The notes beneath the pieces are model-generated. The model searched no databases. It was not told where the DNA came from and saw only the letters and a program-made list of their open reading frames with translations. Source: Fimbriimonas ginsengisoli Gsoil 348 (GTDB lineage: Bacteria > Armatimonadota > Fimbriimonadia > Fimbriimonadales > Fimbriimonadaceae). Taken from it: DNA of 64,000 nucleotides. Made by a program: the position numbers and the translations under genes. Numbering within the stretch: position 1 is the stretch's first letter; every line of letters starts with the position of its first letter. Positions 1-64,000 of the stretch are shown in pieces. The stretch lies in the NCBI RefSeq assembly GCF_000724625.1, contig NZ_CP007139.1:1240001-1304000 (forward strand). Direction: 5' to 3'.

Positions 1-1
1 A

Positions 2-871
2 GGCGGCAAGGGCGAGATCCAAGTCCATGTCGCCGGCAGCGAGCGGATTTACGAAGCGCAGGCCGCTTCGGTGCACGGCGAGGACGGTAAGGACCTCGGC
101 GTCGTGGTCATCCTCAACGATGTCACCGACATGCGGAACATCGACAAGATGAAGTCCAGCTTTGTCGCGATGGCTTCGCACGAGCTCCGAACGCCGCTTA
201 CCGCGATCAAGGGTTTCAGCTCAACGCTTCTCGAGGGTCTCGATGCCGACCTTTACACGAAGGAAGACCAGCGCGAATTCCTCGGAATCGTGGTCTCCGA
301 GTGCGACCGGCTTCGGCGCCTCATCGACGACCTCCTCAACACCTCTCGGATTGAATCGGGCGAGTCGCTCCAGCCTAACTACTCGCGCTTCCCGCTTCTC
401 CCGCTTCTCGAGAAATCGGTCGCGGTTCAGCAGCAGGCAAGCAGCAAGCACCGCGTTCTGCTTCAGGTCCACAACGCCCTGCCTGAAACGATCGTCGGGG
501 ACGAGGACAAGCTCGATCAGATTCTGACGAACCTGCTCAACAACGCCATCAAGTACAGCCCGAACGGCGGCGACGTCACCGTTCACGCGAAGAACGAAGG
601 CGAGTCGACGCTGATCGGCGTGGAAGACCAGGGAATGGGAATTCCGAAGGAGCACCTCCAGAGGGTCTTCGAGAAGTTTCACCGGGTCAACAACGACGAC
701 AACCGGAAGATCTACGGCACTGGACTCGGCCTCTTCCTAGTCCACCACTTGGTCACTCAAGTTCACATGGGTGAGATCTGGGCGGAGTCGGAAGTCGGCA
801 AGGGCTCAACCTTCTGGGTTCGCATCCCGAACGAGTTGGACATCGAGAAGGCCAAGCAAGCGAACGAGTAG
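2..871 (+). CDS. Sensor histidine kinase, 5' end outside window
   Basis: Membrane or cytoplasmic sensor kinase of a two-component system; only the C-terminal 289 residues are visible. The reading frame is open from base 2, so the gene starts before the window. The first ~45 residues look like the end of a PAS domain (VVILNDVTD). The H-box SHELRTPLTAIKGF lies near base 176, followed by the dimerisation helices. The ATPase part has the N-box NLLNNAIKYSPNGG, G1 box DQGMGIP and G2 box GTGLGLF. The order PAS-HisKA-HATPase is that of PhoR/VicK kinases. No response regulator is visible. The fold and role are secure; the signal sensed is unknown. Confidence 0.93.
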   Translation, partial: GGKGEIQVHVAGSERIYEAQAASVHGEDGKDLGVVVILNDVTDMRNIDKMKSSFVAMASHELRTPLTAIKGFSSTLLEGLDADLYTKEDQREFLGIVVSECDRLRRLIDDLLNTSRIESGESLQPNYSRFPLLPLLEKSVAVQQQASSKHRVLLQVHNALPETIVGDEDKLDQILTNLLNNAIKYSPNGGDVTVHAKNEGESTLIGVEDQGMGIPKEHLQRVFEKFHRVNNDDNRKIYGTGLGLFLVHHLVTQVHMGEIWAESEVGKGSTFWVRIPNELDIEKAKQANE

Positions 872-899
872 CACGAAGCCGGCAATTTGTTGGCTCGAA

Positions 900-938
900 C
901 ACGGAGGCTCTGAATTCTACGAATTCAGAGCCTCCGTG
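900..938. repeat. Perfect 18-bp hairpin
   Basis: Arms 900-917 and 921-938 are perfectly complementary around a TAC loop. The hairpin sits just after the kinase gene and could end its transcript, but no T-run follows. It resembles the other intergenic hairpins of this window in placement. Confidence 0.7.
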
Positions 939-976
939 ACTAATGGCCTATTCTATTTGCACCGATTATTAGCAGC

Positions 977-1990
977 GTGGGGGCGACAGCCAGGCTCAAT
1001 CGGGAATCTGCTTACGGAATCGCAGAAACAAGCCGCTCCGAAGCGCCTGCCTCGGAGGTTCGATCCGGGCTGCCCACGGTCCCGGGCACGGATGCTCCAA
1101 AGCTCAGTGAGAACATCCTTGCCTTCCGGATTCTCGGTTTGTACCTCGCGATTGGGTTGGTCTATCTTTTGATCGCATCGAGAGGAGCCCCGCTCCTCCG
1201 CAACCCCGACGGCCATTGGCGAGAGCTGATGCTGGAAAACGCCATCTTTCTGGTGGTCACTTCGTTCGTTGTCTTCTTTCTATCTCGTCGCGGCTTTCAC
1301 GAGCTCTTATTGGCAAGGCAAGACGCGGCAAGGTCCAAGGTCGAACTTGTGCACCGCTTGGCCGTGGTGGCGGAGTGGAAGGACGACACGATCGGTGGGC
1401 ATAACTACCGGATCGCGCGAAGCGCGCAAATTATCGCCATTCGCATGGGTGTCCCGGAGCAGCGCGCCCGGCTGATCTTCCATGGGGCGGTGCTGCACGA
1501 CATAGGGAAAGTGGGCATGCCGGACTACCTCCTCCGCAAAGACGGCATTTTCACGCCCGAAGAGCGGCGTCTCATGGAACGCCACGTTCTATTGGGAGCC
1601 GCCCTCTTGGAAGGGAGCGACGACGACCTGCTCAGCGTCGCCCGGACGATCGCCCTGACCCACCACGAGAACTGGGACGGGTCCGGCTATCCGCACGGCT
1701 TGGCCCGTACAGAGATCCCGGTGGAGGGCCGGATCGTGGCGGTCTGCGACGTTCTTGACGCGTTGCTCAGCGAACGGTCATACAAGGACGCCTGGAACGC
1801 TTCCGCGGCGGTGCAGTTCATCATCGAGCAAAGCGGCCGTAAATTCGACCCCGCCGTGGTCGATACGATGCTCCACACCCTGCCGGACATCGTCGCAATT
1901 CGAGAGGAAGTCCCCAACGACCCTTGGATCGCCTGGCAGCATCAGAAGAACCGCCTAATGCGCGATGAAGCCACCCGGGTTCGGCTCTAA
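977..1990 (+). CDS. HD-GYP domain protein (cyclic-di-GMP phosphodiesterase-like)
   Basis: Probable membrane-anchored c-di-GMP phosphodiesterase. Two hydrophobic helices lie near residues 48-68 and 87-103. The HD-GYP domain follows, with HDIGKVGMPDYLL near residue 174 and HHENWDGSGYP near 229-239, so the metal ligands and the GYP signature are intact. GTG at 977 is the first start in frame; a later start is possible because residues 1-40 are low in order. It follows a histidine kinase and ends 4 nt into the convergent thioesterase gene. Enzymatic activity is inferred from family knowledge; HD-GYP proteins can also act only as sensors. Confidence 0.9.
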   Translation: MGATARLNRESAYGIAETSRSEAPASEVRSGLPTVPGTDAPKLSENILAFRILGLYLAIGLVYLLIASRGAPLLRNPDGHWRELMLENAIFLVVTSFVVFFLSRRGFHELLLARQDAARSKVELVHRLAVVAEWKDDTIGGHNYRIARSAQIIAIRMGVPEQRARLIFHGAVLHDIGKVGMPDYLLRKDGIFTPEERRLMERHVLLGAALLEGSDDDLLSVARTIALTHHENWDGSGYPHGLARTEIPVEGRIVAVCDVLDALLSERSYKDAWNASAAVQFIIEQSGRKFDPAVVDTMLHTLPDIVAIREEVPNDPWIAWQHQKNRLMRDEATRVRL

Positions 1991-2391
1991 CCGCTCGTAA
2001 AGGCAACCGCGACGTCGTCCGGAATGCGTACTGGACGATTTCGGACCGGGTCGATCCAAACCCACTCCGTCTCCGCCTCGGCCAAAACCGTGTCGGCGCG
2101 TTCGATCCTCGTCTCTCGGGTCGCGCGCACCCCGTGTAGCGAGGCGATTCGGGTGTGAACCTGGATCTCGTCCCCGCTCATCGCCGGCACGTGGTAGACC
2201 AGGGTATGCCGTCGCACGACCGGCACCGCCGCGAACGCCTTATATCGGTCGATTCCGAATCCGAGCTGCTCGCTGTGGGCCCGCGCGACCGCCTCGACCC
2301 AGCGCAGGTAGACCACATTATTGACGTGTCCAAGTTCGTCGATATCTTCGGGTGAGGCGATGAGGGTCAGCGTAAAGGCCGGTTCAAACAT
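1987..2391 (-). CDS. Acyl-CoA thioesterase, 4HBT hot-dog fold
   Basis: Small hot-dog-fold protein of 134 residues that probably hydrolyses acyl-CoA thioesters. The 4HBT signature DELGHVNNVVYLRWVE lies near residue 15, with the Asp/Asn-His motif typical of YbgC/FcbC-type thioesterases. The frame is open far upstream, but the longer form overlaps the kinase gene, so I chose ATG at 2391 (ATG at 2400 is also possible). This start overlaps the end of the upstream kinase gene by 8 nt, which suggests translational coupling. The substrate is unknown. Confidence 0.88.
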   Translation of the reverse strand: MFEPAFTLTLIASPEDIDELGHVNNVVYLRWVEAVARAHSEQLGFGIDRYKAFAAVPVVRRHTLVYHVPAMSGDEIQVHTRIASLHGVRATRETRIERADTVLAEAETEWVWIDPVRNRPVRIPDDVAVAFTSG

Positions 2392-3247
2392 GGGCCCCAT
2401 TTGCCGGGAGGGTAAACCAGATCGTGGCCCCCTCGCCTGGCCGTCCTTCGGCCCACGCTCGGCCGCCGTGCCGCTGAGCGATGAGGCGGACCATTGTGAG
2501 TCCCATTCCCCATCCCGGATATTCAGTTTCGGGATGAAGGCGGTCGAACGGCTTAAAAATTTCCTCCGCCTTTTCTGGCGGGAAGCCGATTCCATCGTCC
2601 CGAACGAAATAAGCGCCGTCCTTCTGTCCAATCTCGATGTGGACGGGGGAATCTTTCCTAGCAAACTTCACGGAGTTATCGATCAGCGCGCCAAACAGCT
2701 TCTTCGCGAGATCGGCGTCCGCCACAGCGGACATTCCCGGCTGAACGATGGCGTCCACCCCCGCCGAGCTAGCTGCCTCCGAGGCGGCGGCGCTGAGATC
2801 GAGTTCGGCCGGCGTCATCGTCTGACGCCCGAGCCTTGAAACCTTTAAAATCTGTTCGATGATGTCGGATAGCCGCTTTGCGTTGCGCGATTGACGCTGC
2901 AACTCGCTCTTGCCCTCGGCATCGAGACGATCGTTATAGTCCTCGATGAGGATCATCGAGCTCGACATGATCGCACGAAGCGGACCTCGAAGGTCATGCG
3001 AAATGGCATACAGGAACTGCTCGAGGTCCCGCTCCGCGTTAGTCGCCCGCTCTTCTAACTGTTCAATTCGACGCTGTAGCTCTGCTTCCCGATCCAAGCT
3101 CCACTTCATCCTGTCGATGTTCCGACGCAAGCAACTATACTGGCTGCCGTCGAAACTATGCTCGCCGCCCTCTCGATTATTCGGTCCAACGACCACGACG
3201 AAGTCCTTGGTTCCCCGCGGGTCGACCTTCGATCCTATGGATTGCAT
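2384..3247 (-). CDS. Soluble histidine kinase (phytochrome-like HisKA/HATPase)
   Basis: Two-component kinase without membrane segments. A coiled coil (residues 45-75, LDREAELQRRIEQLEERAT) precedes the H-box YAISHDLRGPLRAI with His near 84. The ATPase domain has ALIDNSVKFARKDS, DDGIGFPPE and GWGMGLTMVRLIAQRHGG, which are features of the bacteriophytochrome/CikA type. No sensor domain is present, so input probably comes from a partner or an unrecognised N-terminal region. The start is uncertain: ATG 3109 (MKWSLDREA) would remove a low-complexity 46-residue leader. It is coupled to the thioesterase gene downstream. Confidence 0.88.
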   Translation of the reverse strand: MQSIGSKVDPRGTKDFVVVVGPNNREGGEHSFDGSQYSCLRRNIDRMKWSLDREAELQRRIEQLEERATNAERDLEQFLYAISHDLRGPLRAIMSSSMILIEDYNDRLDAEGKSELQRQSRNAKRLSDIIEQILKVSRLGRQTMTPAELDLSAAASEAASSAGVDAIVQPGMSAVADADLAKKLFGALIDNSVKFARKDSPVHIEIGQKDGAYFVRDDGIGFPPEKAEEIFKPFDRLHPETEYPGWGMGLTMVRLIAQRHGGRAWAEGRPGEGATIWFTLPANGAHV

Positions 3248-3290
3248 GTCGGGAAGGCCAAATTCGGTCTAATGGGCTCGGCAATGTCGG

Positions 3291-3488
3291 CTAATTGTCG
3301 GCGGTAGCCTCGGCTGGGGTGTCTTTCGCTAGAGAGGCGGAGCCCCCCAACCTGAGCTTTGACTGAGCCTGAATCGCACGCTCTTTTTCGAGGCGATCCT
3401 CTTCCGCCGCCGGCTTAGTACAGCCGGCGACGGTAAGAGCGATTGCCATCGCAACGGACGCCGCGACGAACGCGATCACGGTTCTCAT
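3291..3488 (-). CDS. Tiny lipoprotein paired with prepilin (copy 1)
   Basis: A 65-residue predicted lipoprotein: signal helix to about residue 22 with lipobox VAGC, then a short charged tail containing SKLRLGG near residue 45. No known domain. Its ATG overlaps the TAA stop of the upstream prepilin gene (TAATG), so the two are translated together. A second pair with the same layout and a related tail (ERLHLGG) lies at 17346-18424. I do not know the function; the pairing suggests a role with the pilin-like protein at the inner or outer membrane. Confidence 0.8.
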   Translation of the reverse strand: MRTVIAFVAASVAMAIALTVAGCTKPAAEEDRLEKERAIQAQSKLRLGGSASLAKDTPAEATADN

Positions 3489-4381
3489 TACAATTCCAAG
3501 TCCGGTCGGAAGAAGCACCAGTAGTACGGAGCGGTCGATCCCGTCGGCCGGCATCCCGTGTACTGAGTTCCTTTAACGTTCGCATCGTAAACGGAGAATG
3601 GATCGGTTAGGAAGTCCGCGACGGTCCCTCCGCCATCGACGCCGATTCGCTTAAACTTGGCCGAGGTGTCGGTACGCACGAAGATCGTTCCGTTGGCGTA
3701 CGCCCGGTGACTCCTTGTTTCCGCGGGAGGGGCATACCAAACCGAACCAAATGGGCTCCCGCCCCCGTTTGTATCGTCGGGGTAGCCGGTCGGGTTAAAA
3801 ATACATTCCCCAGCCCCGGCGCAGCGCAGGGAGGGGGTGGAGATCATTTGGCCGGTCCAGTTGACTCGTCCGGTGGCGTACCACAGCAGGGGAACCGTTC
3901 CCGGCTGGGAAACCGAACCTAAAGAATAGGTGTGCAGGAGCCCGTTAAAGCTCATCCCTACGTTTTGAGGGAGTTTGCCGGGTTGAGGCGACGAGGCCTG
4001 GGCGGCATTGACCCCGTCGCCAATCTTGACCAGTTCTATTGATTTAGTGTACGGCGCAATACTGTTCGCCCAATACACGGAGTGGCGCTCGAGGGTCGCG
4101 GGGGTGGTCAGACGCCAATCGTTCGGGACCTCGGCGAGAAGCCCTGGGGACCAATTGCCGGCCGAGTTGCGGATAAGGGCGAACGGCAGGCGGTCGTCGT
4201 TGTCGTTGGTGTAGATCGTCATGGCGGTCCCCACCTGCTTGAGGTTGGAGAGCCCTGCCGTTTTCTTTGCCGCTTCCTTCGCCTGAGCGAAGACTGGAAA
4301 GAGGATGGCCGCCAGGATAGCGATGATCGCAATAACCACCAGGAGCTCGATTAGGGTGAATCCACGGGAATAAATTTTCAT
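3488..4381 (-). CDS. Type IV prepilin-like protein (copy 1)
   Basis: Secreted pilin-like protein of 297 residues. The N-terminus has the prepilin peptidase site and hydrophobic helix, [18 protein letters not shown], followed by [20 protein letters not shown], the Armatimonadota form. The Glu at mature position 5 is present. The C-terminal part (Cys- and Gly-rich, ~230 residues) is related to the H-x9-DG class, although the DG motif is poorly kept here ([10 protein letters not shown]). I chose ATG 4381 because GGGAGGAAT ends 6 nt before it; ATG 4387 is the alternative. It is coupled to the mini-lipoprotein gene. Confidence 0.9.
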
Positions 4382-4554
4382 CGTCATATTCCTCCCGCCG
4401 AAGATTTGAGCCGATTGACGCACAGCCTCCAAATTTCGATGAGAATCGCCTCCGCGATTAGTTGCAAATACTCTATTCATTTCGCCAGGGTTCCCCGCTA
4501 TGACCAGGAATCGAACCCAATCTTCCGTGGCTCGCTAGTGTTAAGGATTGATGA

Positions 4555-5157
4555 ATGGCGGGAGTTCTGCGCGGAGGGGCTGCGTACACTTTCCCCGTGA
4601 TTCTTCTCCGACTACTGGCGCTTGGCTTGGTAACGGGACAGATGCCGGCAACTGAAACCCCTGCGCTGGCAAACGCGACCGTGTTGATCGTTCGACATGC
4701 CGAGAAACCGCCGGAAGGGGACGGACTAACCTCGGCCGGGGAGGCGCGAGCGAGGGCGTACGTTCAATATTTCAAGAAGTACCGGCTCACCCACATCTTC
4801 GCCGCCTCCGACTCCAAGAAGAGCCGCCGGCCTCGCTTAACGGTCGAGCCGCTCGCAGCATCGCTCAGGCAGAAGGTCGACGTACGGTTTCCCGATTCCG
4901 ATCCGGCAGCGCTCGTGAAAGAATTGGGCGCCCAGAGATACGGCGGCCGAATTTTGATCTCGTGGCGTCATGGAAAGATTCCGGGGCTCATCGAGGCGTT
5001 CGGCGCCGACCCAAAGAAGCTTTTGCCAGCCGGCAGGTGGCCGGATGACGTGTTCGACGAAGTAATCGAGCTTCGATACGATAGGAAAGGGCAGCTTCTG
5101 CCTGAAAAAGCGAAGCTGATCCACGAGAATCTAATGCCCGGGGACTCCCACCCGTAG
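4555..5157 (+). CDS. Secreted histidine phosphatase family protein
   Basis: Phosphoglycerate-mutase-like phosphatase fold. The catalytic motif VRHAEK lies near residue 48, and a second conserved Ser/Arg region and the late SWRHG motif (near 142) follow. A hydrophobic segment (VILLRLLALGLVTG) precedes the domain and looks like a signal peptide. GTG at 4597 would start exactly at that segment; the ATG at 4555 used here adds 14 residues. At 200 residues this is a short single-domain member, probably periplasmic. Substrate unknown. Confidence 0.85.
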   Translation: MAGVLRGGAAYTFPVILLRLLALGLVTGQMPATETPALANATVLIVRHAEKPPEGDGLTSAGEARARAYVQYFKKYRLTHIFAASDSKKSRRPRLTVEPLAASLRQKVDVRFPDSDPAALVKELGAQRYGGRILISWRHGKIPGLIEAFGADPKKLLPAGRWPDDVFDEVIELRYDRKGQLLPEKAKLIHENLMPGDSHP

Positions 5158-5247
5158 CAACTTCTTTCCGCTCTCGCTAGAGGTGTCGAACGAACCGTTG
5201 CTGTCGAAGTCCGGCAGGGCGGGCTGCCGTGGTGGTTAACTAAGATC

Positions 5248-6099
5248 ATGATTCTGGCGATCATGCCCTGTCTTCTCGCGCTGAACGCACAGGTCCAGAC
5301 GATGGATTTAGCCAAGTGGCGCGCCGCCTACGAGAGTGAACTAAAGGGCGAGCGCGGGTGGCTCAGCGTCGCCGGGCTGTTCTGGCTCGAGGAGGGTGAG
5401 ACGACGGTCGGCTCCGCGCCCTCCAACGGGGTTCGGCTGCCCCCTAGCGCCCCACGCGCGTTGGGGACGTTTATTCGACGCGGCAAAAAGGTCTCCTTTC
5501 GAGCCGCATCGTCAACCGACGTGATCATCGGTGGAAAGCAAGTCGCCGAGGCGGACGTGAAGTCAGATGCGGAAGGTGGCCCGGACGCGATTCAGGTGGG
5601 AGACCTGGTGCTGACGGTGATCGTCCGCGGGAAGAGAGTGGGGATCCGCATGTACGACCCGCACTCGAAAGCTCACAAAGAATTCCGGGGACTCCACTGG
5701 TACCCTGCCAATCCCGCCTATACGATCAAGGCCAAGTTCATCGCGTACGACCCTCCGAAGACGATCTCGATCACGAACGTTCTCGGTGACACCACGCCCG
5801 TTCCCTGCCCCGGCTACGTAACCTTCACCATGGACGGAAAGGTTTGCCGGCTCGACGCTCAAGACTCCGGAAGCGGGCTTTTTCTGAACTTTCAGGACGC
5901 CACCACCGGCAAGGAGACTTACGGCGCCGGGCGCTTCCTCGATACCGAGAAGCCGGCGAACGGAGAGGTTACGATCGACTTCAACCGGGCGACCAACCCG
6001 CCGTGCGCCTACACCGACTTCGCCACTTGCCCGCTCCCGCCGAAGGGGAACCGCTTACCGGTACCCATCCGAGCGGGAGAAAAGAAGTTTCACAAATAG
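5248..6099 (+). CDS. DUF1684 family protein, secreted
   Basis: Conserved protein of unknown function. Signature segments are GWLSVAGLFWLEEGETTVG (residue ~37), GLHWYPANPAYTIKAKF in the middle, and the C-terminal block DFNRATNPPCAYTDFATCPL, which are the hallmarks of DUF1684. A short hydrophobic N-terminus (ILAIMPCLLALNAQ) may be a signal peptide. Members are commonly small beta-rich proteins with no assigned reaction. The gene ends directly against the convergent DUF1501 gene with no intergenic base. Confidence 0.88.
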   Translation: MILAIMPCLLALNAQVQTMDLAKWRAAYESELKGERGWLSVAGLFWLEEGETTVGSAPSNGVRLPPSAPRALGTFIRRGKKVSFRAASSTDVIIGGKQVAEADVKSDAEGGPDAIQVGDLVLTVIVRGKRVGIRMYDPHSKAHKEFRGLHWYPANPAYTIKAKFIAYDPPKTISITNVLGDTTPVPCPGYVTFTMDGKVCRLDAQDSGSGLFLNFQDATTGKETYGAGRFLDTEKPANGEVTIDFNRATNPPCAYTDFATCPLPPKGNRLPVPIRAGEKKFHK

Positions 6100-7596
6100 C
6101 TACTTCATGAGCGCCTTCACCACGTGCCCGTGAACGTCGGTGAGGCGGAAGTCACGTCCTTGATACGGGAAGGTGAGCTTGGCGTGGTCAACGCCGAGCA
6201 GCCATAGGAGAGTGGCCTGTAGGTCGTGAACGTGGACGGCTCCGTCGGTGAAGTCCTGCTTATTCGGGTCGAGAATCTTGCCGTCGGCGTCGGCGATGTT
6301 GTAGCCGTAGTCGTCGGTGCGGCCATAGGTCGTACCGGCGTTCACTCCGCCGCCCGCCATGAAGACAGTGAAGCAGCGCGGGTGATGGTCTCGGCCGAAA
6401 GAGTTGATATCGAGCGGGCCTTGCGAGTAGCTGGTCCGGCCGAACTCGCCGCCCCAGACCACAAGGGTGTCGTCCAGCATGCCAAGACGTTTTAGGTCTT
6501 TGATCAGCGCGGCGGCCGGCTGGTCCGTCTTGTGGCACTGGCTGGTGATCTCGCCTTTCAAGCCGCCGTGGTGGTCCCAACCCTGGTGGTAGAGCTGGAT
6601 GAAGCGAACCCCCTTTTGAGCGAGTCGCCGGGCGAGCAGACAGTTGGCGGCGAAGGTGCCGGGTTTGCGTGATTCGGGGCCGTAGAGCTCGAAGGTCTCG
6701 TTGGTCTCCTTGCTGAGATCGGTCACGTCCGGCACGCTGGTTTGCATTCGGTAGGCCATCTCGTATTGGGCGATCCGGCTCTCGATCTCCGGGTCTAGCT
6801 CTCGCTCGAACTCGTGCCGGTTGAGCTCTCCGAGCCGGTCGAGCATGGCGCGGCGACCGGAGCCGCAGATGCCGTCCGGGTTGGAGAGGTACAGCACCGG
6901 GTCGCCGCCCGATCGGAACCGGACGCCTTGGTAGCGAGAGTCTAGGAAGCCGCTTCCCCACAGCCGCGCGTAGAGCGGCTGGTCACCCTGGTTGGCGCTG
7001 GCGAGGACGACGAAGGTCGGCAAATCTTCGTTCATCGAGCCGAGGCCGTAGGAGAGCCAGGAGCCGAAGGAGGGACGTCCGGCCTGCTCGCTGCCGGTTT
7101 GGAAGAAAGTGATCGCCGGGTCGTGGTTGATCGCCTCGGTGAACATCGACTTGACGAAGCAGAGGTCGTCGGCAACGCCCGAGAGGTGAGGCAGGATCTC
7201 GCTGAACCAGGCGCCGCTCTCGCCGTGCTGGGCGAACTTGAACGGCGAACCGGCGAGCGGGATCACGCTCTGGTTGCTGCTCATGGCGGTCAGCCGCTGA
7301 CCGCGCCTGATGCCCGGCGGCAGGGGTTGGCCGTGCATCTGGTTCAGGAGCGGCTTGTAGTCGAACAGGTCCTGCTGCGCCGGTCCGCCGGCTTGGAAGA
7401 GGTAGATGATCCGCTTCGCCTTCGGCGCGTGGTGGAATTTGCCGAGGGGGGCGGCGGACTGCTGGCCGAGGGCGAGGTTTGGTAGCAGTGACGCAAGGGC
7501 GATCGCCCCAAACCCCTGCGCGGTGCGCCCGAAGAACTCGCGGCGGGTCAAGCCGAGGAGTTCGCGAAGGGGATTTTCGGGGTCGAGGGAGTGCAT
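6100..7596 (-). CDS. DUF1501 protein with Tat signal
   Basis: Exported sulfatase-like protein of 498 residues. The Tat signal TRREFFGRTAQGFGAIALAS lies near residue 17. The family is frequent in Planctomycetes, Verrucomicrobia and Armatimonadota, and is normally encoded next to a PSD1 cytochrome-domain protein. That partner is here, but a four-helix-bundle gene separates the two. Core motifs include GGPAQQDLFDYKP, WDHHGG and VWGGEFGRT. A clear ribosome binding site (AAAGGA, 9 nt before ATG) fits an internal operon gene. The physiological substrate is unknown; polysaccharide sulfate or cell-surface processing is often proposed. Confidence 0.92.
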   Translation of the reverse strand: MHSLDPENPLRELLGLTRREFFGRTAQGFGAIALASLLPNLALGQQSAAPLGKFHHAPKAKRIIYLFQAGGPAQQDLFDYKPLLNQMHGQPLPPGIRRGQRLTAMSSNQSVIPLAGSPFKFAQHGESGAWFSEILPHLSGVADDLCFVKSMFTEAINHDPAITFFQTGSEQAGRPSFGSWLSYGLGSMNEDLPTFVVLASANQGDQPLYARLWGSGFLDSRYQGVRFRSGGDPVLYLSNPDGICGSGRRAMLDRLGELNRHEFERELDPEIESRIAQYEMAYRMQTSVPDVTDLSKETNETFELYGPESRKPGTFAANCLLARRLAQKGVRFIQLYHQGWDHHGGLKGEITSQCHKTDQPAAALIKDLKRLGMLDDTLVVWGGEFGRTSYSQGPLDINSFGRDHHPRCFTVFMAGGGVNAGTTYGRTDDYGYNIADADGKILDPNKQDFTDGAVHVHDLQATLLWLLGVDHAKLTFPYQGRDFRLTDVHGHVVKALMK

Positions 7597-7624
7597 GGCT
7601 TAATTCCTTTGATGGGGATTGCAG

Positions 7625-7678
7625 TGGGTCTTATGGGACTGATGGGTCATCTGGGATACATGAGTCCCATAAGACCCA
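7625..7678. repeat. 16-bp inverted repeat beside the four-helix gene
   Basis: Arms TGGGTCTTATGGGACT (7625-7640) and its exact complement (7663-7678) enclose 22 nt that also contain ATGGGTC. It lies between the stop of the four-helix gene and the DUF1501 start. The arm CCCATAAGACCCAT recurs with one change on the other side of the gene (8284-8297). Confidence 0.85.
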
Positions 7679-7680
7679 TT

Positions 7681-8235
7681 TCAAAAGCCTCTTCGGTTTC
7701 GCCGCTCGCGGTAGATCCGCTCATTAATACCGCCTTCCTCGACGAGGCGATCGCTTAGCTGCTTCTTTATCTTATCAAGCAAATAGCACGTTTGCCTGAG
7801 AATGCAGACCATCGTGTTGGCGGCGGTCTCGGGTGACTTCTCCTCGATGTAGATCCGGTAGGTCGAGTAAGACTTTCCGTTTCGGTAAGCAAGACGCCGG
7901 ATGTATACCGCCTTCTCGTGATCCCTCGGCCACTCGGCCAGATTTCGCTGCCTCAGGAAATCCTGATAGTCGTTGAGCAGTTCCTCCAGGCTTGCACGTG
8001 CTACCCCGACTAACTTCAGCTCGGATGCACGCGAAGTCCCGCTCATCGAACTACCTTCCGCAATATTCTGCTTGCCGCTTCGAGCTGCCTGAACCATCTG
8101 GTCCACCGTACGATCTGTGGGCTTTAGGAATCGTCGGCAAAAAGCGACCGTTGCGTCGTGGATGATCACCGTGTTTTGGAACGCCTTGAGATCCCGGTAT
8201 CCACCGTGGGGCGGGAGCAAGGGTTCGTCGGCCAT
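7681..8235 (-). CDS. Four-helix-bundle protein (S23/Avd-like, suffix-domain type)
   Basis: A 184-residue helical protein related to the 23S rRNA intervening-sequence (S23) and Avd family. The diagnostic core is RTVDQMVQAARSGKQNIAEG (residue ~41) followed by SELKLVGVARASLEELLNDY (residue ~70). The C-terminal extension (YLLDKIKKQLSDRLVEEGG) fits the 'four helix bundle suffix' subtype. Such proteins form pentameric barrels; Avd members bind nucleic acid in diversity-generating retroelements, but no reverse transcriptase is near. The gene is wedged between the PSD1 and DUF1501 genes and flanked by related palindromes, which suggests insertion as a unit. Role unknown. Confidence 0.88.
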   Translation of the reverse strand: MADEPLLPPHGGYRDLKAFQNTVIIHDATVAFCRRFLKPTDRTVDQMVQAARSGKQNIAEGSSMSGTSRASELKLVGVARASLEELLNDYQDFLRQRNLAEWPRDHEKAVYIRRLAYRNGKSYSTYRIYIEEKSPETAANTMVCILRQTCYLLDKIKKQLSDRLVEEGGINERIYRERRNRRGF

Positions 8236-8267
8236 GGTGGGAAGAGAATATCACCTGAGACTCTTTG

Positions 8268-8306
8268 ATGGGACAAATGGAACCCCATAAGACGCATGTG
8301 TCCCAT
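8268..8306. repeat. Flanking repeat on the upstream side of the four-helix gene
   Basis: ATGGGACA (8268-8275) pairs with TGTCCCAT (8299-8306). Between them CCCATAAGACGCAT (8284-8297) matches 13 of 14 bases of the repeat on the other side of the four-helix gene (7667-7680 region). Confidence 0.7.
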
Positions 8307-8335
8307 TTGACTCATTCGTCTTACTCAAGATAGAT

Positions 8336-11300
8336 TTACCTCTTCCACACCACCGCGTCCGAATTCAAGACAGTCTGTACCGTCACCGTCATGGCGGCCA
8401 GAACGACGGGGTCAATCGTTGTCGGCTTCGACTCTCCCACGTGGACCAACTTGTCCGCGTCGGCGGGGGTTGATTTGAACTGGGATAGCTGCTCCTCGTG
8501 GCCTTGGGTGAGAACCGCCATTTCTCGGGCGTCGGGATTGCGGCCGGCGAGGCGGCGGAAGATTAGCCGGATTCTCTCGCCCGTATCGGCGGACGCAACC
8601 AAGGCGTGATCCGCCAAGGCTCTGGCGGCTTCTACGAATTGCACATCGTTCAGCAAGACCAGGGCCTGCAACGGAGTGCTGGTCGTCGGTCGGCGGATGG
8701 CGCAGGCTTCTCGCGAGGTGGCGTCGAAGAGGAGCATGCTCGGGACGGGCGTCGTCCGCTTCCACGTGGAGTAAAGGCTTCGGCGGTAGAGGTCGGCCCC
8801 CTTGCTCTGCACGAAGCCGGGGCTCATCGTGTTGTTTTCCTGCCAGATTCCGGCGGGCTGGTACGGGTTCACCGGGGGACCGCCGACCCTGGGATTGAGG
8901 AGGCCGGCCGCGGCTAGGGCGGTATCACGGACCATCTCGGCCGATAGACGGTGGCTAGGGCCGCGCGCGAGCAAACGGTTCTCCGGGTCGACCTTTGCCA
9001 GCTTGGCCGTGAGCTTGGAATCTTGACGGTAGGTCGCCGAGAGAACCATCGTTCGCAACAGCGCCTTGACATCCCAACCGGAATTCACAAAGCGGCGGGC
9101 GAGGTAGTCGAGAAGCTCCGGATGGGTCGGGCGCGAACCTTGTGAGCCAAAGTTCTCGCTGGTTTCCACCAGTCCGACGCCGAAAATCATTTGCCAAAGC
9201 CGGTTCACCGCCACCCTGGCGGTAAGCGGATTGTCCGACCGAGTCGACCACTTGGCCAGAGCGAGGCGGTCGTTTTTCCCGGCGACCTTCAAGGGCGGAA
9301 GCGACTTCGGCACGCCTCGATTAACGAGGGTGGCGGCGGTTCGAGGCGCATCGTAACGGCCGCGGGCGAGGAGGTAGGAGGGGATCGGCTTTTTCGCCTC
9401 TTCCATCACCGAGATCTCGTATACCGCTTCCTCGGCGTTCGCCAACTGCTCTTGAGCCTTCCTCACCGCTTCCTGGGCCGCCCTGACCTCGGGGTCCACG
9501 GCAGCGATGTAATAGCCCGGAAGATCGCTAGGAGCTGCGTTGCCGTAGAGCTGGGCCACTTCGAACGCGCTCAGCTCCCGGTCGGCGAAAGCGACGTCGT
9601 CGAGCTTGCCACCCTTGAAACCGGAATCGCGGAAACGTTGGGCGAACGACCACTCCCCGCCGCTGGGGCCGAGGTCGCCGTAGGCGTTGATCTTCTTCCA
9701 GAGCTGATCGTTCAAAACCGTCGTTTCGGCCGGTCGGCCGTCGAGATAGATCTTGAGTCCGGCGGCACGTCCGCTCCCGTCCCACGACCACGCGACTTGC
9801 GACCACTTCCCTTTCGGCACCTGGGCTTTGGTTCGGACGACGATCGCGTTTCCGGGGGCGTGCCGCATTACTCGGGCGGTGAGATAGCCGTCCTCCAGCA
9901 TTAGCTCGAAGCCGCAAAAGCCGACGTCGGTTCCGCCGGTCCGATGCATCAGGACGACCGGTCCCTTCCCGGGGCGCGGATCTTGGATCCAGAACGACCA
10001 GGTGAAGGCGTCCCACCTTTCTCTTCCGGGTAGGCCTCGGAAGAGGACGCCGTTGTCGCCGTCGAAGAGGACCGCCTTCCCCCGATGGCCGGGAACGAGG
10101 TCAACGTTTTGGATCTTTGCTCCGGTCAAATTTCCGCCCAGATCGTTGGCGAACTTACCGCCGTCGTCTCCGTCGAGAGAAAACCGGGCAAGGAGTTGAG
10201 GCGTCTCGGGCGGCTTGCCCGTCCATTGCCGATACCGCTGCTCAGCGTCCTTCGTTGCCTTGGCGAGATTCAGTTGGACTTGTCGATCCGCTGATTTCAA
10301 TTCGTTCAACTTCCGCTCTTGCTCTGCGGTCGGGAGCAGGAGCGAGGGGGTGGGGACGATCTCGGTGCTGAGCAGCAGGCCGTATTCGTCGATCGAGTTG
10401 AAGTAGCCGAAGAGCTGGTAGTACTCCTTCTGAGTAATCGGATCGAATTTGTGATCGTGACAGCGGGCGCACCCGACGGTCAGGCCGAGCACGGCGGTTC
10501 CGTAGGTGTTTACACGGTCGGCGGCGTACTCGGTCTTGAATTCGAGGGCGATCGACCCGCCCTCGTTGGATTGCCTGTGGAGACGGTTGAAGGCGGTCGC
10601 GAGACGTTGGTCGCGGGTTGGATTCTTCAGCAGGTCGCCGGCGATTTGGTCGGTGAGGAACTGGTCGTATGGCAGGTTTTGGTTGAACGATTTGACGACC
10701 CAGTCGCGGTACGGCCAAGTCGGCATCAGCAGGTCGGATTGGTAGCCGTAACTGTCCGAGTAGCGGGCGGCGTCGAGCCAATCGACGGCGATTCGCTCTC
10801 CGAAGTGGGGGCTGGCGAGGAGGCGATCGACGACCTTCTCGAACGCGGCCGGGCTCTTATCGGATTGAAATTCGGCGATCTCTCGTTCGGTCGGCGGAAG
10901 CCCGGTAAGGTCCAAGCTCACTCGCCGCAGCCAGCGCAGACGGTCGGCGGGTGGGCTGGGCGCCAGTCCCTCTTTCTTTAGGCGAGCCAGGATGAACCGG
11001 TCGAGGTCGCCGCGCGGCCAAGTGCTCTTGACGTGGGGAACAGCAACGTTTGCGGGGACCGGCTGAAACGACCAAAGCCGCCCGTAAGTCGCCCCCTCGG
11101 CGATCCAACGGGTGAGGATCGCGATCTCCTCCTTTGTCAGCGATTTGCCGCTCGACGGAGGAGGCATCGTCATCGTCGGATGGTTGATGCGCTTGACGAC
11201 GAGGCTGTCGTTCGGCTTCCAGGGGACGATCGGAAATCGGCCACCCCGATTTGCAAAAGCCCCTTCGGGCGTGTCGAGCCGCATGCCGGCCATCCGGCTC

Positions 11301-11479
11301 CCCGCGTCGGGGCCGTGGCACTTGAAGCATTTGTCGGAGAGGATCGGGAGGACGTCGCGCGAATAGCTGAGTTTTTCTTTCGCTGCCGGTTTCTGGGCGG
11401 GCCACAGCGCGGCGCCCGCGAGCATCGAGGCGCTGACCAACATCAGCAAAAAGCCAGATACTCCGCCCTGAGTCCGCAT
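8336..11479 (-). CDS. PSD1 and cytochrome-C domain protein (DUF1549/DUF1553) with LamG-like domain
   Basis: Large secreted protein of 1047 residues. It has an N-terminal signal helix, then a planctomycete-type cytochrome C box with haem motif CFKCH (near residue 51), DUF1549 (residues ~150-360, including GCARCHDHKFDPITQ), a concanavalin/LamG-like insert (residues ~435-650, LLARFSLDGDDGGKF), and DUF1553 (residues ~760-1010, NPLTARVAVNRLWQMIFGVG). The family is usually next to DUF1501 and is thought to act on the cell surface on complex polysaccharides, but no activity is established. It is the first gene of the minus-strand cluster and has a TAACCT box 6 nt before ATG. Confidence 0.93.
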   Translation of the reverse strand: MRTQGGVSGFLLMLVSASMLAGAALWPAQKPAAKEKLSYSRDVLPILSDKCFKCHGPDAGSRMAGMRLDTPEGAFANRGGRFPIVPWKPNDSLVVKRINHPTMTMPPPSSGKSLTKEEIAILTRWIAEGATYGRLWSFQPVPANVAVPHVKSTWPRGDLDRFILARLKKEGLAPSPPADRLRWLRRVSLDLTGLPPTEREIAEFQSDKSPAAFEKVVDRLLASPHFGERIAVDWLDAARYSDSYGYQSDLLMPTWPYRDWVVKSFNQNLPYDQFLTDQIAGDLLKNPTRDQRLATAFNRLHRQSNEGGSIALEFKTEYAADRVNTYGTAVLGLTVGCARCHDHKFDPITQKEYYQLFGYFNSIDEYGLLLSTEIVPTPSLLLPTAEQERKLNELKSADRQVQLNLAKATKDAEQRYRQWTGKPPETPQLLARFSLDGDDGGKFANDLGGNLTGAKIQNVDLVPGHRGKAVLFDGDNGVLFRGLPGRERWDAFTWSFWIQDPRPGKGPVVLMHRTGGTDVGFCGFELMLEDGYLTARVMRHAPGNAIVVRTKAQVPKGKWSQVAWSWDGSGRAAGLKIYLDGRPAETTVLNDQLWKKINAYGDLGPSGGEWSFAQRFRDSGFKGGKLDDVAFADRELSAFEVAQLYGNAAPSDLPGYYIAAVDPEVRAAQEAVRKAQEQLANAEEAVYEISVMEEAKKPIPSYLLARGRYDAPRTAATLVNRGVPKSLPPLKVAGKNDRLALAKWSTRSDNPLTARVAVNRLWQMIFGVGLVETSENFGSQGSRPTHPELLDYLARRFVNSGWDVKALLRTMVLSATYRQDSKLTAKLAKVDPENRLLARGPSHRLSAEMVRDTALAAAGLLNPRVGGPPVNPYQPAGIWQENNTMSPGFVQSKGADLYRRSLYSTWKRTTPVPSMLLFDATSREACAIRRPTTSTPLQALVLLNDVQFVEAARALADHALVASADTGERIRLIFRRLAGRNPDAREMAVLTQGHEEQLSQFKSTPADADKLVHVGESKPTTIDPVVLAAMTVTVQTVLNSDAVVWKR

Positions 11480-11483
11480 CTTC

Positions 11484-11498
11484 GTAGGTTACACCTAC
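11484..11498 (-). promoter_or_regulatory. -10 box inside a palindrome, PSD1 promoter
   Basis: GTAGGT-TAC-ACCTAC is a perfect 6-bp-arm palindrome. Read on the minus strand it contains TAACCT (11486-11491), 6 nt before the PSD1 ATG. This suggests a leaderless transcript whose -10 box is covered by an operator. Confidence 0.45.
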
Positions 11499-11574
11499 CA
11501 GCGGGAGATGTTTGTAGCACTTATCGCCGGAGGATGAACTGGCTTATATTTTGAGCGTTATACGCGTGGTGCCC

Positions 11575-14500
11575 ATGAGTAATCGATTTCTTCCACTTGT
11601 TACCGGCGCAGCCCTTGCGCTTGCCGCTTTCGGGGTCGCTTCGACCGACTCGAACCTCTACTCCGGACTCGCTTGGCGAAATATCGGTCCATTTCGAGGG
11701 GGCCGGATTTCCGCGGTGAGCGGTGCGGTGGGGCAGCCCGGGGTGTTCTATGCCGGACTGCCGCTTGGCGGCGTATGGAAGACCACCGGCGCCGGGACGA
11801 CCTGGGTCCCGGTCATGGACTCAGTGAAAGAGGCCTCTTCGGTCGGCGCGGTCGAGGTCGCGCCGTCCGATCCGAACGTGATCTATGTCGGAATGGGAGA
11901 CATGATCACCGGAGGCGGAATCAACGAGGGGAACGGCCTCTACAAGTCGACCGATGCCGGCAAAACCTGGGTGCACCTCGGGCTCGACGACACCCGCCAG
12001 ATCCCTTCGATCTTGGTCGACCCGCACGACCCGAATCTCGTCATGGTCGCGGCTCAGGGGAACGTCCACGCGCAGTCGGAAACGCGCGGCCTCTACCGCA
12101 GCACCGATGGCGGGAAGAGTTGGAAGAAGACGCTTTACGTCGACAATCAGACCGGCATCCAAAAGATCGCGTGGGCTTACGACCATCCAAACGTGATGCT
12201 CGCAACCACCGTGCGGCATTACAACGCTCCGGGAGCGGCGCGTGGCTTCGGAGGCGGCGGTGGAGGCGCGGGGAGCGCGGGGACGATGCTCTTCAAATCC
12301 ACCGACGAGGGAGTCACCTGGAAAAGGATCGTAAGCGACGATCTGCCCCCACTCTCCGGGCGCACGTGCGTTGCGGTGGCAATGAACACCAACGCTCAGC
12401 GGATGTATCTGGTAGGAAACTTCGGCCTCTACCGGTCGGACGATGGGGGCTCGAGCTGGCGGCAAATGGATGCGAGCGACCGTCGAGTTGCGAACGGGCA
12501 GGGCGGCTACAACTGCGGCGTGTACGTCGACTCAAAGGACCCCGACGTCGTGTACGTCATCAACACCTCCAGCTATGTCTCGCGAGATGGCGGAAAAACG
12601 TTCACCGGTTTTAAGGGCGCTCCGGGCGGCGACGACCCGCAGCAGATGTGGATCGACCCAACCGACTCGAAGCGCCTCTTCTTCGGCACCGACCAAGGGG
12701 CCACGATCTCGCTCGACGGTGGACAGACCTGGAGCTCCTGGTACAACCAGCCGACCGCGCAGGTCTATCACATCTCGGTCGATAACTCCTACCCGTACTG
12801 GGTGTACGCCACCCAGCAGGACTCGGGCGCCGTCGCGACCCGGAGCCGAGGCGACCTTGGCGAGATCACCCCGCTCGACTGGCTCCCCACCCCCGGCTAC
12901 GAGTTCGGCTCGATCGTGGCGGACCCGCTGAACCCGAAGATCGTCTACTCCGGCGGCCCCGGCGGAGGGATCGTCAAGATCACCTATCCGAACGGGCAAT
13001 GGGTGAACGTCAGCCCGAACGTAGACTCGACTCTCGCACTGCGAAAGGTCGGCAACCAGCCGATGCTGTGGTCTCCGACGAACCCGCACGAGCTCATGGC
13101 GGGATTCCAGTTCCTGATGGCCACGACAGACGGCGGGAAGAGCTGGAAGAAGCTCAGTCCCGACCTTGGCTTCCCTCGCGGGGTTAAGCCGCCCAGTGAG
13201 AAAGCGCCCGCTCGCCCGGGAACGCGGCCGGCTGCCGGAAGCACCAATGAGGCCACCTCGGACGAAGATATGGACGACGAGGAAGAGGAAGAAGGGGTGC
13301 CGCACATGCAGGGTCCGCCCTCCCCGGGCGGCGCGATCGAGTCGTTCTCGCCTTCGAGCGTCGACGGCAACATTATTTGGGTCGGCACCAACAACGGGCT
13401 GGTCAAGCTAACGAAGGACCACGGAAAGACTTGGGACGATGTTTCCATCCGCGGCCTGCCGAATCGGGCGCGCGCCGATATTTCGGCGATCGACGCCTCG
13501 CACCAAGATCCGGGAACCGCGTATGCGGCGGTTGACTATCACAACGCGGCCGACTACAAACCGTACTTCTACCGAACCCACGACTTCGGCAAGAGCTGGA
13601 CGAAGATCGTATCCGGCTTGCCGACGGAGCAGCCGAGCGGCAGCTTCGCCCGGGTGATTCGCTGCGACACGAAGAAATCGGGGCTGCTGTTCGCGGGGAC
13701 GGAAAGCTCGATGTACGTGTCGTTCGACGACGGCGACAACTGGCAGTCGCTGATGCTGAATCTGCCGAACACGTCGTACCGCGACATGGTCGTCAAAGAC
13801 AACGACCTGGTGGTCGGCACCTACGGACGAGGTTTCTGGGTTCTCGACGATATCTCGCCGCTTCGGGAGATTACGCCCGCGATCGCATCCGAGCCCGCCC
13901 ATCTGTTCAAGCCGGGCGACGCGATCCGGGTTCGACGCAACACAAACGGCGATACGCCGTTTCCGCCGGAGATCCCCCACGCGCTGAATCCGCCTCTCGG
14001 CGCGATCATCTACTACTATCTCGGCTCCAAGCCGTCGGGCGACATTACTTTGGAGGTTCGGGATCGTTCCGGCAATGTGGTTCGCCACATGTCGAGCGCG
14101 CCGATTCCGCCTTTGGCGGAGCCGCCCGCTCCGGTCCCCGACTTCTGGCTCGAAAAGCCGATGCCGATGCCGACCGAAATCGGTACCAACCGGATCAACT
14201 GGAACCTCCGGTACGACAGCCCGCCCGCGTTCAGCCACAACTACGAGATCAGCGCCAACCCGGGCCAGACGCCCGCATCGCCAGAGGGCCCCCTTGCCCT
14301 TCCGGGTGAGTACACGGTGGTGCTGACAGTGGACGGAAAGAGCTACAAGCAGACGGTGACGGTGCGGAACGACCCACGCTCGCCGTCGAACGGATCCGCG
14401 CTGCGAGCCCAGCACGAGGTGCAGATGCAGCTCTACGAGTGCGCCAAGGAGGCTTGGGACGGTTACAAGCAAGTGTCCGCAATGCGGACCGCGCTCATCG

Positions 14501-14847
14501 ACTTGAAGTCGAACCGCTCGGCAGAGGTCGCCAAGGCGGCGGATGCTCTCGATACCAAGCTGGCCGCGATGGGCGGCTCGGCGGGCGGCGGGCGACGTTT
14601 CGGAGGCGGGGGTGGCGGCGCGCCGGCGGCCCCGACGTTCGCCGGCTTGAGCGGGGCGATGACCCGCCAACTCAGTTCCCTCGACACCGGCGACATGGCC
14701 CCCAACGAACCGACCCGAAACGCCTGCCGCGCCCGCTGCAAGGAGATGGAGACGCTAACGAAGAGTTGGAAAGCGTTCAAGTCGAAGGACTTAGTGACCT
14801 TCAATGCTTTGCTGGCAAAGAACGGCCTAAAACCGCTAACCCCCTAA
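11575..14847 (+). CDS. Secreted BNR/sortilin-like beta-propeller protein
   Basis: Exported protein of ~1090 residues. A signal peptide (FLPLVTGAALALAAFG) is followed by repeated Asp-box motifs of the S-x-D-x-G-x-T-W type: GVWKTTGAGTTW, LYKSTDAGKTW, LYRSTDGGKSW, LFKSTDEGVTW, LYRSDDGGSSW and more up to residue ~740. These build one or two beta-propellers of the VPS10/sortilin kind. A C-terminal ~300-residue region with an Ig-like stretch and a Gly-rich patch (residues ~1005-1025) follows. I chose ATG 11575 rather than TTG 11551 because the signal peptide starts there. Members of this family occur in carbohydrate- and peptide-degrading soil bacteria; the ligand is unknown. Confidence 0.88.
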   Translation: MSNRFLPLVTGAALALAAFGVASTDSNLYSGLAWRNIGPFRGGRISAVSGAVGQPGVFYAGLPLGGVWKTTGAGTTWVPVMDSVKEASSVGAVEVAPSDPNVIYVGMGDMITGGGINEGNGLYKSTDAGKTWVHLGLDDTRQIPSILVDPHDPNLVMVAAQGNVHAQSETRGLYRSTDGGKSWKKTLYVDNQTGIQKIAWAYDHPNVMLATTVRHYNAPGAARGFGGGGGGAGSAGTMLFKSTDEGVTWKRIVSDDLPPLSGRTCVAVAMNTNAQRMYLVGNFGLYRSDDGGSSWRQMDASDRRVANGQGGYNCGVYVDSKDPDVVYVINTSSYVSRDGGKTFTGFKGAPGGDDPQQMWIDPTDSKRLFFGTDQGATISLDGGQTWSSWYNQPTAQVYHISVDNSYPYWVYATQQDSGAVATRSRGDLGEITPLDWLPTPGYEFGSIVADPLNPKIVYSGGPGGGIVKITYPNGQWVNVSPNVDSTLALRKVGNQPMLWSPTNPHELMAGFQFLMATTDGGKSWKKLSPDLGFPRGVKPPSEKAPARPGTRPAAGSTNEATSDEDMDDEEEEEGVPHMQGPPSPGGAIESFSPSSVDGNIIWVGTNNGLVKLTKDHGKTWDDVSIRGLPNRARADISAIDASHQDPGTAYAAVDYHNAADYKPYFYRTHDFGKSWTKIVSGLPTEQPSGSFARVIRCDTKKSGLLFAGTESSMYVSFDDGDNWQSLMLNLPNTSYRDMVVKDNDLVVGTYGRGFWVLDDISPLREITPAIASEPAHLFKPGDAIRVRRNTNGDTPFPPEIPHALNPPLGAIIYYYLGSKPSGDITLEVRDRSGNVVRHMSSAPIPPLAEPPAPVPDFWLEKPMPMPTEIGTNRINWNLRYDSPPAFSHNYEISANPGQTPASPEGPLALPGEYTVVLTVDGKSYKQTVTVRNDPRSPSNGSALRAQHEVQMQLYECAKEAWDGYKQVSAMRTALIDLKSNRSAEVAKAADALDTKLAAMGGSAGGGRRFGGGGGGAPAAPTFAGLSGAMTRQLSSLDTGDMAPNEPTRNACRARCKEMETLTKSWKAFKSKDLVTFNALLAKNGLKPLTP

Positions 14848-14859
14848 CCTGACGCCCCC

Positions 14860-14964
14860 CATACGGACCGCAGAGCTCCAGCTCTGCCACGTGCATCGCA
14901 CGTGCGGAAACTCCTGCTGTACTTTGTACAGCGGGAGCAGAGCTGGAGCTCTACGGTCCGTATG
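14860..14964. terminator. Three-stem hairpin between convergent genes
   Basis: Outer arms 14860-14887 and 14937-14964 match at 27 of 28 positions (the one difference allows a G-U pair). Inside are two further hairpins: 14888-14904 (7-bp arms, ATC loop) and 14911-14937 (11 of 12 pairs, TTT loop). The whole could fold as a three-way junction on either strand. It fills the gap between the BNR gene and the convergent glycosidase-like gene, so it may stop transcription from both sides; there is no T-run. Confidence 0.75.
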
Positions 14965-14967
14965 AGG

Positions 14968-17067
14968 CTAGTACGAGACCTCGATCTTGATGGGTCGGGG
15001 CTGGTTGTCGAAGCGAACCCAGAGCAGGTGGTGAGCCTCGTCGTACTGTGTCGTCGGGGTTTGGCCGGACATTGAGACCTGGCGCGGTTTTGCCGCCGTC
15101 CGCAAGAGAAGCACGCCCGGCGTGTGCGCGATCCCCTCAATCGTTCCGCTCCAACCTTGTACATTCGATTTCGTCTGCAGTACCTGGCCCGAGGCGGCGA
15201 CGACGACGGGGCGGGCGTACTTGGCCAGATCGACTAAGAAGTGGCGCGAAGCCGGAGCCAGCGTGATTTGATCGACGACCTTCAGTTGAGGATCGAAGAG
15301 GTCGACGAATTGTCCGCTCAAGGTTCGCGGCCGAAGGTCGGCCTCGTCCATGCCCGCGGCGACAATGTACGGTCCTCGGCGGAGGACGAAGGATCCGGTT
15401 TCTTGCCAGCGGAGGTTCTTCGCGCCGGAACGGATTTTGTCGTAGAGCCAAGTTGAACCGGCTTGGTCGCGCGAGATCTCCGTAGGGCTGCGGCGCAAGA
15501 AGACGAGGCGTCCTTTCCCTACCGGCGTCGCCTCTTGCGAGGGGGTCGCCTCCAGGCCGAGCTTTTCGAACAGGTGCTCTCGGGGCGTTCGGTACTTCAT
15601 CGCGCCGCTGTTCCACCACTCGCGAACCCCGAGGAACGGGTCGCGGTCGGCGTCGACAAACGCAAGTGTGCCGCCCGCGCGAACCCACTTGGCGATCGCC
15701 TCGTGGACATCTTCGGTCAGCGGCTTCATCCCCTCGTACGTCATCAGAATCACCTTGAGACCGTCAAGGTATTTCGGAAGCGTGACGTTTTCGAGCTGCA
15801 CCGGCTGCACGGGAATTCCCCGTTTGACGAACGGCAACGCCAAGCCGTAGAAGTGGCCCATCTCGCCGTCGCTCGCGTTCGGGCCACCTCGCTGGAACAT
15901 CAGCGAGTCGCTCACCATGACCCCCACGCCGCGCGAGCCGCTTTCCCACCGTACCGAGCGCTGGTTCATGTCCTTCAGCGCATTGATCACCACCTGGAGC
16001 TCGCTGGCGTATTCGGGCGGGATCGGCACCCGTTTCTTAGGATCCGCCTCCGACGGGTACGTGCCGTTGAAGATACGTTCCGGCCAAGGCATCACCTCAT
16101 ACTGGGCGACGTCCGGTTGAAGCAGTGAGGCGATCAGCGTCGCGTGATAGTTTCGGCGATAGTCGCCCCAGTCGTGGTTCGGGTTGTCCTCGATCGGATC
16201 GGCGAGGTACCACACCCCGCGTCCGGTCGACCGCACTAGGTTCTGCATCGACCCATACTCCAGGAATGCCGTCTCGAAGGTCCGCTCCTTCTTCACTCCT
16301 TGATAGAAGTTCGGTTCCCGCGAGGTGCCGGTCCAGACTTGGGCGATGTATCCGTCGCATCCTTTGAGGCGGGCGAGGCTCGATTCCGGGCTGACGATGC
16401 CCCAGCTCGCGTAGTTCAGCAGGCTATGGGTGGGGACATAGCACCGCACGTGGGTTCCATGCTGCGCGTTGTACTCCTGAATCGAGTCGAACACCTGCTG
16501 TAGGGCTCGTCGGTACAGAAAGTACATGAGCTTTGCCGCGCGCCAGCGCGCATCCGGCGAGCTGGTGGGATCTTGCCACGCTTCACCGTAGAACGCCTGC
16601 CACTCCTTTTTGAACCCCGCGCCGTATCCACCCCAGCTCCAAAACTCCGGCTCTTCCAGATGGACCGCTTCCACACCGGCATCCAGCGCCCGCCGCACTC
16701 CCTCCGCGAGGTATTTCCCATAGTTGGCCCCCGGCGACATGTAGTACACATCGCCGCCGTGGCCGATCTTCTCCCCGTTCTGGCGGGTCTGCGCCTCGTC
16801 TTCGTGGTTGATCCCGTCCCAGCGGCCGAAGTAGTAGTCCTGGTACTCGCCCCAAGCGACCCCGGTCATGAGGTGGATCCGGTAACCGCGGTCGCGCCAG
16901 GCTTTGACCCGGTCGGGCATCGTCTTGTCGAATCCGTAGACGATGGCGACGTCGGCCCGGATATTGATCCGGTCGGTGTAGTTGCTTCCGGTCTGAAAGA
17001 CCGTCCTTTCGCGGATTTGGCCCGGATCTTGCATGAGAGCTAGCGCGAGGGCGAACAGGGGGATCAT
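14968..17067 (-). CDS. Secreted glycoside-hydrolase-like TIM-barrel protein
   Basis: Predicted exported protein of 699 residues (signal MIPLFALALALM). The N-terminal half looks like a TIM barrel of glycosidases: DVAIVYGFDKTMPDRVKAW, GYRIHLMTGVAWGEY, and VEAVHLEEPEFWSWGGYG, where the Glu pair at a strand end could be catalytic. Residues ~380-520 resemble the glutamine-amidotransferase-like trimerisation domain of GH42 enzymes (FVKRGIPVQPVQLE, LKVILMTYEG, WVRAGGTLAFVDAD). The C-terminus is beta-rich. GTG 17076 is an alternative start. I cannot assign a GH family; activity is inferred from fold only. Confidence 0.75.
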   Translation of the reverse strand: MIPLFALALALMQDPGQIRERTVFQTGSNYTDRINIRADVAIVYGFDKTMPDRVKAWRDRGYRIHLMTGVAWGEYQDYYFGRWDGINHEDEAQTRQNGEKIGHGGDVYYMSPGANYGKYLAEGVRRALDAGVEAVHLEEPEFWSWGGYGAGFKKEWQAFYGEAWQDPTSSPDARWRAAKLMYFLYRRALQQVFDSIQEYNAQHGTHVRCYVPTHSLLNYASWGIVSPESSLARLKGCDGYIAQVWTGTSREPNFYQGVKKERTFETAFLEYGSMQNLVRSTGRGVWYLADPIEDNPNHDWGDYRRNYHATLIASLLQPDVAQYEVMPWPERIFNGTYPSEADPKKRVPIPPEYASELQVVINALKDMNQRSVRWESGSRGVGVMVSDSLMFQRGGPNASDGEMGHFYGLALPFVKRGIPVQPVQLENVTLPKYLDGLKVILMTYEGMKPLTEDVHEAIAKWVRAGGTLAFVDADRDPFLGVREWWNSGAMKYRTPREHLFEKLGLEATPSQEATPVGKGRLVFLRRSPTEISRDQAGSTWLYDKIRSGAKNLRWQETGSFVLRRGPYIVAAGMDEADLRPRTLSGQFVDLFDPQLKVVDQITLAPASRHFLVDLAKYARPVVVAASGQVLQTKSNVQGWSGTIEGIAHTPGVLLLRTAAKPRQVSMSGQTPTTQYDEAHHLLWVRFDNQPRPIKIEVSY

Positions 17068-17176
17068 CGCCGGCACCGGCGCATGAGGGTGAGATGAGGC
17101 ATGGGCATGTTCGTGTAAAGATTAGCGCCCCTTGTGGGGGCGCGTGCTGATGTTTCACTCGGGCGGGCCGCTCTGC

Positions 17177-17301
17177 CTTTGCGCTCTTTGCGTTCACCCT
17201 TTCGTCAACTGGAACTCCACCGTTCTTCGCGTCCTTGGCGAGAAATCCCCTTCCGGAGTTTCTCGCCAAGGACGCAAAGCGGATCGCCAAGAACGCAAAG
17301 A
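17177..17301. repeat. Inverted repeat with 'TTTGCGTCCTTGGCG' core
   Basis: Arms 17225-17245 and 17259-17279 match at 20 of 21 positions around a 13-nt loop. Related outer arms (CTTTGCGTTC near 17188 and GAACGCAAAG near 17292) extend the structure. Sequences of this wording are scattered in intergenic DNA of many unrelated bacteria; this copy fills the gap between the glycosidase-like gene and the mini-lipoprotein gene. Confidence 0.75.
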
Positions 17302-17345
17302 AGACGGCAGCCGAGCAAGATTGGATGGCGTGAGGGGCTAGGACA

Positions 17346-17537
17346 CTACGGCTTTTTGGGCTCAGTTAGCGGGCCTCCCAGGTGGAGGCGTTCTCGCGCC
17401 GCCTTTTCTTCGGCGGGCGAGAGCGGCTTCACTTGCGGGTATTTCGAGGCTTCGACCTCTTCGGGAGTCTTCGAATTGCACCCGGCCGTGCTCGCCAAGG
17501 CGAGCACGGTTACTAAGAAGAGGGCTAGATTCCTCAT
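17346..17537 (-). CDS. Tiny lipoprotein paired with prepilin (copy 2)
   Basis: A 63-residue predicted lipoprotein: signal helix to about residue 19 with lipobox STAGC, then a charged tail with AARERLHLGGPL near residue 47. It starts inside the stop of the upstream prepilin gene (ATGA overlap), as its counterpart at 3291-3488 does. Shared features with that copy are the length, the lipobox, the basic residue + L-x-LGG motif near the C-terminus and the overlap. No known domain; function unknown. Confidence 0.82.
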   Translation of the reverse strand: MRNLALFLVTVLALASTAGCNSKTPEEVEASKYPQVKPLSPAEEKAARERLHLGGPLTEPKKP

Positions 17538-18424
17538 GGCGCGAAGGTCTGGGTCGGCTTTTGGATCTTGAACTTGTAGAAGTCGTTTCCTCGAACTTGA
17601 CCCCAGCCTAGGTTCTTGGCGCTACCGTCCGCCATCGAGTAGTTCGCCTTGCCCATGTAGCCAGGAGTCGGGTCGAAGCCGGAGATGCGCGTGATGTCGT
17701 CGCAGTTGTCGCCACCGGAGGGCAAGCGATCGCCCGGGGCTCCGCTGAACGGAACGCGGCCCGCGAACTTCCAGGCGTTGCAGCCGAAAACGATCGGGTC
17801 CGAAACGGCGCCGACGCGGCCCGCTTGGCCGTTCAAGGGCCAGATCTCCGCGAACGCGATCGTGTTCGACGGATCGGAGAACTCCGTCATCGTCCGGATT
17901 GGGAATCCACCGGTGATATCCCACCAGCTCGGCGTGACGCCGGTGTTGCGGTCGAGCCATCCTCCCGCCTCCACGGTGTCGATGTGGCTGATCATCTCGA
18001 ACGAGCGGCGGATGAATTTGCCTTTGTACTTTCCGTCCCACAGACAGGCGTCGGTGGTCCATGGATCTTCGAGCGGATGAGAGTCGGCCGGTACCGACCA
18101 AAGCTCGGCGCTCTTCATGTACGGCTCGAGCATCGAGTCGAACGGCTCGAGGTGGTAGAAGCACTCCCCGCTCTCTTCCTTTGCGCCCGGGTTGTTGATT
18201 CCTGGCTGGTTGTAGATGGCGCAGGGGACGAACTTGTCGTCGGCATCGCCCGCGTACAGGTGGGAGCCGAGAGCAATCTGCTTGGCGCCGCTAAGGGCGG
18301 CGGTTTTCTTGGCGGCGAGTTTGGCCTGTGCGAAGACAGGGAAAAGAATGGCGGCAAGGATCGCGATGATGGCGATTACGACGAGGAGCTCTATGAGAGT
18401 GAAGGCTTGTCTACTTTGACGCAT
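17534..18424 (-). CDS. Type IV prepilin-like protein (copy 2)
   Basis: Pilin-like protein of 296 residues beginning with the prepilin leader [18 protein letters not shown] and then [20 protein letters not shown], closely matching copy 1 at 3488. The C-terminal half has the H-x9-DG-type end KANYSMADGSAKNLGWGQ near residue 270. Conserved Glu at mature position 5 is present, so processing by PilD is expected. The start at 18424 has an AGG run about 8 nt upstream. The downstream mini-lipoprotein overlaps by 4 nt. It probably forms or caps a surface pseudopilus; the real role is unknown. Confidence 0.92.
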   Translation of the reverse strand: MRQSRQAFTLIELLVVIAIIAILAAILFPVFAQAKLAAKKTAALSGAKQIALGSHLYAGDADDKFVPCAIYNQPGINNPGAKEESGECFYHLEPFDSMLEPYMKSAELWSVPADSHPLEDPWTTDACLWDGKYKGKFIRRSFEMISHIDTVEAGGWLDRNTGVTPSWWDITGGFPIRTMTEFSDPSNTIAFAEIWPLNGQAGRVGAVSDPIVFGCNAWKFAGRVPFSGAPGDRLPSGGDNCDDITRISGFDPTPGYMGKANYSMADGSAKNLGWGQVRGNDFYKFKIQKPTQTFAP

Positions 18425-18646
18425 GGATATGACCTGTCCTTTGCGCCGGAAGCCAGCAGAAGCCGGTTCTCATCGTTCGCCCCCGCAGCGGGGCCGATAA
18501 GTTCCTTTTGAGTTCGCCGTGGACAACTGGTATAGTTTTGCACACGATCTGGTCGAGCTTCAGCGATCTGTCCAGCCGTTCAATTATAGGCCAGATTTTG
18601 GCGATGCACAACTTGTGGTGTATTAAATCTGCGATTTATCGATTCT

Positions 18647-18665
18647 TGGTATATACTCTGTACCA
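18647..18665 (+). promoter_or_regulatory. Candidate operator and -10 box of the GntR-LacI regulator gene
   Basis: TGGTA (18647-18651) and TACCA (18661-18665) form an inverted repeat that overlaps TATACT (18652-18657), which lies 10 nt before the ATG. No ribosome binding site is visible. Autoregulation is plausible for this regulator class. Confidence 0.4.
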
Positions 18666-18667
18666 GC

Positions 18668-19765
18668 ATGCCGCGAGCCAATCATCTGTTCCAATACCAG
18701 GAGATCGCCCAAGAGCTTAAGGAGCAGATTCTTCGCGGAGAGTTCGGCGTGGAGGGGCGCTTGCCCTCGGAGCGGGCCTTGGGAATCCGCTTTGAGGTCC
18801 AGCGAAACACGATTCGACAGGCACTGGAGCTCCTTGAGAAAGAGGGCCAAATCCTGACGCAGGAAAAGCGCGGCTCGTTCGTCCGGGTTCCTCCCTCCGC
18901 CCCGGGGCCGGATACCTTTCTCGTGAACATCCACCGCGGATCGTCGGCGAACCTGACGCATCTGATGGAGGGATTCAGCCATATCTCCGAACAGGCGGGG
19001 TACCGGGTGCGGCGGCGCAACACCGATCCGGCGCGAGGCGCCGCCCTCGACCATGTTCCGGACCCCGACCGGCTTCCGGAGGACACCGCGGGGGTCGTTT
19101 TATGGCCGCAGAACCCGACCGACGCGGAGATGCTGGGGAAGCTCAACCGGGCAATTCCGCTGGTCCTCGTCGACCGACGGGTGCTCGGGGTTTCCGCGGA
19201 TAGCGTTCGGTTCGACGACCTTGCGGGCGGGCAGATGATCACCGAACATCTGCTGAGTCAGGGGCACCGGCGGATCGCGTTTCTCACCGACGACGTCTTC
19301 GCGGAGACGGTGCAGAACCGGTGGCACGGGTACGTGTTGGCCCACGAGACGAACGACGTGCCGGTCGACCCTCGCCTCAACTTGCTCTTCCACGGAATCG
19401 ACGTACCGTTCTTCGGCGTGGCGATGCGCCACCAGCTCTCGCAGGGGAAATTGAGCCCGACCGCGATCGTCTGTTCGAACGACCTTGTGGCCTTCACCCT
19501 GCTCCGATTCCTGCACGACGAGGGAATCCGGGTGCCGGACGATCTGGCGGTGACCGGCTACGGAAACAGCATCCCGGACTACACCGAGGCGATGACGCTC
19601 ACGACCGTCGACCAGCCGTTTTACGAAGTCGGAACGGCGGCGGCCCGAATCCTGATCGACCGCATGGGCCAAAGCACTCCCGAGCGCCTGCGAGCCGCCC
19701 ACGACATCACGATCCCGGTTCGGCTTATTGTCAGAGCCTCCAGCACCGGCAGCGTCCCCAAGTAG
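18668..19765 (+). CDS. GntR-type HTH regulator with LacI-type sugar-binding domain
   Basis: Transcription factor of 365 residues. Residues 1-70 are a GntR winged helix (IAQELKEQILRGEFGVEGRL, then RNTIRQALELLEKEGQI). Residues ~100-350 are a periplasmic-binding-protein-like sensor (VVLWPQNPTD, LVDRRVLGVSADSVRFDD, QGHRRIAFLTDD, ALIV-type dimer core, DDLAVTGYGNSIPDY, VDQPFYEVGTAAARIL). The AraR/GntR-LacI hybrid layout is typical of sugar-responsive repressors. It is divergent from the prepilin module (243 bp apart) and its own promoter has a palindrome. The TAG stop is the first three bases of a dispersed hairpin repeat. Confidence 0.92.
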   Translation: MPRANHLFQYQEIAQELKEQILRGEFGVEGRLPSERALGIRFEVQRNTIRQALELLEKEGQILTQEKRGSFVRVPPSAPGPDTFLVNIHRGSSANLTHLMEGFSHISEQAGYRVRRRNTDPARGAALDHVPDPDRLPEDTAGVVLWPQNPTDAEMLGKLNRAIPLVLVDRRVLGVSADSVRFDDLAGGQMITEHLLSQGHRRIAFLTDDVFAETVQNRWHGYVLAHETNDVPVDPRLNLLFHGIDVPFFGVAMRHQLSQGKLSPTAIVCSNDLVAFTLLRFLHDEGIRVPDDLAVTGYGNSIPDYTEAMTLTTVDQPFYEVGTAAARILIDRMGQSTPERLRAAHDITIPVRLIVRASSTGSVPK

Positions 19766-19817
19766 CATCGGCTCCCAGCCGATGAACCCACTGGCAAGAT
19801 GCCCAATGCCAACCGGC
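19762..19817. repeat. Dispersed GGCT hairpin repeat, copy A
   Basis: CATCGGCT-CCC-AGCCGATG (19766-19784) follows GTAG, whose TAG is the stop codon of the regulator gene. Similarity to the copy at 28663 continues for about 30 more bases (GCAAG...GCC or GCAT...GCAAACGGC-like wording). Ends in CTTTTTTG, so it may work as an intrinsic terminator. Confidence 0.75.
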
Positions 19818-19845
19818 TTTTTTGCCTTGCCGAGCCCGGTCAAAA

Positions 19846-19917
19846 TACAAAGACGCCAAGGCACGGATTTCCTGGCTACTGGATCTTTGTGTCTCTGTGC
19901 CTCCGTGCCTTTGTGTT
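19846..19917. repeat. 'CTTTGTGTCTCTGTGCC' type inverted repeat
   Basis: AAGGCACGGA (19858-19867) pairs with TCCGTGCCTT (19902-19911). The wording TTTGTGTCTCTGTGCCTCCG occurs widely in intergenic DNA of several phyla. Its origin is not understood; no gene is present here. Confidence 0.65.
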
Positions 19918-19943
19918 AGCTCCGGACGAAAGGTTCGCTGGCA

Positions 19944-20813
19944 TTAGCGATACGGCCACCCCCGGTGTTCGAGAGCGAGGCGTGCGGCGTCTCGAATCCA
20001 GGGATTGGCCGAATGGGTGAGGGAAAAGATAAGCGCGAATGTCTCGGGCAAGCCCGCGAGCGTTCGGTATCTCACGGCATCCGAAATCTTTTCTCCACTT
20101 GACATCCATCCCTGTGGGTCCGGGAGCGCGTGCATTCCGGCAAACCAATTGAGCGCCTCCAAAACGCGGATTGGAGAATCTGATTTCAGCTTATCGATCA
20201 CGTCTGCGGTATCGAATGCGGGGCCGAGTTGATGATTGGACGCAAAGTACACGTTCGGCACCACCCGGTCCTTTTTATCGGCGATCCGGATCAGCGCCGG
20301 ACGTGATCCGTCCATGCCGACGAAGAACCCGGCGACATCTTCTCGGCCGTTGATCACGGGCCGAGAAGAAAAGTGGATGACCTTGCCAACTCCCGCGACC
20401 TCCTGAGTTTCTATCGAAGTCGGAAATGTCCGCCAACCAACGCCAAATGTAGAAGAGCCCACAACGTTGCCTGCCGAATCGAAGATGAAGACGCCGCCCC
20501 GAGACTGGCTTGGGATCACTTTTCCATACTGGGCGATCGCCAAGACGAACTTCGATCCATCGCCTCCCCAATCCCAAAGAGCCCACGGGTCATATCGTCC
20601 GCCCAGCCTATTAGCCACGTCGAGTCGAGGGTCAGAATCGCTGCCGATGCGTTTGGATACTAAAAACCTTCGCATCGGCTCTAATTCGTCCCTCGTCAAA
20701 GCCTTGAAGTCCTTTCCAACAAAGGCCGCCAACGGAAACTTCGAGGCAACTTGCGGCGGTCCGGGAATCCCGATGCCGAGAGCCAAAATCAAACCGGCGG
20801 CAAAGCTAATCAT
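19944..20813 (-). CDS. Secreted protein of unknown function
   Basis: Hypothetical protein of 289 residues with an N-terminal hydrophobic segment (ISFAAGLILALGIGIPG) that could be a signal peptide. Residues 60-190 look beta-rich (WDWGGDGSKFVLAIAQYGK, GGVFIFDSAGNVVGSS); the last ~90 residues are helical and HEAT-like (SPIRVLEALNWFAGMHALPD, NPWIRDAARLALEHRGW). I recognise no family. It stands alone between a regulator and a divergent kinase-like gene. A TATCGT box lies 6 nt before the ATG, so a leaderless transcript is possible. Confidence 0.7.
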   Translation of the reverse strand: MISFAAGLILALGIGIPGPPQVASKFPLAAFVGKDFKALTRDELEPMRRFLVSKRIGSDSDPRLDVANRLGGRYDPWALWDWGGDGSKFVLAIAQYGKVIPSQSRGGVFIFDSAGNVVGSSTFGVGWRTFPTSIETQEVAGVGKVIHFSSRPVINGREDVAGFFVGMDGSRPALIRIADKKDRVVPNVYFASNHQLGPAFDTADVIDKLKSDSPIRVLEALNWFAGMHALPDPQGWMSSGEKISDAVRYRTLAGLPETFALIFSLTHSANPWIRDAARLALEHRGWPYR

Positions 20814-20888
20814 TGCATCACGATAACTACTGTGTCTAACGGGCGGACCCTGCCAACGCTTCAGTCAGGATAACCTCCAGGACCGTTT

Positions 20889-21986
20889 ATGAAAAACCGC
20901 ATCGAATCGAGGCGAAGGCGATACTTCGACCTAAGCTCGCAAATCGCTCAGATGGACAGTCGCAAGCTGGCCGGACTATTCGAGTCGAGCGGGGCGATCG
21001 AAGGATGGGGACGAAACCACGTGATCGACGTCGGCCGCTCGAAGGTTTTCGTGAAGCGGGTCCCGATCACCGGCATCGAGCGAGATAACCTCTTCTCGAC
21101 ACAGAATCTTTACGACCTCCCGACCTACTACAACTACGGGATCGGCTCTGCCGGCTTCGGCGTCTCCCGCGAGCTCGTCGCCCACATCAAGACCACGAAC
21201 TGGGTCTTGAATGGTGACTGCGAAGGGTTCCCGCTCATGTATCACTACCGGATCGTTCCCGCCTCCGGCGAGAAGGAGGTGGTGGACGTGGAGCGGCACA
21301 AGCGGTACGTGGAGTACTGGGGCGGGAGCGCGAACATCGGCAAATACATGCTCGACCGAGCCGATGCCGACCACGAGCTGGTCCTGTTCATCGAATACAT
21401 GCCCGAAGTGCTTCGGCCCTGGCTCGGCGAGAATCCGGACCGCGTCGGCTCCATGCTCGAAGATCTCTTTGGCACCATCGCCTTCCTACGAAAGAACGGA
21501 GTGATCCACTTCGACGCCCACTTCCATAACATCCTGACCGATGGCGATCGCACGTATCTGACCGATTTCGGCTTGGTTCTCGACCGGGGCTTCGATCTCA
21601 CCGAGGAGGAGCTCAGGTTCTTCAAACAGCATTCGCACTACGATTACGGCCTGGTGCTTTCCTGCATCGCGTTCATCCTCCGAGATAAATTCGATTCGCT
21701 ACCAGAAAACGTTCGGCACGAAATCCTCGCGAAATATGGTCTGGGGCCGAACACGGATCAAGGGGAGATCATGAGCACGCTGATCGACCACACGGATGAC
21801 TTACCGTTCGAACCGCTTTCCCTCGATAAGCGGTATTGCGCCTGTCTGAATCGCCACCGCAAGACTATTCAGACAATGCACCGTTTCTATTCCACGCTTC
21901 GAGCGAACCCCAACAAGGACACGAAGTTCCCCCAGCGCCGGCTTTTGCGGCATTTGCTCGAATCCGGGGTCGTGGGTTCTTCTTAG
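20889..21986 (+). CDS. Protein-kinase-like protein
   Basis: Cytoplasmic protein of 365 residues with the motifs of the protein-kinase/aminoglycoside-phosphotransferase fold. Seen are a candidate ATP-binding Lys (KVFVKRVP, near residue 57), the catalytic loop GVIHFDAHFHNIL (near 206; HxDxxxxN) and the metal-binding LTDFGLVLD (near 223). The remainder matches no family that I know, and there is no sensor or membrane segment. It could phosphorylate a protein or a small molecule. A weak AGGA site lies before the ATG. It ends just before a dispersed hairpin. Confidence 0.72.
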   Translation: MKNRIESRRRRYFDLSSQIAQMDSRKLAGLFESSGAIEGWGRNHVIDVGRSKVFVKRVPITGIERDNLFSTQNLYDLPTYYNYGIGSAGFGVSRELVAHIKTTNWVLNGDCEGFPLMYHYRIVPASGEKEVVDVERHKRYVEYWGGSANIGKYMLDRADADHELVLFIEYMPEVLRPWLGENPDRVGSMLEDLFGTIAFLRKNGVIHFDAHFHNILTDGDRTYLTDFGLVLDRGFDLTEEELRFFKQHSHYDYGLVLSCIAFILRDKFDSLPENVRHEILAKYGLGPNTDQGEIMSTLIDHTDDLPFEPLSLDKRYCACLNRHRKTIQTMHRFYSTLRANPNKDTKFPQRRLLRHLLESGVVGSS

Positions 21987-22009
21987 GAGTTGCTCGGTGG
22001 GCGGATTTC

Positions 22010-22056
22010 TCCACCCCCAACCCCCTCCTCATCGCACATACATCGACGAGGAGGGG
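22010..22056. repeat. CCCCCTCCTC/GAGGAGGGGG hairpin, copy 1
   Basis: CCCCCTCCTC (22021-22030) pairs with GAGGAGGGGG (22047-22056) around ATCGCACA...CATCGAC. The preceding TTCTCCACCCCCAA is shared with copies at 23108-23162 and, reversed, 41539-41594. It lies directly behind the kinase-like gene. Confidence 0.82.
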
Positions 22057-22128
22057 GCTCCGGAGCCGGTCTCGAACGTAATTTCTGCGAACTTTAAGAT
22101 CGCTATTTGAACCGGAAACGGGATGCGA

Positions 22129-22134
22129 TATGAT
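22129..22134 (+). promoter_or_regulatory. -10 box TATGAT, 8 nt before GTG start
   Basis: TATGAT is preceded by TTGAAC (22107-22112) at a 16-nt spacer. With the start codon only 8 nt downstream the mRNA would begin at or next to GTG 22143, which supports that start over ATG 22152. Confidence 0.5.
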
Positions 22135-22142
22135 GGTCAGCG

Positions 22143-23084
22143 GTGTCCCCAATGCCCTTGCTTCGCCCCGTCGTGTTTTCGCTTTTTGCCTGCCTGATGG
22201 TCGGTCAAATGGGTTGCGTGGGACCGGCGGAAGCTCCCGATGGAGTGACGACCGGCGGAGGCTCCGCGGTAACCGCGGCGGTGCTTGGAAAGCCGGTCCG
22301 GGTGACTAATCGGCAGGCCAATACGAAGGGCGGCGTGTTGGTGCTGATGTACCACAAGTTCGCGCCGAAGGAAACCCGCTACGACCGTTCGTTCGACCAC
22401 TTCAGGCACGACCTGCAGCGGCTGTACGACATGGGATTCCGGCCGGTGACGATGAGCGAATACCTCTCCGATCGCCTAAACATCGCTCCGGGCGCCTCAC
22501 CGGTAGTTATCACCGTCGACGACTCGAACTCAACCCAGTTCACCATGAGGGATGACGGCACGGTCGATCCTGAGTGCGCAGTCGGGATCTGGCAAGACTT
22601 CGCCGCCATCCATCCGGATTTCCCGGTCAAAGCGACTTGGTACGTACTCCCCACCGTGATGTGGGGCCAGCCAAAGTGGCAGGACCGGAAGGTGGAGATC
22701 CTCAAAGAAAGCGGTTCGGAGCTTGCCTCGCACACCTGGAGCCACCCGGTTCTGAGGAAGCTGACCGACCGGCAGGTAAAGACGGAAATCGCGAGGTCGA
22801 TCGACTTTCTTGCCAAATACGGGTTCGACAAAGTCTCGTTCGCCTATCCGTACGGGGTGTTTCCGAAGCACATGGATATCCTCGATGGCTTCTGGCAGAA
22901 CCATCGGGCGTACACGCTAACCGGCGCCGTCACCTGCGACACCGATATCGCCCCCGCCCCGGCGGCGGACGACTTGCGACCGTTCAAAGTCCCGCGGGTC
23001 GAGGCCCTGGAAGGGCCTCTCGGCGTCGACTACTGGCTCGACCGGATCGAGTCGGGCAAGTCAAAAGTGTTCGTCGCGCCTTAG
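22143..23084 (+). CDS. Polysaccharide deacetylase (NodB-type), exported
   Basis: CE4-type deacetylase of 313 residues that removes N- or O-acetyl groups from a polysaccharide outside the cytoplasm. The N-terminus is hydrophobic and contains a possible lipobox (VGQMGC, near residue 25). Catalytic motif 1 is VVITVDDSNSTQF (near 121), a variant of TFDDG; motif 2 is the metal-binding ASHTWSHP (near 198). FAYPYGVFPKHMDIL (near 238) is motif 3. GTG start is favoured by the -10 spacing. Hairpin repeats bracket the gene on both sides. Confidence 0.9.
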   Translation: MSPMPLLRPVVFSLFACLMVGQMGCVGPAEAPDGVTTGGGSAVTAAVLGKPVRVTNRQANTKGGVLVLMYHKFAPKETRYDRSFDHFRHDLQRLYDMGFRPVTMSEYLSDRLNIAPGASPVVITVDDSNSTQFTMRDDGTVDPECAVGIWQDFAAIHPDFPVKATWYVLPTVMWGQPKWQDRKVEILKESGSELASHTWSHPVLRKLTDRQVKTEIARSIDFLAKYGFDKVSFAYPYGVFPKHMDILDGFWQNHRAYTLTGAVTCDTDIAPAPAADDLRPFKVPRVEALEGPLGVDYWLDRIESGKSKVFVAP

Positions 23085-23107
23085 CTCCTCCAATAGCTGC
23101 GGGGCCG

Positions 23108-23162
23108 GAATTCTCCACCCCCAAACCCCCTCCTCATCGCACAAGCATCGACGAGGAGGGGG
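23108..23162. repeat. CCCCCTCCTC/GAGGAGGGGG hairpin, copy 2
   Basis: Same unit as copy 1 (TTCTCCACCCCCAAA, then the 10-bp arms, with ATCGCACAAG-CATCGAC loop). It occupies the whole gap between the deacetylase gene and the convergent DUF2272 gene, so it can act as a two-way terminator. Confidence 0.82.
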
Positions 23163-23168
23163 TTCCAG

Positions 23169-23744
23169 TTACTTGATGTTCTTCAAAAGGCAGATGAAAG
23201 AGGCGGTTTGGCGCTGCTTCACCGAACCGTCGTCGTTGAGCTGAATGCGGACTCGCCGAATAGAGTCGGATTCGTTTCCGCCGATCGTAAGAGCAAACTT
23301 GCCTTGATCGTCCTCACCCCTGGCCACGACGATCGCCGAGTGGGAGAGGTAATCGGAATGCGCCTTCGCATGCGCGAAGTCGAAATTGTTGCCCGACCGG
23401 TTGTTCTGGAGGATGTCTCCCACCCGAACCGAGTCTTGGTCCACCTTCACGCCCCGGAAGGCGCCCGGGTGATTGATCGCCTCATGAACGAAGATCGAAT
23501 GCGCGGCGGCGAACTTAAACTCCTGGGCCGTAGCGCCCGCGTTTCGAACGCAAAACGAAACGAACACGGCCGACCAAGGGGTGTCAACCCCGGGGAACGG
23601 CTCGGGTATCGACTGCCAGTACTTCTTGATCTGGGATCGGAGCGGCTCGTCGTGCTCATGGATGAGGTGAAACTGGTCGTGCTGGCCTTTCGCGACGGCG
23701 GCCAGCTTTTTGGCAAACTCTGACGGTGGCGGCAATTCAGGCAT
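23169..23744 (-). CDS. DUF2272 family protein
   Basis: Protein of 191 residues related to CHAP/NlpC-P60 peptidoglycan amidohydrolases. Recognised segments: PWSAVFVSFCVRNAGA (near residue 55, with the candidate catalytic Cys), AAHSIFVHEAINH, VRVGDILQNN, SHSAIVVAR (candidate His near 136) and IGGNESDSIRR. No signal peptide is evident, so it may act in the cytoplasm or be exported another way. It is a single gene, convergent with the deacetylase. Assignment to DUF2272 is confident; activity is inferred. Confidence 0.85.
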   Translation of the reverse strand: MPELPPPSEFAKKLAAVAKGQHDQFHLIHEHDEPLRSQIKKYWQSIPEPFPGVDTPWSAVFVSFCVRNAGATAQEFKFAAAHSIFVHEAINHPGAFRGVKVDQDSVRVGDILQNNRSGNNFDFAHAKAHSDYLSHSAIVVARGEDDQGKFALTIGGNESDSIRRVRIQLNDDGSVKQRQTASFICLLKNIK

Positions 23745-23878
23745 CGGTAATCTCCTATCCGATAATATAGTACCACAGTTATCTTAGGCGACATGCCGAA
23801 ATTGCTACTTGAGTCCCCGGCTAGACGAGCCGACAGGCGCTCGACCCACGCAGGACGGAAAGGGAATGGGTGCGGGAG

Positions 23879-24235
23879 CTACTCGCTAGCCGGCATTAGC
23901 GAGCGAGCCCGCTTGTTCCAACTGCGCCGGTACAGGTAAGTGACGTAGGCACCGAGGAGGGACGCGAGAACCACTACTCCGCCAAGCCCATACGGGAGAT
24001 CTTCGCGGATTTCTCCGAATCCCACGCCAGAGGCGTTCTCGACGAGGAAGAAAACGAGCGTGAGAACCAGAGCGAATTGAACGAAGTTGATCAAGAAAAT
24101 GCGCTGGAACGGACTCCAAGGGAGCAAATCCGTTTCCGGCGGGCGTTCTCGACCCAAGATTTTCCACCCCGCGGCGCTGTCGAGGTGAGAGAGGCACTTC
24201 ACTTCTAGCGGGCTTGGATGCCACATCTTGCTCAC
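23879..24235 (-). CDS. Small membrane protein, two helices
   Basis: Unknown protein of about 118 residues with two transmembrane segments (IFLINFVQFALVLTLVFFL and LGGVVVLASLLGAYVTYLY) and a basic C-terminus. The GTG at 24235 overlaps the TGA of the upstream tetR-like gene (GTGA), which argues for operon coupling; ATG 24226 is possible. Being in one operon with a TetR regulator suggests regulated expression. No family recognised. Confidence 0.7.
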   Translation of the reverse strand: MSKMWHPSPLEVKCLSHLDSAAGWKILGRERPPETDLLPWSPFQRIFLINFVQFALVLTLVFFLVENASGVGFGEIREDLPYGLGGVVVLASLLGAYVTYLYRRSWNKRARSLMPASE

Positions 24236-24861
24236 CGCCGTTCTCCGACATTGGAATTCTCCGGCCAAGCGCGCATCGCAGCTTCGACGACCTTGAGAAG
24301 TTCCTCAGGAGTTGTGCCACTAGCCGCTTGGACGGACAAGCCGTGAGAAACGGTAGCGTAATATCGGGCAAGGTCGGCGGGATCGGTGTCCGCCGGGAGA
24401 CCTCCCTCTTCCTTGGCGCGGATCAGGCGCTTTCTAATGGCCGCTTCCGCTTGGCCGCGTCGCTCGGCGAGCTCTTTGCGCACGTGCTCGCTCGCTTCGC
24501 TACATGAGAGCGCGCCCTGTACGAGAAGGCACCCTCTCGATTTCCCTTGTCCGCACTGCCCGCTCACCGCTCGCGTCAGGAACGTCTCGATCGCTACTCG
24601 AGCGGATGGCTCTTCCAGAGCGGACGTGACGCCGTCGGCGCGCTCCATGTACCGGTCGAGCGCCTTACGAAAGAGCTCCTCTTTGTTTCCGAAGGCCGCG
24701 TACAGGCTGGGACGGGTGATCCCCATCGCCTCCGTCAGATCGGAGAGCGAGGCCCCCTCGTATCCGCTCCGCCAAAACACTTCCAGCGCCCGATCCAGTG
24801 CCTCGTCCGCGTCGAAAGCGCGCGGTCTTCCAAGCTTCGCGGGCGGTTTCGACTTTTTCAT
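24232..24861 (-). CDS. TetR family regulator
   Basis: DNA-binding repressor of 209 residues. The helix-turn-helix lies at residues ~15-60 ([37 protein letters not shown]); the ligand-binding helices follow with [16 protein letters not shown] near residue 100. This resembles the TetR/AcrR subgroup that controls adjacent dehydrogenases. The start is ATG 24861; a longer frame exists but would run through the promoter. A TATACT box lies 7 nt before ATG. The gene is divergent from an SDR gene with an ACCG-TT-CGGT operator between them, so it probably represses that gene and itself. Confidence 0.92.
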
Positions 24862-24868
24862 ACCAATT

Positions 24869-24874
24869 AGTATA
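24869..24874 (-). promoter_or_regulatory. -10 box TATACT of the tetR gene
   Basis: TATACT on the minus strand ends 7 nt before the ATG at 24861; no Shine-Dalgarno site fits between. A leaderless transcript is expected. Confidence 0.5.
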
Positions 24875-24881
24875 AAACCCC

Positions 24882-24927
24882 TTGACAGACAAAGTCCACC
24901 CCTGCCATACATATATACCGTTCGGTA
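24882..24927 (+). promoter_or_regulatory. SDR promoter with TetR operator
   Basis: TTGACA (24882-24887) is a perfect -35 box; a weak -10 (CATACA, 24906-24911) follows. TACCG-TT-CGGTA (24916-24927) is an inverted repeat just downstream, where a bound TetR dimer would block transcription. Sites of the form ACCGnnCGGT are typical for TetR proteins beside dehydrogenases. Confidence 0.65.
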
Positions 24928-24949
24928 CAGAACGACTTTGGAGCACACA

Positions 24950-25699
24950 ATGAGCAAACTCGCAGGCAAGATCGCAGTGGTTACGGGTGGAACGACAGGT
25001 ATCGGTCTCGCAACGGCGAGGCGCTTCGCCGACGAAGGAGCCCGCGTTTACATCACCGGACGGAGGAAGCCGGAACTCGATGCCGCCGTGCAGGAGATCG
25101 GCAAAGGCGCCGTCGGCGTCCAGGGCGACGTCTCGAATCTCGCCGACCTTGACCGGCTCTACGCCAAAATCGAACAGGAGGTGGGGCGCATAGACGTTCT
25201 GTTCGCCAATGCCGGCGGCGCAAAGTTCGCCCCGCTTGGCGCCATCACCGAAGAGCACTACGACCAGACTTTCGACATCAACGTGAAGGGGCTGCTGTTC
25301 AGCGTCCAAAAGGCGCTTCCGTTGTTCAAAGAGGGCGGCTCGATCATCCTCAACGCTTCGATCGTTTCGATCAAGGGATTGGAGGCGCTCAGCGTCTACA
25401 GCGCCACCAAGGCGGCGGTCCGCTCCTTCGCACGGAGCTGGACGGTCGATCTGAAGGGCCGCAACATCCGCGTCAACGTGGTCAGCCCGGGCCCGATCGA
25501 TACTCCCGCGATCGACGGCTTGGCCGGTAACGAAGAGGCGGCGCGACAGTTCAAGCAGCAGATGGCCCTCGGCGTTCCGATGGGTCGAATCGGCGAACCC
25601 GATGAGATCGCCAAGGCCGTCGTCTTCCTCGCCTCCGACGACAGCAGCTTCGTCAGCGGAATCGAACTGTTCGTCGACGGCGGCATGGCCCAGATCTAA
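24950..25699 (+). CDS. Short-chain dehydrogenase/reductase
   Basis: Classical SDR of 249 residues, NAD(P)-dependent. Nucleotide-binding TGGTTGIG lies near residue 13, NAG near 88 ([10 protein letters not shown]), the catalytic Ser region [11 protein letters not shown] near 136, and YSATK (Tyr-Lys pair) near 152-156. It ends with the usual [17 protein letters not shown] at 24950 fits the SDR start ([12 protein letters not shown]). Expression is probably controlled by the divergent TetR protein. The substrate cannot be read from sequence. Confidence 0.94.
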
Positions 25700-25746
25700 A
25701 CCTCCCGCGTAGCGGCCCCCAGTTTCCGGGCCGTGAATAACTTAAG

Positions 25747-25782
25747 CCCAGCGATCCCACGGAAGGGATCGCTGGGCGATTT
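25747..25782 (+). terminator. Intrinsic terminator of the SDR gene
   Basis: A perfect 12-bp stem, CCCAGCGATCCC (25747-25758) with its complement (25765-25776), loop ACGGAA, followed by CGATTTTG. Confidence 0.85.
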
Positions 25783-25794
25783 TGAATAAGATTC

Positions 25795-25829
25795 TTGTCG
25801 TTGGATTTTCAACATGTTATAATTCCAAC
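25795..25829 (+). promoter_or_regulatory. BlaI-type promoter with operator dyads
   Basis: TTGTCG (25795-25800), a 17-nt spacer and TATAAT (25818-25823) form a near-ideal promoter. GTTGGA (25800-25805) is the inverted partner of TCCAAC (25824-25829), with the palindrome AACATGTT (25811-25818) inside. The start codon is 9 nt after TATAAT, so the mRNA should be almost leaderless and the repressor would sit on its own promoter. Confidence 0.65.
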
Positions 25830-25832
25830 ACG

Positions 25833-26210
25833 ATGAAGCTCGGTGGGAATCTTAGTAAGCGCGAGCACCAGATCATGGATCTGGTCTACGAACGGGGGGC
25901 GATCACCGCGACGGAGCTGGAGGAGGCGCTCTCGGGCAACATCTCCAACTCAGCCGTCCGCTCTTACCTCCGGGCCTTGGAAGCAAAAGGGTTTCTGCGG
26001 CACGAGTCGGAAGGAGTTCGGTTCGTCTACCGGCCGATTCGAGAGCGGGAGTCCGTAGCTCGAGGGGAGGCGAGCCGGTTGCTTCAGACCTTCTTCGGAG
26101 GTTCGGTCAGCGGAGTGCTGGCGACCCTGCTAAGCGATAAAGAGGTCGACCTCTCGGACGAGGAACTGGACGAGATGCGCCGGATGATCGACGAGGCGAA
26201 GCGCTCATGA
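25833..26210 (+). CDS. BlaI/MecI family repressor
   Basis: Small winged-helix repressor of 125 residues. Seen are LSKREHQIMDLVYERGAITA, the recognition helix region LEEALSGNISNSAVRSYLRA and the wing segment FVYRPIRERESVA, followed by the C-terminal dimer helices (SDEELDEMRRMIDEAK). Family members are cleaved by a partner M56 metalloprotease to lift repression. The partner gene follows with a 4-nt overlap (ATGA). The ATG is chosen from the promoter spacing; a longer frame would begin upstream of TATAAT. Confidence 0.93.
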   Translation: MKLGGNLSKREHQIMDLVYERGAITATELEEALSGNISNSAVRSYLRALEAKGFLRHESEGVRFVYRPIRERESVARGEASRLLQTFFGGSVSGVLATLLSDKEVDLSDEELDEMRRMIDEAKRS

Positions 26211-28666
26211 GCATCCTCCTCGAAATCGCCCTCAAGAGCGCCGGCCTCGTGTTACTCGCCGCTCTGCTCGCGGCATTGGTTCGCCGATCGTCGGCCGCCC
26301 TGCGGCACCGAGTCTGGGCATTAACGTTTGTCGGATTGGCGACTCTACCGCTGTTAGCGATCCGATTGCCCGAGATCCGTATTGAGCGCCCGGTAGCCGT
26401 CAATCGTTCGGTAACCACCGTCACCCAACCGCCGACTCCCGCATTGCCGAAGCCATCCTCAACTGTCCCGCCTCTGGCAAGCTCTACCCCTAGCCCGATT
26501 CCTGAGCCTCCTCAAACTTCCGCTCTGCCTTGGCTTGTGGGGCTTGCCTGGGGCGTCGGCGCCGCAGTCTTGGTTGGACGAACCGCGCTTCAGTTGCTGG
26601 CCATTCTTTGCTGGACCCGAAATGCGGAGGACATGGCCGATGAGTTCGGTGTGGCGCCACCCCATACGCGCGTTGCCCGATCGAAACTCGTGGAGGTGCC
26701 GGTGACGTTCGGCTTCGTCCGGCCCACGATTCTTCTTCCCTACTCGTCCACCGAATGGCCCGCGGCGCGACGGCGGGCGGTGCTGCTTCATGAGGGGGCG
26801 CACGTTCAGCGGGGCGACTGGGCTTGGCTCATCTTTTCCAAGTTGGTAAGCGCGCTGTACTGGCCCAATCCGCTCGTGATCTGGGCATTGGGGCGACTGA
26901 GGTCGGAAGCGGAATTGGCAGCCGACGACGCCGTGCTCCGAGCCGGAATCGATCCCCCCGAATATGCAGCGACGCTGGTCGATCTCGCGGCGGAACTGCG
27001 GCGCGCGTCCATGGAGGTTGCGCTGCCGATCGTGCAACCGGGCGGGCTAAAGTCTAGGGTCGCGGCGATCCTCGCAGAGGCGAGGAGTCGGCGGCCGTTG
27101 AGGAAGACGACCGCGATCGTCGCGATTCTGATGGGCGCGACGATCGTAGTTCCGTACGCAGCGGCGCGCCTTGTCGAGGGTCCGGAGGTGGTCCGGGACG
27201 GAATCATTGAACTTGGAGGAGGGCGGCAAGCCGAGATCGTCGCCATTACCGAAATGAGAGGCAGTCAGGCGATCTCATGGGATATTCACGGAGCGCCCAT
27301 AGGGCGCAGTTTCCCGGTCGGCGACCAAAACCTCAACGCTTTCAATATCCTCAGGCCGGTTCCAAAGGGTTCGACGGCCCGGTACCTCATCGTCCGCCTC
27401 GCCGATCCGGTGACCGACGAACTGAATCTGCTGGCTGACGATTCGCCGGGGATTCTTCCATACATCGGAAGCGCTCCCACGACGGAGGAGTTTCGCGACG
27501 CTCTCGGCGGGAGCTATCGCGTCATGCAGATGATCGCGCCGGAAGGGGTTCGGACCGGCAGCTTCCGGCTTCACATCCCTTCGGCGGACTGGCGCCTCTA
27601 CGCTTACAAGACGTACCAACGGGGTGAAGAGCGAGGGATGCTCAACCCGCTGGCGAACTTGCGTCTTTCTCCTCAAATGCCGTCTCAAGGGAAAGGGACC
27701 GAGGCGACGTTCGTGTTGCCGCCGGAGTTCGTGGAGAAAGAATCCGTGGTCCGCTTCCTACCCGGAGGGCCGGGAGAAGCTCGCTTCGAAAGGATGAGTG
27801 GGTCTTACTCGGCCTCAACCATTCAGCCGCCAGAGGCCATCACGCGGGTGGAGATCTTGAGCCGGCCGTTGCGCTCAGTAGTGCTCGCGGATCTGCCGAT
27901 GCAGCCCGATCCAAATGCCGTCCACGTCCCTCACCACTACCTGCCGAAGGAGATCGTCTCTGCGGGAGGCAATCCCTCGCTAGCCGACGGGGCTTCGGTC
28001 GGGATTCTGGCCCTCTCGTCTCCGGCCGACTTGCCGAGACGATTCTGGGATGCAAAAGGGCGGCCAGCCTCAGGGGAGCCGCAGAACAAATGGGCCGAAG
28101 ACCGGGACCGCCTCGTCCCCGTCGGACCCGGACAGCATCTGGTTCGACTTTGGATGGAGCGACGACCTGGCGGCGGCTCCGGCGATCCGCCCACCCTGTA
28201 CGACGAAGAGGGATGGCCCGTGTTTCACAGCTTCATTAGCAGCGTCTATCCCGGACGCGAAGTCCGTCAGTTCTCCGGCGTCCTCGACCGGACGGCTCGG
28301 AAGCTCGACCTCGTCGCCCCGATCGCCGCCGGCCCTTACCGAACCATCGCCCGCCTCGAGCCCGGATCCAAGGGCACGACCTGGCGGTTTGCTCAGAGGA
28401 TCGGCTGGACCGGGTCGCTTCGCGTGGTTTACCCGTGGGCCACCGCGGTACAGGAGACCAATATGGAAACCACCATTCGCGCCCTCGACGCCGCCGGCAG
28501 GCCGGTCAACCGCCCGGAAGGGGGTCGGTCCTACTCTTATGCCCCCGGTTGGGTCGAGTTCGATCTCCCTCGCGCCGCCGCAACGAAGGTAAGAACAGTA
28601 GAAATCCGAACCCGCCCCTACACCTGGATCCGATTCCCGGATGTCGCGCTTGCGCCCAAGCCGTAG
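26207..28666 (+). CDS. M56 (BlaR1-type) membrane metalloprotease-sensor
   Basis: Membrane protein of 819 residues. The N-terminal M56 part has helices at residues ~5-25, ~30-48 and ~110-132, then the zinc site HEGAHVQRGDWAW (near 197) and the third ligand region ELAADDAVLRAG. Another helix (KTTAIVAILMGATIVVPYAA, near 303) leads to a ~490-residue extracellular part that I do not recognise; it lacks a visible penicillin-binding SxxK/KTG set, so the signal is probably not a beta-lactam. Coupled to the BlaI-like gene. The TAG stop belongs to a dispersed hairpin repeat. Confidence 0.88.
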   Translation: MSILLEIALKSAGLVLLAALLAALVRRSSAALRHRVWALTFVGLATLPLLAIRLPEIRIERPVAVNRSVTTVTQPPTPALPKPSSTVPPLASSTPSPIPEPPQTSALPWLVGLAWGVGAAVLVGRTALQLLAILCWTRNAEDMADEFGVAPPHTRVARSKLVEVPVTFGFVRPTILLPYSSTEWPAARRRAVLLHEGAHVQRGDWAWLIFSKLVSALYWPNPLVIWALGRLRSEAELAADDAVLRAGIDPPEYAATLVDLAAELRRASMEVALPIVQPGGLKSRVAAILAEARSRRPLRKTTAIVAILMGATIVVPYAAARLVEGPEVVRDGIIELGGGRQAEIVAITEMRGSQAISWDIHGAPIGRSFPVGDQNLNAFNILRPVPKGSTARYLIVRLADPVTDELNLLADDSPGILPYIGSAPTTEEFRDALGGSYRVMQMIAPEGVRTGSFRLHIPSADWRLYAYKTYQRGEERGMLNPLANLRLSPQMPSQGKGTEATFVLPPEFVEKESVVRFLPGGPGEARFERMSGSYSASTIQPPEAITRVEILSRPLRSVVLADLPMQPDPNAVHVPHHYLPKEIVSAGGNPSLADGASVGILALSSPADLPRRFWDAKGRPASGEPQNKWAEDRDRLVPVGPGQHLVRLWMERRPGGGSGDPPTLYDEEGWPVFHSFISSVYPGREVRQFSGVLDRTARKLDLVAPIAAGPYRTIARLEPGSKGTTWRFAQRIGWTGSLRVVYPWATAVQETNMETTIRALDAAGRPVNRPEGGRSYSYAPGWVEFDLPRAAATKVRTVEIRTRPYTWIRFPDVALAPKP

Positions 28667-28717
28667 CATCGGCTCCCAGCCGATGACCCTCCGTGCAAGG
28701 TGGCATCCGCAAACGGC
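28663..28717. repeat. Dispersed GGCT hairpin repeat, copy B
   Basis: CATCGGCT-CCC-AGCCGATG (28667-28685) preceded by GTAG; the TAG is the stop codon of the M56 gene. The next ~30 bases resemble those after copy A at 19762. Confidence 0.8.
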
Positions 28718-28803
28718 ACAAACGTGCAGATATCCTCCTTAAAGAATCTGCATGTGTTAAGTAGGCCTCCCGGCCCGCTCACTAAAGGTGCTTATCGGAC
28801 AGC

Positions 28804-28839
28804 GCCCGTAGCCCGGGGATAAATCCCCGGGCTACGGGC
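28804..28839. terminator. 16-bp hairpin between convergent genes
   Basis: GCCCGTAGCCCGGGGA (28804-28819), TAAA loop, and exact complement (28824-28839). It lies between the M56 gene and the convergent oligopeptidase gene. The GTAGCCCGGG wording is itself a common intergenic repeat type. Confidence 0.75.
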
Positions 28840-28889
28840 AAACCAACATTGTCAATCTGCTTTCTTGATAACGATCCGAATGCGCGCCG

Positions 28890-30986
28890 TCAGTCCATCA
28901 ACTTCCGAATAAGATAGATGAACGTTGTGGCGTTCGTCTTCGCCTTTTCCTTGAGGTTTGCACCCGACGAATGGCCGCCTTCCACGATCTCGTTGTAGAA
29001 GAACGGCTTATGGAACTCCTTCATCCGGGCGGCGAATTTGCGGGCGTGGACCGGGCCGACTCGATCGTCTTTCGTGGTCGTGAAGATCAATGGCTCCGGA
29101 TATGCCGTGTCCGGGTTGAGTTGGTTGTAGGGGGAGATCGAGGCGAGGAAACGACGCTCCTCCGGGTTGGAGACCGAGCCGTACTCGCCCACCCACGAGG
29201 CGCCGGCGGCGATCTTCTCGAAACGGAGCATGTCCAGCAGCGGAATGTCGATAACGACCGCGTTCCACATCTCCGGATGTTGGGTCATCTCCACCCCCAT
29301 CAGCAGGCCGCCATTCGACCCGCCCTCGATGCCGAGACGGCGGGGCGAGGTGATCTTGCGCGTCACCAGGTCTTGCCCGACCGCCGCGAAGTCGTCGTAG
29401 ATGATCTGCCGATGAGTCTTGAGACCGGCTTCATGCCATGCGGGGCCGAATTCGCCACCACCCCGGATATTGGCCAGCGCGTAAACGCCGCCCCGCTCCA
29501 GCCAAAGCTTGCCGACCACGCCGGAATAGAACGGGGTGCTCGAGATCTGGAAGCCGCCATACGCTTCAAGCAGTGTCGGATTGCTGCCATCCAGGCGGAT
29601 CCCCTTCTTATGGACGACGAAGTACGGGATCTTGCCGCCGTCACTGGAGGTCGCCTCCAATTGCTCCACGACCATTCGCGAGGCGTCGAACTGCGGTCGT
29701 CGCGTCTTCGCTACGACGAGCGAGGCGCGCGAAGCGTCGCCAAGTAAAAGGGTCGACGGCGTAATGAAGCTCTCCACCGAGAGGAAGAACTTGTCGTCCG
29801 CCTCGTTGGTGGTCACGATCGAGACGGCTTGGTTGTCGCGGATCGCAAGCTTCTTACGGGTCCAGACTCCGCCGAGCTGAGGAGTAAAAACATAGGCGCG
29901 GCCTTGGACGTTCGCCATCGTCGCTAGGATTAATCGATGGCGGGTGAGACCGACCTGCTGGGCGAACTCCTTCTGAGTCGGCGCGAAGATCAAAGTCGGC
30001 TTCAGATGCGCCGGATCGCGACGGGCCGCGTCGAGGTCCAGCGCAACCACCGAACCCTGCTTGAGGCCGGCTTGCTTCCAATCCTCGTTGAGGGTAACGA
30101 TGAGGCGGTTATCCAGCAGCCCTTCGATCTGGCTCTTCTGCGGAATCGCCAAGCGGCGGACCTTACCGGGACTCCAGAGCGAGACCTGGGTTCGGAAGAA
30201 ATCCAAGGCGCGAATCAAGAAGGTGACCCGGTGACCTTGCGTATCGCTGAGTGTGAGCGGGTCGACGGCCACATCGGCCGGGGTGCCGCGGTACACCTCC
30301 TTCGCTTGGCTCAGCGGCGTGCCGCGCTTCCAAACTTTGGCCACGAACGGGTAGCCGGAGGCAGTCATCGTCCCCTTGCCCCAATCGCGCATCACCATCA
30401 GGGTGTTCCGGTCGATCCACGCGACGCTTTGTTTGGACCGAGGAAGGACGAAGCCGCCCGCCACGAACCGGCCAGATTTCAAATCGAACTCGCGAAGCGT
30501 GTTTGCATCCTCGCCGCCGGCCGAGAGACCGATCATGCTCAGATTATCGTTCGGGTAGAGGCTGACGATGGCGCCGTGGACCCACTTCTGATGGTCCTTC
30601 TTGGAGAGCGCGTCGTAATCGAGGACCGTCTTCCAGTGCGGCTTCGCCTTTGTGTAGTCGGCGAGGGTCGTACGCCGAAGGATTCCCTGTGGATGGTCGT
30701 GGTCTTGCCAGGTGTTGTAGACCATTCCGTTCCGGAACGTCGGATCGGGCAGACGGTCGGGCGACTCGACGATCTTGAGCGCCTCCGCTTGAAGCTTTGC
30801 AAAACGCGGGTCGCTCTCCAGCACCTTTGCGGATCGCGCGTTCTCCGCCTTCACCCAATCAAGCGACCGCTTGCCCCAAACGTCTTCCAGCCACTGGTAC
30901 TTGTCCACCTGCTCCACCGTGGAGCCTTGCCGGGCGGACAGCGTGCTCGTCGTGAGAAGAAGGAGTCCAAGGGTCGGCAGCTTCAT
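28890..30986 (-). CDS. Prolyl oligopeptidase (S9A)
   Basis: Secreted or periplasmic serine peptidase of 698 residues that cleaves short peptides. A signal peptide (LGLLLLTTSTLSA) is followed by the S9 N-terminal propeller (YQWLEDVWGKRSLDWV near residue 29). The C-terminal alpha/beta-hydrolase domain has the nucleophile motif GGSNGGLLMG (near residue 565), the Asp in TTKDDRVGPVHARKFAARM (near 650) and His in EGGHSSGA (near 682). All three catalytic residues are present. TAGACT 6 nt before ATG suggests a leaderless transcript. Confidence 0.93.
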   Translation of the reverse strand: MKLPTLGLLLLTTSTLSARQGSTVEQVDKYQWLEDVWGKRSLDWVKAENARSAKVLESDPRFAKLQAEALKIVESPDRLPDPTFRNGMVYNTWQDHDHPQGILRRTTLADYTKAKPHWKTVLDYDALSKKDHQKWVHGAIVSLYPNDNLSMIGLSAGGEDANTLREFDLKSGRFVAGGFVLPRSKQSVAWIDRNTLMVMRDWGKGTMTASGYPFVAKVWKRGTPLSQAKEVYRGTPADVAVDPLTLSDTQGHRVTFLIRALDFFRTQVSLWSPGKVRRLAIPQKSQIEGLLDNRLIVTLNEDWKQAGLKQGSVVALDLDAARRDPAHLKPTLIFAPTQKEFAQQVGLTRHRLILATMANVQGRAYVFTPQLGGVWTRKKLAIRDNQAVSIVTTNEADDKFFLSVESFITPSTLLLGDASRASLVVAKTRRPQFDASRMVVEQLEATSSDGGKIPYFVVHKKGIRLDGSNPTLLEAYGGFQISSTPFYSGVVGKLWLERGGVYALANIRGGGEFGPAWHEAGLKTHRQIIYDDFAAVGQDLVTRKITSPRRLGIEGGSNGGLLMGVEMTQHPEMWNAVVIDIPLLDMLRFEKIAAGASWVGEYGSVSNPEERRFLASISPYNQLNPDTAYPEPLIFTTTKDDRVGPVHARKFAARMKEFHKPFFYNEIVEGGHSSGANLKEKAKTNATTFIYLIRKLMD

Positions 30987-30992
30987 TTCCCG

Positions 30993-30998
30993 AGTCTA
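30993..30998 (-). promoter_or_regulatory. -10 box TAGACT, oligopeptidase
   Basis: TAGACT on the minus strand, 6 nt before the start codon, without a ribosome binding site. Confidence 0.45.
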
Positions 30999-31006
30999 AC
31001 ACTTCG

Positions 31007-31303
31007 CTACTTATGCGAGGTGTACGACTGGGTGAACGACGTCAGCCGCCCGAGAAGGGCGTTGTACTCCGCATGCGCCCCACCCGGATTCCGCGCCTCG
31101 ATCGCCAGAAACAACCGATGCTCGTACGGAGGCCAATTGCTGGTGAAGACGGGAACGGGTAGTCCTAGTCCTCTAAGCCGCTCCGTCGCAACCATTACCA
31201 GCAGGCTCGGCTCCGAAGTAATTCCGTTCGCCAAATCCTCAATCCCTTGCGCGACAAGGTCGCCTCCGGGGTAGGCACTCAGCTCCGACAGATCAACTTT
31301 CAT
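31007..31303 (-). CDS. Small protein of unknown function
   Basis: Hypothetical cytoplasmic protein of 98 residues, not recognised. It begins MKVDLSELSAYPGGD and has the hydrophobic stretch LLVMVATERLRGLGLPVPVF. Start ATG 31303 is preferred to TTG 31312; a GGAG lies about 13 nt upstream. It is close upstream of the oligopeptidase gene (20 nt), on the same strand, so the two may form an operon, although the oligopeptidase has its own -10 box. Confidence 0.6.
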   Translation of the reverse strand: MKVDLSELSAYPGGDLVAQGIEDLANGITSEPSLLVMVATERLRGLGLPVPVFTSNWPPYEHRLFLAIEARNPGGAHAEYNALLGRLTSFTQSYTSHK

Positions 31304-31423
31304 TCTCGACAAAGCTCCGCAATCGATCCTGAGTGCATTTTATTGTTTTTGCCCCATTGCTGAATGCCAAGTCTGTTTCCTCAGCCGTTGCCCGCCGCCA
31401 GATAACGGCGGAGACAGACCACG

Positions 31424-31429
31424 TACAAT
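31424..31429 (+). promoter_or_regulatory. -10 box TACAAT, 6 nt before ATG
   Basis: TACAAT lies 6 nt upstream of ATG 31436 and no ribosome binding site is visible; leaderless start expected. Confidence 0.5.
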
Positions 31430-31435
31430 GGCGTC

Positions 31436-31825
31436 ATGCCCACCTGCCCTCGTTGCGGCGAACAAAATCCTGAAAATGTCACGACCTGCAATAAGTGCGG
31501 AATAGCTTTCGGACACCAGGTGCGGGCCAACGCAGACGCTTCTCGCGCGAAAACCCGGTCGGCCGTTCGCTTAGCCGCGTGGGGTGTCGCGGTAGTCGCC
31601 ATCATCGTCGTTGGACCGCGCCTTTACCATTCCGCCGTTGGAGCCTATCTGAAATTTCACCTTAAGTCGGTGACTTCGAGCTCCATGAAGGACTGTGGTG
31701 GACCGATTACGGAAAGCATGGCGGACTACCAGAAAACCCAGATCGAAAGCTGTATCGCCTCGAACGCCGACCTTCTAAAAGCACAATCGGACTACTCAAG
31801 CTTCACCAAGTCCGATCGACCTTAA
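31436..31825 (+). CDS. Zinc-ribbon membrane protein
   Basis: Protein of 129 residues with an N-terminal zinc ribbon (CPRCGEQNPENVTTCNKCG, residues 4-22), a linker, one transmembrane helix (VRLAAWGVAVVAIIVVGPRL, near 43-62) and a polar C-terminus with two Cys (residues ~82 and ~101). Such zinc_ribbon_2 proteins are common single-pass proteins with no defined function. The gene is monocistronic; the next gene is convergent. Confidence 0.8.
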   Translation: MPTCPRCGEQNPENVTTCNKCGIAFGHQVRANADASRAKTRSAVRLAAWGVAVVAIIVVGPRLYHSAVGAYLKFHLKSVTSSSMKDCGGPITESMADYQKTQIESCIASNADLLKAQSDYSSFTKSDRP

Positions 31826-31869
31826 CCACTGCCAATCAACACACCATGAATCCGCCCTCCGCCTTTGAA

Positions 31870-34647
31870 TCATTTCTCTGCTTTACCTAAGCTCAGCAGC
31901 GAAGCTCGGATACCGAAGTTTCGAATGAAGCCAACGTCGTCGTGGTCGCCGAACGGCTCGTCTTGGATGCCTAGCCCCTTGTATCCGACGTGGAGGTTGT
32001 TGTCGGTGGCGCCTTGGCCACCGTCGACCCAGCGGTACGACCAGATGACGTCGCCTCCGAACCAGGCGGCGGCGGGGGCGGAGCGGCTTTGGGTCCACTC
32101 GTCGTAATACCGCTTCACCAGCCAGCCGCCGTGGACCGTCTTGTCCGCGATCTGGTGGGCAACGTAGGTGCACGCCCAGGGGGAATCCTTGCCCGTTAGC
32201 CCTCGACCGTAGAAGTAGATGCGCCCCGCCGGACCGGCGTCCCGGCTACGATCGAATAGCACCGTGATTCGGCCCGAGCCACGCGCGCCGCCGGCTTCGC
32301 CTTCCACCCAATCCATCCCAGCCGGTTCGAGCTTTCCGTCTTTCACCTTGTATCGGCGCACTTGCCACCGGCTGGGCTTGGCTTTATCTTGATCTTGCGC
32401 GAGGCCGATGACGGCTTCGTGTTTCAGAGTGTCTTCACAGATTCCGACCGGGTCGGTGCTCTTGGCGTCGAGCACCTGCGCGGCCGTAAAGTGGCCATCG
32501 TCTTTCACCGTTTGGTAACTGACCACGCCGTCTTTGGGGTTCCAAAGCATGAGGTAGTGAACGCCCTTTACTTCCCCAACCGTCGGCACCAAATTTGGGT
32601 CGGAAGCGACGACCTCAGGCGCGCCGATCTTCACATCCTGTTTGCCGGGCTCGATTCGGCGGACCACCACACCCTGTTTGCTCTGATACACCACCACGAT
32701 CTTGCCGTCATAGCTAAAGCCGACCGGATCGCCCTGCAGGCCATCTGTATCGAGGATCCAAGCATTGTCCCACTCGAATGGCTTCCGTAGCCGACGAAGC
32801 ATCAGGCGTCCCGGATCGGTCGACGACAACGTCGGGTCGAGCTTCGGATCAGCCGGCTTGTCGTTCGTGCCGAACAAGACGAACGCCTGTTTTCCGTGGA
32901 CGAAGAGCCATGGCGATGTCTTCGTCTTTCCTACTTCGTCTCGCCGGCCGGAGTTGGTGGAGTAGGCGTAGTTGATGTCGGCGCGGATGTGTTTTTCGCC
33001 GAAGACGCCGTTCCAGTTCCAATCGATCAGAGTCGTCGCGCCGTTCTTCTTGAGGCGGAAGTGATACGGACCTTGTTCGAGAAACTTAACGCGATCGTAC
33101 GGGAGGGGGATCGTCTCATCCAAATCCGTCTCGCGCAAGATGTAGCCGGCGAGGGCGCCGTCGCTATAGTGGATCTTGTCGCGTTGATCCTCGAAGCTAT
33201 AGCTGTAGTTGTAGTTCATCAGGCTGCTATAGATCGGGCACGATCCGTTCGGCCAAAACCCTTCGTGGTTGAGCCCCATCTGATGTCCGAACTCATGGAC
33301 GAAGACCGCCCACAGCGCGCCTTCCCCGCACCCGCCCCCATCGCCAAGCTCATCGGCTTGGCCGCCACCGCCAGGCGTCACCTGCATCCAGTGGGCAATT
33401 CCGCGCCACTTCTCCGGGCGGAACTTGTCCCGGTTGGTCCACCAGGCGTTCTTGGTGTCGTCGCCGGTCACCTCCGGAAGGTAGATCGGGTGGAAATTCA
33501 TCCCCTTCGTTCCGTCGGGATTGGCCGAATTTAGGTCGGCGTAGAATTTCTTCGCGCGGTCGAGCTCGCTCTTGACCTTTGCTTCTTGAACCGGAGCGAA
33601 GCGGGAGATTAGGCAGAGCAAGTCGACGTGACGCGGGTCGCAGCCCATCCCTTTGAAGTCGAGTCCCCGATATCCGTTTACCTCCCAGCCATCGAGGAGA
33701 CCGTCGTCATCGGTGTCGGCCCGGTTGGGGTTGGTGCCGAGCTTGAGCTCCTCCTCGTTCGACAGGCCGTCGTGGTCGTTATCGGTCTCGCCCGGGGTGA
33801 CATAGCGGCGAATCAGGACCTCATTGCCGGTATGGGCTTCCTTGCCGTATCGGAATTCGAGGATATCGGGATCCCCGTCATGGTCGACGTCGCCGATCGC
33901 GCGGACGACATCCACTTCGGGAAGCTTTGGCATCATCAGCTTGACCATTCCCGCCGGGGTCCAAGCAGTGTCGCCGAAGACGACCAATCCGGGCGCCGCC
34001 GCGGGGCGCGAACCTTTGGATTCGGACCCAAGCTTTTCCCCGCGCTTCAGCGTCGCCGGGTCGAGCCAGAAGATATCGCCGCCCGCGCTCTTGCCGACCC
34101 ATCGCTCCCCCGCGTCGCCGACCCAAACCGTGCCACCGGGCAGACGGCATGAAGTCGCTTTTCTTGTTTTCGAGTCGATTCGATAGCCATTCCCGCCCCG
34201 CGTGTCGAAGACGAGAATCTCGGCCCCTCCCTTTACGGCGGCAAGGCCGGGATTCTTCAGGGGGGCCGGCAGGGTTGCCCAGTCGGCGGTGTCTTTGAAT
34301 TGCCCCGCGAATGCGCCCGCCAGGCGTAACTTCTTCCCTTCGAAGAGACCGACGACGTCCGCGCCGGGAACGTCGTCGATCTCGCCCACGGCCGCGGCTT
34401 GGCACTCGTGCCCCCACTTCGGCATCGCTTGCATCCCGACGCCCGACTTCACCCCTTCGACAGTGAGATTCACGTCGATGATCGAGTCGCCAGGCGGGTA
34501 GACGCCGATCAGGTCGGCGTAACCGTCGTGATCGACGTCTCCTACGAACGGCATCCGCGGAGCAGCGGCAAAGCCGAGCGCCCAAGGTTCCGGCTCGGTA
34601 AAGGTTGGCGCGGCAAACAAGAGAACGGCGGCAAGGGGAAACGGCAT
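31870..34647 (-). CDS. Secreted metalloprotease-like protein with FG-GAP and Ca-binding repeats
   Basis: Exported protein of 925 residues. After a signal peptide, VCBS/FG-GAP-like blade motifs occur (GDVDHDGYADLIGVYP near residue 36, GDVDHDGDPDILEFRYG near 255). Type-3 thrombospondin-like calcium repeats follow (DNDHDGLSNEEELKLGTNPN and DTDDDGLLDGWEVNGY, near 290-325). The zinc motif HEFGHQMGLNHEG (near 445; HExxHxxGxxH) is that of metzincins or related peptidases. The C-terminal ~400 residues are beta-rich. It probably binds and cleaves extracellular proteins; the substrate is unknown. Confidence 0.85.
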   Translation of the reverse strand: MPFPLAAVLLFAAPTFTEPEPWALGFAAAPRMPFVGDVDHDGYADLIGVYPPGDSIIDVNLTVEGVKSGVGMQAMPKWGHECQAAAVGEIDDVPGADVVGLFEGKKLRLAGAFAGQFKDTADWATLPAPLKNPGLAAVKGGAEILVFDTRGGNGYRIDSKTRKATSCRLPGGTVWVGDAGERWVGKSAGGDIFWLDPATLKRGEKLGSESKGSRPAAAPGLVVFGDTAWTPAGMVKLMMPKLPEVDVVRAIGDVDHDGDPDILEFRYGKEAHTGNEVLIRRYVTPGETDNDHDGLSNEEELKLGTNPNRADTDDDGLLDGWEVNGYRGLDFKGMGCDPRHVDLLCLISRFAPVQEAKVKSELDRAKKFYADLNSANPDGTKGMNFHPIYLPEVTGDDTKNAWWTNRDKFRPEKWRGIAHWMQVTPGGGGQADELGDGGGCGEGALWAVFVHEFGHQMGLNHEGFWPNGSCPIYSSLMNYNYSYSFEDQRDKIHYSDGALAGYILRETDLDETIPLPYDRVKFLEQGPYHFRLKKNGATTLIDWNWNGVFGEKHIRADINYAYSTNSGRRDEVGKTKTSPWLFVHGKQAFVLFGTNDKPADPKLDPTLSSTDPGRLMLRRLRKPFEWDNAWILDTDGLQGDPVGFSYDGKIVVVYQSKQGVVVRRIEPGKQDVKIGAPEVVASDPNLVPTVGEVKGVHYLMLWNPKDGVVSYQTVKDDGHFTAAQVLDAKSTDPVGICEDTLKHEAVIGLAQDQDKAKPSRWQVRRYKVKDGKLEPAGMDWVEGEAGGARGSGRITVLFDRSRDAGPAGRIYFYGRGLTGKDSPWACTYVAHQIADKTVHGGWLVKRYYDEWTQSRSAPAAAWFGGDVIWSYRWVDGGQGATDNNLHVGYKGLGIQDEPFGDHDDVGFIRNFGIRASLLSLGKAEK

Positions 34648-34675
34648 GACTTATCCCCAGTTTGCCACGTTGAGC

Positions 34676-34681
34676 TAAGGT
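34676..34681 (+). promoter_or_regulatory. -10-like TAAGGT, 7 nt before GTG
   Basis: TAAGGT lies 7 nt before GTG 34689. It is a weaker match than the other boxes but has the same spacing, and no ribosome binding site is present. Confidence 0.35.
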
Positions 34682-34688
34682 AGGGATC

Positions 34689-35654
34689 GTGGATTCACAG
34701 AGGTTGTCCAAGGCTCGGCTGGAGGAGTGGGAGGCGCTCGGATTTGGGATGTTCGTGCACTTCGGCATGAGCACGTTTCTGGGCGAGGAGTGTCCCGATG
34801 GCCAAGCGGATCCGATGACCTATGCTCCTGACGGCATCGACGCCGATGGATGGGCGCGGGCGGCGAAAGAAGCCGGGATGCGGTACCTGGTTCTCACCGC
34901 CAAGCACGTCGCCGGGCATTGTCTTTGGCCGTCCCGGCATACCGACTACCATATCGGGGCCAGCGCCAACAAAACGGACGTGGTCGCCGCCGCGGCGGAA
35001 GCGTGCGCGAAGCACGGGCTTGGCCTCGGCCTCTACTACTGCTCGTGGGACAACCACCATCGCTTCGGCACCGTCACCGCAGGCGACGTCGGGATCTACA
35101 AGAGCCATGCCACGCGGGAATATCGCGATTTTCAACTTCTCCAACTGGCGGAGCTGCTCACCACCTATGGCCCGATCTTCGAAATGTGGATCGATATCCC
35201 TCAGGTTCTCGGTCCCGAGGGGCGACGGGAGTGTTACGACCTCTGCGCCTCTCTTCAGCCGGAAACGTTCGTCATCATGAACCAGGGTTGCCAAGGCTCG
35301 AGCCTGCTCGACGTGGACCATGCCTGGCCGACCGACGTGGCAACCCGGGAACGGCAGTTACCCGAGTGCGCTCGTTGGGGACAGGGAGAGGACGGCGCGA
35401 CGATCGGGCACTCCCGTTGGTACGAGATAGGCGGCGAGCGCTTCTACGTCCCGACCGAAGTGTGCGACTGCCTCGGCTACTACTGGTTCCACGACGAACG
35501 GGACCAGCCACGTTCCGTGGCGGAAGTCTCTGCCATGCGCACGGTCGCCCGGGCGCGGGGGTGCAACCTTCTGCTCAACGTGCCCCCTGACCGAAGCGGC
35601 CAGATTCCTAAGGAGTTCGTGAATACCTTGGTGCAGTCCGCGAGCCGATCTTAG
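34689..35654 (+). CDS. Alpha-L-fucosidase (GH29), short form
   Basis: Glycosidase of 321 residues. The GH29 opening WEALGFGMFVHFGMSTFLGE (residue ~12) and the substrate-binding AKHVAGHCLWPSRHTDY (near 71) are present, and the nucleophile Asp should be in FEMWIDIP (near 163). The usual C-terminal beta-domain of ~120 residues is absent, and there is no signal peptide, so it would act in the cytoplasm on imported oligosaccharides. GTG start fits a leaderless transcript. Sugar specificity could differ from fucose. Confidence 0.88.
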   Translation: MDSQRLSKARLEEWEALGFGMFVHFGMSTFLGEECPDGQADPMTYAPDGIDADGWARAAKEAGMRYLVLTAKHVAGHCLWPSRHTDYHIGASANKTDVVAAAAEACAKHGLGLGLYYCSWDNHHRFGTVTAGDVGIYKSHATREYRDFQLLQLAELLTTYGPIFEMWIDIPQVLGPEGRRECYDLCASLQPETFVIMNQGCQGSSLLDVDHAWPTDVATRERQLPECARWGQGEDGATIGHSRWYEIGGERFYVPTEVCDCLGYYWFHDERDQPRSVAEVSAMRTVARARGCNLLLNVPPDRSGQIPKEFVNTLVQSASRS

Positions 35655-35666
35655 CCGCTCCGGAAG

Positions 35667-38600
35667 TTAGTGTTTTACGGTTAGGGTGGCGGTTTGGGTG
35701 GAGCTGCCGACTTTGGCGGTTAGGGTGACGGTGGTGGCGGCGGTTACCACTTTGGTCGTCGCCGTGAATGTGGCCGTGGAGGCGCCGGCGGGAACGGTGA
35801 CGGAGACGGGAACCTTGACCACGGTCGACGAGCTGGACAGCGTCACGACGATTCCGCCGGCCGGAGCGTTGGCGGGAAGCGTTACGGTTCCGACTGCCGA
35901 GGAGCCACCGACCACCGAGGTTGGGTTCATGGCTACCGATTTCAGCGTGTAGGTATTAACCATCTCGATCGCGGTCCGACTGTTGGCGCCTAGCGTCGCG
36001 GTGATCGTTACCGACGTGGTTGCGGAGACACGGGTGTGGGTTAAAGTCGCCACGGCGGAGGTCGCCCCTGCCAATACTTTTACGTTCACCGGGGTCGCGA
36101 TGACGGAGTTGGAGCTCTTGAGCGCCACCGTAACCCCGGCGGAAGGGGCGGGACCGCTCAGCGTGACGGTGGCCTTCAGCTCTTCTCCGGAACCGCCGGT
36201 TACGCTCGGCTTACTGAGGGCGAGGGTGGTCAGGGTGGGAGCCGTGACGATAAGGGACGCCGTCTTCGTCGACGATCCCGCCATCGCGGTGAAGGTGACG
36301 GAAGTGTTTACCGTTACCGGTTTGGTCGTGACGGTTGCGGAGGCACTCAGCGTGTTCGCGGGGATCGTGATGGTTGCCGGGACGGATGCAACCGCGGCGT
36401 TGTTACTGCTCAGCGTCACCTTCACTTCAGTCGGCACCTTGGCGCTGAGGGTGGCGGTGAGGCTAGGAGCACCGGCGACAACGCCGCCGGGAATGGCGCC
36501 CGGACTCACGGTGACCGTGCTCAATTGCACCGGGAAGACCTTCAGGGGAGCAGTCGCGGAACCAGTCCCGAGCGTCGCGGTGATCGTGACGTTGGTCGCG
36601 ACAGAGACGTTCTGTGCGCGAACCGGGAAGGTTGCCTTGGTCGCGCCGGCCGGAACCGTCACGGTGGCGTCGACAGTTGCGGCGGCTCCGCTCGATTTCA
36701 ACGACACGGCACTGCCGCCCGCCGGAGCCGGGCTCCCTAAAGTTACGGTCCCGGTGGCGATATAGCCCGCGCCGACCTCAGCCGGAGCCACAGTGATTCC
36801 GCTTAAGGGCGAGGAGAGGACGGCTAGGTCGGCGAAAACGCTGCCCCCGCCGGCGGCCGCGGTTAACCGCACTGTTTTGTTCGCGGTCACGCTCTTGGTG
36901 TTTACGGTAAACGTTGCGGTCGTCGCGCCGGCGGCGATCGTCACCGATGCCGGTACGGTCACGGCCGCATCTGCGCTCGACAAGGCGACGCTGAGGCCAC
37001 CGGCCGGGGCGGCTTTAGAGGACGTTACGGTGGCGGTGGCGCTCTGCCCGCCGACGACGGTGGTTTTGTCCAGCGTCAACGACTTAAGGGCCGACTCCGC
37101 AGTTTTCAGCACCCAGAGACCACGCCCATGGCTGGCGGCCACTAGCGTCGTGGAGTTGTTCAGATATTGAAGGTCGTCGATCGCCACGTTGGAAGGAGCG
37201 TCGGAGGTCGTCGACCAAGTCCCTCCTCCGTCGGCCGACGAGAAGATGCCGACTTCGGTGCCCACGTAGAGAGTGTCGGGCGAGCCTGGCTTGCGGGCAA
37301 TCGCCCGAATCGGCGCTTGCGGCAGGTTGCCCGAGCGAACCGTCCAAGTCGAGCCGGCGTTGGCGGTAACCCAAAGATTGCTGATGGTGTAGCCGCCCAG
37401 AGCGACGTATGCCTTGTTCGCATTATCGGGATCCACGAGGATGCGGGTGATGTAGCGGTTGGGGAGCGGGTTGGCGGCGCTGTTATCGTCGACGGCGGTC
37501 CAAGTGGGTGACGCGGCAGTGCCGTTCGAGGTCTTGTACAGGCGGCCATCGTTGTAGCCGACCCAAATTAAGTCGCTATTTCCGGGCGCGACGGCGATGG
37601 CGGAAATCGGCACCGAGTTGGAGATCGGCGACTTGATCGCCGACCAGGTCGGTCCCGCGGCCTTAGCGTTGGCGCACCGCCAAAGCGAGATGCCCCCCGC
37701 CAGCAAGACTTGCGGCCGGTTCGGGTCAAGGATGAACGGGGCGATAAAGTTGGCGTTGCCGCCGGCGTCGGTCAAGCCGCTGATCATCTCGTTGGACGAG
37801 CCGGGGTTGCCGGCCGTCGTGTTCCGATAGATCTGGAGGAAGATGTACTCGCCGTAGTTGTATTGCGGATTCGTCGGGTCGACGGCCACGTACCCGCCAT
37901 CGCCGCCGTAGGTGAGGGTCGCCGCATCGGAGCCGGGGTAGAGGCTAAGGGTTCCATTGTCCTGCGTTCCTCCGACGATGAACCCAGTAGGACCGTCGCC
38001 CGCGACGGAGTAGTACTGGGTCACCCGGGCCGTTTTATCGAGGCGGGCCCAGCCACCGTTGACGGAAGCGGTCGCGATGTTCGTGGCTCGATAGACGCCG
38101 CCGTCGCTACAAACGTAAACCACGCGGTTGCTGGCGCTGTAACCGGGGATCGCGACGATAAGGTGATCGTCGGGATGGACGTTCTCGGTCTGGATGTAGC
38201 CGTTAGAAATCCTTGTGAACGACTGTCCGCCGTTCGTGCTCTTGTAAACGTAGGTTCCGGAGGCGACGATGAAGTTAGGATCGGTGGGATCGACCCAGAT
38301 CCCGTCGGCATACCAGTTGGAGTCGGTTTTGCCTCCGGTGGTGACGACGCTGTAGCTCGCGCCACCATTTGTCGACTTGTACGCCTTGCCGTCGCTCATC
38401 ATCGCGTAGACGAGGCTCGAATCGCTCGGGGCGGGGGCGAGCTCGACACGGTCTTGGACAACCTTGTTGAGAGGGCCGGCCGAGGCGTTCCAAGTCGCGC
38501 CGGAGTCGGTGGAATAGAGGGCGCTCAGGTAGTAAACGCCGTTCTCGAGGTACAGGTTGGACGCAACGGCTTTGGAGGGTTCGCCGGCGATGAAGGCAAC

Positions 38601-39335
38601 GGTAAAGCCGGTCTCGCCTGCTCTCACGCGGGTCCAACTCGCGCCGGCGTCGGTGGAGCGCCAGATGCCGCCCTTGGAGTAGCTCTGGGTGCTGGCGAGC
38701 ATCACGCTGGAGTTGGAGGGGGAAATGGCGATCTTGTTGACGTCGCCCATCGACGTGCTGCCTTGAATCAGGCTCCAGTTCTCGCCGCCGTCGGTCGATT
38801 TGTAAATGCCGACCCCTCGCTGAGCGTCCGAGTTGTAGTAACCCTCGCCGGTGCCGGCGTAAAGGATGCCGGGGTTCTTGGGGTCCATCGCCAAACAGGC
38901 GACGGCGAGGGAGGCAAATTTATCCCCTTTCGCGACCCAGTTCGCGCCCCCGTCGGTCGACTTCCACACTCCGCCACCGGCCGAGGCCATCCACATCGTT
39001 TGGGGCTGGGTGGGATGGATGACGAGCGCACGGCTACGCCCCCCCACGTCTCCTGGGCCACGTTGCGTCCACTGATCTCCGGAGATACGGCTTTGCGGCT
39101 TCAAAAGCCCGAGCCGCTGCGCGGAAGCGCGAGCGAGGGCGCCGGGGGCGATCTCCCCGTTCTCGTCGATCCACGCCATGCGACGCCATTGGAACGCTTG
39201 GTCTGGGCCGTCCGTGTCGCGCTGCTCCCTAGTGACCGAGGACTTGAGGTGGTCACCTCTGGAAGCGTGCCATCCGGCCAAACCTAGGGCCGCAACAGAT
39301 AGCAGCAGAAACGAACGAACCAGAGAGGAGTTCAT
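35667..39335 (-). CDS. Secreted BNR propeller protein with five Ig-like C-terminal repeats
   Basis: Exported protein of 1222 residues. A signal peptide is followed by residues ~95-740 with sortilin-like Asp-box motifs (VWKSTDGGANW, IYKSTDGGENW, IWRSTDAGASW, FSSADGGGTW and others), making two beta-propellers. From residue ~750 to the end there are five repeats of ~88 residues, each starting [ST]-L/V-x-[LMV]-x2-[TP]-x-V-x-GG and containing PAG...V[AT]LSS (see the repeat entry). These are bacterial Ig-like domains. No sorting signal is seen at the C-terminus. Probably a surface or secreted glycan- or protein-binding factor, and a divergent relative of the protein at 11575. Confidence 0.87.
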   Translation of the reverse strand: MNSSLVRSFLLLSVAALGLAGWHASRGDHLKSSVTREQRDTDGPDQAFQWRRMAWIDENGEIAPGALARASAQRLGLLKPQSRISGDQWTQRGPGDVGGRSRALVIHPTQPQTMWMASAGGGVWKSTDGGANWVAKGDKFASLAVACLAMDPKNPGILYAGTGEGYYNSDAQRGVGIYKSTDGGENWSLIQGSTSMGDVNKIAISPSNSSVMLASTQSYSKGGIWRSTDAGASWTRVRAGETGFTVAFIAGEPSKAVASNLYLENGVYYLSALYSTDSGATWNASAGPLNKVVQDRVELAPAPSDSSLVYAMMSDGKAYKSTNGGASYSVVTTGGKTDSNWYADGIWVDPTDPNFIVASGTYVYKSTNGGQSFTRISNGYIQTENVHPDDHLIVAIPGYSASNRVVYVCSDGGVYRATNIATASVNGGWARLDKTARVTQYYSVAGDGPTGFIVGGTQDNGTLSLYPGSDAATLTYGGDGGYVAVDPTNPQYNYGEYIFLQIYRNTTAGNPGSSNEMISGLTDAGGNANFIAPFILDPNRPQVLLAGGISLWRCANAKAAGPTWSAIKSPISNSVPISAIAVAPGNSDLIWVGYNDGRLYKTSNGTAASPTWTAVDDNSAANPLPNRYITRILVDPDNANKAYVALGGYTISNLWVTANAGSTWTVRSGNLPQAPIRAIARKPGSPDTLYVGTEVGIFSSADGGGTWSTTSDAPSNVAIDDLQYLNNSTTLVAASHGRGLWVLKTAESALKSLTLDKTTVVGGQSATATVTSSKAAPAGGLSVALSSADAAVTVPASVTIAAGATTATFTVNTKSVTANKTVRLTAAAGGGSVFADLAVLSSPLSGITVAPAEVGAGYIATGTVTLGSPAPAGGSAVSLKSSGAAATVDATVTVPAGATKATFPVRAQNVSVATNVTITATLGTGSATAPLKVFPVQLSTVTVSPGAIPGGVVAGAPSLTATLSAKVPTEVKVTLSSNNAAVASVPATITIPANTLSASATVTTKPVTVNTSVTFTAMAGSSTKTASLIVTAPTLTTLALSKPSVTGGSGEELKATVTLSGPAPSAGVTVALKSSNSVIATPVNVKVLAGATSAVATLTHTRVSATTSVTITATLGANSRTAIEMVNTYTLKSVAMNPTSVVGGSSAVGTVTLPANAPAGGIVVTLSSSSTVVKVPVSVTVPAGASTATFTATTKVVTAATTVTLTAKVGSSTQTATLTVKH
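35670..37090 (-). repeat. Five tandem Ig-like domain repeats
   Basis: Coding repeats with unit starts at SLTLDKTTVVGG, GITVAPAEVGAG, TVTVSPGAIPGG, TLALSKPSVTGG and SVAMNPTSVVGG. Units are 87-92 codons and diverged at protein level, so they are an old expansion rather than a recent duplication. Confidence 0.8.
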
Positions 39336-39473
39336 GGGGCGACCTAACGCTACAGGTTAGCATCGGCCGGGTGGATGATTAGGCATTAAGGCAAAACGGC
39401 AACTATTGTCGGCAAGAGATACGACTTCGGCGGGCCGCTGCGGAAAATCAGGTGCAACGGCACCTGATCGCAC

Positions 39474-39737
39474 ATGTATCTTGGTTGGATGGGAATGGTT
39501 CGCGAAATGGAATGTCCAACTTGCAAAGTGGCGATGATTCCCGGAAGACGGCGGGATAAGGGTGACGGAATGTCGGCTTCCCAAGAGGCTTGGTTGGCGG
39601 GCGATCCCAGACCCGAGGTGCCATTCTTCGGAAACTTCACCGGATTTGGCCGGGCCTTCCTTGTCACCACTCACGCCTGCCCTAGGTGCGGACTCCTGCT
39701 GTCGTACGTCGATCCCAGCAGTCTGCAAGAGACATAA
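39474..39737 (+). CDS. Small zinc-ribbon-like protein
   Basis: Protein of up to 87 residues with two Cys pairs, CPTC (near residue 14) and CPRCG (near 70), so a zinc ribbon split by a longer loop (~55 residues). ATG codons at 39489 and 39495 (MVREMECPTC) are likelier starts than the first one. It lies just before the Gfo/Idh/MocA gene. No known function. Confidence 0.6.
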   Translation: MYLGWMGMVREMECPTCKVAMIPGRRRDKGDGMSASQEAWLAGDPRPEVPFFGNFTGFGRAFLVTTHACPRCGLLLSYVDPSSLQET

Positions 39738-39780
39738 GCGCCGCTATCCGAGAGGCGTCACAAAAACGCACGCCGCGTAG

Positions 39781-39786
39781 TATGCT
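39781..39786 (+). promoter_or_regulatory. -10 box TATGCT, oxidoreductase gene
   Basis: TATGCT sits 9 nt before ATG 39796; GTCACA lies 18 nt further upstream (39757-39762). No ribosome binding site; near-leaderless start. Confidence 0.4.
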
Positions 39787-39795
39787 GCCCGCGTA

Positions 39796-40779
39796 ATGGA
39801 TAAGGTTCGAGTGGCAATGGTGGGTTGCGGCGGGTTCCAGCGTTATCGCGCGGGGAATTTGGCCAAGGTGAAGGAAGCGGAGATCGTGGCTTTGGTCGAT
39901 CCGAGCGCGGAGCAGATGCAGATGTTCCGGGAGCAGCATCCCGTAACGCAGGCGGTGCCCGGGTTCGACGATCACAAGAAGATGCTCGACGAGATCAAGC
40001 CGGACGCGATCATGATCGCGACGCCGCACACGCAGCACGTCGGGCAGATTCTCGACGGCCTCGCCGCCGGCGCCAACGTTTGCTGCGAGAAGCCGCTCAT
40101 TACGAGCGTCGCCGACGCGCACCGAGTGATCGCGGCCCGCGACGCCGCCAAGAAGGTGGGAATGGTCAGCTATCAGCGCCACTTCCAGCCGGAATACCGA
40201 TACATCCGCGAGAAGATCCAAAGCGGCGAATCGGGGAAGGTTCAGTTCATCGCGGCGCTTCAGGGACAGGGCTGGCTTCGCGGCACCAAAGGTTCTTGGC
40301 GGCAGCAGCATTCCCTTTCCGGCGGCGGCCAGCTCAACGACTCGGGCAGCCACCTCATCGACATCATCCTCTGGAGCACCGGCGTCAGCGCGGCTTCGGT
40401 CTCGGCCTACGGCGATAACTTCGGCACCGAGGTCGACATCAACAGCGCGCTTACGATGCGGTACCAGAACGGGGCGCTCGGCACCTTCTCGGTCGTCGGC
40501 AACGGCTTTGGCTGGCACGAGGACGTGACGATTTTCTGCGAGGAGCAGGTGTTTTACGTCCGCGAGGGCAAGCTCACCATCGTCGACCGGAGCGACAACC
40601 GGTTCAAGGCCGAGCATCTGGGCGGTGGCAGCACTCCGGATAAGAACTTCATCGACGCGTGCCGCGGGGTGGCCGAGTGCGAGTCGCCGTTCGAGTGCGG
40701 GCTGGAGGTCATTCGCCTCACCGAAGCCGCTTGGCAGTCGATGGAACGAGACGGCGCTCCGGTCGCGGTCACGGCCTGA
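39796..40779 (+). CDS. Gfo/Idh/MocA family oxidoreductase
   Basis: NAD(P)-dependent sugar oxidoreductase of 327 residues. The Rossmann fold begins VRVAMVGCGGFQRYRAGNLA; CEKPL (near residue 96) is the signature EKP motif of the family, with the catalytic Lys. H in DSGSHLIDIILW (near 190) is the usual His/Asp catalytic region. The family acts on inositols, sugars and their acids. It heads a stretch with a LuxR-PAS regulator, ABC transporter genes and glycan-active proteins, so a role in sugar catabolism is likely. Confidence 0.94.
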   Translation: MDKVRVAMVGCGGFQRYRAGNLAKVKEAEIVALVDPSAEQMQMFREQHPVTQAVPGFDDHKKMLDEIKPDAIMIATPHTQHVGQILDGLAAGANVCCEKPLITSVADAHRVIAARDAAKKVGMVSYQRHFQPEYRYIREKIQSGESGKVQFIAALQGQGWLRGTKGSWRQQHSLSGGGQLNDSGSHLIDIILWSTGVSAASVSAYGDNFGTEVDINSALTMRYQNGALGTFSVVGNGFGWHEDVTIFCEEQVFYVREGKLTIVDRSDNRFKAEHLGGGSTPDKNFIDACRGVAECESPFECGLEVIRLTEAAWQSMERDGAPVAVTA

Positions 40780-40790
40780 TCGTTGACTTG

Positions 40791-40836
40791 TGATGTTTGA
40801 TGGTTGAGCGGATCAGCCATCAAACATCAACCATCA
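40791..40836. terminator. Hairpin behind the oxidoreductase gene
   Basis: GATGTTTGATGG (40792-40803) pairs exactly with CCATCAAACATC (40817-40828). The flanks TGATGGTTGA and TCAACCATCA give a second, overlapping pairing. No T-run. Confidence 0.65.
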
Positions 40837-40883
40837 TCCCCGCGCCCCTGAGGTTCTCCCATAACCTGCCGACCATCTTGGTC

Positions 40884-41528
40884 ATGGCAGTCGTTTCCGC
40901 AAAACCAGGCCGGCTTACCCGCGAAGATCAGATCCTTGCGCTCGCGGCAGAGGGGCTCACCGATCGTCAAATGGCGGCGCGCCTTGGGATCTCCGCTGAG
41001 ACGATCGCCAGCTACTGGCGTCGAATCTTCGCTCGCTTCGACGCGATGAGCCGCACCGAAGTCGTGGCCCGCGCTCTCCAAAAAGAGGCCCAAGGACTCA
41101 CCGAGGAGCGCGAGCGGCTCTTGTTCGAGATCGCCGAGCGGCAGCGCGTTGAGCGGTTGCTTCAGCAGTCGAACCAGCGCCTGTTTGTGCTCATGGATAG
41201 CCTACCGTCGGCGGTGCTGTTCGAAACAGAGGATCGGAAAGTGAAGTTCTGCAACGAGAGCTTCTGCCGGATCTTCTCGCACAAGGCCTTGCCGAAGACG
41301 CTCGTCGGCCGAGACGCGATCCGGATGACGAAGGACGCGGCGCTGGGATTCACCGACACGATCGGGTTCCTGCGACGGATCGACGAGATCATCGCTTCCG
41401 GCGAAGCGGTTGCCGGCGAGCGGATCCAACGCACCAACGGCAGTTGGCTCGAGCGGGACTACGTTCCGATTCAGGCGAACGAAGAGGTCGTCGGCCACCT
41501 CTGGCATTACCGCGAAATCCCCCGGTAA
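40884..41528 (+). CDS. LuxR-type HTH regulator with PAS domain
   Basis: Regulator of 214 residues in reversed domain order. The N-terminal LuxR helix-turn-helix has LAAEGLTDRQMAARLGIS (near residue 22) and TIASYWRRIFARFD. A coiled linker (EERERLLFEIAERQRVERLL) leads to a PAS domain (residues ~100-210, LMDSLPSAVLFETEDRKV, ending YVPIQANEEVVGHLWHYREI). No receiver domain, so it senses a ligand or redox state directly. ATG 40884 is chosen over an upstream frame that reads through the hairpin. Targets may be the nearby sugar transport genes. Confidence 0.88.
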   Translation: MAVVSAKPGRLTREDQILALAAEGLTDRQMAARLGISAETIASYWRRIFARFDAMSRTEVVARALQKEAQGLTEERERLLFEIAERQRVERLLQQSNQRLFVLMDSLPSAVLFETEDRKVKFCNESFCRIFSHKALPKTLVGRDAIRMTKDAALGFTDTIGFLRRIDEIIASGEAVAGERIQRTNGSWLERDYVPIQANEEVVGHLWHYREIPR

Positions 41529-41538
41529 TTCCCGAGAG

Positions 41539-41594
41539 CCCCCTCCTCGTCGATGCATTGTGCGATGAGGAGGGGGTTGGGGGTGGAGAATTCC
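41539..41594. repeat. CCCCCTCCTC/GAGGAGGGGG hairpin, copy 3 (reversed)
   Basis: Same unit as at 22010 and 23108 but in the opposite orientation, directly after the LuxR-PAS gene. Ends with GGGGGTGGAGAATTCC. Confidence 0.82.
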
Positions 41595-41604
41595 GGAAGG
41601 ACCG

Positions 41605-41720
41605 CCGCTCTCCAGAGCGGCTCCCCCCCCCCCGAAGTACTCCGTACGCCGTTGACGGGTGAGACGCCCGTGGTCCGGGGAGCGGGCGGGACGCCCGCGC
41701 TCCGGCGGGTGGGCGGCGGA
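41605..41720. repeat. Cluster of short hairpins, with an 11-C run
   Basis: GCCGCTCT-CC-AGAGCGGC near 41612, an uninterrupted run of 11 C (41623-41633), GACGGGTGAGACGCCCG (41654-41670; related to 58829-58848) and GGAGCGGGCG-GGA-CGCCCGC near 41681. No gene is supported here. Confidence 0.6.
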
Positions 41721-41779
41721 ATTCGGGACGATTCCGCCACTGGGGGGAACTCGGCCGGGAGCACGGGTACAACCCGGAT

Positions 41780-43075
41780 ATCCGCCGAAACATCCTTCTA
41801 GCCTTGCCGCTTCTCCTCGCCGGCTGCGCTTCGCGACCGGCGGATGGCCGTATCGTGATCCGGGTCGCCAATTGGGGCGGGGCTAAGGAGGGGAACGATT
41901 ACGACAAGTTGGTCGAGAAGATCTACCGGGACTTTGAGCGGGAGAATCCGGGGGTGGAGGTGCGGGAGGAGAGCGTCCCCGGCGAATACGTGGCGAAGAT
42001 GACTCTCGCGTTTATCGCGAAAGCGGAGCCGGACATCCTGATGCTCGATGCCTCCAGTTCCGCGCTGTTTATCAATAGCAAGATGGTCGCCGACCTTACA
42101 CCGTTGATCGAGGGCGACAAGAGCTTCCGCCTGTCGGATTATTATCCGAACGTGGTCGACATCGACCGTCGGGGAAAGGCGCTTTACGCGATTCCTCAGG
42201 ACTTCACGCCGATGGTCGTTTACTACAACAAGCGGCTATTCGATAACGCGCACCTACCGTATCCGACTTCGGACTGGAGCTTTCAGCAGTTCCGCGAGAT
42301 CGCAAAGAAGCTGACGATCGCGGGCGATAAACCGGACGATCCTCCCAAGCAGTACGGGTTCGCCTTTACAAACTGGCCCGCGGGATGGGTGATGTGGCTT
42401 TGGAATAACGGCGCCGACCATATCGCCCCCGACGGCAGCCGGGCGACCGGCTATTTGGACAGCCCGAAGGCGGTGGAGGCGGTGGCCTACCTCCGCGACT
42501 TAGTCGCCATCGACAAGTCGGCCCCTTCCATCAGCCAAACCGCCGCGCTCGGCGTGGACCCGTTCGCGAACGGCCAGGCCGCCATGGCGATCAGCGGGCA
42601 CTGGTCGCTTGTGGGTTACAAGGCGGCGCCGAAAGGTCCGGATGGAAAGCCGAAGATCACCTGGGATGATCTCGGGGTGGCGCCGCTCCCCCACCAGATC
42701 GCTCAGTCGCAAACCGTGATGTATGAGAGCGGCTACGCGATCGGCGCTCATTCGACACACAAGGAGATGGCCTGGAAGTTCATCAAATACATGACCAGCC
42801 ATCGGGTGCAGAGCGTGTACCAATCGAGCGGAATCGCCGTCTGCGGACGTAAGGATGTGGCCGAGGAGCGGGCAAGAAGCTCGAAGCTGGAAGCGGCGTT
42901 CATTCCGATCGTCCCGTCCGCCCGCGCTCCTTACGGTTCGCGGATCGAAGGTTACGAGTCGGTGGAGGACCAGATGCAAAAGGCGATGGACAGCGTCCTC
43001 CGCGGCGCGAAGTCCCCTCAGGCTGCCCTCACCGACGCCGCCCAACGCATCGACCGCGAGTTCGCGAAGCGGTAG
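41780..43075 (+). CDS. ABC transporter sugar-binding lipoprotein
   Basis: Extracellular solute-binding protein of family 1, about 430 residues. Typical segments are VIRVANWGGAKEG at the N-terminus, EPDILMLDASSSALFINSKM (near 85), YAIPQDFTPMVVYYNKRLFD (near 135) and AWKFIKYMTSHRVQSVY near 330. Lipobox LLAGC. The first standard start (TTG 41804) leaves only MPLLLAGC, too short for export; starting at ATC 41780 gives RRNILLALPLLLAGC, a normal lipoprotein signal. I use 41780, but it is uncertain. A lipoprotein gene on the opposite strand separates it from its permeases. Confidence 0.85.
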   Translation: MRRNILLALPLLLAGCASRPADGRIVIRVANWGGAKEGNDYDKLVEKIYRDFERENPGVEVREESVPGEYVAKMTLAFIAKAEPDILMLDASSSALFINSKMVADLTPLIEGDKSFRLSDYYPNVVDIDRRGKALYAIPQDFTPMVVYYNKRLFDNAHLPYPTSDWSFQQFREIAKKLTIAGDKPDDPPKQYGFAFTNWPAGWVMWLWNNGADHIAPDGSRATGYLDSPKAVEAVAYLRDLVAIDKSAPSISQTAALGVDPFANGQAAMAISGHWSLVGYKAAPKGPDGKPKITWDDLGVAPLPHQIAQSQTVMYESGYAIGAHSTHKEMAWKFIKYMTSHRVQSVYQSSGIAVCGRKDVAEERARSSKLEAAFIPIVPSARAPYGSRIEGYESVEDQMQKAMDSVLRGAKSPQAALTDAAQRIDREFAKR

Positions 43076-43100
43076 ATTTGGAGGCAAGAGCCTGTCGCGA

Positions 43101-43135
43101 AGCAAGAGAGGGAGTCTCCGCCTCCCTCTCTTGCT
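43101..43135. terminator. Two-way hairpin terminator
   Basis: AGCAAGAGAGGGAG (43101-43114) pairs perfectly with 43122-43135 around a 7-nt loop, between the binding-protein gene and the convergent lipoprotein gene. Confidence 0.8.
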
Positions 43136-43143
43136 GGAATTGC

Positions 43144-44064
43144 CTAGCCTTTCTCTAGCGTTCCGTTCAGCGTGAAGCTGCCGGTCGCCATGTTGCTGAC
43201 CGTCCCCTCATCCGGTTCGAAGTGGGCGTTGATGAGTTGGAGCTTGCCGCCGTGGTACTTCTCGTAGACCACCTTGATCGTGCCGCTGACGGCACGCCAA
43301 GCCCGAGTTTCCGTTGCGCTTGTTTCGGAGTACACGACAAAGTCGTGGTTATTCCCGGCGGATAGGGTGGCCGATTCGCCCGCATTATGCAGATCGGTCT
43401 GGGCTTCCAAGGCTCGCGCGAGTGCGCCGGCCGTGCTGACCGCGATCCTGAGTCCGTGCTGGGCCGTCGAGCCGGCGCCGACAGTAGCCGTGGCCGGGAA
43501 CGGCTCGGAACTTCCGGAGAATCCGCTCTGGTTCGAAAACGCGATATCGATCTTGGTCTCGCCCGGTCTAAACGGATCGGGCATTTTCTTAAAGGCTCCC
43601 TGAATCGTGAGGGAACCAACCGCGTCGCTGCTTGGAGGCCCTTCAGCCGCAAGGTTCACGTTGAGGTTCGCAGTAAGCGTTCCGTCTGGGCCAGCCGCGA
43701 TCGTAGCGGTGCCTGCGGTCGCAACCCACGCCTTCATGCCGACGCCTACCCCTTCTTGGTATAGGACGTTCGCCGTCGATGATCCATTGATCGCGATCGT
43801 CTGTCCGGCGAGGATTTGGCTCGTCGGTAGCCAAAGGACGAACTTCCGGTTCCCGCTCGTCCGCGTGTACGCGGTTACGAGGTCGCCGAAGTCGGTGTCG
43901 GCGGGCGTAGCGTTCAACGGCGACGAATCTCCGTTGAATCCGCCGGCGCCTGTCATTTGGAGGACGGGAGTGGTATCGGAAGGAAGCGAAGTGCCGCCGC
44001 TCCCGCCACAGCCCATGCAAATGGCTAGCAAGAGGCACGCCAAGATCTTTTCGCTATGTTTCAT
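43144..44064 (-). CDS. Lipoprotein of unknown function
   Basis: Exported protein of 306 residues with signal peptide KILACLLLAICMGC, where Cys is the lipidation site. The mature part is Gly/Ser/Thr-rich and probably all beta. GFNGDSSPLNATPA (near 42) and GFSGSSEPFPATATV (near 185) suggest an internal duplication. No family recognised. It lies on the opposite strand inside what would otherwise be one sugar-transport operon (binding protein before it, permeases after it). Confidence 0.7.
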   Translation of the reverse strand: MKHSEKILACLLLAICMGCGGSGGTSLPSDTTPVLQMTGAGGFNGDSSPLNATPADTDFGDLVTAYTRTSGNRKFVLWLPTSQILAGQTIAINGSSTANVLYQEGVGVGMKAWVATAGTATIAAGPDGTLTANLNVNLAAEGPPSSDAVGSLTIQGAFKKMPDPFRPGETKIDIAFSNQSGFSGSSEPFPATATVGAGSTAQHGLRIAVSTAGALARALEAQTDLHNAGESATLSAGNNHDFVVYSETSATETRAWRAVSGTIKVVYEKYHGGKLQLINAHFEPDEGTVSNMATGSFTLNGTLEKG

Positions 44065-44339
44065 GTTGTCCCAGTGAGGCTACAACAAGCCTCGCCCCCA
44101 AAAACAAAGCGGTAGGTCCACTTTGGGTCCGGACAACTACTCTTGCTATAGCCTTAACGTGGACGGCTAAACGATGACAAATCGTTCGTTTCAATGGCCC
44201 TAAATAAACGAGGTGGATCTAAGGGTTCCGGTAGCGCGGAAGCAGGAGGATTAAGCGACGAATCCGACCGGAAAGGGACTAATCGGGAGGCTTCCAAGGA
44301 TAATAGGAGACGCTCCAAGCCGTCGGCATCGGTTTTCTC

Positions 44340-45236
44340 ATGGCCACCTTCAGTAGCCGCAAGTCTAAGTTTCTTGGCTGGCTGTTCGTCGGGCCGGCGT
44401 TTGCTCACCTGCTCGTGTTCGCGCTGATTCCGATGGGGTACGCGCTGTATCTCAGCTTCTTCAAGATCCACTTAGTGCGGGACGAGAGGCAGTTCGTGGG
44501 GCTGTTCAATTACCGGTACACGTTTGGCGACGCGCCGTTCTGGAACGCGATGTGGAACTCGGCCCGCTATGCGCTCATGAGCGTTCCGCTCGGGATGGCG
44601 GTCGGGCTTGGGGTCGCCTTGCTCGTCAACCAAAAGCTGCGCGGCATCACCATCTTTCGGACCCTGTACTACATCCCTTCCATCGTCTCGCCGATCGCGC
44701 TGGCGATGCTCTGGATCTACGTGTATCTGCCGAACACGGGCATGGTCAACACCGTGCTGGGGTGGCTCGGCATCACCACCAAGACCGATTTCCTGAACGA
44801 TATCCAATGGGCGATGTGGGCGCTGGTCGTGATGTCGGCGCTCAACGGGATCGGGCCGAAGATGATCTTATTCCTCGCGGGGCTGCTCAACATCCCGCCG
44901 GAGCTTTACGAGGCCGCTTCTTTGGACGGCGCGACGCGGGCGAGAACGTTTTGGCGCATCACTCTGCCGATGCTGGCGCCGACGACGTTCTTCGTCATGG
45001 TCACCTCGACGATCGGAGCAATGCAGGTCTTTGCGCCGATTTACCTCATGACCAAGGGAGGGCCGGAGGAATCGACCGACGTGGTCGGTTATCACATCTT
45101 CCAAGAGGCCTGGGTTCGGTTCAATACCGGACTCTCCGCCGCGCAAAGCTTCATCCTGCTCGCCGCCATCGTTGCGATCGCGGTTTTCCAGTTCCGGCTC
45201 CAGAAAGGGCAACTCCAGGGGTACTCCACGATATGA
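44340..45236 (+). CDS. ABC sugar permease, MalF type
   Basis: Inner-membrane permease of 298 residues with six helices. The ATPase-contacting EAA loop is EAASLDGATRARTFWRITLP (near residue 202). The first helix starts FLGWLFVGPAFAHLLVFALI. It should pair with the permease at 45640 and the binding protein at 41780; no ATPase gene is present, as is common when a shared MsmK/UgpC-type ATPase is used. No ribosome binding site is visible before ATG. The stop overlaps the next gene by 4 nt (ATGA). Confidence 0.92.
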   Translation: MATFSSRKSKFLGWLFVGPAFAHLLVFALIPMGYALYLSFFKIHLVRDERQFVGLFNYRYTFGDAPFWNAMWNSARYALMSVPLGMAVGLGVALLVNQKLRGITIFRTLYYIPSIVSPIALAMLWIYVYLPNTGMVNTVLGWLGITTKTDFLNDIQWAMWALVVMSALNGIGPKMILFLAGLLNIPPELYEAASLDGATRARTFWRITLPMLAPTTFFVMVTSTIGAMQVFAPIYLMTKGGPEESTDVVGYHIFQEAWVRFNTGLSAAQSFILLAAIVAIAVFQFRLQKGQLQGYSTI

Positions 45237-45643
45237 GCCATTCGATCGACATCCTCTTCCGAACCGACCGGTTCAATCTCTCAGACGAGAAGCCGCACTT
45301 TATCAATCCGTGCTGCTTTGGCGAGGACATGCTCGAATGGCTGCGGAATCGGATGATCGAGCGGGGAGCGACGGTGGGCGAGCCGATCCAAGAAGACTGG
45401 GGGTGGTGCGAGGAGGTTTTCCTCGGCGGAATCAGCTACCTACTGGGGGTCGGCGGAAACTCGGATGAGGAAGCTGGGCAGCCTAATTTAGGCGAGTGGC
45501 GGCTGATGGTGACGCGCCAACGCTCCGTTACCGACAAGCTGTTCGGACGAAACAAAGAGGCGGGCCCGTTGCCGGACGTGCTCCTGGAAATTCTGCGGAG
45601 CGAGCCGACGCTTCGAGACGTCCAGATGGAGGAAGGCTCCTGA
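45233..45643 (+). CDS. Small soluble protein between the two permeases
   Basis: Protein of 136 residues, no signal or membrane helix. It contains CCFGEDMLEWLRNRMIERG (near residue 29), VGEPIQEDWGWCEEV and FLGGISYLLGVGG, and ends PLPDVLLEILRSEPTLRDVQ. Similar small proteins with the same W-G-W and 'L-R-x-D-P/T' features occur in several phyla, but the function is not known. Its ATG overlaps the MalF-type stop and its TGA overlaps the next permease, so it is translated with the transporter. A regulatory or assembly role is possible. Confidence 0.82.
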   Translation: MSHSIDILFRTDRFNLSDEKPHFINPCCFGEDMLEWLRNRMIERGATVGEPIQEDWGWCEEVFLGGISYLLGVGGNSDEEAGQPNLGEWRLMVTRQRSVTDKLFGRNKEAGPLPDVLLEILRSEPTLRDVQMEEGS

Positions 45644-46830
45644 CGTCTGCCCGGCTACGCGATGCGGTTTTGACGGTGCTCCTTGGGACGCTCATCGCTT
45701 GGCTGCCCGCCCGGCTCGGGCTCGGCGCGGTCAGCGGCTGGCTGATCGGGGTTCCGATGGCGATCGGGGCGGTCGTCGTTCTCCAGGGGGTTCTCGCCCT
45801 TGGCGAGCTGCCGATCGTCGTTCCCTCGTCGATTCAGCGCGCGGCCGGGCTCGCCATGGTTCTCCTCGGCGCTTGGCTGTGGCGCTTGGGCGAGCAGGCG
45901 CCGATTTGGCACGTCGTTGGCGGAGCGCTGGGTGCGTTTGGGCTCATCTTGGCCGCGGCGGGGGCGGGTCGGAAAGCGGCCAGTTATTGGACGCTCGGGC
46001 TCCTGGCAGCCGTCCTCTTCGCCCCGTTTGTTTGGATGGTGCTGGTGTCGCTGCATCCGCCCAAGTCGCCGATCCCGGAGCTGAAAGATATCCTGCCGAT
46101 GACGGCGGTGAAAGTGAGCGATTCCGCCGGCGGAACAACGCCAAAGTTGGATCTCCACTGGGAGAATTACGACACCGTTCTCAACAGTCCGACCCTGCCG
46201 GTTCGGCGGTTCTTCCTGAACACGGCGTTCGTCACCTTCACCGTCGTTCTGGCGCAGTTGCTGTTCACCTCCCTGGCCGCGTACGGGCTCTCGCGCGTCC
46301 GCTTCAAGGGCCGAGAGATCGTCTTCGCGCTCTTTCTGGGGTCGATGATGTTCGCGGGGCCGGTCACGCAGATCCCGGTGTATTTGATGCTGCGGTCGTT
46401 CGGATGGCTGGATACCTACTGGGCGCTCATCGTGCCGGGGGTGTCGTCGTCGTTCTCGGTGTTTCTGCTTCGGCAATTCTTCTTGCAGATTCCGTTCGAA
46501 CTGGACGAAGCCGCGCGGATCGATGGGGCGAGCGACTTGGTCATCTACTGGCGCGTCATCATGCCGCTGAGCCGGGCCGCGCTGGCCACGGCGGCCGCGT
46601 TTACCTTCTTCGGGGTTTGGACCGACTTCTTCGGTCCGCTTATCTACACGAACTCGACCGAGCTGCGGACGCTCGAGGTCGGCCTATCGATTTTCAAGAA
46701 CAGCTATGGCGGCAGCAACTGGCCGCTTCAGATGGCCGCCGCCCTCATCGTCCTAACCCCGCTCCTCATCGTCTTCCTGTTCGTCCAGCGCTATTTCACA
46801 AAAGGCATCATGCTCGGCAGCCTGAAGTAG
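45640..46830 (+). CDS. ABC sugar permease, MalG type, with extra N-terminal helices
   Basis: Permease of ~396 residues. Residues ~120-390 form a normal MalG-type domain, with LAAVLFAPFVWMVLVSLHPP as first helix and EAA loop DEAARIDGASDLVIYWRVIMPLS. The first ~110 residues add three or four extra hydrophobic segments (AVLTVLLGTLIAWLP, LIGVPMAIGAVVVLQGVL, GLAMVLLGAWLWRL, GALGAFGLILAAAGAG). No standard start exists near the end of the upstream gene; CTG 45640 overlaps its TGA (CTGA) and has GGAGG 7 nt before it, so I take CTG as the start. TTG 45670 is the alternative. Confidence 0.82.
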   Translation: MTSARLRDAVLTVLLGTLIAWLPARLGLGAVSGWLIGVPMAIGAVVVLQGVLALGELPIVVPSSIQRAAGLAMVLLGAWLWRLGEQAPIWHVVGGALGAFGLILAAAGAGRKAASYWTLGLLAAVLFAPFVWMVLVSLHPPKSPIPELKDILPMTAVKVSDSAGGTTPKLDLHWENYDTVLNSPTLPVRRFFLNTAFVTFTVVLAQLLFTSLAAYGLSRVRFKGREIVFALFLGSMMFAGPVTQIPVYLMLRSFGWLDTYWALIVPGVSSSFSVFLLRQFFLQIPFELDEAARIDGASDLVIYWRVIMPLSRAALATAAAFTFFGVWTDFFGPLIYTNSTELRTLEVGLSIFKNSYGGSNWPLQMAAALIVLTPLLIVFLFVQRYFTKGIMLGSLK

Positions 46831-46837
46831 TGCGACC

Positions 46838-46860
46838 GTAGCGCCGGCTTCCAGCCGGTA
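46838..46860. repeat. Dispersed GGCT hairpin, variant
   Basis: GTAGC then GCCGGCT-TCC-AGCCGGT just behind the permease gene. It shares the apical GGCT-[CT]CC-AGCC with the copies at 19766, 28667 and 52539-52661, but the stem base differs. Confidence 0.65.
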
Positions 46861-46994
46861 GCCCAAGTAACTCGACCTGACAAGTTCTTTGTCTGCCTTT
46901 TCCCTACCCGTGATTGCCCGCAACGGAACTACGGTGTGCCTGGTGATGCGTTTTGCAGAGAAAGCCCGATGATCAGCTTCAATCACTGCTTTTC

Positions 46995-47040
46995 AGAGGC
47001 GGGCCGCCTCTGATACCCACGGGCGAGCCGCCCGTGCCAC
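46995..47040. repeat. Hairpin pair, reverse copy of 55962-55989
   Basis: AGAGGCGG-G-CCGCCTCT, then bases 47013-47040 are the exact reverse complement of 55962-55989 (28 of 28), a hairpin with CACGGGCG stem. It lies in a 286-bp non-coding gap (46831-47116). Confidence 0.8.
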
Positions 47041-47104
47041 GATAGCAACACGGCACTAGCGGAGGAGATTCCGGCACGAATCCGATACGGGGTGGACGAT
47101 CACG

Positions 47105-47110
47105 TAAAAT
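47105..47110 (+). promoter_or_regulatory. -10 box TAAAAT, 6 nt before ATG
   Basis: TAAAAT directly precedes the beta-helix gene with a 6-nt gap and no ribosome binding site. Confidence 0.45.
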
Positions 47111-47116
47111 TGGCCC

Positions 47117-49594
47117 ATGCCTCTTCCATTTGTCCTTGTCGTGGCCCTCGCTCCTAAATCGGCGGCTCCGATCGAGTTAAGGCCGGGGATCGTCCTCACC
47201 AAGAGCGTGAAGGTCACCAGGAAGACGTACCGGTTCGCGACCGCCCAGGGAGAGAAACAAGCCGGCGGCGAGACGATTCCGACGCTAACGCCGGCGATCG
47301 TTATCCGCGGCGACGGGATCACGATCGACTTCGCCGGAGCGACCCTTCAAGGCTCCGCCGAGAGGACCGATCCGGACAAGCGGAAGGGGCTCGCCGTTCA
47401 GGTCGAAGGGAACAACGTTACGCTCAAGAACCTGAACGTCCACGGCTACAAGGTGGGGCTGATCGCCCGAAACGCGAAGGGGCTCCGCATTCTCGACAGC
47501 GACTTCTCCAACAACTGGAAGCAGAAACTCGCCTCCACCATTGAAAAGGAAGACGAGTCCGACTGGATGAGCTACCACCACAACGAGAACGACGAGTGGC
47601 TGCGGTATGGGGCGGCGATCTATCTCTCGGGATGCGACCGGTTCGAAGTGAAAGGGGTGCGGGCGCAAGGTGGCCAGTGCGGCCTCATGCTGAACCGCTC
47701 GACCCATGGGACGGTCTGGAACAACGACTTCTCATTCCTAAGCGGCGTCGGCCTTGGCCTGTATCGGAGCAGCGACAACCGGGTCATGCACAACCGGATC
47801 GACTGGTGCGTTCGCGGCTTCAGCTACGGCGTTTACAATCGGGGGCAGGATTCGGCCGGCATCCTCATTTTCGAGCAGTGCAACCGGAACGTGTTCGCTT
47901 ACAACTCGGTGACCCACGGCGGGGATGGGTTCTTTCTGTGGGCAGGGCAAACCACGATGGACGCCGGGACTGGCGGCTGCAACGACAATCTCCTGTACGG
48001 GAACGACTTCAGCCACGCCCCGACGAACGGCATTGAAGCGACGTTTAGCCGGAACACTTTCGCCAACAACAAGGTGATGGAGTGCTGGCATGGCGTCTGG
48101 GGAGGGTACTCGTACGACACCAAGATCTTGGGCAACGTCTTCGGCTACAACGCCGAGAGCATCGCCATCGAGCATGGGCAGAAGAACGAGATTACGTCGA
48201 ACGTCTTCTTCCGGGACAACATGGGGCTCGACCTGTGGATGAACGCGTCGCAAGACCCGAACTGGGGTTACCCGAAGCACCACGACACCGTGAGCCACGA
48301 CTACAAAATCCAGGCGAACCTGTTTAGCGACATTCCGACGACGGCGATCCGCGTTCGAGATACGCACGAGGTCGACATCGACCAGAACAACTTCTTCCGC
48401 GTGGGTCGTGTGCTTCAGATCACCCAAAAGGGAAAGGATGTGGCTCGTCCGGGTCTGGAGGGGGGATCGGAAGAGGAGAAAGAGGAGAGCGGGGTCGAGT
48501 TCGGCGCGAATGCGGTTCGCAGCGTTAAGGCGGAGCCGGCGCTGGAAGGGTTTAAGTCGGTTCAGTACGATCCTTCGTTCCGGCCTCTGCCGCCGACGAT
48601 GGAGGCGAGCGGGCGTCCGATCGTGGAGCTCGATCCGGATCCGAAGCAGTACATTTCGCGGTTCGACGTGCGGTGGGAGCCGGTTTGGCTCGACCTGCCG
48701 GTTACGTCGAAGAACCTGCAGGACATTTACTGGTCGCGCACGGCGATGGATACGCGAACCCTGGCTCCGAAGCCGATGACGGGGGGGCGAATACCGTTTA
48801 TTCCGAAGGGAACGTTGCGGGGCCAGCGATACATTCTCGTCGACGAGTGGGGACCTTACGATTTCAAGCGGCCGCTTCTGTGGCCCCGGCAAGATCTAAA
48901 CCCGGGCGTCACGGGAAATGTGACTCGGAAGCGATATGAGATCCTCGGTCCGAAGGGGCGGTGGCGATTGCTTTCTTCGGACGGGGTTTCGCATGTCTCC
49001 GCGCAATCGGGGTCGGTGCCGGGCTACGTCGACGTCGAGATGAAGGTTGGCCAAGTCGGCACGACCAAGATCGAAATGGAGTACGTCGGCGCGGCGACGA
49101 GCGACTATCGGGGGGTGGTCACTCCGGCCGGTAAACCCGTTCGGTTCGGCTTCTCACGGTTCTTCGCGCCGATCGCCTGGAATGTTAAGTTCTTCCGCTG
49201 GTCGGAATCGGAGAATCCCGCGGAGCCGCACGCCAATCCAAAGAATTTCGCCCAAGTGCTGGAGAGTGCGCCGATCAAGGAGCTTAAAACCGACCGGCTG
49301 GACTACGCGGGATATGCCCTCGTGCGCGGACTGCCGAACGACCATTACGCCACCCTCGGCGAGGGCACGTTCAGCGTTCCGGCGGGCGAGTACGACGTCG
49401 CGCTGACGACCGACGATGGAGCTCGACTCTGGCTGGACGGCAAGCCGCTGATCGCCGACGCCTGGAAGTATCAGGGGCCGACCCTCTACACAAAGAGGGT
49501 CCACCTCGGCGCCGGTCCCCATACGATGCGAGTCGAGCACTTCCAGATCGACGGATATGCGACGCTGAAGGTGGAGCTGAAGCCGGCGAAGTAA
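47117..49594 (+). CDS. Right-handed beta-helix protein with PA14 domain
   Basis: Secreted protein of 825 residues. Residues ~65-440 are Asn-rich parallel beta-helix coils (TLKNLNVHGYKVGLIARNA, LLYGNDFSHAPTNGIEATF, ILGNVFGYNAESIAIEHG) like those of NosD/pectate-lyase-type glycan-active proteins. Residues ~690-825 form a PA14 carbohydrate-binding domain (GEYDVALTTDDGARLWLDGK). The N-terminus is hydrophobic (PLPFVLVVALAP) and may be a signal peptide. The location behind the sugar permeases suggests polysaccharide cleavage or binding. No catalytic residues can be named with confidence. Confidence 0.86.
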   Translation: MPLPFVLVVALAPKSAAPIELRPGIVLTKSVKVTRKTYRFATAQGEKQAGGETIPTLTPAIVIRGDGITIDFAGATLQGSAERTDPDKRKGLAVQVEGNNVTLKNLNVHGYKVGLIARNAKGLRILDSDFSNNWKQKLASTIEKEDESDWMSYHHNENDEWLRYGAAIYLSGCDRFEVKGVRAQGGQCGLMLNRSTHGTVWNNDFSFLSGVGLGLYRSSDNRVMHNRIDWCVRGFSYGVYNRGQDSAGILIFEQCNRNVFAYNSVTHGGDGFFLWAGQTTMDAGTGGCNDNLLYGNDFSHAPTNGIEATFSRNTFANNKVMECWHGVWGGYSYDTKILGNVFGYNAESIAIEHGQKNEITSNVFFRDNMGLDLWMNASQDPNWGYPKHHDTVSHDYKIQANLFSDIPTTAIRVRDTHEVDIDQNNFFRVGRVLQITQKGKDVARPGLEGGSEEEKEESGVEFGANAVRSVKAEPALEGFKSVQYDPSFRPLPPTMEASGRPIVELDPDPKQYISRFDVRWEPVWLDLPVTSKNLQDIYWSRTAMDTRTLAPKPMTGGRIPFIPKGTLRGQRYILVDEWGPYDFKRPLLWPRQDLNPGVTGNVTRKRYEILGPKGRWRLLSSDGVSHVSAQSGSVPGYVDVEMKVGQVGTTKIEMEYVGAATSDYRGVVTPAGKPVRFGFSRFFAPIAWNVKFFRWSESENPAEPHANPKNFAQVLESAPIKELKTDRLDYAGYALVRGLPNDHYATLGEGTFSVPAGEYDVALTTDDGARLWLDGKPLIADAWKYQGPTLYTKRVHLGAGPHTMRVEHFQIDGYATLKVELKPAK

Positions 49595-49598
49595 CTAT

Positions 49599-50028
49599 TC
49601 AACCCAGTTCTTGAGGCTCGATGACGGTTACTCCCGCTTTGGCCCAAGCCTGATCGCGGGTTATGAAAACGGTGCACCCCGCGATCAGGCCGGTGGCTAT
49701 GTGAATTGCGTCGGGTGTTTTCAGTCCATGCAGCGCCCTTAGATCTATGGCTTTCTCCAAAATCAAGTTGCTAATCGGCTCGGTAATCATTACGGAAGAC
49801 GGGGCAAGAAAAGCTCGGTAAGTCGATTCAAGAAAGTGATCCGCGGCTTTTCGAGGACCGGTAACGACCTCAAAGCAGGGTCAGTTCGCTTGTGACCGCG
49901 GTCATGCTTCCACCGTCAAGCAAGTCCAATAGGCCTTCTTCGAGATTTGCATACTTTGCGATACCTTCGAACGCATAAATAATCGTGCTTGCATCAAGGT
50001 AGGCGCGGTGGCCCAGTAGGCTCACCAT
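49599..50028 (-). pseudogene. vapC: VapC-like PIN-domain toxin gene, single-base frameshift
   Basis: Two overlapping frames together encode a full PIN domain. The first (from ATG 50028) gives HRAYLDASTIIYAFEG and ends TSELTLL plus a TGA stop near 49870. Removing one T from the TTT at 49872-49874 continues it as EVVTGPRKAADHF and onto LKTPDAIHIATGLI and FITRDQAWAKAG. All four acidic active-site positions (LDAS, the Glu in TSE/LLE, PDAI, TRDQ) are therefore encoded but interrupted. The start overlaps the antitoxin gene. Either the toxin is dead or the read contains an error. Confidence 0.82.
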
Positions 50029-50267
50029 TCGCTACGCTGGTCTTCGACATAGCGGTCGATCGCTTCCACCGAACCGTGCGCGCCGGGCCGGCCTTCGGCT
50101 ACACCGAAGAAGGAGGCATAACGATGAATGGGCTTCGGTTTATTTGCGGGCGAGAGTCGAATGAGTTGCTCCGCCACCACTTGTTCTAATGAGATGTGTC
50201 GCTGGGCTGCCTCAATTTCGAGACCTTGGGCGACTTCATCGGGGATCTGGATGGTCAATTTAGTCAT
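50022..50267 (-). CDS. vapB: VapB-like antitoxin
   Basis: Antitoxin of 81 residues upstream of the PIN toxin gene, overlapping it by 7 nt. The N-terminus MTKLTIQIPDEVAQGLEIEA is typical for ribbon-helix-helix antitoxins that bind their operator as a dimer. The C-terminal part (IDRYVEDQRSEW) would wrap the toxin. It is intact although its partner is frameshifted. Confidence 0.82.
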   Translation of the reverse strand: MTKLTIQIPDEVAQGLEIEAAQRHISLEQVVAEQLIRLSPANKPKPIHRYASFFGVAEGRPGAHGSVEAIDRYVEDQRSEW

Positions 50268-50433
50268 TACGGATGTTCACAGCTTCCCTTCAATCTATCT
50301 TACGACGTGGCTGGAAGCCCGTGCCACGGCGGAGGTAGTATTTCGCCAGTCCCAAGATGTTGCCGCAACGGCGCGACTCCATCCGGAGAGCGAGTCGTGC
50401 GGCAGCCGCCAAGCGGGTGAAAGGAAATGATGA

Positions 50434-51603
50434 ATGCATTCCTCAACCGCCCCGCTCGCTGAGTTCGACGTCAGCGACTCCCGGGGTTTTTTGCCAACGA
50501 CCGATCCTTTGGATCGGCTCCCCTCCTCATTCGACGCCTGGGAAGACGCGGCTCACGCGCTTCCGAAGCTGCTGATGACCGACCATGCGCGCGCCTACCT
50601 AGAGGCGCTGCCCCCCTTCCCCCTCGACGAACTTCGCGACGAACGCCAGTGGCGGCGCGCGATGTCGCTCCTCTCGTACCTAGGCCACGCTTACGTCTGG
50701 CGCGGCGACCGTCCGGCAACCCACTTACCGGCACGCCTCGCGGTGCCGTGGCACGCGGTTGCCACGCGTCAGGGCCGCCCGCCGGTGCTCTCCTATGCTT
50801 CGTACTGCCTCGATAACTGGTTCCGGTTCGATAAGAGCCGCGAGCCGGGGATCGGGAATATTGGCTTGATCCAGAACTTCCTGGCGGGCGAAGACGAGGA
50901 GTGGTTTATCCTCGTCCACGTCGACATCGAACTCGCCGCCGCACCGGGAATCGCGGCGCTGCTTCCCGCCCAAAACGCCGCTGCCGCGGGCGACGTCGAG
51001 GCGCTGGAACAACACCTAACGACGATCGGGGGCGCTCTCGACAAGATGTACGCGACCATGCGGCGGATGCCGGAGCGGTGCGATCCGTACATCTACTACC
51101 ATCGGGTCCGGCCGTACATCCACGGCTGGAAAAACCATCCGGACCTACCGGAAGGGTTGGTTTACGAAGGGGTCGACGAGTACGCGGGCCAGCCGCAGCA
51201 GTTCCGAGGGGAGACGGGGGCGCAAAGCGCCATCGTCCCATCGCTGGACGCGGTGCTCGGGGTGTATCACGAGGCCGACGAGCTGAAAACGTATCTCATG
51301 GAGATGCGGGAGTACATGCCACCCGAGCATCGGGCACTGCTACAGACGCTGGAAGCGCGGCCGCCGGTCCGGGCGTTCGTCCAGAGGTCAGGGTCAGCGA
51401 GCCTAACGGCGGCGTACGATCGGTGCGTGGCGGGAGTCGAGCGGTTCCGCTCGTTGCACCTCGAGTACGCGGCGACGTACATCTTCAAGCAGGCGCAAAC
51501 CGATCCGAAGAACCCTCACGCGGTTGGCACCGGGGGAACTCCGTTCATGCGGTACTTAAAAAAGCATCGCGACGAAACCGCAAGTCACGTCCTTCGGACT
51601 TAG
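50434..51603 (+). CDS. Indoleamine 2,3-dioxygenase-like haem protein
   Basis: Cytoplasmic haem dioxygenase of 389 residues that would open the indole ring of tryptophan. IDO signatures are present: YVWRGD, RPYIHGWK (near residue 227), HLEYAATYIFKQAQ with the proximal haem His near 342, and the C-terminal GTGGTPFMRYLKKHRDET. Bacterial members exist in several phyla and some prefer other substrates. No kynurenine-pathway genes are adjacent. It stands alone. Confidence 0.9.
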   Translation: MHSSTAPLAEFDVSDSRGFLPTTDPLDRLPSSFDAWEDAAHALPKLLMTDHARAYLEALPPFPLDELRDERQWRRAMSLLSYLGHAYVWRGDRPATHLPARLAVPWHAVATRQGRPPVLSYASYCLDNWFRFDKSREPGIGNIGLIQNFLAGEDEEWFILVHVDIELAAAPGIAALLPAQNAAAAGDVEALEQHLTTIGGALDKMYATMRRMPERCDPYIYYHRVRPYIHGWKNHPDLPEGLVYEGVDEYAGQPQQFRGETGAQSAIVPSLDAVLGVYHEADELKTYLMEMREYMPPEHRALLQTLEARPPVRAFVQRSGSASLTAAYDRCVAGVERFRSLHLEYAATYIFKQAQTDPKNPHAVGTGGTPFMRYLKKHRDETASHVLRT

Positions 51604-51617
51604 CAATCGGAGCATGC

Positions 51618-51674
51618 GGAGCGATCGGAGCGACGGAGAATCCTCTCCAGCGCTCCGACGGCTCCGATAGCTCC
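51618..51674. terminator. Imperfect two-way hairpin
   Basis: GGAGCGATCGGAGCGACGGAG (51618-51638) and its near complement 51645-51674 (several bulges) lie between the convergent dioxygenase and membrane-protein genes. Confidence 0.5.
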
Positions 51675-51679
51675 GAAGG

Positions 51680-52438
51680 CTAGCTCACGTAGCCGGTTCG
51701 ATCCGTCGGGGTGACGACGGCGGTCGGTTGCGCGGCGGAGGCTTCCTGCTGGATTCGCGGGACCTCTTGATCCAGGCGGTTCAGCGCGCTCTCCCAGCGG
51801 GCGCGCATCGGCTGGATGCCGGCGCCGCCGATGGCGACGATGCTCACACCCACTACGATCGCAAGGATCGCGTAGAATAGCCCGTTCACAATCGCCGGGG
51901 CGATCTGAAGCTGGTTCAGGGCGGCGAAGACGCCGACGACGACGATCGCGCCCGCCGCGAGATTGGCCAGCATCTTTCCGTAGCTTAGACCACCAAGAGC
52001 GCCGTTCACGATATCTCGAACCGCCGCCGCGATCGACGCCGCAATGACGGTGATCACGATGGCGACGAAGATATTCGGGATGAACGCGATGACCCGCGTC
52101 AGCAGGTCGCTAATCGGGTTTTGTCCGAACACGCCGAATGCCAACTGCAGCACGAACAAGAATATCGTGTAGAAGGCGAGCTTCCCGAGTATCTGCGACG
52201 GGTGAAAACCAGAGCTGGCGAGCGCCGCTCTGATTCCGGAGCGCTCCACCGCGCGGTCGAAGCCGACGCGAGTGAGGAGCTTGTCCACGACCTTTCCGAG
52301 CGCGGTCGCGATGAAGTACCCCACGACGAGGATGAGGGCGAAAGCCAGGAGCTTCGGCAAAAAGCTAAGGGTGTTAAACCAAGCCGCCTCCAAGCCACTC
52401 CATCCATTGTTAACCGTTACGTTTGAAGTTCCGTCCAT
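51680..52438 (-). CDS. Mechanosensitive-channel-like membrane protein
   Basis: Protein of 252 residues with about five helices, including repeats of the small conserved TM-helix domain seen in MscS-related proteins (LPKLLAFALILVVGYFIATALGK, then LGKLAFYTIFLFVLQLAFG and FVAIVITVIAASIAAAVRD). The large MscS beta-domain is missing, and the C-terminus is a charged coil (NRLDQEVPRIQQEASAA). ATG 52438 has GGGAG 5 nt before it and is preferred over an upstream start. Probably an ion-leak or envelope-stress channel; role unproven. Confidence 0.85.
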   Translation of the reverse strand: MDGTSNVTVNNGWSGLEAAWFNTLSFLPKLLAFALILVVGYFIATALGKVVDKLLTRVGFDRAVERSGIRAALASSGFHPSQILGKLAFYTIFLFVLQLAFGVFGQNPISDLLTRVIAFIPNIFVAIVITVIAASIAAAVRDIVNGALGGLSYGKMLANLAAGAIVVVGVFAALNQLQIAPAIVNGLFYAILAIVVGVSIVAIGGAGIQPMRARWESALNRLDQEVPRIQQEASAAQPTAVVTPTDRTGYVS

Positions 52439-52538
52439 TTCTCTCCCATAATTTCCGGCTCCCAAACCAGCCGGCATCGAGCGCAACTGCGCCCGTACTT
52501 CAAATGGACTTCCCTTGATTTTCCCGTGTTCAAAGTGG

Positions 52539-52661
52539 CACGGGCTTCCAGCCCGTGTGTATCACGACCATCCTGGTCGTGTAAACGTAGCATCGGCTCC
52601 CAGCCGATGAACCCCGCGACCATCCTGGCTGTTGAAACCGCCAAGGGCTGGAAGCCCTTGG
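52539..52661. repeat. Four tandem GGCT-type hairpins
   Basis: CACGGGCT-TCC-AGCCCGTG (52539-52557), CACGACCA-TCC-TGGTCGTG (52563-52581), CATCGGCT-CCC-AGCCGATG (52591-52609, copy C of the dispersed unit) and CCAAGGGCT-GGA-AGCCCTTGG (52641-52661) follow each other. All have 8-9-bp stems and a 3-nt loop, but with different outer bases. They fill the gap before pruA. Confidence 0.85.
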
Positions 52662-52713
52662 GACCCACCGGCTAGAAGTCAGTGCCACCGGGGAGGCTGG
52701 TACCCTTTTCCGT

Positions 52714-54345
52714 ATGGATCTCGGCTACTTCTCGTATCCCGTACCGGTTAACGACCCGGTGAATTCTTATGCTCCCGGAACCGCGGAGAGGGCGCGCCTA
52801 AAGGCGGCGCTGAAGGAGCTGAAAGGGGAGCGGCGGGAGATTCCGATGATCATCGGCGGGAAGGAGGTTCGCACCGGCGACCTGCGCGACGTCCGGCCGC
52901 CGCATGAGATCGCGCACCTGCTAGGTCAGTACCACCATGGCGGCACGCAAGAGGTTCAGCAAGCGGTGGACGCCGCGCTCGCCGCGCGCGAGAGCTGGGC
53001 GGCGATGAGTTGGGAGAACCGGGCCGCAATCTTCTTGAAGGCGGCCGACCTCGTGGCCACCAAATACCGGCCATACATGAACGGCACGACTATGCTCGGC
53101 CAGAGCAAGAACGCCTTCCAGGCGGAGATCGACGCCGCCTGCGAGCTGGTCGACTTCCTCCGGTTCAACGTCCACTTCCTCAGCGAGATCTACAAGCAAC
53201 AGCCGATCTCCGGACCGGGGATGCACAACCGGCTGGAATTCCGGCCGCTCGAGGGGTTCGTCCTCGCCGTCACCCCGTTCAACTTCACCGCCATCGGCGG
53301 CAACCTCCCCACCTCGGCCGCGATGTGCGGCAACGTCGTCGTTTGGAAGTGCGCGGCCACGCAGGTCTACTCGGCGCAGATGTTCATGCGGATCTTGATG
53401 GAGGCCGGGCTTCCGGACGGCGTCATCAACCTGGTGCTGGCCGACGGGCGGACGGTGGGAGACGTTTGCTTCGGCAACCCGCACTTCGCCGGCGTTCATT
53501 TCACCGGCTCTACCGGCGTGTTCAACGGGATGTGGAAGACGGTCGGCGAGAACATGGGCAAGTACCGGAGCTATCCGCGGCTCGTGGGCGAGACCGGCGG
53601 CAAAGACTTCGTCCTCGCTCACCGATCGGCGGATGTGGACGCGGTCGTCACCGGTCTCTTGCGCGGTGCGTTCGAGTACCAGGGGCAGAAATGTTCGGCG
53701 GCTTCCCGGTGCTACATCCCGAGCAACATGGCGGACGAGGTCCGCGAGAAGCTGGTCGCCGGAATCAAGGCGTTCAAGATGGGCACCGTCGAGGACTTCT
53801 CGAACTTCGTCAACGCGGTCATCGACGAGAAGAGCTTCGATTCGCTGGCTGGCTACCTGGACCAGGCGAAGAAGGATCAAGACGTAAAGGTGCTGGTGGG
53901 CGGCGGGTACGACAAGTCGGTCGGGTATTTCATCGAGCCGACGGTGTTGGAAGCCACCGATCCTCAATACCGCACGATGTGCGAGGAGTTGTTCGGTCCG
54001 GTTCTCACGCTACACGTGTACGACGCCGACCGATTCGACGAAATATTGACCACGGTGGACACCACGTCGCCTTACGCGTTGACCGGCGCGGTTTTCTCTC
54101 AGGATCGCGCGGCCGTGGAGCTCGCCACCAACCGGCTCCGCCACGCGGCGGGCAACTTCTATATCAACGACAAGCCGACCGGCGCGGTCGTCGGTCAGCA
54201 GCCGTTCGGCGGCGCGCGAGGCTCCGGCACGAACGATAAAGCCGGGTCGATGCTCAACCTCTACCGCTGGCTCAGCGCCCGAACGATCAAGGAAACGTTC
54301 GTTCCGCCGACGGATTATCGATACCCGTTCTTGAGCGAGGCGTAG
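52714..54345 (+). CDS. pruA: L-glutamate gamma-semialdehyde dehydrogenase
   Basis: Aldehyde dehydrogenase of 543 residues that oxidises glutamate semialdehyde (from proline) to glutamate with NAD. Motifs: VTPFNFTAIGGNLPTSAAM (near 188), HFTGSTGVFNGMW (near 263), LVGETGGKDFVLAH (near 290, with the general-base Glu) and GQKCSAASRCYIP with the nucleophile Cys near 327. FGGARGSGTNDKAGS near the end is typical for P5C dehydrogenase. It is the monofunctional form, without a proline dehydrogenase domain; that enzyme is not in the window. Confidence 0.95.
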   Translation: MDLGYFSYPVPVNDPVNSYAPGTAERARLKAALKELKGERREIPMIIGGKEVRTGDLRDVRPPHEIAHLLGQYHHGGTQEVQQAVDAALAARESWAAMSWENRAAIFLKAADLVATKYRPYMNGTTMLGQSKNAFQAEIDAACELVDFLRFNVHFLSEIYKQQPISGPGMHNRLEFRPLEGFVLAVTPFNFTAIGGNLPTSAAMCGNVVVWKCAATQVYSAQMFMRILMEAGLPDGVINLVLADGRTVGDVCFGNPHFAGVHFTGSTGVFNGMWKTVGENMGKYRSYPRLVGETGGKDFVLAHRSADVDAVVTGLLRGAFEYQGQKCSAASRCYIPSNMADEVREKLVAGIKAFKMGTVEDFSNFVNAVIDEKSFDSLAGYLDQAKKDQDVKVLVGGGYDKSVGYFIEPTVLEATDPQYRTMCEELFGPVLTLHVYDADRFDEILTTVDTTSPYALTGAVFSQDRAAVELATNRLRHAAGNFYINDKPTGAVVGQQPFGGARGSGTNDKAGSMLNLYRWLSARTIKETFVPPTDYRYPFLSEA

Positions 54346-54573
54346 GAGTCGTGGCACGATCACCCCTCGTGGAGCGACGGCGGTTTTGATCGCTCCCCAA
54401 TCCCGAAGGGATTTCGTCCCCTAGCGAAGGGTTGCGAGGCACGAGCTACCCTGGTATCGGTGCCCCGCCCCGCCTACCTCGAAGAGGTTGCGTCCGCGAC
54501 CCAAAATCGGCAATTGCGTTCGGCGGAATTACAATAGATCGACATTGCCTCGAACTCCAGTTCTTACGATTCA

Positions 54574-55026
54574 ATGGACGTAACCACCAAACGCACCGAT
54601 AGCGGCGACCCCGGCTTCCAATCGTTGGTCGAAAGGCTCACGCGTTTTCTCTCCGTCCTCAACGGAGAGAACGATGCCTTTTACACCCAGCACAACAAAA
54701 CCGACAACCTGCCGACGGTCGTGGTGGCTTATGCCGGAGCGGAGCCGGTGGGATGCGGCGCCTTTCGGTGGGTTCGAGACGGCGTGGTGGAGATCAAGCG
54801 GATGTACGTCGACCCCGATCATCGCGGCCGAGGCGTCGGCGCCCAGGTGCTGCGGGAGCTCGAAGCCTGGGCCGCCGAGGCCGGGGCATCGACCGCGATC
54901 CTCGAAACGAGCAAGCGACTCCAATCCGCCGTCCGGCTCTACCAACGTTCGGGCTACCGGGTCATCGAGAACTACGGCCCTTACGTGGGAGTCCACGACA
55001 GCGTTTGCATGGAAAAGATCCTGTAA
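54574..55026 (+). CDS. GNAT N-acetyltransferase
   Basis: Acetyl-CoA-dependent transferase of 150 residues. The core is VVEIKRMYVDPDHRGRGVGA (near residue 70, pyrophosphate loop R-x-x-G-x-G/A) and SAVRLYQRSGYRVIENYGPY (near 117). Substrate unknown; members modify small molecules or proteins. TACGAT lies 3 nt before the ATG, too close to be a leaderless -10 box. Confidence 0.9.
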   Translation: MDVTTKRTDSGDPGFQSLVERLTRFLSVLNGENDAFYTQHNKTDNLPTVVVAYAGAEPVGCGAFRWVRDGVVEIKRMYVDPDHRGRGVGAQVLRELEAWAAEAGASTAILETSKRLQSAVRLYQRSGYRVIENYGPYVGVHDSVCMEKIL

Positions 55027-55056
55027 AAAATATGGGGATCGGGCGAAAACCGGTTG

Positions 55057-55062
55057 TAGAAT
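55057..55062 (+). promoter_or_regulatory. -10 box TAGAAT, 6 nt before ATG
   Basis: TAGAAT precedes the lipoprotein start codon by 6 nt; no ribosome binding site. Confidence 0.5.
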
Positions 55063-55068
55063 CGGTCT

Positions 55069-55698
55069 ATGAGGGGAGTCTCGTTGGTTCTCTTAGCGCT
55101 GTGCCTTGCCGGGTGCGAAGAGGAGGCGTCTCTGCGATCACGAGCACCGGCGCCCCTTCCCCTGAAAGGCTCCGGGCCCAACCGGGTGATCGGAAAAATT
55201 AAGTGGGAGATCCAAGAGGTCAAGTCTGGAAAGACTCTCGGCGCGGGCGAGCGCGAAGTCCGGCTGAAGGACGTCCGAATCAGCAAAATAACGTCGGAAG
55301 GGGATGGTAGCCCCGGATTCCGGAAGGAGATTCCCCTCGGCGAGGGATTCAAGGTGGCGCTGTTGGAATTTCCGACCCAGTCGAAGGACGGCATCACCGG
55401 ATTTGGCCTCTCTGCGGACCGACCCGGCGTGGAGGATTATTCGCTCGAGTGGTTCACCGTCGAAGGCGCGGACCATGCCTTGAAGCTGCAAGAGCCCGGC
55501 GAGCTCTCGTTTGGACTAACCAAGACGCCCTCCGGATGGGAGCAGTCGGCGACCGAGTTTGTGAGCGACGTCTCGCTCCGGATAGTGAAAGCGAACGACA
55601 CCGATCCGGACCCAGCCCCGGTTTGGCGCGTAAAGATCTTCAACGGCTCCGTTGTCGACTGGCCACGCCTGGTCAACGGAAAAGTCGTACCGAACTAG
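55069..55698 (+). CDS. Lipoprotein of unknown function
   Basis: Protein of 209 residues with signal LVLLALCLAGCEEEA (lipobox LAGC, Cys near 18). The mature part is probably beta-sandwich; it contains VRISKITSEGDG and LKLQEPGELSFGLTK. Not recognised. Monocistronic, with a leaderless-type promoter. The 3' side leads into a repeat-rich gap. Confidence 0.7.
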   Translation: MRGVSLVLLALCLAGCEEEASLRSRAPAPLPLKGSGPNRVIGKIKWEIQEVKSGKTLGAGEREVRLKDVRISKITSEGDGSPGFRKEIPLGEGFKVALLEFPTQSKDGITGFGLSADRPGVEDYSLEWFTVEGADHALKLQEPGELSFGLTKTPSGWEQSATEFVSDVSLRIVKANDTDPDPAPVWRVKIFNGSVVDWPRLVNGKVVPN

Positions 55699-56299
55699 GC
55701 CTGAACCCCGGGGTCGCGGAAGCGGGAGGGCTAAGTTCTGAAGACCCCGGCGGAGTCGGGTCATTGCCGTTTGGTTAAGCTCCTCGACGTCTCTTCATCC
55801 GCCGCAGACACCCTATACCCTCTCCTCCAGAAGCTGTCGCACTGCATTGCCGCGGCCAATACGGCCGAATGATCGAAGGTGCGGACGATGGCTCGTCCCA
55901 ATCCAGCCTCGAAGGCTGCATCCGCCAGCCCAGGGGATCAGCCTAATACCGTTTAGTTAACGTGGCACGGGCGGCTCGCCCGTGGGTATCTCGGGCGGCC
56001 CGCCCGAGTAAAAGCTTATCGTTCAACCCTATCTAAACGGTGTTGGGCGTCAGCCCTGGGGGCAGGCGACCCATTTCCTCAAGCCCTGAAAGGGCGGCAT
56101 CACCTAAGATCCTTCGGCCTCCCGAACCGGTGGGGAGGGACCTTCCGGTCTCACCAGAGGGTTCGCCAACTTGAGACGAGACCCCTGGACCGAGGCCGGG
56201 GGCGCCGATCACCCTTCGGTGTCCGGTCGAAGCCATCCACCTGGAGTCGCTCAGGAAGCAGGAGTTGGGGGCGGGGCTGTACACTCTTGTTGAAGGGTT
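55699..56299. other. Non-coding gap rich in short hairpins
   Basis: About 600 bp without a supportable gene. It holds the hairpins at 55962-56008 and text of the type AGCCCTGAAAGGGCGGCATC (56082-56101), which recurs near 57476 and 57553. The last 20 bases contain TACACT (56280-56285) 14 nt before the LacI-type gene. Confidence 0.6.
55962..56008. repeat. Two adjacent perfect hairpins
   Basis: CACGGGCG-GCT-CGCCCGTG (55966-55984) and CTCGGGCG-GCC-CGCCCGAG (55990-56008). Bases 55962-55989 occur as a perfect reverse copy at 47013-47040. Confidence 0.85.
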
Positions 56300-57298
56300 A
56301 TGGCGAGTCCTCACAATCCGGCAGCGACCATCCGAGACGTAGCGGCGGCCGTCGGCGTTTCGCCGATGGCGGTCTCCAAGGTGTTGCATGGGCGAGGAGA
56401 GAACGTTCGGGTCGGCGCCGAAACCGCGGAGCGGATTCGCGCCGCGGCGCGAGAGCTGAAGTATCAGCCGAACCACCTCGCCCGCTCGTTGCGCTCGCGC
56501 CGAACCCAAACGATCGGACTTGTGTTCGAACACTTCGACCGGGTCGGCGACGAGAACGCTTACTTCCTCCACCTGCTTAATGGAGTAATGAGCGCCACCT
56601 TCCCTGCCGACTACACCCTGGCGATCTGCCCGAAGCTGCTCAAGGTATCGGAGCAGGGGGCGATTGCGGACGGGCGGTTCGACGGCGTGCTCTGGTGCAA
56701 GCCTAACTTTACGACGCACACCGTAGAAGGGTTGAGAGACTCGGCGGTGCCGGTGGTCATGATGCACGCTCCGCCAAACTCGGTGCCTGGCGTGCCAACC
56801 TACTGCGCCGACAACGGAGACGCGCTCCAGCAGGGAGTAGAACATTTGGCGAAGCTGGGACACCGGCGGATCGGGTTCATCGTGGATCAGATCAATTCGC
56901 TTACCATGGAAGGGCGCGAGCGTGGTCTCGCCTTCCTCTCCGCAAGCGCCGAGTTAGGTTTGGAGGCCGAGATACTGGTCCGGGAAATCGCCGATGCTCC
57001 CCCGGAGGGGTTCACGGGCGTGATCACCTTCTCCGACTACAACGCGGGGCAATTGCTGGCCGCGTGCGACGCGCGCGGAGTGCGGGTACCCGAAGATTTG
57101 TCGATCATCGGCTTCGACTCCACTCCGTTCTGCGAACGGACCCGACCGAAGCTGACCGCGATCTCGCAACCGGTCCAGCAGATGGCGAGGGATGCCACGG
57201 TACATCTCCTCGCCCTCATCAACGGCGCCTCCCCCCCGTCTCCGCCCCCCTACAAGTGCGGCTTCGACGTCCGAGAGTCCACCGGCCCACCCCCGTAA
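56300..57298 (+). CDS. LacI family transcriptional regulator
   Basis: Regulator of 332 residues. The N-terminal LacI helix-turn-helix with hinge is ATIRDVAAAVGVSPMAVSKV and YQPNHLARSLRSRRTQTIGLV. The sugar-binding core follows (YFLHLLNGVMSATF, LGHRRIGFIVDQINSLTMEGRERGLAFL, DLSIIGFDSTPFCERTRPKL, ITAISQP-type end). It probably responds to a sugar. Its targets are not evident: neighbours are metK and repeats. No operator copies could be assigned. Confidence 0.93.
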   Translation: MASPHNPAATIRDVAAAVGVSPMAVSKVLHGRGENVRVGAETAERIRAAARELKYQPNHLARSLRSRRTQTIGLVFEHFDRVGDENAYFLHLLNGVMSATFPADYTLAICPKLLKVSEQGAIADGRFDGVLWCKPNFTTHTVEGLRDSAVPVVMMHAPPNSVPGVPTYCADNGDALQQGVEHLAKLGHRRIGFIVDQINSLTMEGRERGLAFLSASAELGLEAEILVREIADAPPEGFTGVITFSDYNAGQLLAACDARGVRVPEDLSIIGFDSTPFCERTRPKLTAISQPVQQMARDATVHLLALINGASPPSPPPYKCGFDVRESTGPPP

Positions 57299-57597
57299 GC
57301 CGTACCTATCGACGTAGTAGATCGAAACCACTCAATATTCGAAGGCTGCATTTACGGCGAAGCCGTGTAGACGCAGGTTGGTTCGTACCTGCGGACAACC
57401 CCGAAAGGCCTACCAAGTTAGCGAAGGCCGGCATAGCGGAGCCCTGGTAACAGAAGTCCGCACTACAAGGAGCCCCAAGGGGGCGTCATCCCAAAGCGAA
57501 GGGTGGAGCGCAGCGGAACCCTGGTAGAAAGCCGACCACCCTTCCGGAGCCCTGAAAGCGGCGACATCCGCCCCCCTCGAACTCACCCCACCACCCC
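57299..57597. other. Repeat-rich gap before metK
   Basis: Sequence of the type GAGCCCCAAGGGGGCGTCATCC (57471-57491) and GAGCCCTGAAAGCGGCGACATC (57548-57569) with CCCTGGTAGAAAG-like text between. These are intergenic repeats related to 56082-56101. No gene is supported. Confidence 0.6.
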
Positions 57598-58722
57598 TTA
57601 CGCGATCTCTTTCGAATCCGCCGTGCTCTCCCAGGGGAAGCTCGGATTGCCGAAGTGCCCGTTCTTCGCCGTCGGCAGGTACTTCGTGTTGAGCAGACCC
57701 AAGTGCTTGATGATCCCCGCCGGCGAGAGGTCGAAACGGTCGCGCACCCGCTTTTCGATGATCGCGGGATCGACCGTCTCGGTACCGAACGTCTCGATGT
57801 TGACCGCGACCGGTTGGGCGACGCCGATGGCGTAGGCGAACTGAACCACCACTCGGTCGGCGAGGCCGGCGGCGACGATGTTCTTAGCCACGTGGCGGGC
57901 CATGTAGGCCGCGGAGCGGTCGACCTTCGTCGGGTCCTTGCCGGAGAAGGCGCCGCCGCCATGGGGGGCCATGCCGCCGTAGGTGTCGACGATGATCTTA
58001 CGTCCGGTCACGCCGGTATCCCCCTGCGGGCCGCCGATAATGAACTGGCCGGTCGGGTTAATGTGGTAGGTGATTTCGCCTTGCTGGTACTGCTCGTACG
58101 CGGCGAGCACCGGCTGGATGATCCGCGTCCGGACGATCTCCTTGATCCCGTCTTGGGTGAGGAACGGCGCGTGCTGAGCCGAAACCACGACGGTGTCGAT
58201 CCGCTTCGGCTTCCCGTCGGCCGAGTACTCCACCGAGACTTGGCTCTTCACATCCGGCCGCAGCCCGAGATTCGGGTGCTTGCGTCGAATCTCCGAGGCC
58301 TGCCGCGTGAGCGCGTGCGCGATCGAGATCGGCAACGGCATCAGCTCGGGGGTCTCGTTGCTGGCATAGCCAAACATCATCCCCTGGTCGCCGGCCCCGC
58401 CGACGTCCACGCCCATCGCAATATCCGCCGACTGCCCCTGGATCGCCACGAGCACGCCGCAGGTGTTCCCGTCGAACCCCAGGTCGGTGTCGGTGTATCC
58501 CGCATCGTTCACCGTCTGCCGGACGACCCGAGCCACATCCACGTACCCTTCCGTAGTGACCTCGCCCGCCACCACGGCGACGCCGCGGGTCAAAAGCGTC
58601 TCGATCGCCACCCGGCTACGGGGGTCTTGCTCTAAAAACGCGTCGAGCAAGGCATCAGAAATCTGGTCCGCCAGCTTATCCGGATGCCCCTCACTAACGC
58701 TCTCCGAAGTATAAATCCTCAT
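57598..58722 (-). CDS. metK: S-adenosylmethionine synthase
   Basis: Makes S-adenosylmethionine from methionine and ATP in the cytoplasm. All hallmarks are present over 374 residues: [20 protein letters not shown] (near residue 11), [15 protein letters not shown] (near 111), and the P-loop-like [19 protein letters not shown] (near 252) ending in [16 protein letters not shown]. The first in-frame ATG at 58722 fits the usual MetK N-terminus ([14 protein letters not shown]). No SAM riboswitch could be recognised upstream. It stands alone. Confidence 0.97.
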
Positions 58723-59248
58723 CGTACAGGCCCTAAAGGGTACCCGCCTGGCCGCTGGCGGCGGGAGTGGTCGCTCGAGGTCCTTGGGAAATCAGGTTGG
58801 CTTTTCTTGTTCCCCTTGAATTCCCCGTGACGGGTGAGGCACCCGGGGCCCTCGAGAGTCAGCCCTTGGCAAGTTGAATTTAATGCCGCTCCTAGGAGCG
58901 GTCTTCAAGCTCGTCGTGAACCACTACCGTCCCACAGGTAATCGTAGTCGTATGCCCTGGGAGCAACGCTTCAACTCACTACAAGGATTCATATCTATCC
59001 TTTGTTTCACGAAAAGAGGGGCGAGGCATGAAGAGTAATCGGGGGTGGGTGGGCCCGGCAGCCTGCCATCGGAAATCTTCATTTGCCCACCATTGATGCT
59101 CCCGTCCCGTCTTCCAGGATACCATGGTAAGATCCCTCGAGTTTCATCGAGGCCGGCGCCATCCAACGTACATCGCGCGGGAACAATGGTGATTAAACTA
59201 TTATAGGGGGCTCCGCACTGCTTACAACTGCGCTGAACCTTCCAAATC
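58723..59248. other. 526-bp gap, no gene seen
   Basis: Holds metK upstream sequence, a GACGGGTGAGGCACCCGGGG element (58829-58848) related to one near 41654, and lower-GC sequence from about 58870 onward. A minus-strand frame (58924-59250) has no recognisable features. TATTAT (59199-59204) may serve the next gene. Confidence 0.55.
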
Positions 59249-60184
59249 ATGGACGACCCAACCGCTGCCTTTCTCGCTTACCTCTACAGGAGCCACTTGA
59301 TGGGAAATCCCGCCGCGTATTGGAGGAACTGGGCGATGGACCAAGGAGTCGATGACGGAGTCGCCCTGCGGGCTCACAACACTCTTCTTTACGATGGATT
59401 CGCTCTTGACGGCGATATGGCCGCGTCTTCGGAAATAACACCTAAGGGCATCGAATTGGTCGAGAGCCACAGTTTAGTCCCAGCCGAAGAGATTGCTGCC
59501 GAGCGCGAGCACAGGGATATTGTGATCAGGGCATTGCAGCATGCAGGCATCGTTTATCGCAATTTTAACGTCGGTTTCGGCAAGTTTGCAGAAATGCTCA
59601 GCCTTAGTGACGAGCAAGTCTTCCGTGCCATGCATTATCTGAGTATGTTCGGTTACGTCCGATGCCCGGACTACGAAAGCTACAGCATTACTCCGCAAGG
59701 AATAGCTTTCATCGAGAGGAGCAACTTGCCATTAAAGCTGCGCCAATTGAAAGAAGGTCGGCTTCCGCCTGCCCGCCGTGGCTACGCCCTGGAAGACATC
59801 CTGAGTCAGATTGCACGGAACGAAGGGTGGGAAGTTAGAACGCGCGACCGGAGTGCCAGCGGAGAGGAGAACGATCTTGTGATTTCGCGGCACCGCGATA
59901 TCTGGATCATCTCATGCAAATGGACAAAGGCTCGGGCCTCTGATGTAGAACTCCGGGACCTTGTTGCCCGCGTTTCACGTCGGTCGAGTCTCCGCGGCAT
60001 TTTAGTAAGCATGGCGGGCTTCTCGGAATCGGCCATAAGAAATGCCAGCAATGGTCGAGAGATGGTTCTCTTTGTGGGCCCAGGAGACGTAGATCGCCTC
60101 GCTTCGGGGTCCCTTACCCTTGACTCGATGCTTACGCAGAAGTTCGCCGCACTTGAGGTTAGTAAAACGATCACTTGGTCCTGA
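59249..60184 (+). CDS. Mrr-like nuclease with two winged-helix domains
   Basis: Protein of 311 residues. The first ~155 residues contain two winged-helix-like units with the endings EITPKGIELVES (near 71) and SITPQGIAFIER (near 145). The C-terminal ~140 residues fit the Mrr/PD-(D/E)xK restriction-nuclease fold: GYALEDILSQIARNEGWEV (near 178), GEENDLVI (Asp near 209) and WIISCKWTKA (Lys near 223). The pattern Asp...x-C-K matches catalytic residues of Mrr enzymes. No methylase is near. It lies in a lower-GC island with the HEPN gene and may be a solitary modification-dependent or defence nuclease. Confidence 0.72.
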   Translation: MDDPTAAFLAYLYRSHLMGNPAAYWRNWAMDQGVDDGVALRAHNTLLYDGFALDGDMAASSEITPKGIELVESHSLVPAEEIAAEREHRDIVIRALQHAGIVYRNFNVGFGKFAEMLSLSDEQVFRAMHYLSMFGYVRCPDYESYSITPQGIAFIERSNLPLKLRQLKEGRLPPARRGYALEDILSQIARNEGWEVRTRDRSASGEENDLVISRHRDIWIISCKWTKARASDVELRDLVARVSRRSSLRGILVSMAGFSESAIRNASNGREMVLFVGPGDVDRLASGSLTLDSMLTQKFAALEVSKTITWS

Positions 60185-60561
60185 GCCGCCGAAAACCTAT
60201 CTGCGTTCCTGAAATCGACATTCTTAAATGCACCAGCTATAGAACATGCTTAAAGAGGCACGTTATTTTATGAATTGGAAGGTCCCACTGCCTTTGGACC
60301 GTCCACAAGTTGTGGGTGTTAACACCATCTTTGACAGGCAATTTTGAGGGATCTCGAAGTTAGATCAATTTGAAGTGTTCTCAATCCTTCTTTCAGTAGG
60401 CAGGCGATCACACTCAACAGAATAGCATTATGCCATTAAGCACTAGCTCGATGAGAGACTTAGATTTAGCACTGAGTACCATGCGTGGACCAGCCTGCCA
60501 CGGTTAGGAGAGCCGGATACAAGATAATGATGACCAGTGGCGGCAAGAGAAAGAGAATATC
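60185..60561. other. 377-bp lower-GC gap, no gene seen
   Basis: AT-rich compared with the rest of the window. It contains the palindromes at 60303-60326 and a purine-rich stretch (GGCAAGAGAAAGAGA) just before the next start codon that may contain a weak ribosome binding site. Confidence 0.55.
60303..60326. promoter_or_regulatory. Two adjoining palindromes
   Basis: CCACAA-G-TTGTGG (60303-60315) and GGTGTTAACACC (60315-60326) share one base and are both perfect. They lie between the nuclease gene and the HEPN gene, and could be an operator or an attenuating hairpin. Confidence 0.45.
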
Positions 60562-61914
60562 ATGAGCACGAATTCCACCCAAGTTGAGTCGGCGAGTCGC
60601 CGTTTTGCCCAGGCGATTGTAGATGCGCATCGTAACGGTGTCGTATTAGACGACATACTCGGGAGCGCTAAAATTAACAAGCTTTACAATGGCCTCTTTC
60701 GGAGTCTCCGTGAGCTAACCGAGGAGAGATTCAAATATGGCTTCACCGTAGGGGAAGCAGCGTTCAATCTTGCCCATCAAATCACGGAATCTGATGCAGA
60801 TGACGTAAACTTGCATGTCGAGCAATTTGCGAACTACATCTCGCGCTTGCTCACGCGACTCGAAAACATCGAATGGCTGGCGTTTACACCTCTACCTTGG
60901 CAGTACGCCGATTTTCCCTTGAAAACAGATTTCGGACCGTTCCAAATCATAAATGTTAACAAAGGGCAAACAGTCGGACAAGAAAAAAACATCCGAACGT
61001 TTCGCAACTTTCTTAGGAATCGCCTACAGATCCCCGTAGAAAACAGGGATAACGGCCATGAAAGGTATGACTGGCTGGGGAGCCACTTCTTCAGAAAAAG
61101 TGATCAAGCAATACCAGGTAGAGCGATGCTCTTCCAACCATGCGGGACAGGGGAGGAATTTGCTGCACGTCGGCTAAACGAGGGTCAACTTAGAGCGTAT
61201 TTACCGCTTTTGGAATTGGCTGAAATGATGACACAACGTCATTTATTTCATGTCCCGAAAGTTCACGCTACTACTCCGGGTGGGATGCACATTGAAAGAG
61301 GAAGCTTGGACTTAATTCCCGTTTCCCTAGCTGTTGAGAAGAACAGCGGGACTCTTATGTGGTGGTCCCGAAGTCCACAGCAATTTGACGCTTCGGATCG
61401 GCACGTCATAGATGTTTCTGAGTTTAAGAAAGCATGGAAATCGTATTGTCGGCCTATTCTGGAACTCGATGCCTATGAGCCTGCAGCCAACTTTTGCGTT
61501 TCCATACGAAACGCCCTTTCCGTGTATACCCAATCAAGGAACGCCCCCCATGAAGTTCGCGTCTTGTCTTCGATTATTGCTATCGAAACTCTTCAGAAGC
61601 CATTCGGCCAGCGTGGTTCCGTTCGAGAACCATTTTGTATGGCGATCGCGCACCTGATGGGATCCTCCTTAGAGGAACGTACAAAGTGGTACCGAATTGC
61701 GTCCAAGCTCTACAGTCAACGGAGCAGTTATGTGCACAGTGCAAGTCTCGATTTTGGCCGGGAGAGTCCTGATGATGTCTTGCGCGATGCCAAAGCAATC
61801 TTTGTCGCAACTCTTCAGGACGCCTGTCACTGGGGACTAACGCGAGCGAGGGCAAGTGAGCCTCTTGACAAGACAACACATCGTCAGCATTACGAGAAGT
61901 TAATCTTGTCCTAA
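60562..61914 (+). CDS. ApeA-type HEPN protein, candidate toxin/defence ribonuclease
   Basis: Protein of 450 residues without signal or membrane helix. The C-terminal ~130 residues look like an ApeA-type HEPN domain: VRVLSSIIAIETLQKPFG (near 333), a long helix pair, and the R-x4-H motif RSSYVH at residues 387-392, which forms the RNase site in HEPN families. The first ~300 residues are unassigned and may sense phage or bind a partner. Base composition is clearly lower in GC than neighbours, which suggests horizontal transfer. Function as a phage-abortive RNase is inferred from the family. Confidence 0.72.
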   Translation: MSTNSTQVESASRRFAQAIVDAHRNGVVLDDILGSAKINKLYNGLFRSLRELTEERFKYGFTVGEAAFNLAHQITESDADDVNLHVEQFANYISRLLTRLENIEWLAFTPLPWQYADFPLKTDFGPFQIINVNKGQTVGQEKNIRTFRNFLRNRLQIPVENRDNGHERYDWLGSHFFRKSDQAIPGRAMLFQPCGTGEEFAARRLNEGQLRAYLPLLELAEMMTQRHLFHVPKVHATTPGGMHIERGSLDLIPVSLAVEKNSGTLMWWSRSPQQFDASDRHVIDVSEFKKAWKSYCRPILELDAYEPAANFCVSIRNALSVYTQSRNAPHEVRVLSSIIAIETLQKPFGQRGSVREPFCMAIAHLMGSSLEERTKWYRIASKLYSQRSSYVHSASLDFGRESPDDVLRDAKAIFVATLQDACHWGLTRARASEPLDKTTHRQHYEKLILS

Positions 61915-62239
61915 GTTAGCTGCTGGGCTGCTTGATCTACGCGGTCAAGTAAACACTTTCAGACCTACATTACCAATAATAGTCGTGCCGAGGACCGCCG
62001 GCCCCCGGACCCGTCACTCATCCCAACACCCTCACTCCTTCGTCCCCTGATGCACCCCGAGGAGCGAAATAGGGCCCCGAAATGGTCTCTTGCGTGATCT
62101 ATGGTTAGGGACGACCTTCGTTGGCTTTTGTGATCGTCTTCGGCCAGCAAACCTGCAGCAATACGGCAGCACCGTTGAAGCCCTTCGTCTCCAAAGGGTT
62201 ACGCCCCCGGAATACTGCTGGGGGCGTTAGCACACAGGG
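61915..62239. other. 325-bp gap with a hairpin
   Basis: GC rises again here, marking the island edge. No gene is supported. The hairpin at 62201-62227 lies next to the 3' end of the following minus-strand gene. Confidence 0.5.
62201..62227 (-). terminator. Hairpin terminator of the CsgG-like gene
   Basis: ACGCCCCC (62201-62208) pairs with GGGGGCGT (62220-62227), 11-nt loop, 13 bp beyond the stop at 62240. No strong T-run. Confidence 0.5.
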
Positions 62240-62848
62240 TCAGTCGCCGATTTTCTTGCTGGCGGCTTGGGTGGTCTTTAGCCATGGCTCGAAGGCCAGG
62301 CCGATGGCTTGCCGGGCGGCGCGTTGTTGGTGGGGGGTTTTGGGGCCTCCGCTGAGGGCGGTGAAGCCCATGGAGACGAGGAGGGCGCCGGCGGTTTCGA
62401 GACCTTTTTCGACGCGGGTGCTGTCGGCCTTTACATTCTTGGCATCAAGAGCCACTTCTTCCTTCTTGACGTCGATAATCATGCAGTCGACCGTGCAGTC
62501 GGCTTTTGTCTTCGGGCCAAGGGAAACCCACACGCTCTTGGTGTGCCACTTCGCCCGACCCGCGCATACCCAGTCGACGTGCAGCTTCTTCCCGAGGGCG
62601 AGTAAGTCCTTCGCGGAGGGCATGGCGGGAAAGTCCTCGTCATCCTTGAGCTCGGTAGGAATGGGAGCCAACTTCAAATCCGTTTCCCACGCCACCTGAA
62701 CGGCGGCGGGCGAAAGCACCTCGTGCTTTGTTTTCTCGAAGAGAGTCGTGATCGTCTCCCGCGCCGTCTTGACCGCACTCTCGGTGCCGCCTTTCAGGCA
62801 CCAGGGAAGGACAGCCACTCGCTCGGCCGGCGTTTGAGCGTGAGTCAA
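62240..62848 (-). CDS. CsgG/LpoB-like protein, N-terminus uncertain
   Basis: Protein of ~202 residues. The opening RVAVLPWCLKGGTESAVKTA resembles CsgG/LpoB-type envelope proteins that begin with VAVLPF; the middle (LLALGKKLHVDWVCAGRAKW) matches their strand pattern. The only start is TTG 62848, which leaves no signal peptide; upstream in the same frame PRGPALTHAQ resembles a signal-peptide cleavage region but is cut off by a TGA. The gene may be N-terminally damaged or use a different start. Role unknown. Confidence 0.6.
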   Translation of the reverse strand: MTHAQTPAERVAVLPWCLKGGTESAVKTARETITTLFEKTKHEVLSPAAVQVAWETDLKLAPIPTELKDDEDFPAMPSAKDLLALGKKLHVDWVCAGRAKWHTKSVWVSLGPKTKADCTVDCMIIDVKKEEVALDAKNVKADSTRVEKGLETAGALLVSMGFTALSGGPKTPHQQRAARQAIGLAFEPWLKTTQAASKKIGD

Positions 62849-63178
62849 CGCGGGGCCGCGGGGTCACCTATGGCCCGTGTGACGGAGCCACGACCTTGAT
62901 TTCATGGCCAAGCCACCCGTGATCGATTAGAGAGGCATTTCGGATCCCCGCGACCGAACGAAGCATAAGTAGACGAATATCTACCTATTTGTGCTACAAT
63001 GGGGGTTGGTGCCCCATGCATGCCCAGATCAACAACCCTTCGAGGTCGAAAAGTAAAAAACACGGAACGAACCCAGATTTGAACCTAATCGGGACAAAAA
63101 CGAACCCAAAAAGTGCGGATTCCGACCTGCCTTCACCGGCGTCGCCATAATCAAGATTCTCCGAGAGGTCTCCAAGAA
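62849..63178. other. 330-bp gap upstream of the methyltransferase
   Basis: GTAGA-CGAATA-TCTAC (62969-62984) is followed by TACAAT (62995-63000), a possible operator and -10 box. AACGAACCCA occurs twice (near 63066 and 63099). No gene or tRNA is supported. Confidence 0.5.
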
Positions 63179-64000
63179 ATGTCCGCCGAGAACACCACAC
63201 CACCACCGAACGCGGCTCAGATTGAATATTGGAATAAGGGGGGCGGGGCGGCGTGGTCGAACTATCACGACCTGCTGGATCGCCAGCTAGGTCCGTTAGG
63301 ACACGAGGCCATGCGGGTGCTTGATCTAAAAGCCGGCGAGGCTGTGCTCGATATCGGTTGCGGCTGTGGCCAGACGACGTTCGAACTCGCCACCCGCGTG
63401 GGGCCGACCGGGTCGGTGACGGGGGTCGATATCTCGGCGCCGATGCTCGCGATCGCGGAGGCTCGGGCGCCTCATGACGGGGCGGGCGAGATCGAATTCC
63501 GGCTACGGGACGTTCAGACCGACGACCTCGGGATCGGCCGGTACGACGTCGCGTTCTCGCGATTCGGGGTGATGTTTTTCAGCGAGCCGACGGTGGCGTT
63601 TCGCAACATCCACCGTGCGCTCCGGCCGGACGGCCGGCTTGCATTCGTCTGCTGGCAGCCGTTCTCATCGAACCCCTGGATGCGCGAACCGCTCGAGGCG
63701 GTTCGCCACCTACTACCACCCTCGGAGCCTCCCGACCCATTGGCGCCCGGCCCCTTCGCATTTGCCGACCCCGACCGCGTTCGCGGAATCTTGACCGATG
63801 CGGGATTCACGAACATCGACATTGCGTCGTTTGAAACCACCCTCGGCAGTGGCTCGGTCGACGAGACGCTCGCCGTGACGCTGCGAATCGGACCCCTCGG
63901 CCGAGCCGTAGCCGACCAGCCCGAACGGTTACCGGAACTTGCCGGTCCCGTCCGAGCCGTCCTCGAGCGATACCTAACGTCAAATGGTGTTCAGATCCCA
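63179..64000 (+). CDS. SAM-dependent class I methyltransferase, 3' end outside window
   Basis: At least 274 residues. After a short polar N-terminus (YWNKGGGAAWSNYHDLL), the Rossmann-like SAM site is VLDIGCGCGQTTFELATRVG (near 71), with GVDIS (motif II) and the post-motif DLGIGRYDVAFSRFGVMFF. The end RALRPDGRLAFVCWQPF is motif IV/post-I. It matches the UbiE/COQ5-like group, which methylates small molecules. AGAGG lies about 10 nt before the ATG. The gene runs past the window end in one open frame. Confidence 0.9.
   Translation, partial: MSAENTTPPPNAAQIEYWNKGGGAAWSNYHDLLDRQLGPLGHEAMRVLDLKAGEAVLDIGCGCGQTTFELATRVGPTGSVTGVDISAPMLAIAEARAPHDGAGEIEFRLRDVQTDDLGIGRYDVAFSRFGVMFFSEPTVAFRNIHRALRPDGRLAFVCWQPFSSNPWMREPLEAVRHLLPPSEPPDPLAPGPFAFADPDRVRGILTDAGFTNIDIASFETTLGSGSVDETLAVTLRIGPLGRAVADQPERLPELAGPVRAVLERYLTSNGVQIP

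What the first reader, a model, noticed from the sequence alone, without database searches (positions are those of the whole stretch)
7625..8306. Four-helix gene inserted as a flanked unit in a PSD1-DUF1501 operon
PSD1 and DUF1501 genes are usually adjacent. Here a four-helix-bundle (S23/Avd-like) gene lies between them, bracketed by palindromes containing CCCATAAGAC[CG]CAT on both sides. It looks like a gene cassette carried with its own repeats, without a transposase.
Basis: partly seen in the sequence, partly recalled or inferred. Interest (0 to 1): 0.55.

Follow-up and report, generated by a model that had tools for sequence, protein, structure and literature searches.

The report
Tiny mobile element with repeat ends
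A small four-helix-bundle gene between two operon genes appears to be the whole cargo of a tiny insertion element whose ends are arrays of a 9-base repeat, one of a widespread and little-recognised class of bacterial insertions that carry no obvious transposase.

Summary
A TIGR02436/TIGR04258 four-helix gene (7681-8235, minus strand) lies between PSD1 and DUF1501. In 9 of 13 orthologous loci (72-87% identity) those two genes are 4-17 nt apart; here the gap is 742 nt. The flanking 'palindromes' are degenerate 9-nt-period arrays (CCCATNNGN). The same word occurs at 26 other places in this genome, 25 not near such a gene, and almost nowhere in nine other genomes tested.

The architecture is general. 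Suffix-type (TIGR04258) genes in many phyla can carry 9-nt arrays, mostly with a GGAC core. Plain S23/IVP genes (PF05635) carry mostly 7-nt arrays as an inverted pair: 50 of 68, against 10 of 544 mispaired and 0 of 64 distal controls.

Near-identical cyanobacterial plasmids give empty sites. A 414-428 bp insert holds only the S23 gene and its arrays, with a 5-bp target duplication at the one unambiguous site; gene-less and truncated copies also exist.

Best reading: a minimal selfish insertion element, kin to 23S rRNA intervening sequences, whose protein recognises its own iterated ends. Insertion is shown by presence/absence; movement was not observed, and the enzyme that cuts and joins is unknown.

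The parts
7681..8235 (-). four-helix-bundle gene, TIGR02436 core plus TIGR04258 suffix, 184 aa; the suffix supplies the fourth long helix in the predicted model
7619..7684 (.). array/palindrome 3' of the gene: 9-nt units TGGGTCTTA, TGGGACTGA, TGGGTCATC, TGGGATACA, then complementary units ending CCCATAAGACCCAT
8267..8326 (.). array 5' of the gene: TGGGACAAA, TGGAACCCC, ATAAGACGC, ATGTGTCCC, ATTTGACTC, ATTCGTCTT
7597..8335 (.). lineage-specific insert between PSD1 stop and DUF1501 start (739 nt); absent from 9 of 13 orthologous loci
6100..7596 (-). DUF1501 gene, downstream neighbour (host operon)
8336..11479 (-). PSCyt1-PSCyt2-LamG-PSD1 gene, upstream neighbour (host operon)

Best explanation
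The insert is a minimal selfish insertion element. It consists of one gene for a four-helix (S23/IVP-superfamily) protein and, on each side, an array of a short repeat that the protein probably recognises. The plain members mostly use 7-nt repeats arranged as an inverted pair. The suffix subfamily, to which the window's gene belongs, uses 9-nt repeats, mostly with a GGAC core, and a flank can be palindromic in itself. The element inserts between genes, mostly in the sense direction of the operon that it enters, so that it can be transcribed from the host promoter without breaking the operon. Copies that lose the gene remain as dispersed arrays. Shown: presence/absence of the insert at the window's locus, the general array architecture, empty sites and gene-less copies for the plain type, words that are largely genome-specific, and sense bias. 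Inferred: that the window's own copy arrived in the same way, that the protein binds the array (as DNA or as the stem of the transcript), and that strand cutting and joining is done by an enzyme supplied in trans.
For: Empty sites at the window's locus: 9 of 13 orthologous loci have PSD1 and DUF1501 4-17 nt apart, own gap 742 nt. Own word: 59 matches in 28 clusters, reversed control 0; in nine other genomes only G092 and G058 have 1 match each. Suffix genes: period-9 score >=28/45 in 15 of 63 upstream and 13 of 65 downstream flanks, background 6 of 470; in a multi-phylum named set 17 of 80 loci against 4 of 1126 windows (Fisher p 8e-18). Plain S23: upstream flank matches reverse complement of downstream flank (score >=20) in 50 of 68, mispaired 10 of 544, distal 0 of 64, direct orientation 2 of 68. 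Dominant period among strong arrays: 7 in 40 of 52 plain, 9 in 29 of 31 suffix. Empty site between plasmids about 97% identical: 414-428 bp insert with only the S23 gene and arrays, GTAAT duplicated. Two different elements at adjacent junctions of one Nostoc plasmid operon with reciprocal empty plasmids. Copies without an annotated gene: L303, junction C of L309 and L313; internally deleted copy L302. Words largely genome-specific. Sense bias: of 177 loci scored, both neighbours on the gene's strand in 97, both opposite in 18 (binomial p 3e-14).
Against: Most suffix-type loci show no strong array at my thresholds (53 of 80 named loci below 26/45 in both flanks). Some suffix-type genes sit beside type I restriction-modification genes (L005, L008, L021, L025: all below 28; neighbours), where the gene could have been domesticated. 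A clean target duplication was read at one site only (GTAAT); at junction B the border repeat is TAATG/TTATG, 4 of 5; at junction A the apparent TTCTA repeat may be part of the array; the other pairs are too diverged. No target duplication can be read at the window's own locus. Of 12 cyanobacterial plasmid loci, only 8 pass the inverted-flank score of 20, and mispaired flanks among them also pass in 19 of 132, because related plasmids share words. One word, CAGTTGG, is not specific to one genome. Binding of the array by the protein is inference; no binding data were seen. In Xanthomonas, heptamer arrays of the same general kind were reported to lie in conserved positions and generally not with mobile elements (PMC4692102, passages read). 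At least one upstream period-9 score over the cut (L026, 30) comes, as I read the translation, from the Gly-Gly-Met tail of a groEL gene and not from an array.
Confidence: 0.8

Rival explanations
1. RNA-mediated mobility: the transcript, with its end arrays paired into a stem, is copied back into DNA by a reverse transcriptase supplied in trans, the four-helix protein acting as the accessory partner as Avd does in diversity-generating retroelements (role of Avd recalled). Array copy number would then vary by template slippage.
For: Strong sense bias; the two end arrays of the L301 element pair in the predicted RNA; three of four plain S23 proteins tested hit the Avd model weakly, 29.9-36.8 bits, cut-off 80; near-identical copies differ by one or two array units.
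Against: No reverse transcriptase was searched for in the carrying genomes; the RNA fold of L301 is not exceptional (z -1.68); sense bias can also come from selection for expression; the window's protein and one of the four plain proteins (L288) do not hit the Avd model.
Confidence: 0.3
2. Ordinary DNA transposition in trans: the arrays are degenerate terminal inverted repeats used by a transposase of a resident insertion sequence, and the four-helix protein is only a passenger or regulator.
For: A short exact target duplication (GTAAT) and inverted ends at the best-resolved site; gene-less copies resemble MITEs.
Against: The repeat period follows the subfamily of the four-helix protein (7 vs 9), which is not expected of a passenger; words differ between genomes. 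I did not search the genomes for transposases with matching ends.
Confidence: 0.25
3. A functional operon gene: the four-helix protein serves the neighbouring genes (CRISPR, restriction-modification, conjugation, PSD1/DUF1501), and the arrays are host REP-like signals.
For: Genes recur in cas operons (PMC3936711 also reports 18 in cas loci, passages read) and next to type I restriction-modification genes.
Against: The same junctions are empty in relatives; the host operons are unrelated to each other; the tested words go with the genome or element rather than with the host operon.
Confidence: 0.1
4. Capture by recombination: dispersed host arrays came first and a four-helix gene was picked up between two of them at the window's locus, with no mobility of its own.
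For: In this genome 25 of 26 further arrays have no PF05635 match nearby; by eye both flanks of the window's gene resemble whole gene-less palindromes in the same orientation.
Against: Arrays adjoin the gene in unrelated genomes with unrelated words, so repeated independent capture would be needed; the arrays also occur in frame inside the gene.
Confidence: 0.15

Closest known systems
23S rRNA intervening sequences (IVS) with S23/IVP reading frame, e.g. Coxiella burnetii IVS (PMC4990558)
   Same: About 430 nt, a single S23-type gene, complementary ends; the Coxiella IVS has tandem heptamers GACAGAT of variable number before the gene, and mobility had been suggested (passages read).
   Different: The window's element is not in rRNA but between protein genes; it belongs to the suffix subfamily with 9-nt arrays; excision by RNase III is not tested here.
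RAYT / REPIN systems (features recalled; PMC3116915 seen in listings only)
   Same: A gene flanked by palindromic repeats whose gene-less copies are dispersed in the same genome.
   Different: RAYTs are HUH (Y1) transposases (recalled); the window's protein hits only four-helix models. The repeats here are short-period arrays.
Short tandemly repeated repetitive (STRR) heptamers of cyanobacteria (name recalled, listing) and GGGAATC heptamers of Xanthomonas and Nostoc (PMC4692102)
   Same: Dispersed 7-nt arrays; on cyanobacterial plasmids the same kind of heptamers adjoin S23 genes.
   Different: In the passages that I read, PMC4692102 describes them without an S23 gene and generally not with mobile elements; I did not test the GGGAATC word itself next to an S23 gene.
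Avd accessory protein of diversity-generating retroelements
   Same: Weak hit of three of four plain S23 proteins to the Avd model; same broad four-helix superfamily (recalled).
   Different: No Avd hit for the window's protein; no reverse transcriptase or template repeat was looked for.
Rickettsia palindromic elements (recalled, no call)
   Same: Palindromic repeats tolerated in frame inside genes, as the 9-nt arrays are here in the loop before the fourth helix.
   Different: Here the repeats belong to an element with its own gene.

Membership tests
TIGR02436/TIGR04258 four helix bundle (suffix) proteins | Scores over the curated NCBIfam cut-offs | tested here: met
   TIGR04258 47.5 vs 40; TIGR02436 27 vs 24
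PF05635 23S_rRNA_IVP | Scores over the Pfam gathering score | tested here: not met
   25.4 vs 33.8
S23/IVP fold | Four-helix bundle like 2gsc/2rld | tested here: inconclusive
   Predicted model pLDDT 89; Foldseek top hit 2gsc_B, probability 1.00, E 0.035, TM 0.75 by target length but 0.48 by query length, rmsd 7.2; no match at E <= 0.001
23S rRNA IVS elements | Lies inside a 23S rRNA gene | tested here: not met
   Lies between PSD1 and DUF1501
23S rRNA IVS elements | Carries an S23-type reading frame | tested here: met
23S rRNA IVS elements | Complementary termini forming a stem | tested here: inconclusive
   In the window the 3' flank folds on itself and the 5' flank weakly; in the plain element L301 the two ends pair in the predicted fold
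23S rRNA IVS elements | Excision of the RNA by RNase III | not testable with these tools
   needs RNA experiments
RAYT/REPIN | Y1 (HUH) transposase domain in the flanked gene | tested here: not met
   Only four-helix models hit
RAYT/REPIN | Dispersed gene-less copies of the flanking palindrome in the same genome | tested here: met
   26 further clusters, 25 without a PF05635 match nearby
Insertion element (general) | Empty site in relatives | tested here: met
   9 of 13 orthologous loci
Insertion element (general) | Target duplication at the window's own locus | tested here: inconclusive
   Relatives too diverged; GTAAT duplication only for the plain element at site 1
Diversity-generating retroelement Avd | Hit to the Avd model NF033474 | tested here: not met
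   Window protein hits only TIGR04258 and TIGR02436
Integron gene cassette | attC site and integron integrase | not tested
   -

The most novel reading that the evidence does not exclude
S23/IVP-type four-helix proteins are the only element-encoded mobility protein of a new class of mobile element with iterated short-period ends. They act either as a recombinase of an unknown kind or as the partner of a host polymerase. The 7-, 8- and 9-nt arrays dispersed in bacterial genomes, including the cyanobacterial STRR heptamers, are their footprints, and the period of the array is set by the protein subfamily.
Probability: 0.35. Interest if true: 0.9.

Novelty: new variant of a known kind. Interest (0 to 1): 0.72.

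Why it matters
Four-helix (S23/IVP) genes are common (142 of 291 genomes of this phylum) and turn up inside CRISPR, restriction-modification and conjugation operons, where they can be read as accessory factors. If they are selfish insertions, those readings change. Two open questions become testable: whether rRNA intervening sequences are mobile, and where dispersed heptamer repeats such as those of cyanobacteria come from. The pairing of a protein subfamily with a repeat period (7 vs 9) and the filled/empty plasmid pairs give direct material for binding and mobility assays in laboratory strains.

Tried and rejected
DNA-level search for an empty site of a suffix-type element in congeneric genomes (L072 in G135 and G136) found only matches that fall on or near paralogous copies of the gene, not the flanks. 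The phage collection gave no S23 match, and the plasmid collection only one suffix-type record, a Prevotella, whose flanks score 10 inverted. PADLOC gave no hit for the window's protein or a plain S23. Paper searches: 'four helix bundle suffix' 0 papers; 'S23 ribosomal protein' 0 papers alone and in a three-of-four combination; a three-of-six search on IVP, four helix bundle, tandem repeats, selfish and heptanucleotide 0 papers. The other six gave the papers cited, and among the titles and abstracts listed I saw nothing that ties S23 genes to flanking arrays in general; only the top rows were shown. Only open-licence PubMed Central papers were searched, so this is weak evidence of novelty.

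Rejected: (a) that each flank is simply an intrinsic terminator or REP, because arrays adjoin the element in unrelated genomes and the 5' flank folds weakly; (b) that TTCTA at junction A is a safe target duplication, because it resembles the array unit (noted as one, withdrawn after re-reading); (c) the overlaps of 4-11 nt printed by the script, which tolerates mismatches and over-calls; (d) that all 26 arrays in this genome are intergenic: in 10 of 26 a stop-free frame of at least 450 nt crosses the array, so this was not established; (e) my first count by eye of inverted arrays at 11 of 12 cyanobacterial loci (note): by score it is 8 of 12. L293's arrays run in the same direction, L294 has both, L290 is weak, L296 scores 17, and L285's downstream array starts inside the gene, outside the stretch scored.

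Rows dropped: of 73 rows I analysed 66 (two strong ones not fetched, five weak fragments left out). The plain set is 73 loci (30 returned, 40 fetched, 3 own), 68 with both flanks long enough; it comes from the top of a capped list, not from all matches; none of the 73 has the suffix motif. The suffix set is 127 with both flanks out of 133 (53 of the 66 with at least 175 aa, plus 80). The 80 named loci are the best 80 of 565 relatives, themselves from a capped scan. Of 30 DUF1501 loci held I used the 14 (own included) with at least 72% identity.

Full report
What is there. The window lies in a 5.23 Mb single-contig genome. Its size fits the 5.23 Mb single chromosome of Fimbriimonas ginsengisoli Gsoil 348 (start of abstract and passages of PMC4072686), but the record is unnamed. 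The gene at 7681-8235 (-) encodes 184 aa with a TIGR02436 core and a TIGR04258 suffix. It sits between a PSCyt1-PSCyt2-PSD1 gene and a DUF1501 gene, all on the minus strand. The predicted model (pLDDT 89) has long helices at 17-36, 42-63, 69-96 and 135-167. The suffix match begins at residue 135, so the suffix supplies the fourth long helix. The best Foldseek match is the S23-family protein 2gsc (probability 1.00, E 0.035), with chains of 2rld, another S23-family protein, further down; none reaches E 0.001.

The insertion. I looked at 13 DUF1501 orthologs at 72-87% identity, from 81 genomes of the family. In 9 of them PSD1 and DUF1501 are 4-17 nt apart, against 742 nt here. Three have other inserts at the same junction (a DUF433-DUF5615 pair; an LTXXQ-like gene below cut-off; one without a Pfam hit), and one has no PSD1 within 1.5 kb. 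The gene is therefore lineage-specific at this place.

The flanks. Read in steps of nine, both flanks are degenerate arrays of CCCATNNGN or its complement. A pattern of two and a half units, one mismatch allowed, finds 59 matches in 28 clusters in this genome, reversed control 0; two clusters are the window's flanks. The other 26 were fetched. Many share longer sequence on both sides and adjoin 7-nt (AACGCCC) or 8-nt (AACACCGC) arrays. Only one of the 26, at 3,074,854, lies near (about 0.7 kb from) another PF05635 gene. The word is nearly absent from nine other genomes tested.

Generality, suffix type. TIGR04258 genes occur in 48 of 291 genomes of the phylum. In 66 of the 73 rows, a period-9 score of at least 28/45 was found in 15 of 63 upstream and 13 of 65 downstream flanks, against 6 of 470 background windows; at least one of these (L026) is, by my reading of the translation, a groEL tail. 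In the best 80 named relatives, from many phyla, 17 loci have such an array against 4 of 1126 windows; of 24 strong flanks 22 have 9 as dominant period; 53 of 80 are below 26 in both flanks. Words differ between genomes; by eye most share GGAC (ATGGGACNN, ATAGGACNN, AAAGGACNN, GGTGGACNN). Genomes with a TIGR04258 gene are enriched for GGWC arrays of period 9 (11 of 48 vs 7 of 243 by a hand-set threshold).

Generality, plain type. For 68 plain S23 genes with both flanks, the upstream flank matches the reverse complement of the downstream flank (score at least 20) in 50. Controls: 10 of 544 mispaired flanks, 0 of 64 distal stretches of the same loci, and 2 of 68 in direct orientation. Strong arrays have period 7 in 40 of 52. 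In the suffix set the match is inverted in 22 of 127 and direct in 28 of 127 (mispaired 15 of 1016, distal 1 of 116), which fits flanks that are themselves palindromic; period 9 in 29 of 31. Words are largely genome-specific. CGCTAAA repeats occur only in G097 among six genomes. AACGCCC repeats have 190 matches in the own genome and 45 in G058, against 0 or 1 in the other four. CAGTTGG is less exclusive: 9 in G125, 8 in G097, 4 in the own genome.

Arrays inside the gene. In the suffix family the loop before the fourth helix has a modal length of 48 codons as I delimited it (20 of 53). In 26 with at least 52 codons, the loop DNA matches the locus's own flank (score at least 18) in 13, against 13 of 260 for other loci's flanks. 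Nine nucleotides are three codons, so the array can grow there in frame (for example SDSSDPSNSSDPSNPSD in L011).

Empty sites on plasmids. Of 28 plasmid records with a plain S23 match, 26 are cyanobacterial by name. I fetched 12 of these loci first. Heptamer or similar short arrays are visible by eye on both sides in about 11; by the inverted-flank score of 20, 8 of 12 pass, with 19 of 132 mispaired pairs because related plasmids share words. Between plasmids about 97% identical (L285 and L301 filled; L298, L299, L300 empty) the insert is 414-428 bp, holds only the S23 gene and its arrays, and repeats GTAAT at both borders. In a Nostoc plasmid operon present on five plasmids of two strains, two different S23 elements occupy neighbouring junctions with reciprocal empty plasmids. 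On two of the five, a third junction holds paired arrays with no annotated gene. L303 has paired arrays and no annotated gene where L286 and L287 carry the S23 gene and L304 is empty; L302 is an internally deleted copy. At junction B the border repeat is TAATG/TTATG; at junction A and at the other sites no safe duplication can be read.

Orientation. With a crude longest-frame call on 177 loci, both neighbours run with the gene in 97 and both against it in 18 (35 vs 9 of 62 plain, 62 vs 9 of 115 suffix); the other 62 have mixed neighbours. Random insertion between co-directional genes would give equal numbers.

How it probably works. Shown are insertion (by presence and absence), architecture, dispersal and sense bias. 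Inferred is that the protein recognises the array; the family crystallises as five four-helix bundles (title of the XCC0516 paper in the reference list of PMC3936711). In the plain element L301 the end arrays pair in the predicted RNA. In the window the 3' flank forms its own strong hairpin. The window's protein hits only four-helix models in Pfam and NCBIfam. In the phylum set 13 of 66 suffix proteins match a motif for a topoisomerase-type zinc ribbon, confirmed by Pfam in the 3 tested, which points to nucleic acid binding. I therefore favour a trans-acting enzyme, with an RNA route at about 0.3 and a DNA transposase at about 0.25.

Relation to what is known. The nearest known thing is the 23S rRNA intervening sequence. 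The Coxiella one is 428 nt, has an S23 frame, complementary ends and heptamer repeats of variable number, and mobility had been proposed (PMC4990558, passages). S23 genes in cas loci were noted as an associated function (PMC3936711, passages). Heptamer arrays of Xanthomonas and Nostoc were described as generally not associated with mobile elements and, in Xanthomonas, as lying in stable positions (PMC4692102, passages). In ten searches of the held library I saw no paper that joins these or that describes the 9-nt suffix branch; the library is limited and I read listings and passages only, so novelty is provisional. I file it as a new variant of the IVS kind: the window's element fails the defining location (inside rRNA), but matches in gene type and general build.

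I recounted against the calls. The first count of inverted arrays at cyanobacterial loci (about 11 of 12, by eye) is replaced by 8 of 12 with its control. The plain set was tested for the suffix motif and has none in 73.

Noticed in passing
L111:3054-3660 (G083 relative of the PSD1-DUF1501 locus): The same PSD1/DUF1501 junction carries a DUF433-DUF5615 pair (toxin-antitoxin-like, recalled) in a relative, so the junction accepts different inserts.
   Followed up: partly
L021, L025 (next to N6_Mtase) and L005, L008 (next to Methylase_S): Several suffix-type genes lie beside type I restriction-modification genes, with period-9 scores below my cut in both flanks; possibly domesticated copies.
   Followed up: partly
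L289, L294, L296 (plasmids of Anabaena sp. 90, Pseudanabaena galeata, Picosynechococcus PCC 7003): Plain S23 genes sit between cas6 and cas4 or between cas10 and cmr3, with short-period arrays on both sides, so S23 genes in cas loci may be insertions rather than accessory factors.
   Followed up: partly
L014, L023, L025, L027, L033, L063, L065, L081, L085, L086, L087, L090, L091: 13 of 66 suffix-type proteins in this phylum match a motif for a C-terminal topoisomerase-type zinc ribbon (Pfam-confirmed in the 3 tested, L033, L063, L085); 0 of 80 in the named set match it.
   Followed up: partly
G121:C2, G130:C91, G101:C9 (L016, L024, L026): A plain S23 gene lies about 2.5 kb before a suffix-type gene; in L024 and L026 the sequence before the suffix gene reads as the end of groEL, which suggests a hot spot around groESL.
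   Followed up: no
Own genome, e.g. C1:1446299-1446340, 3041663-3041732, 4086767-4086850: 190 matches to a triple AACGCCC heptamer, also beside the third own S23 gene at 4,101,268; a second dispersed array family in this genome.
   Followed up: partly
L063:2660-3290 vs L065: An extra gene of about 630 nt, which by sequence looks like a Uma2/DUF820 nuclease (recalled), lies directly before a suffix-type gene in G028 but not in the related G029.
   Followed up: no
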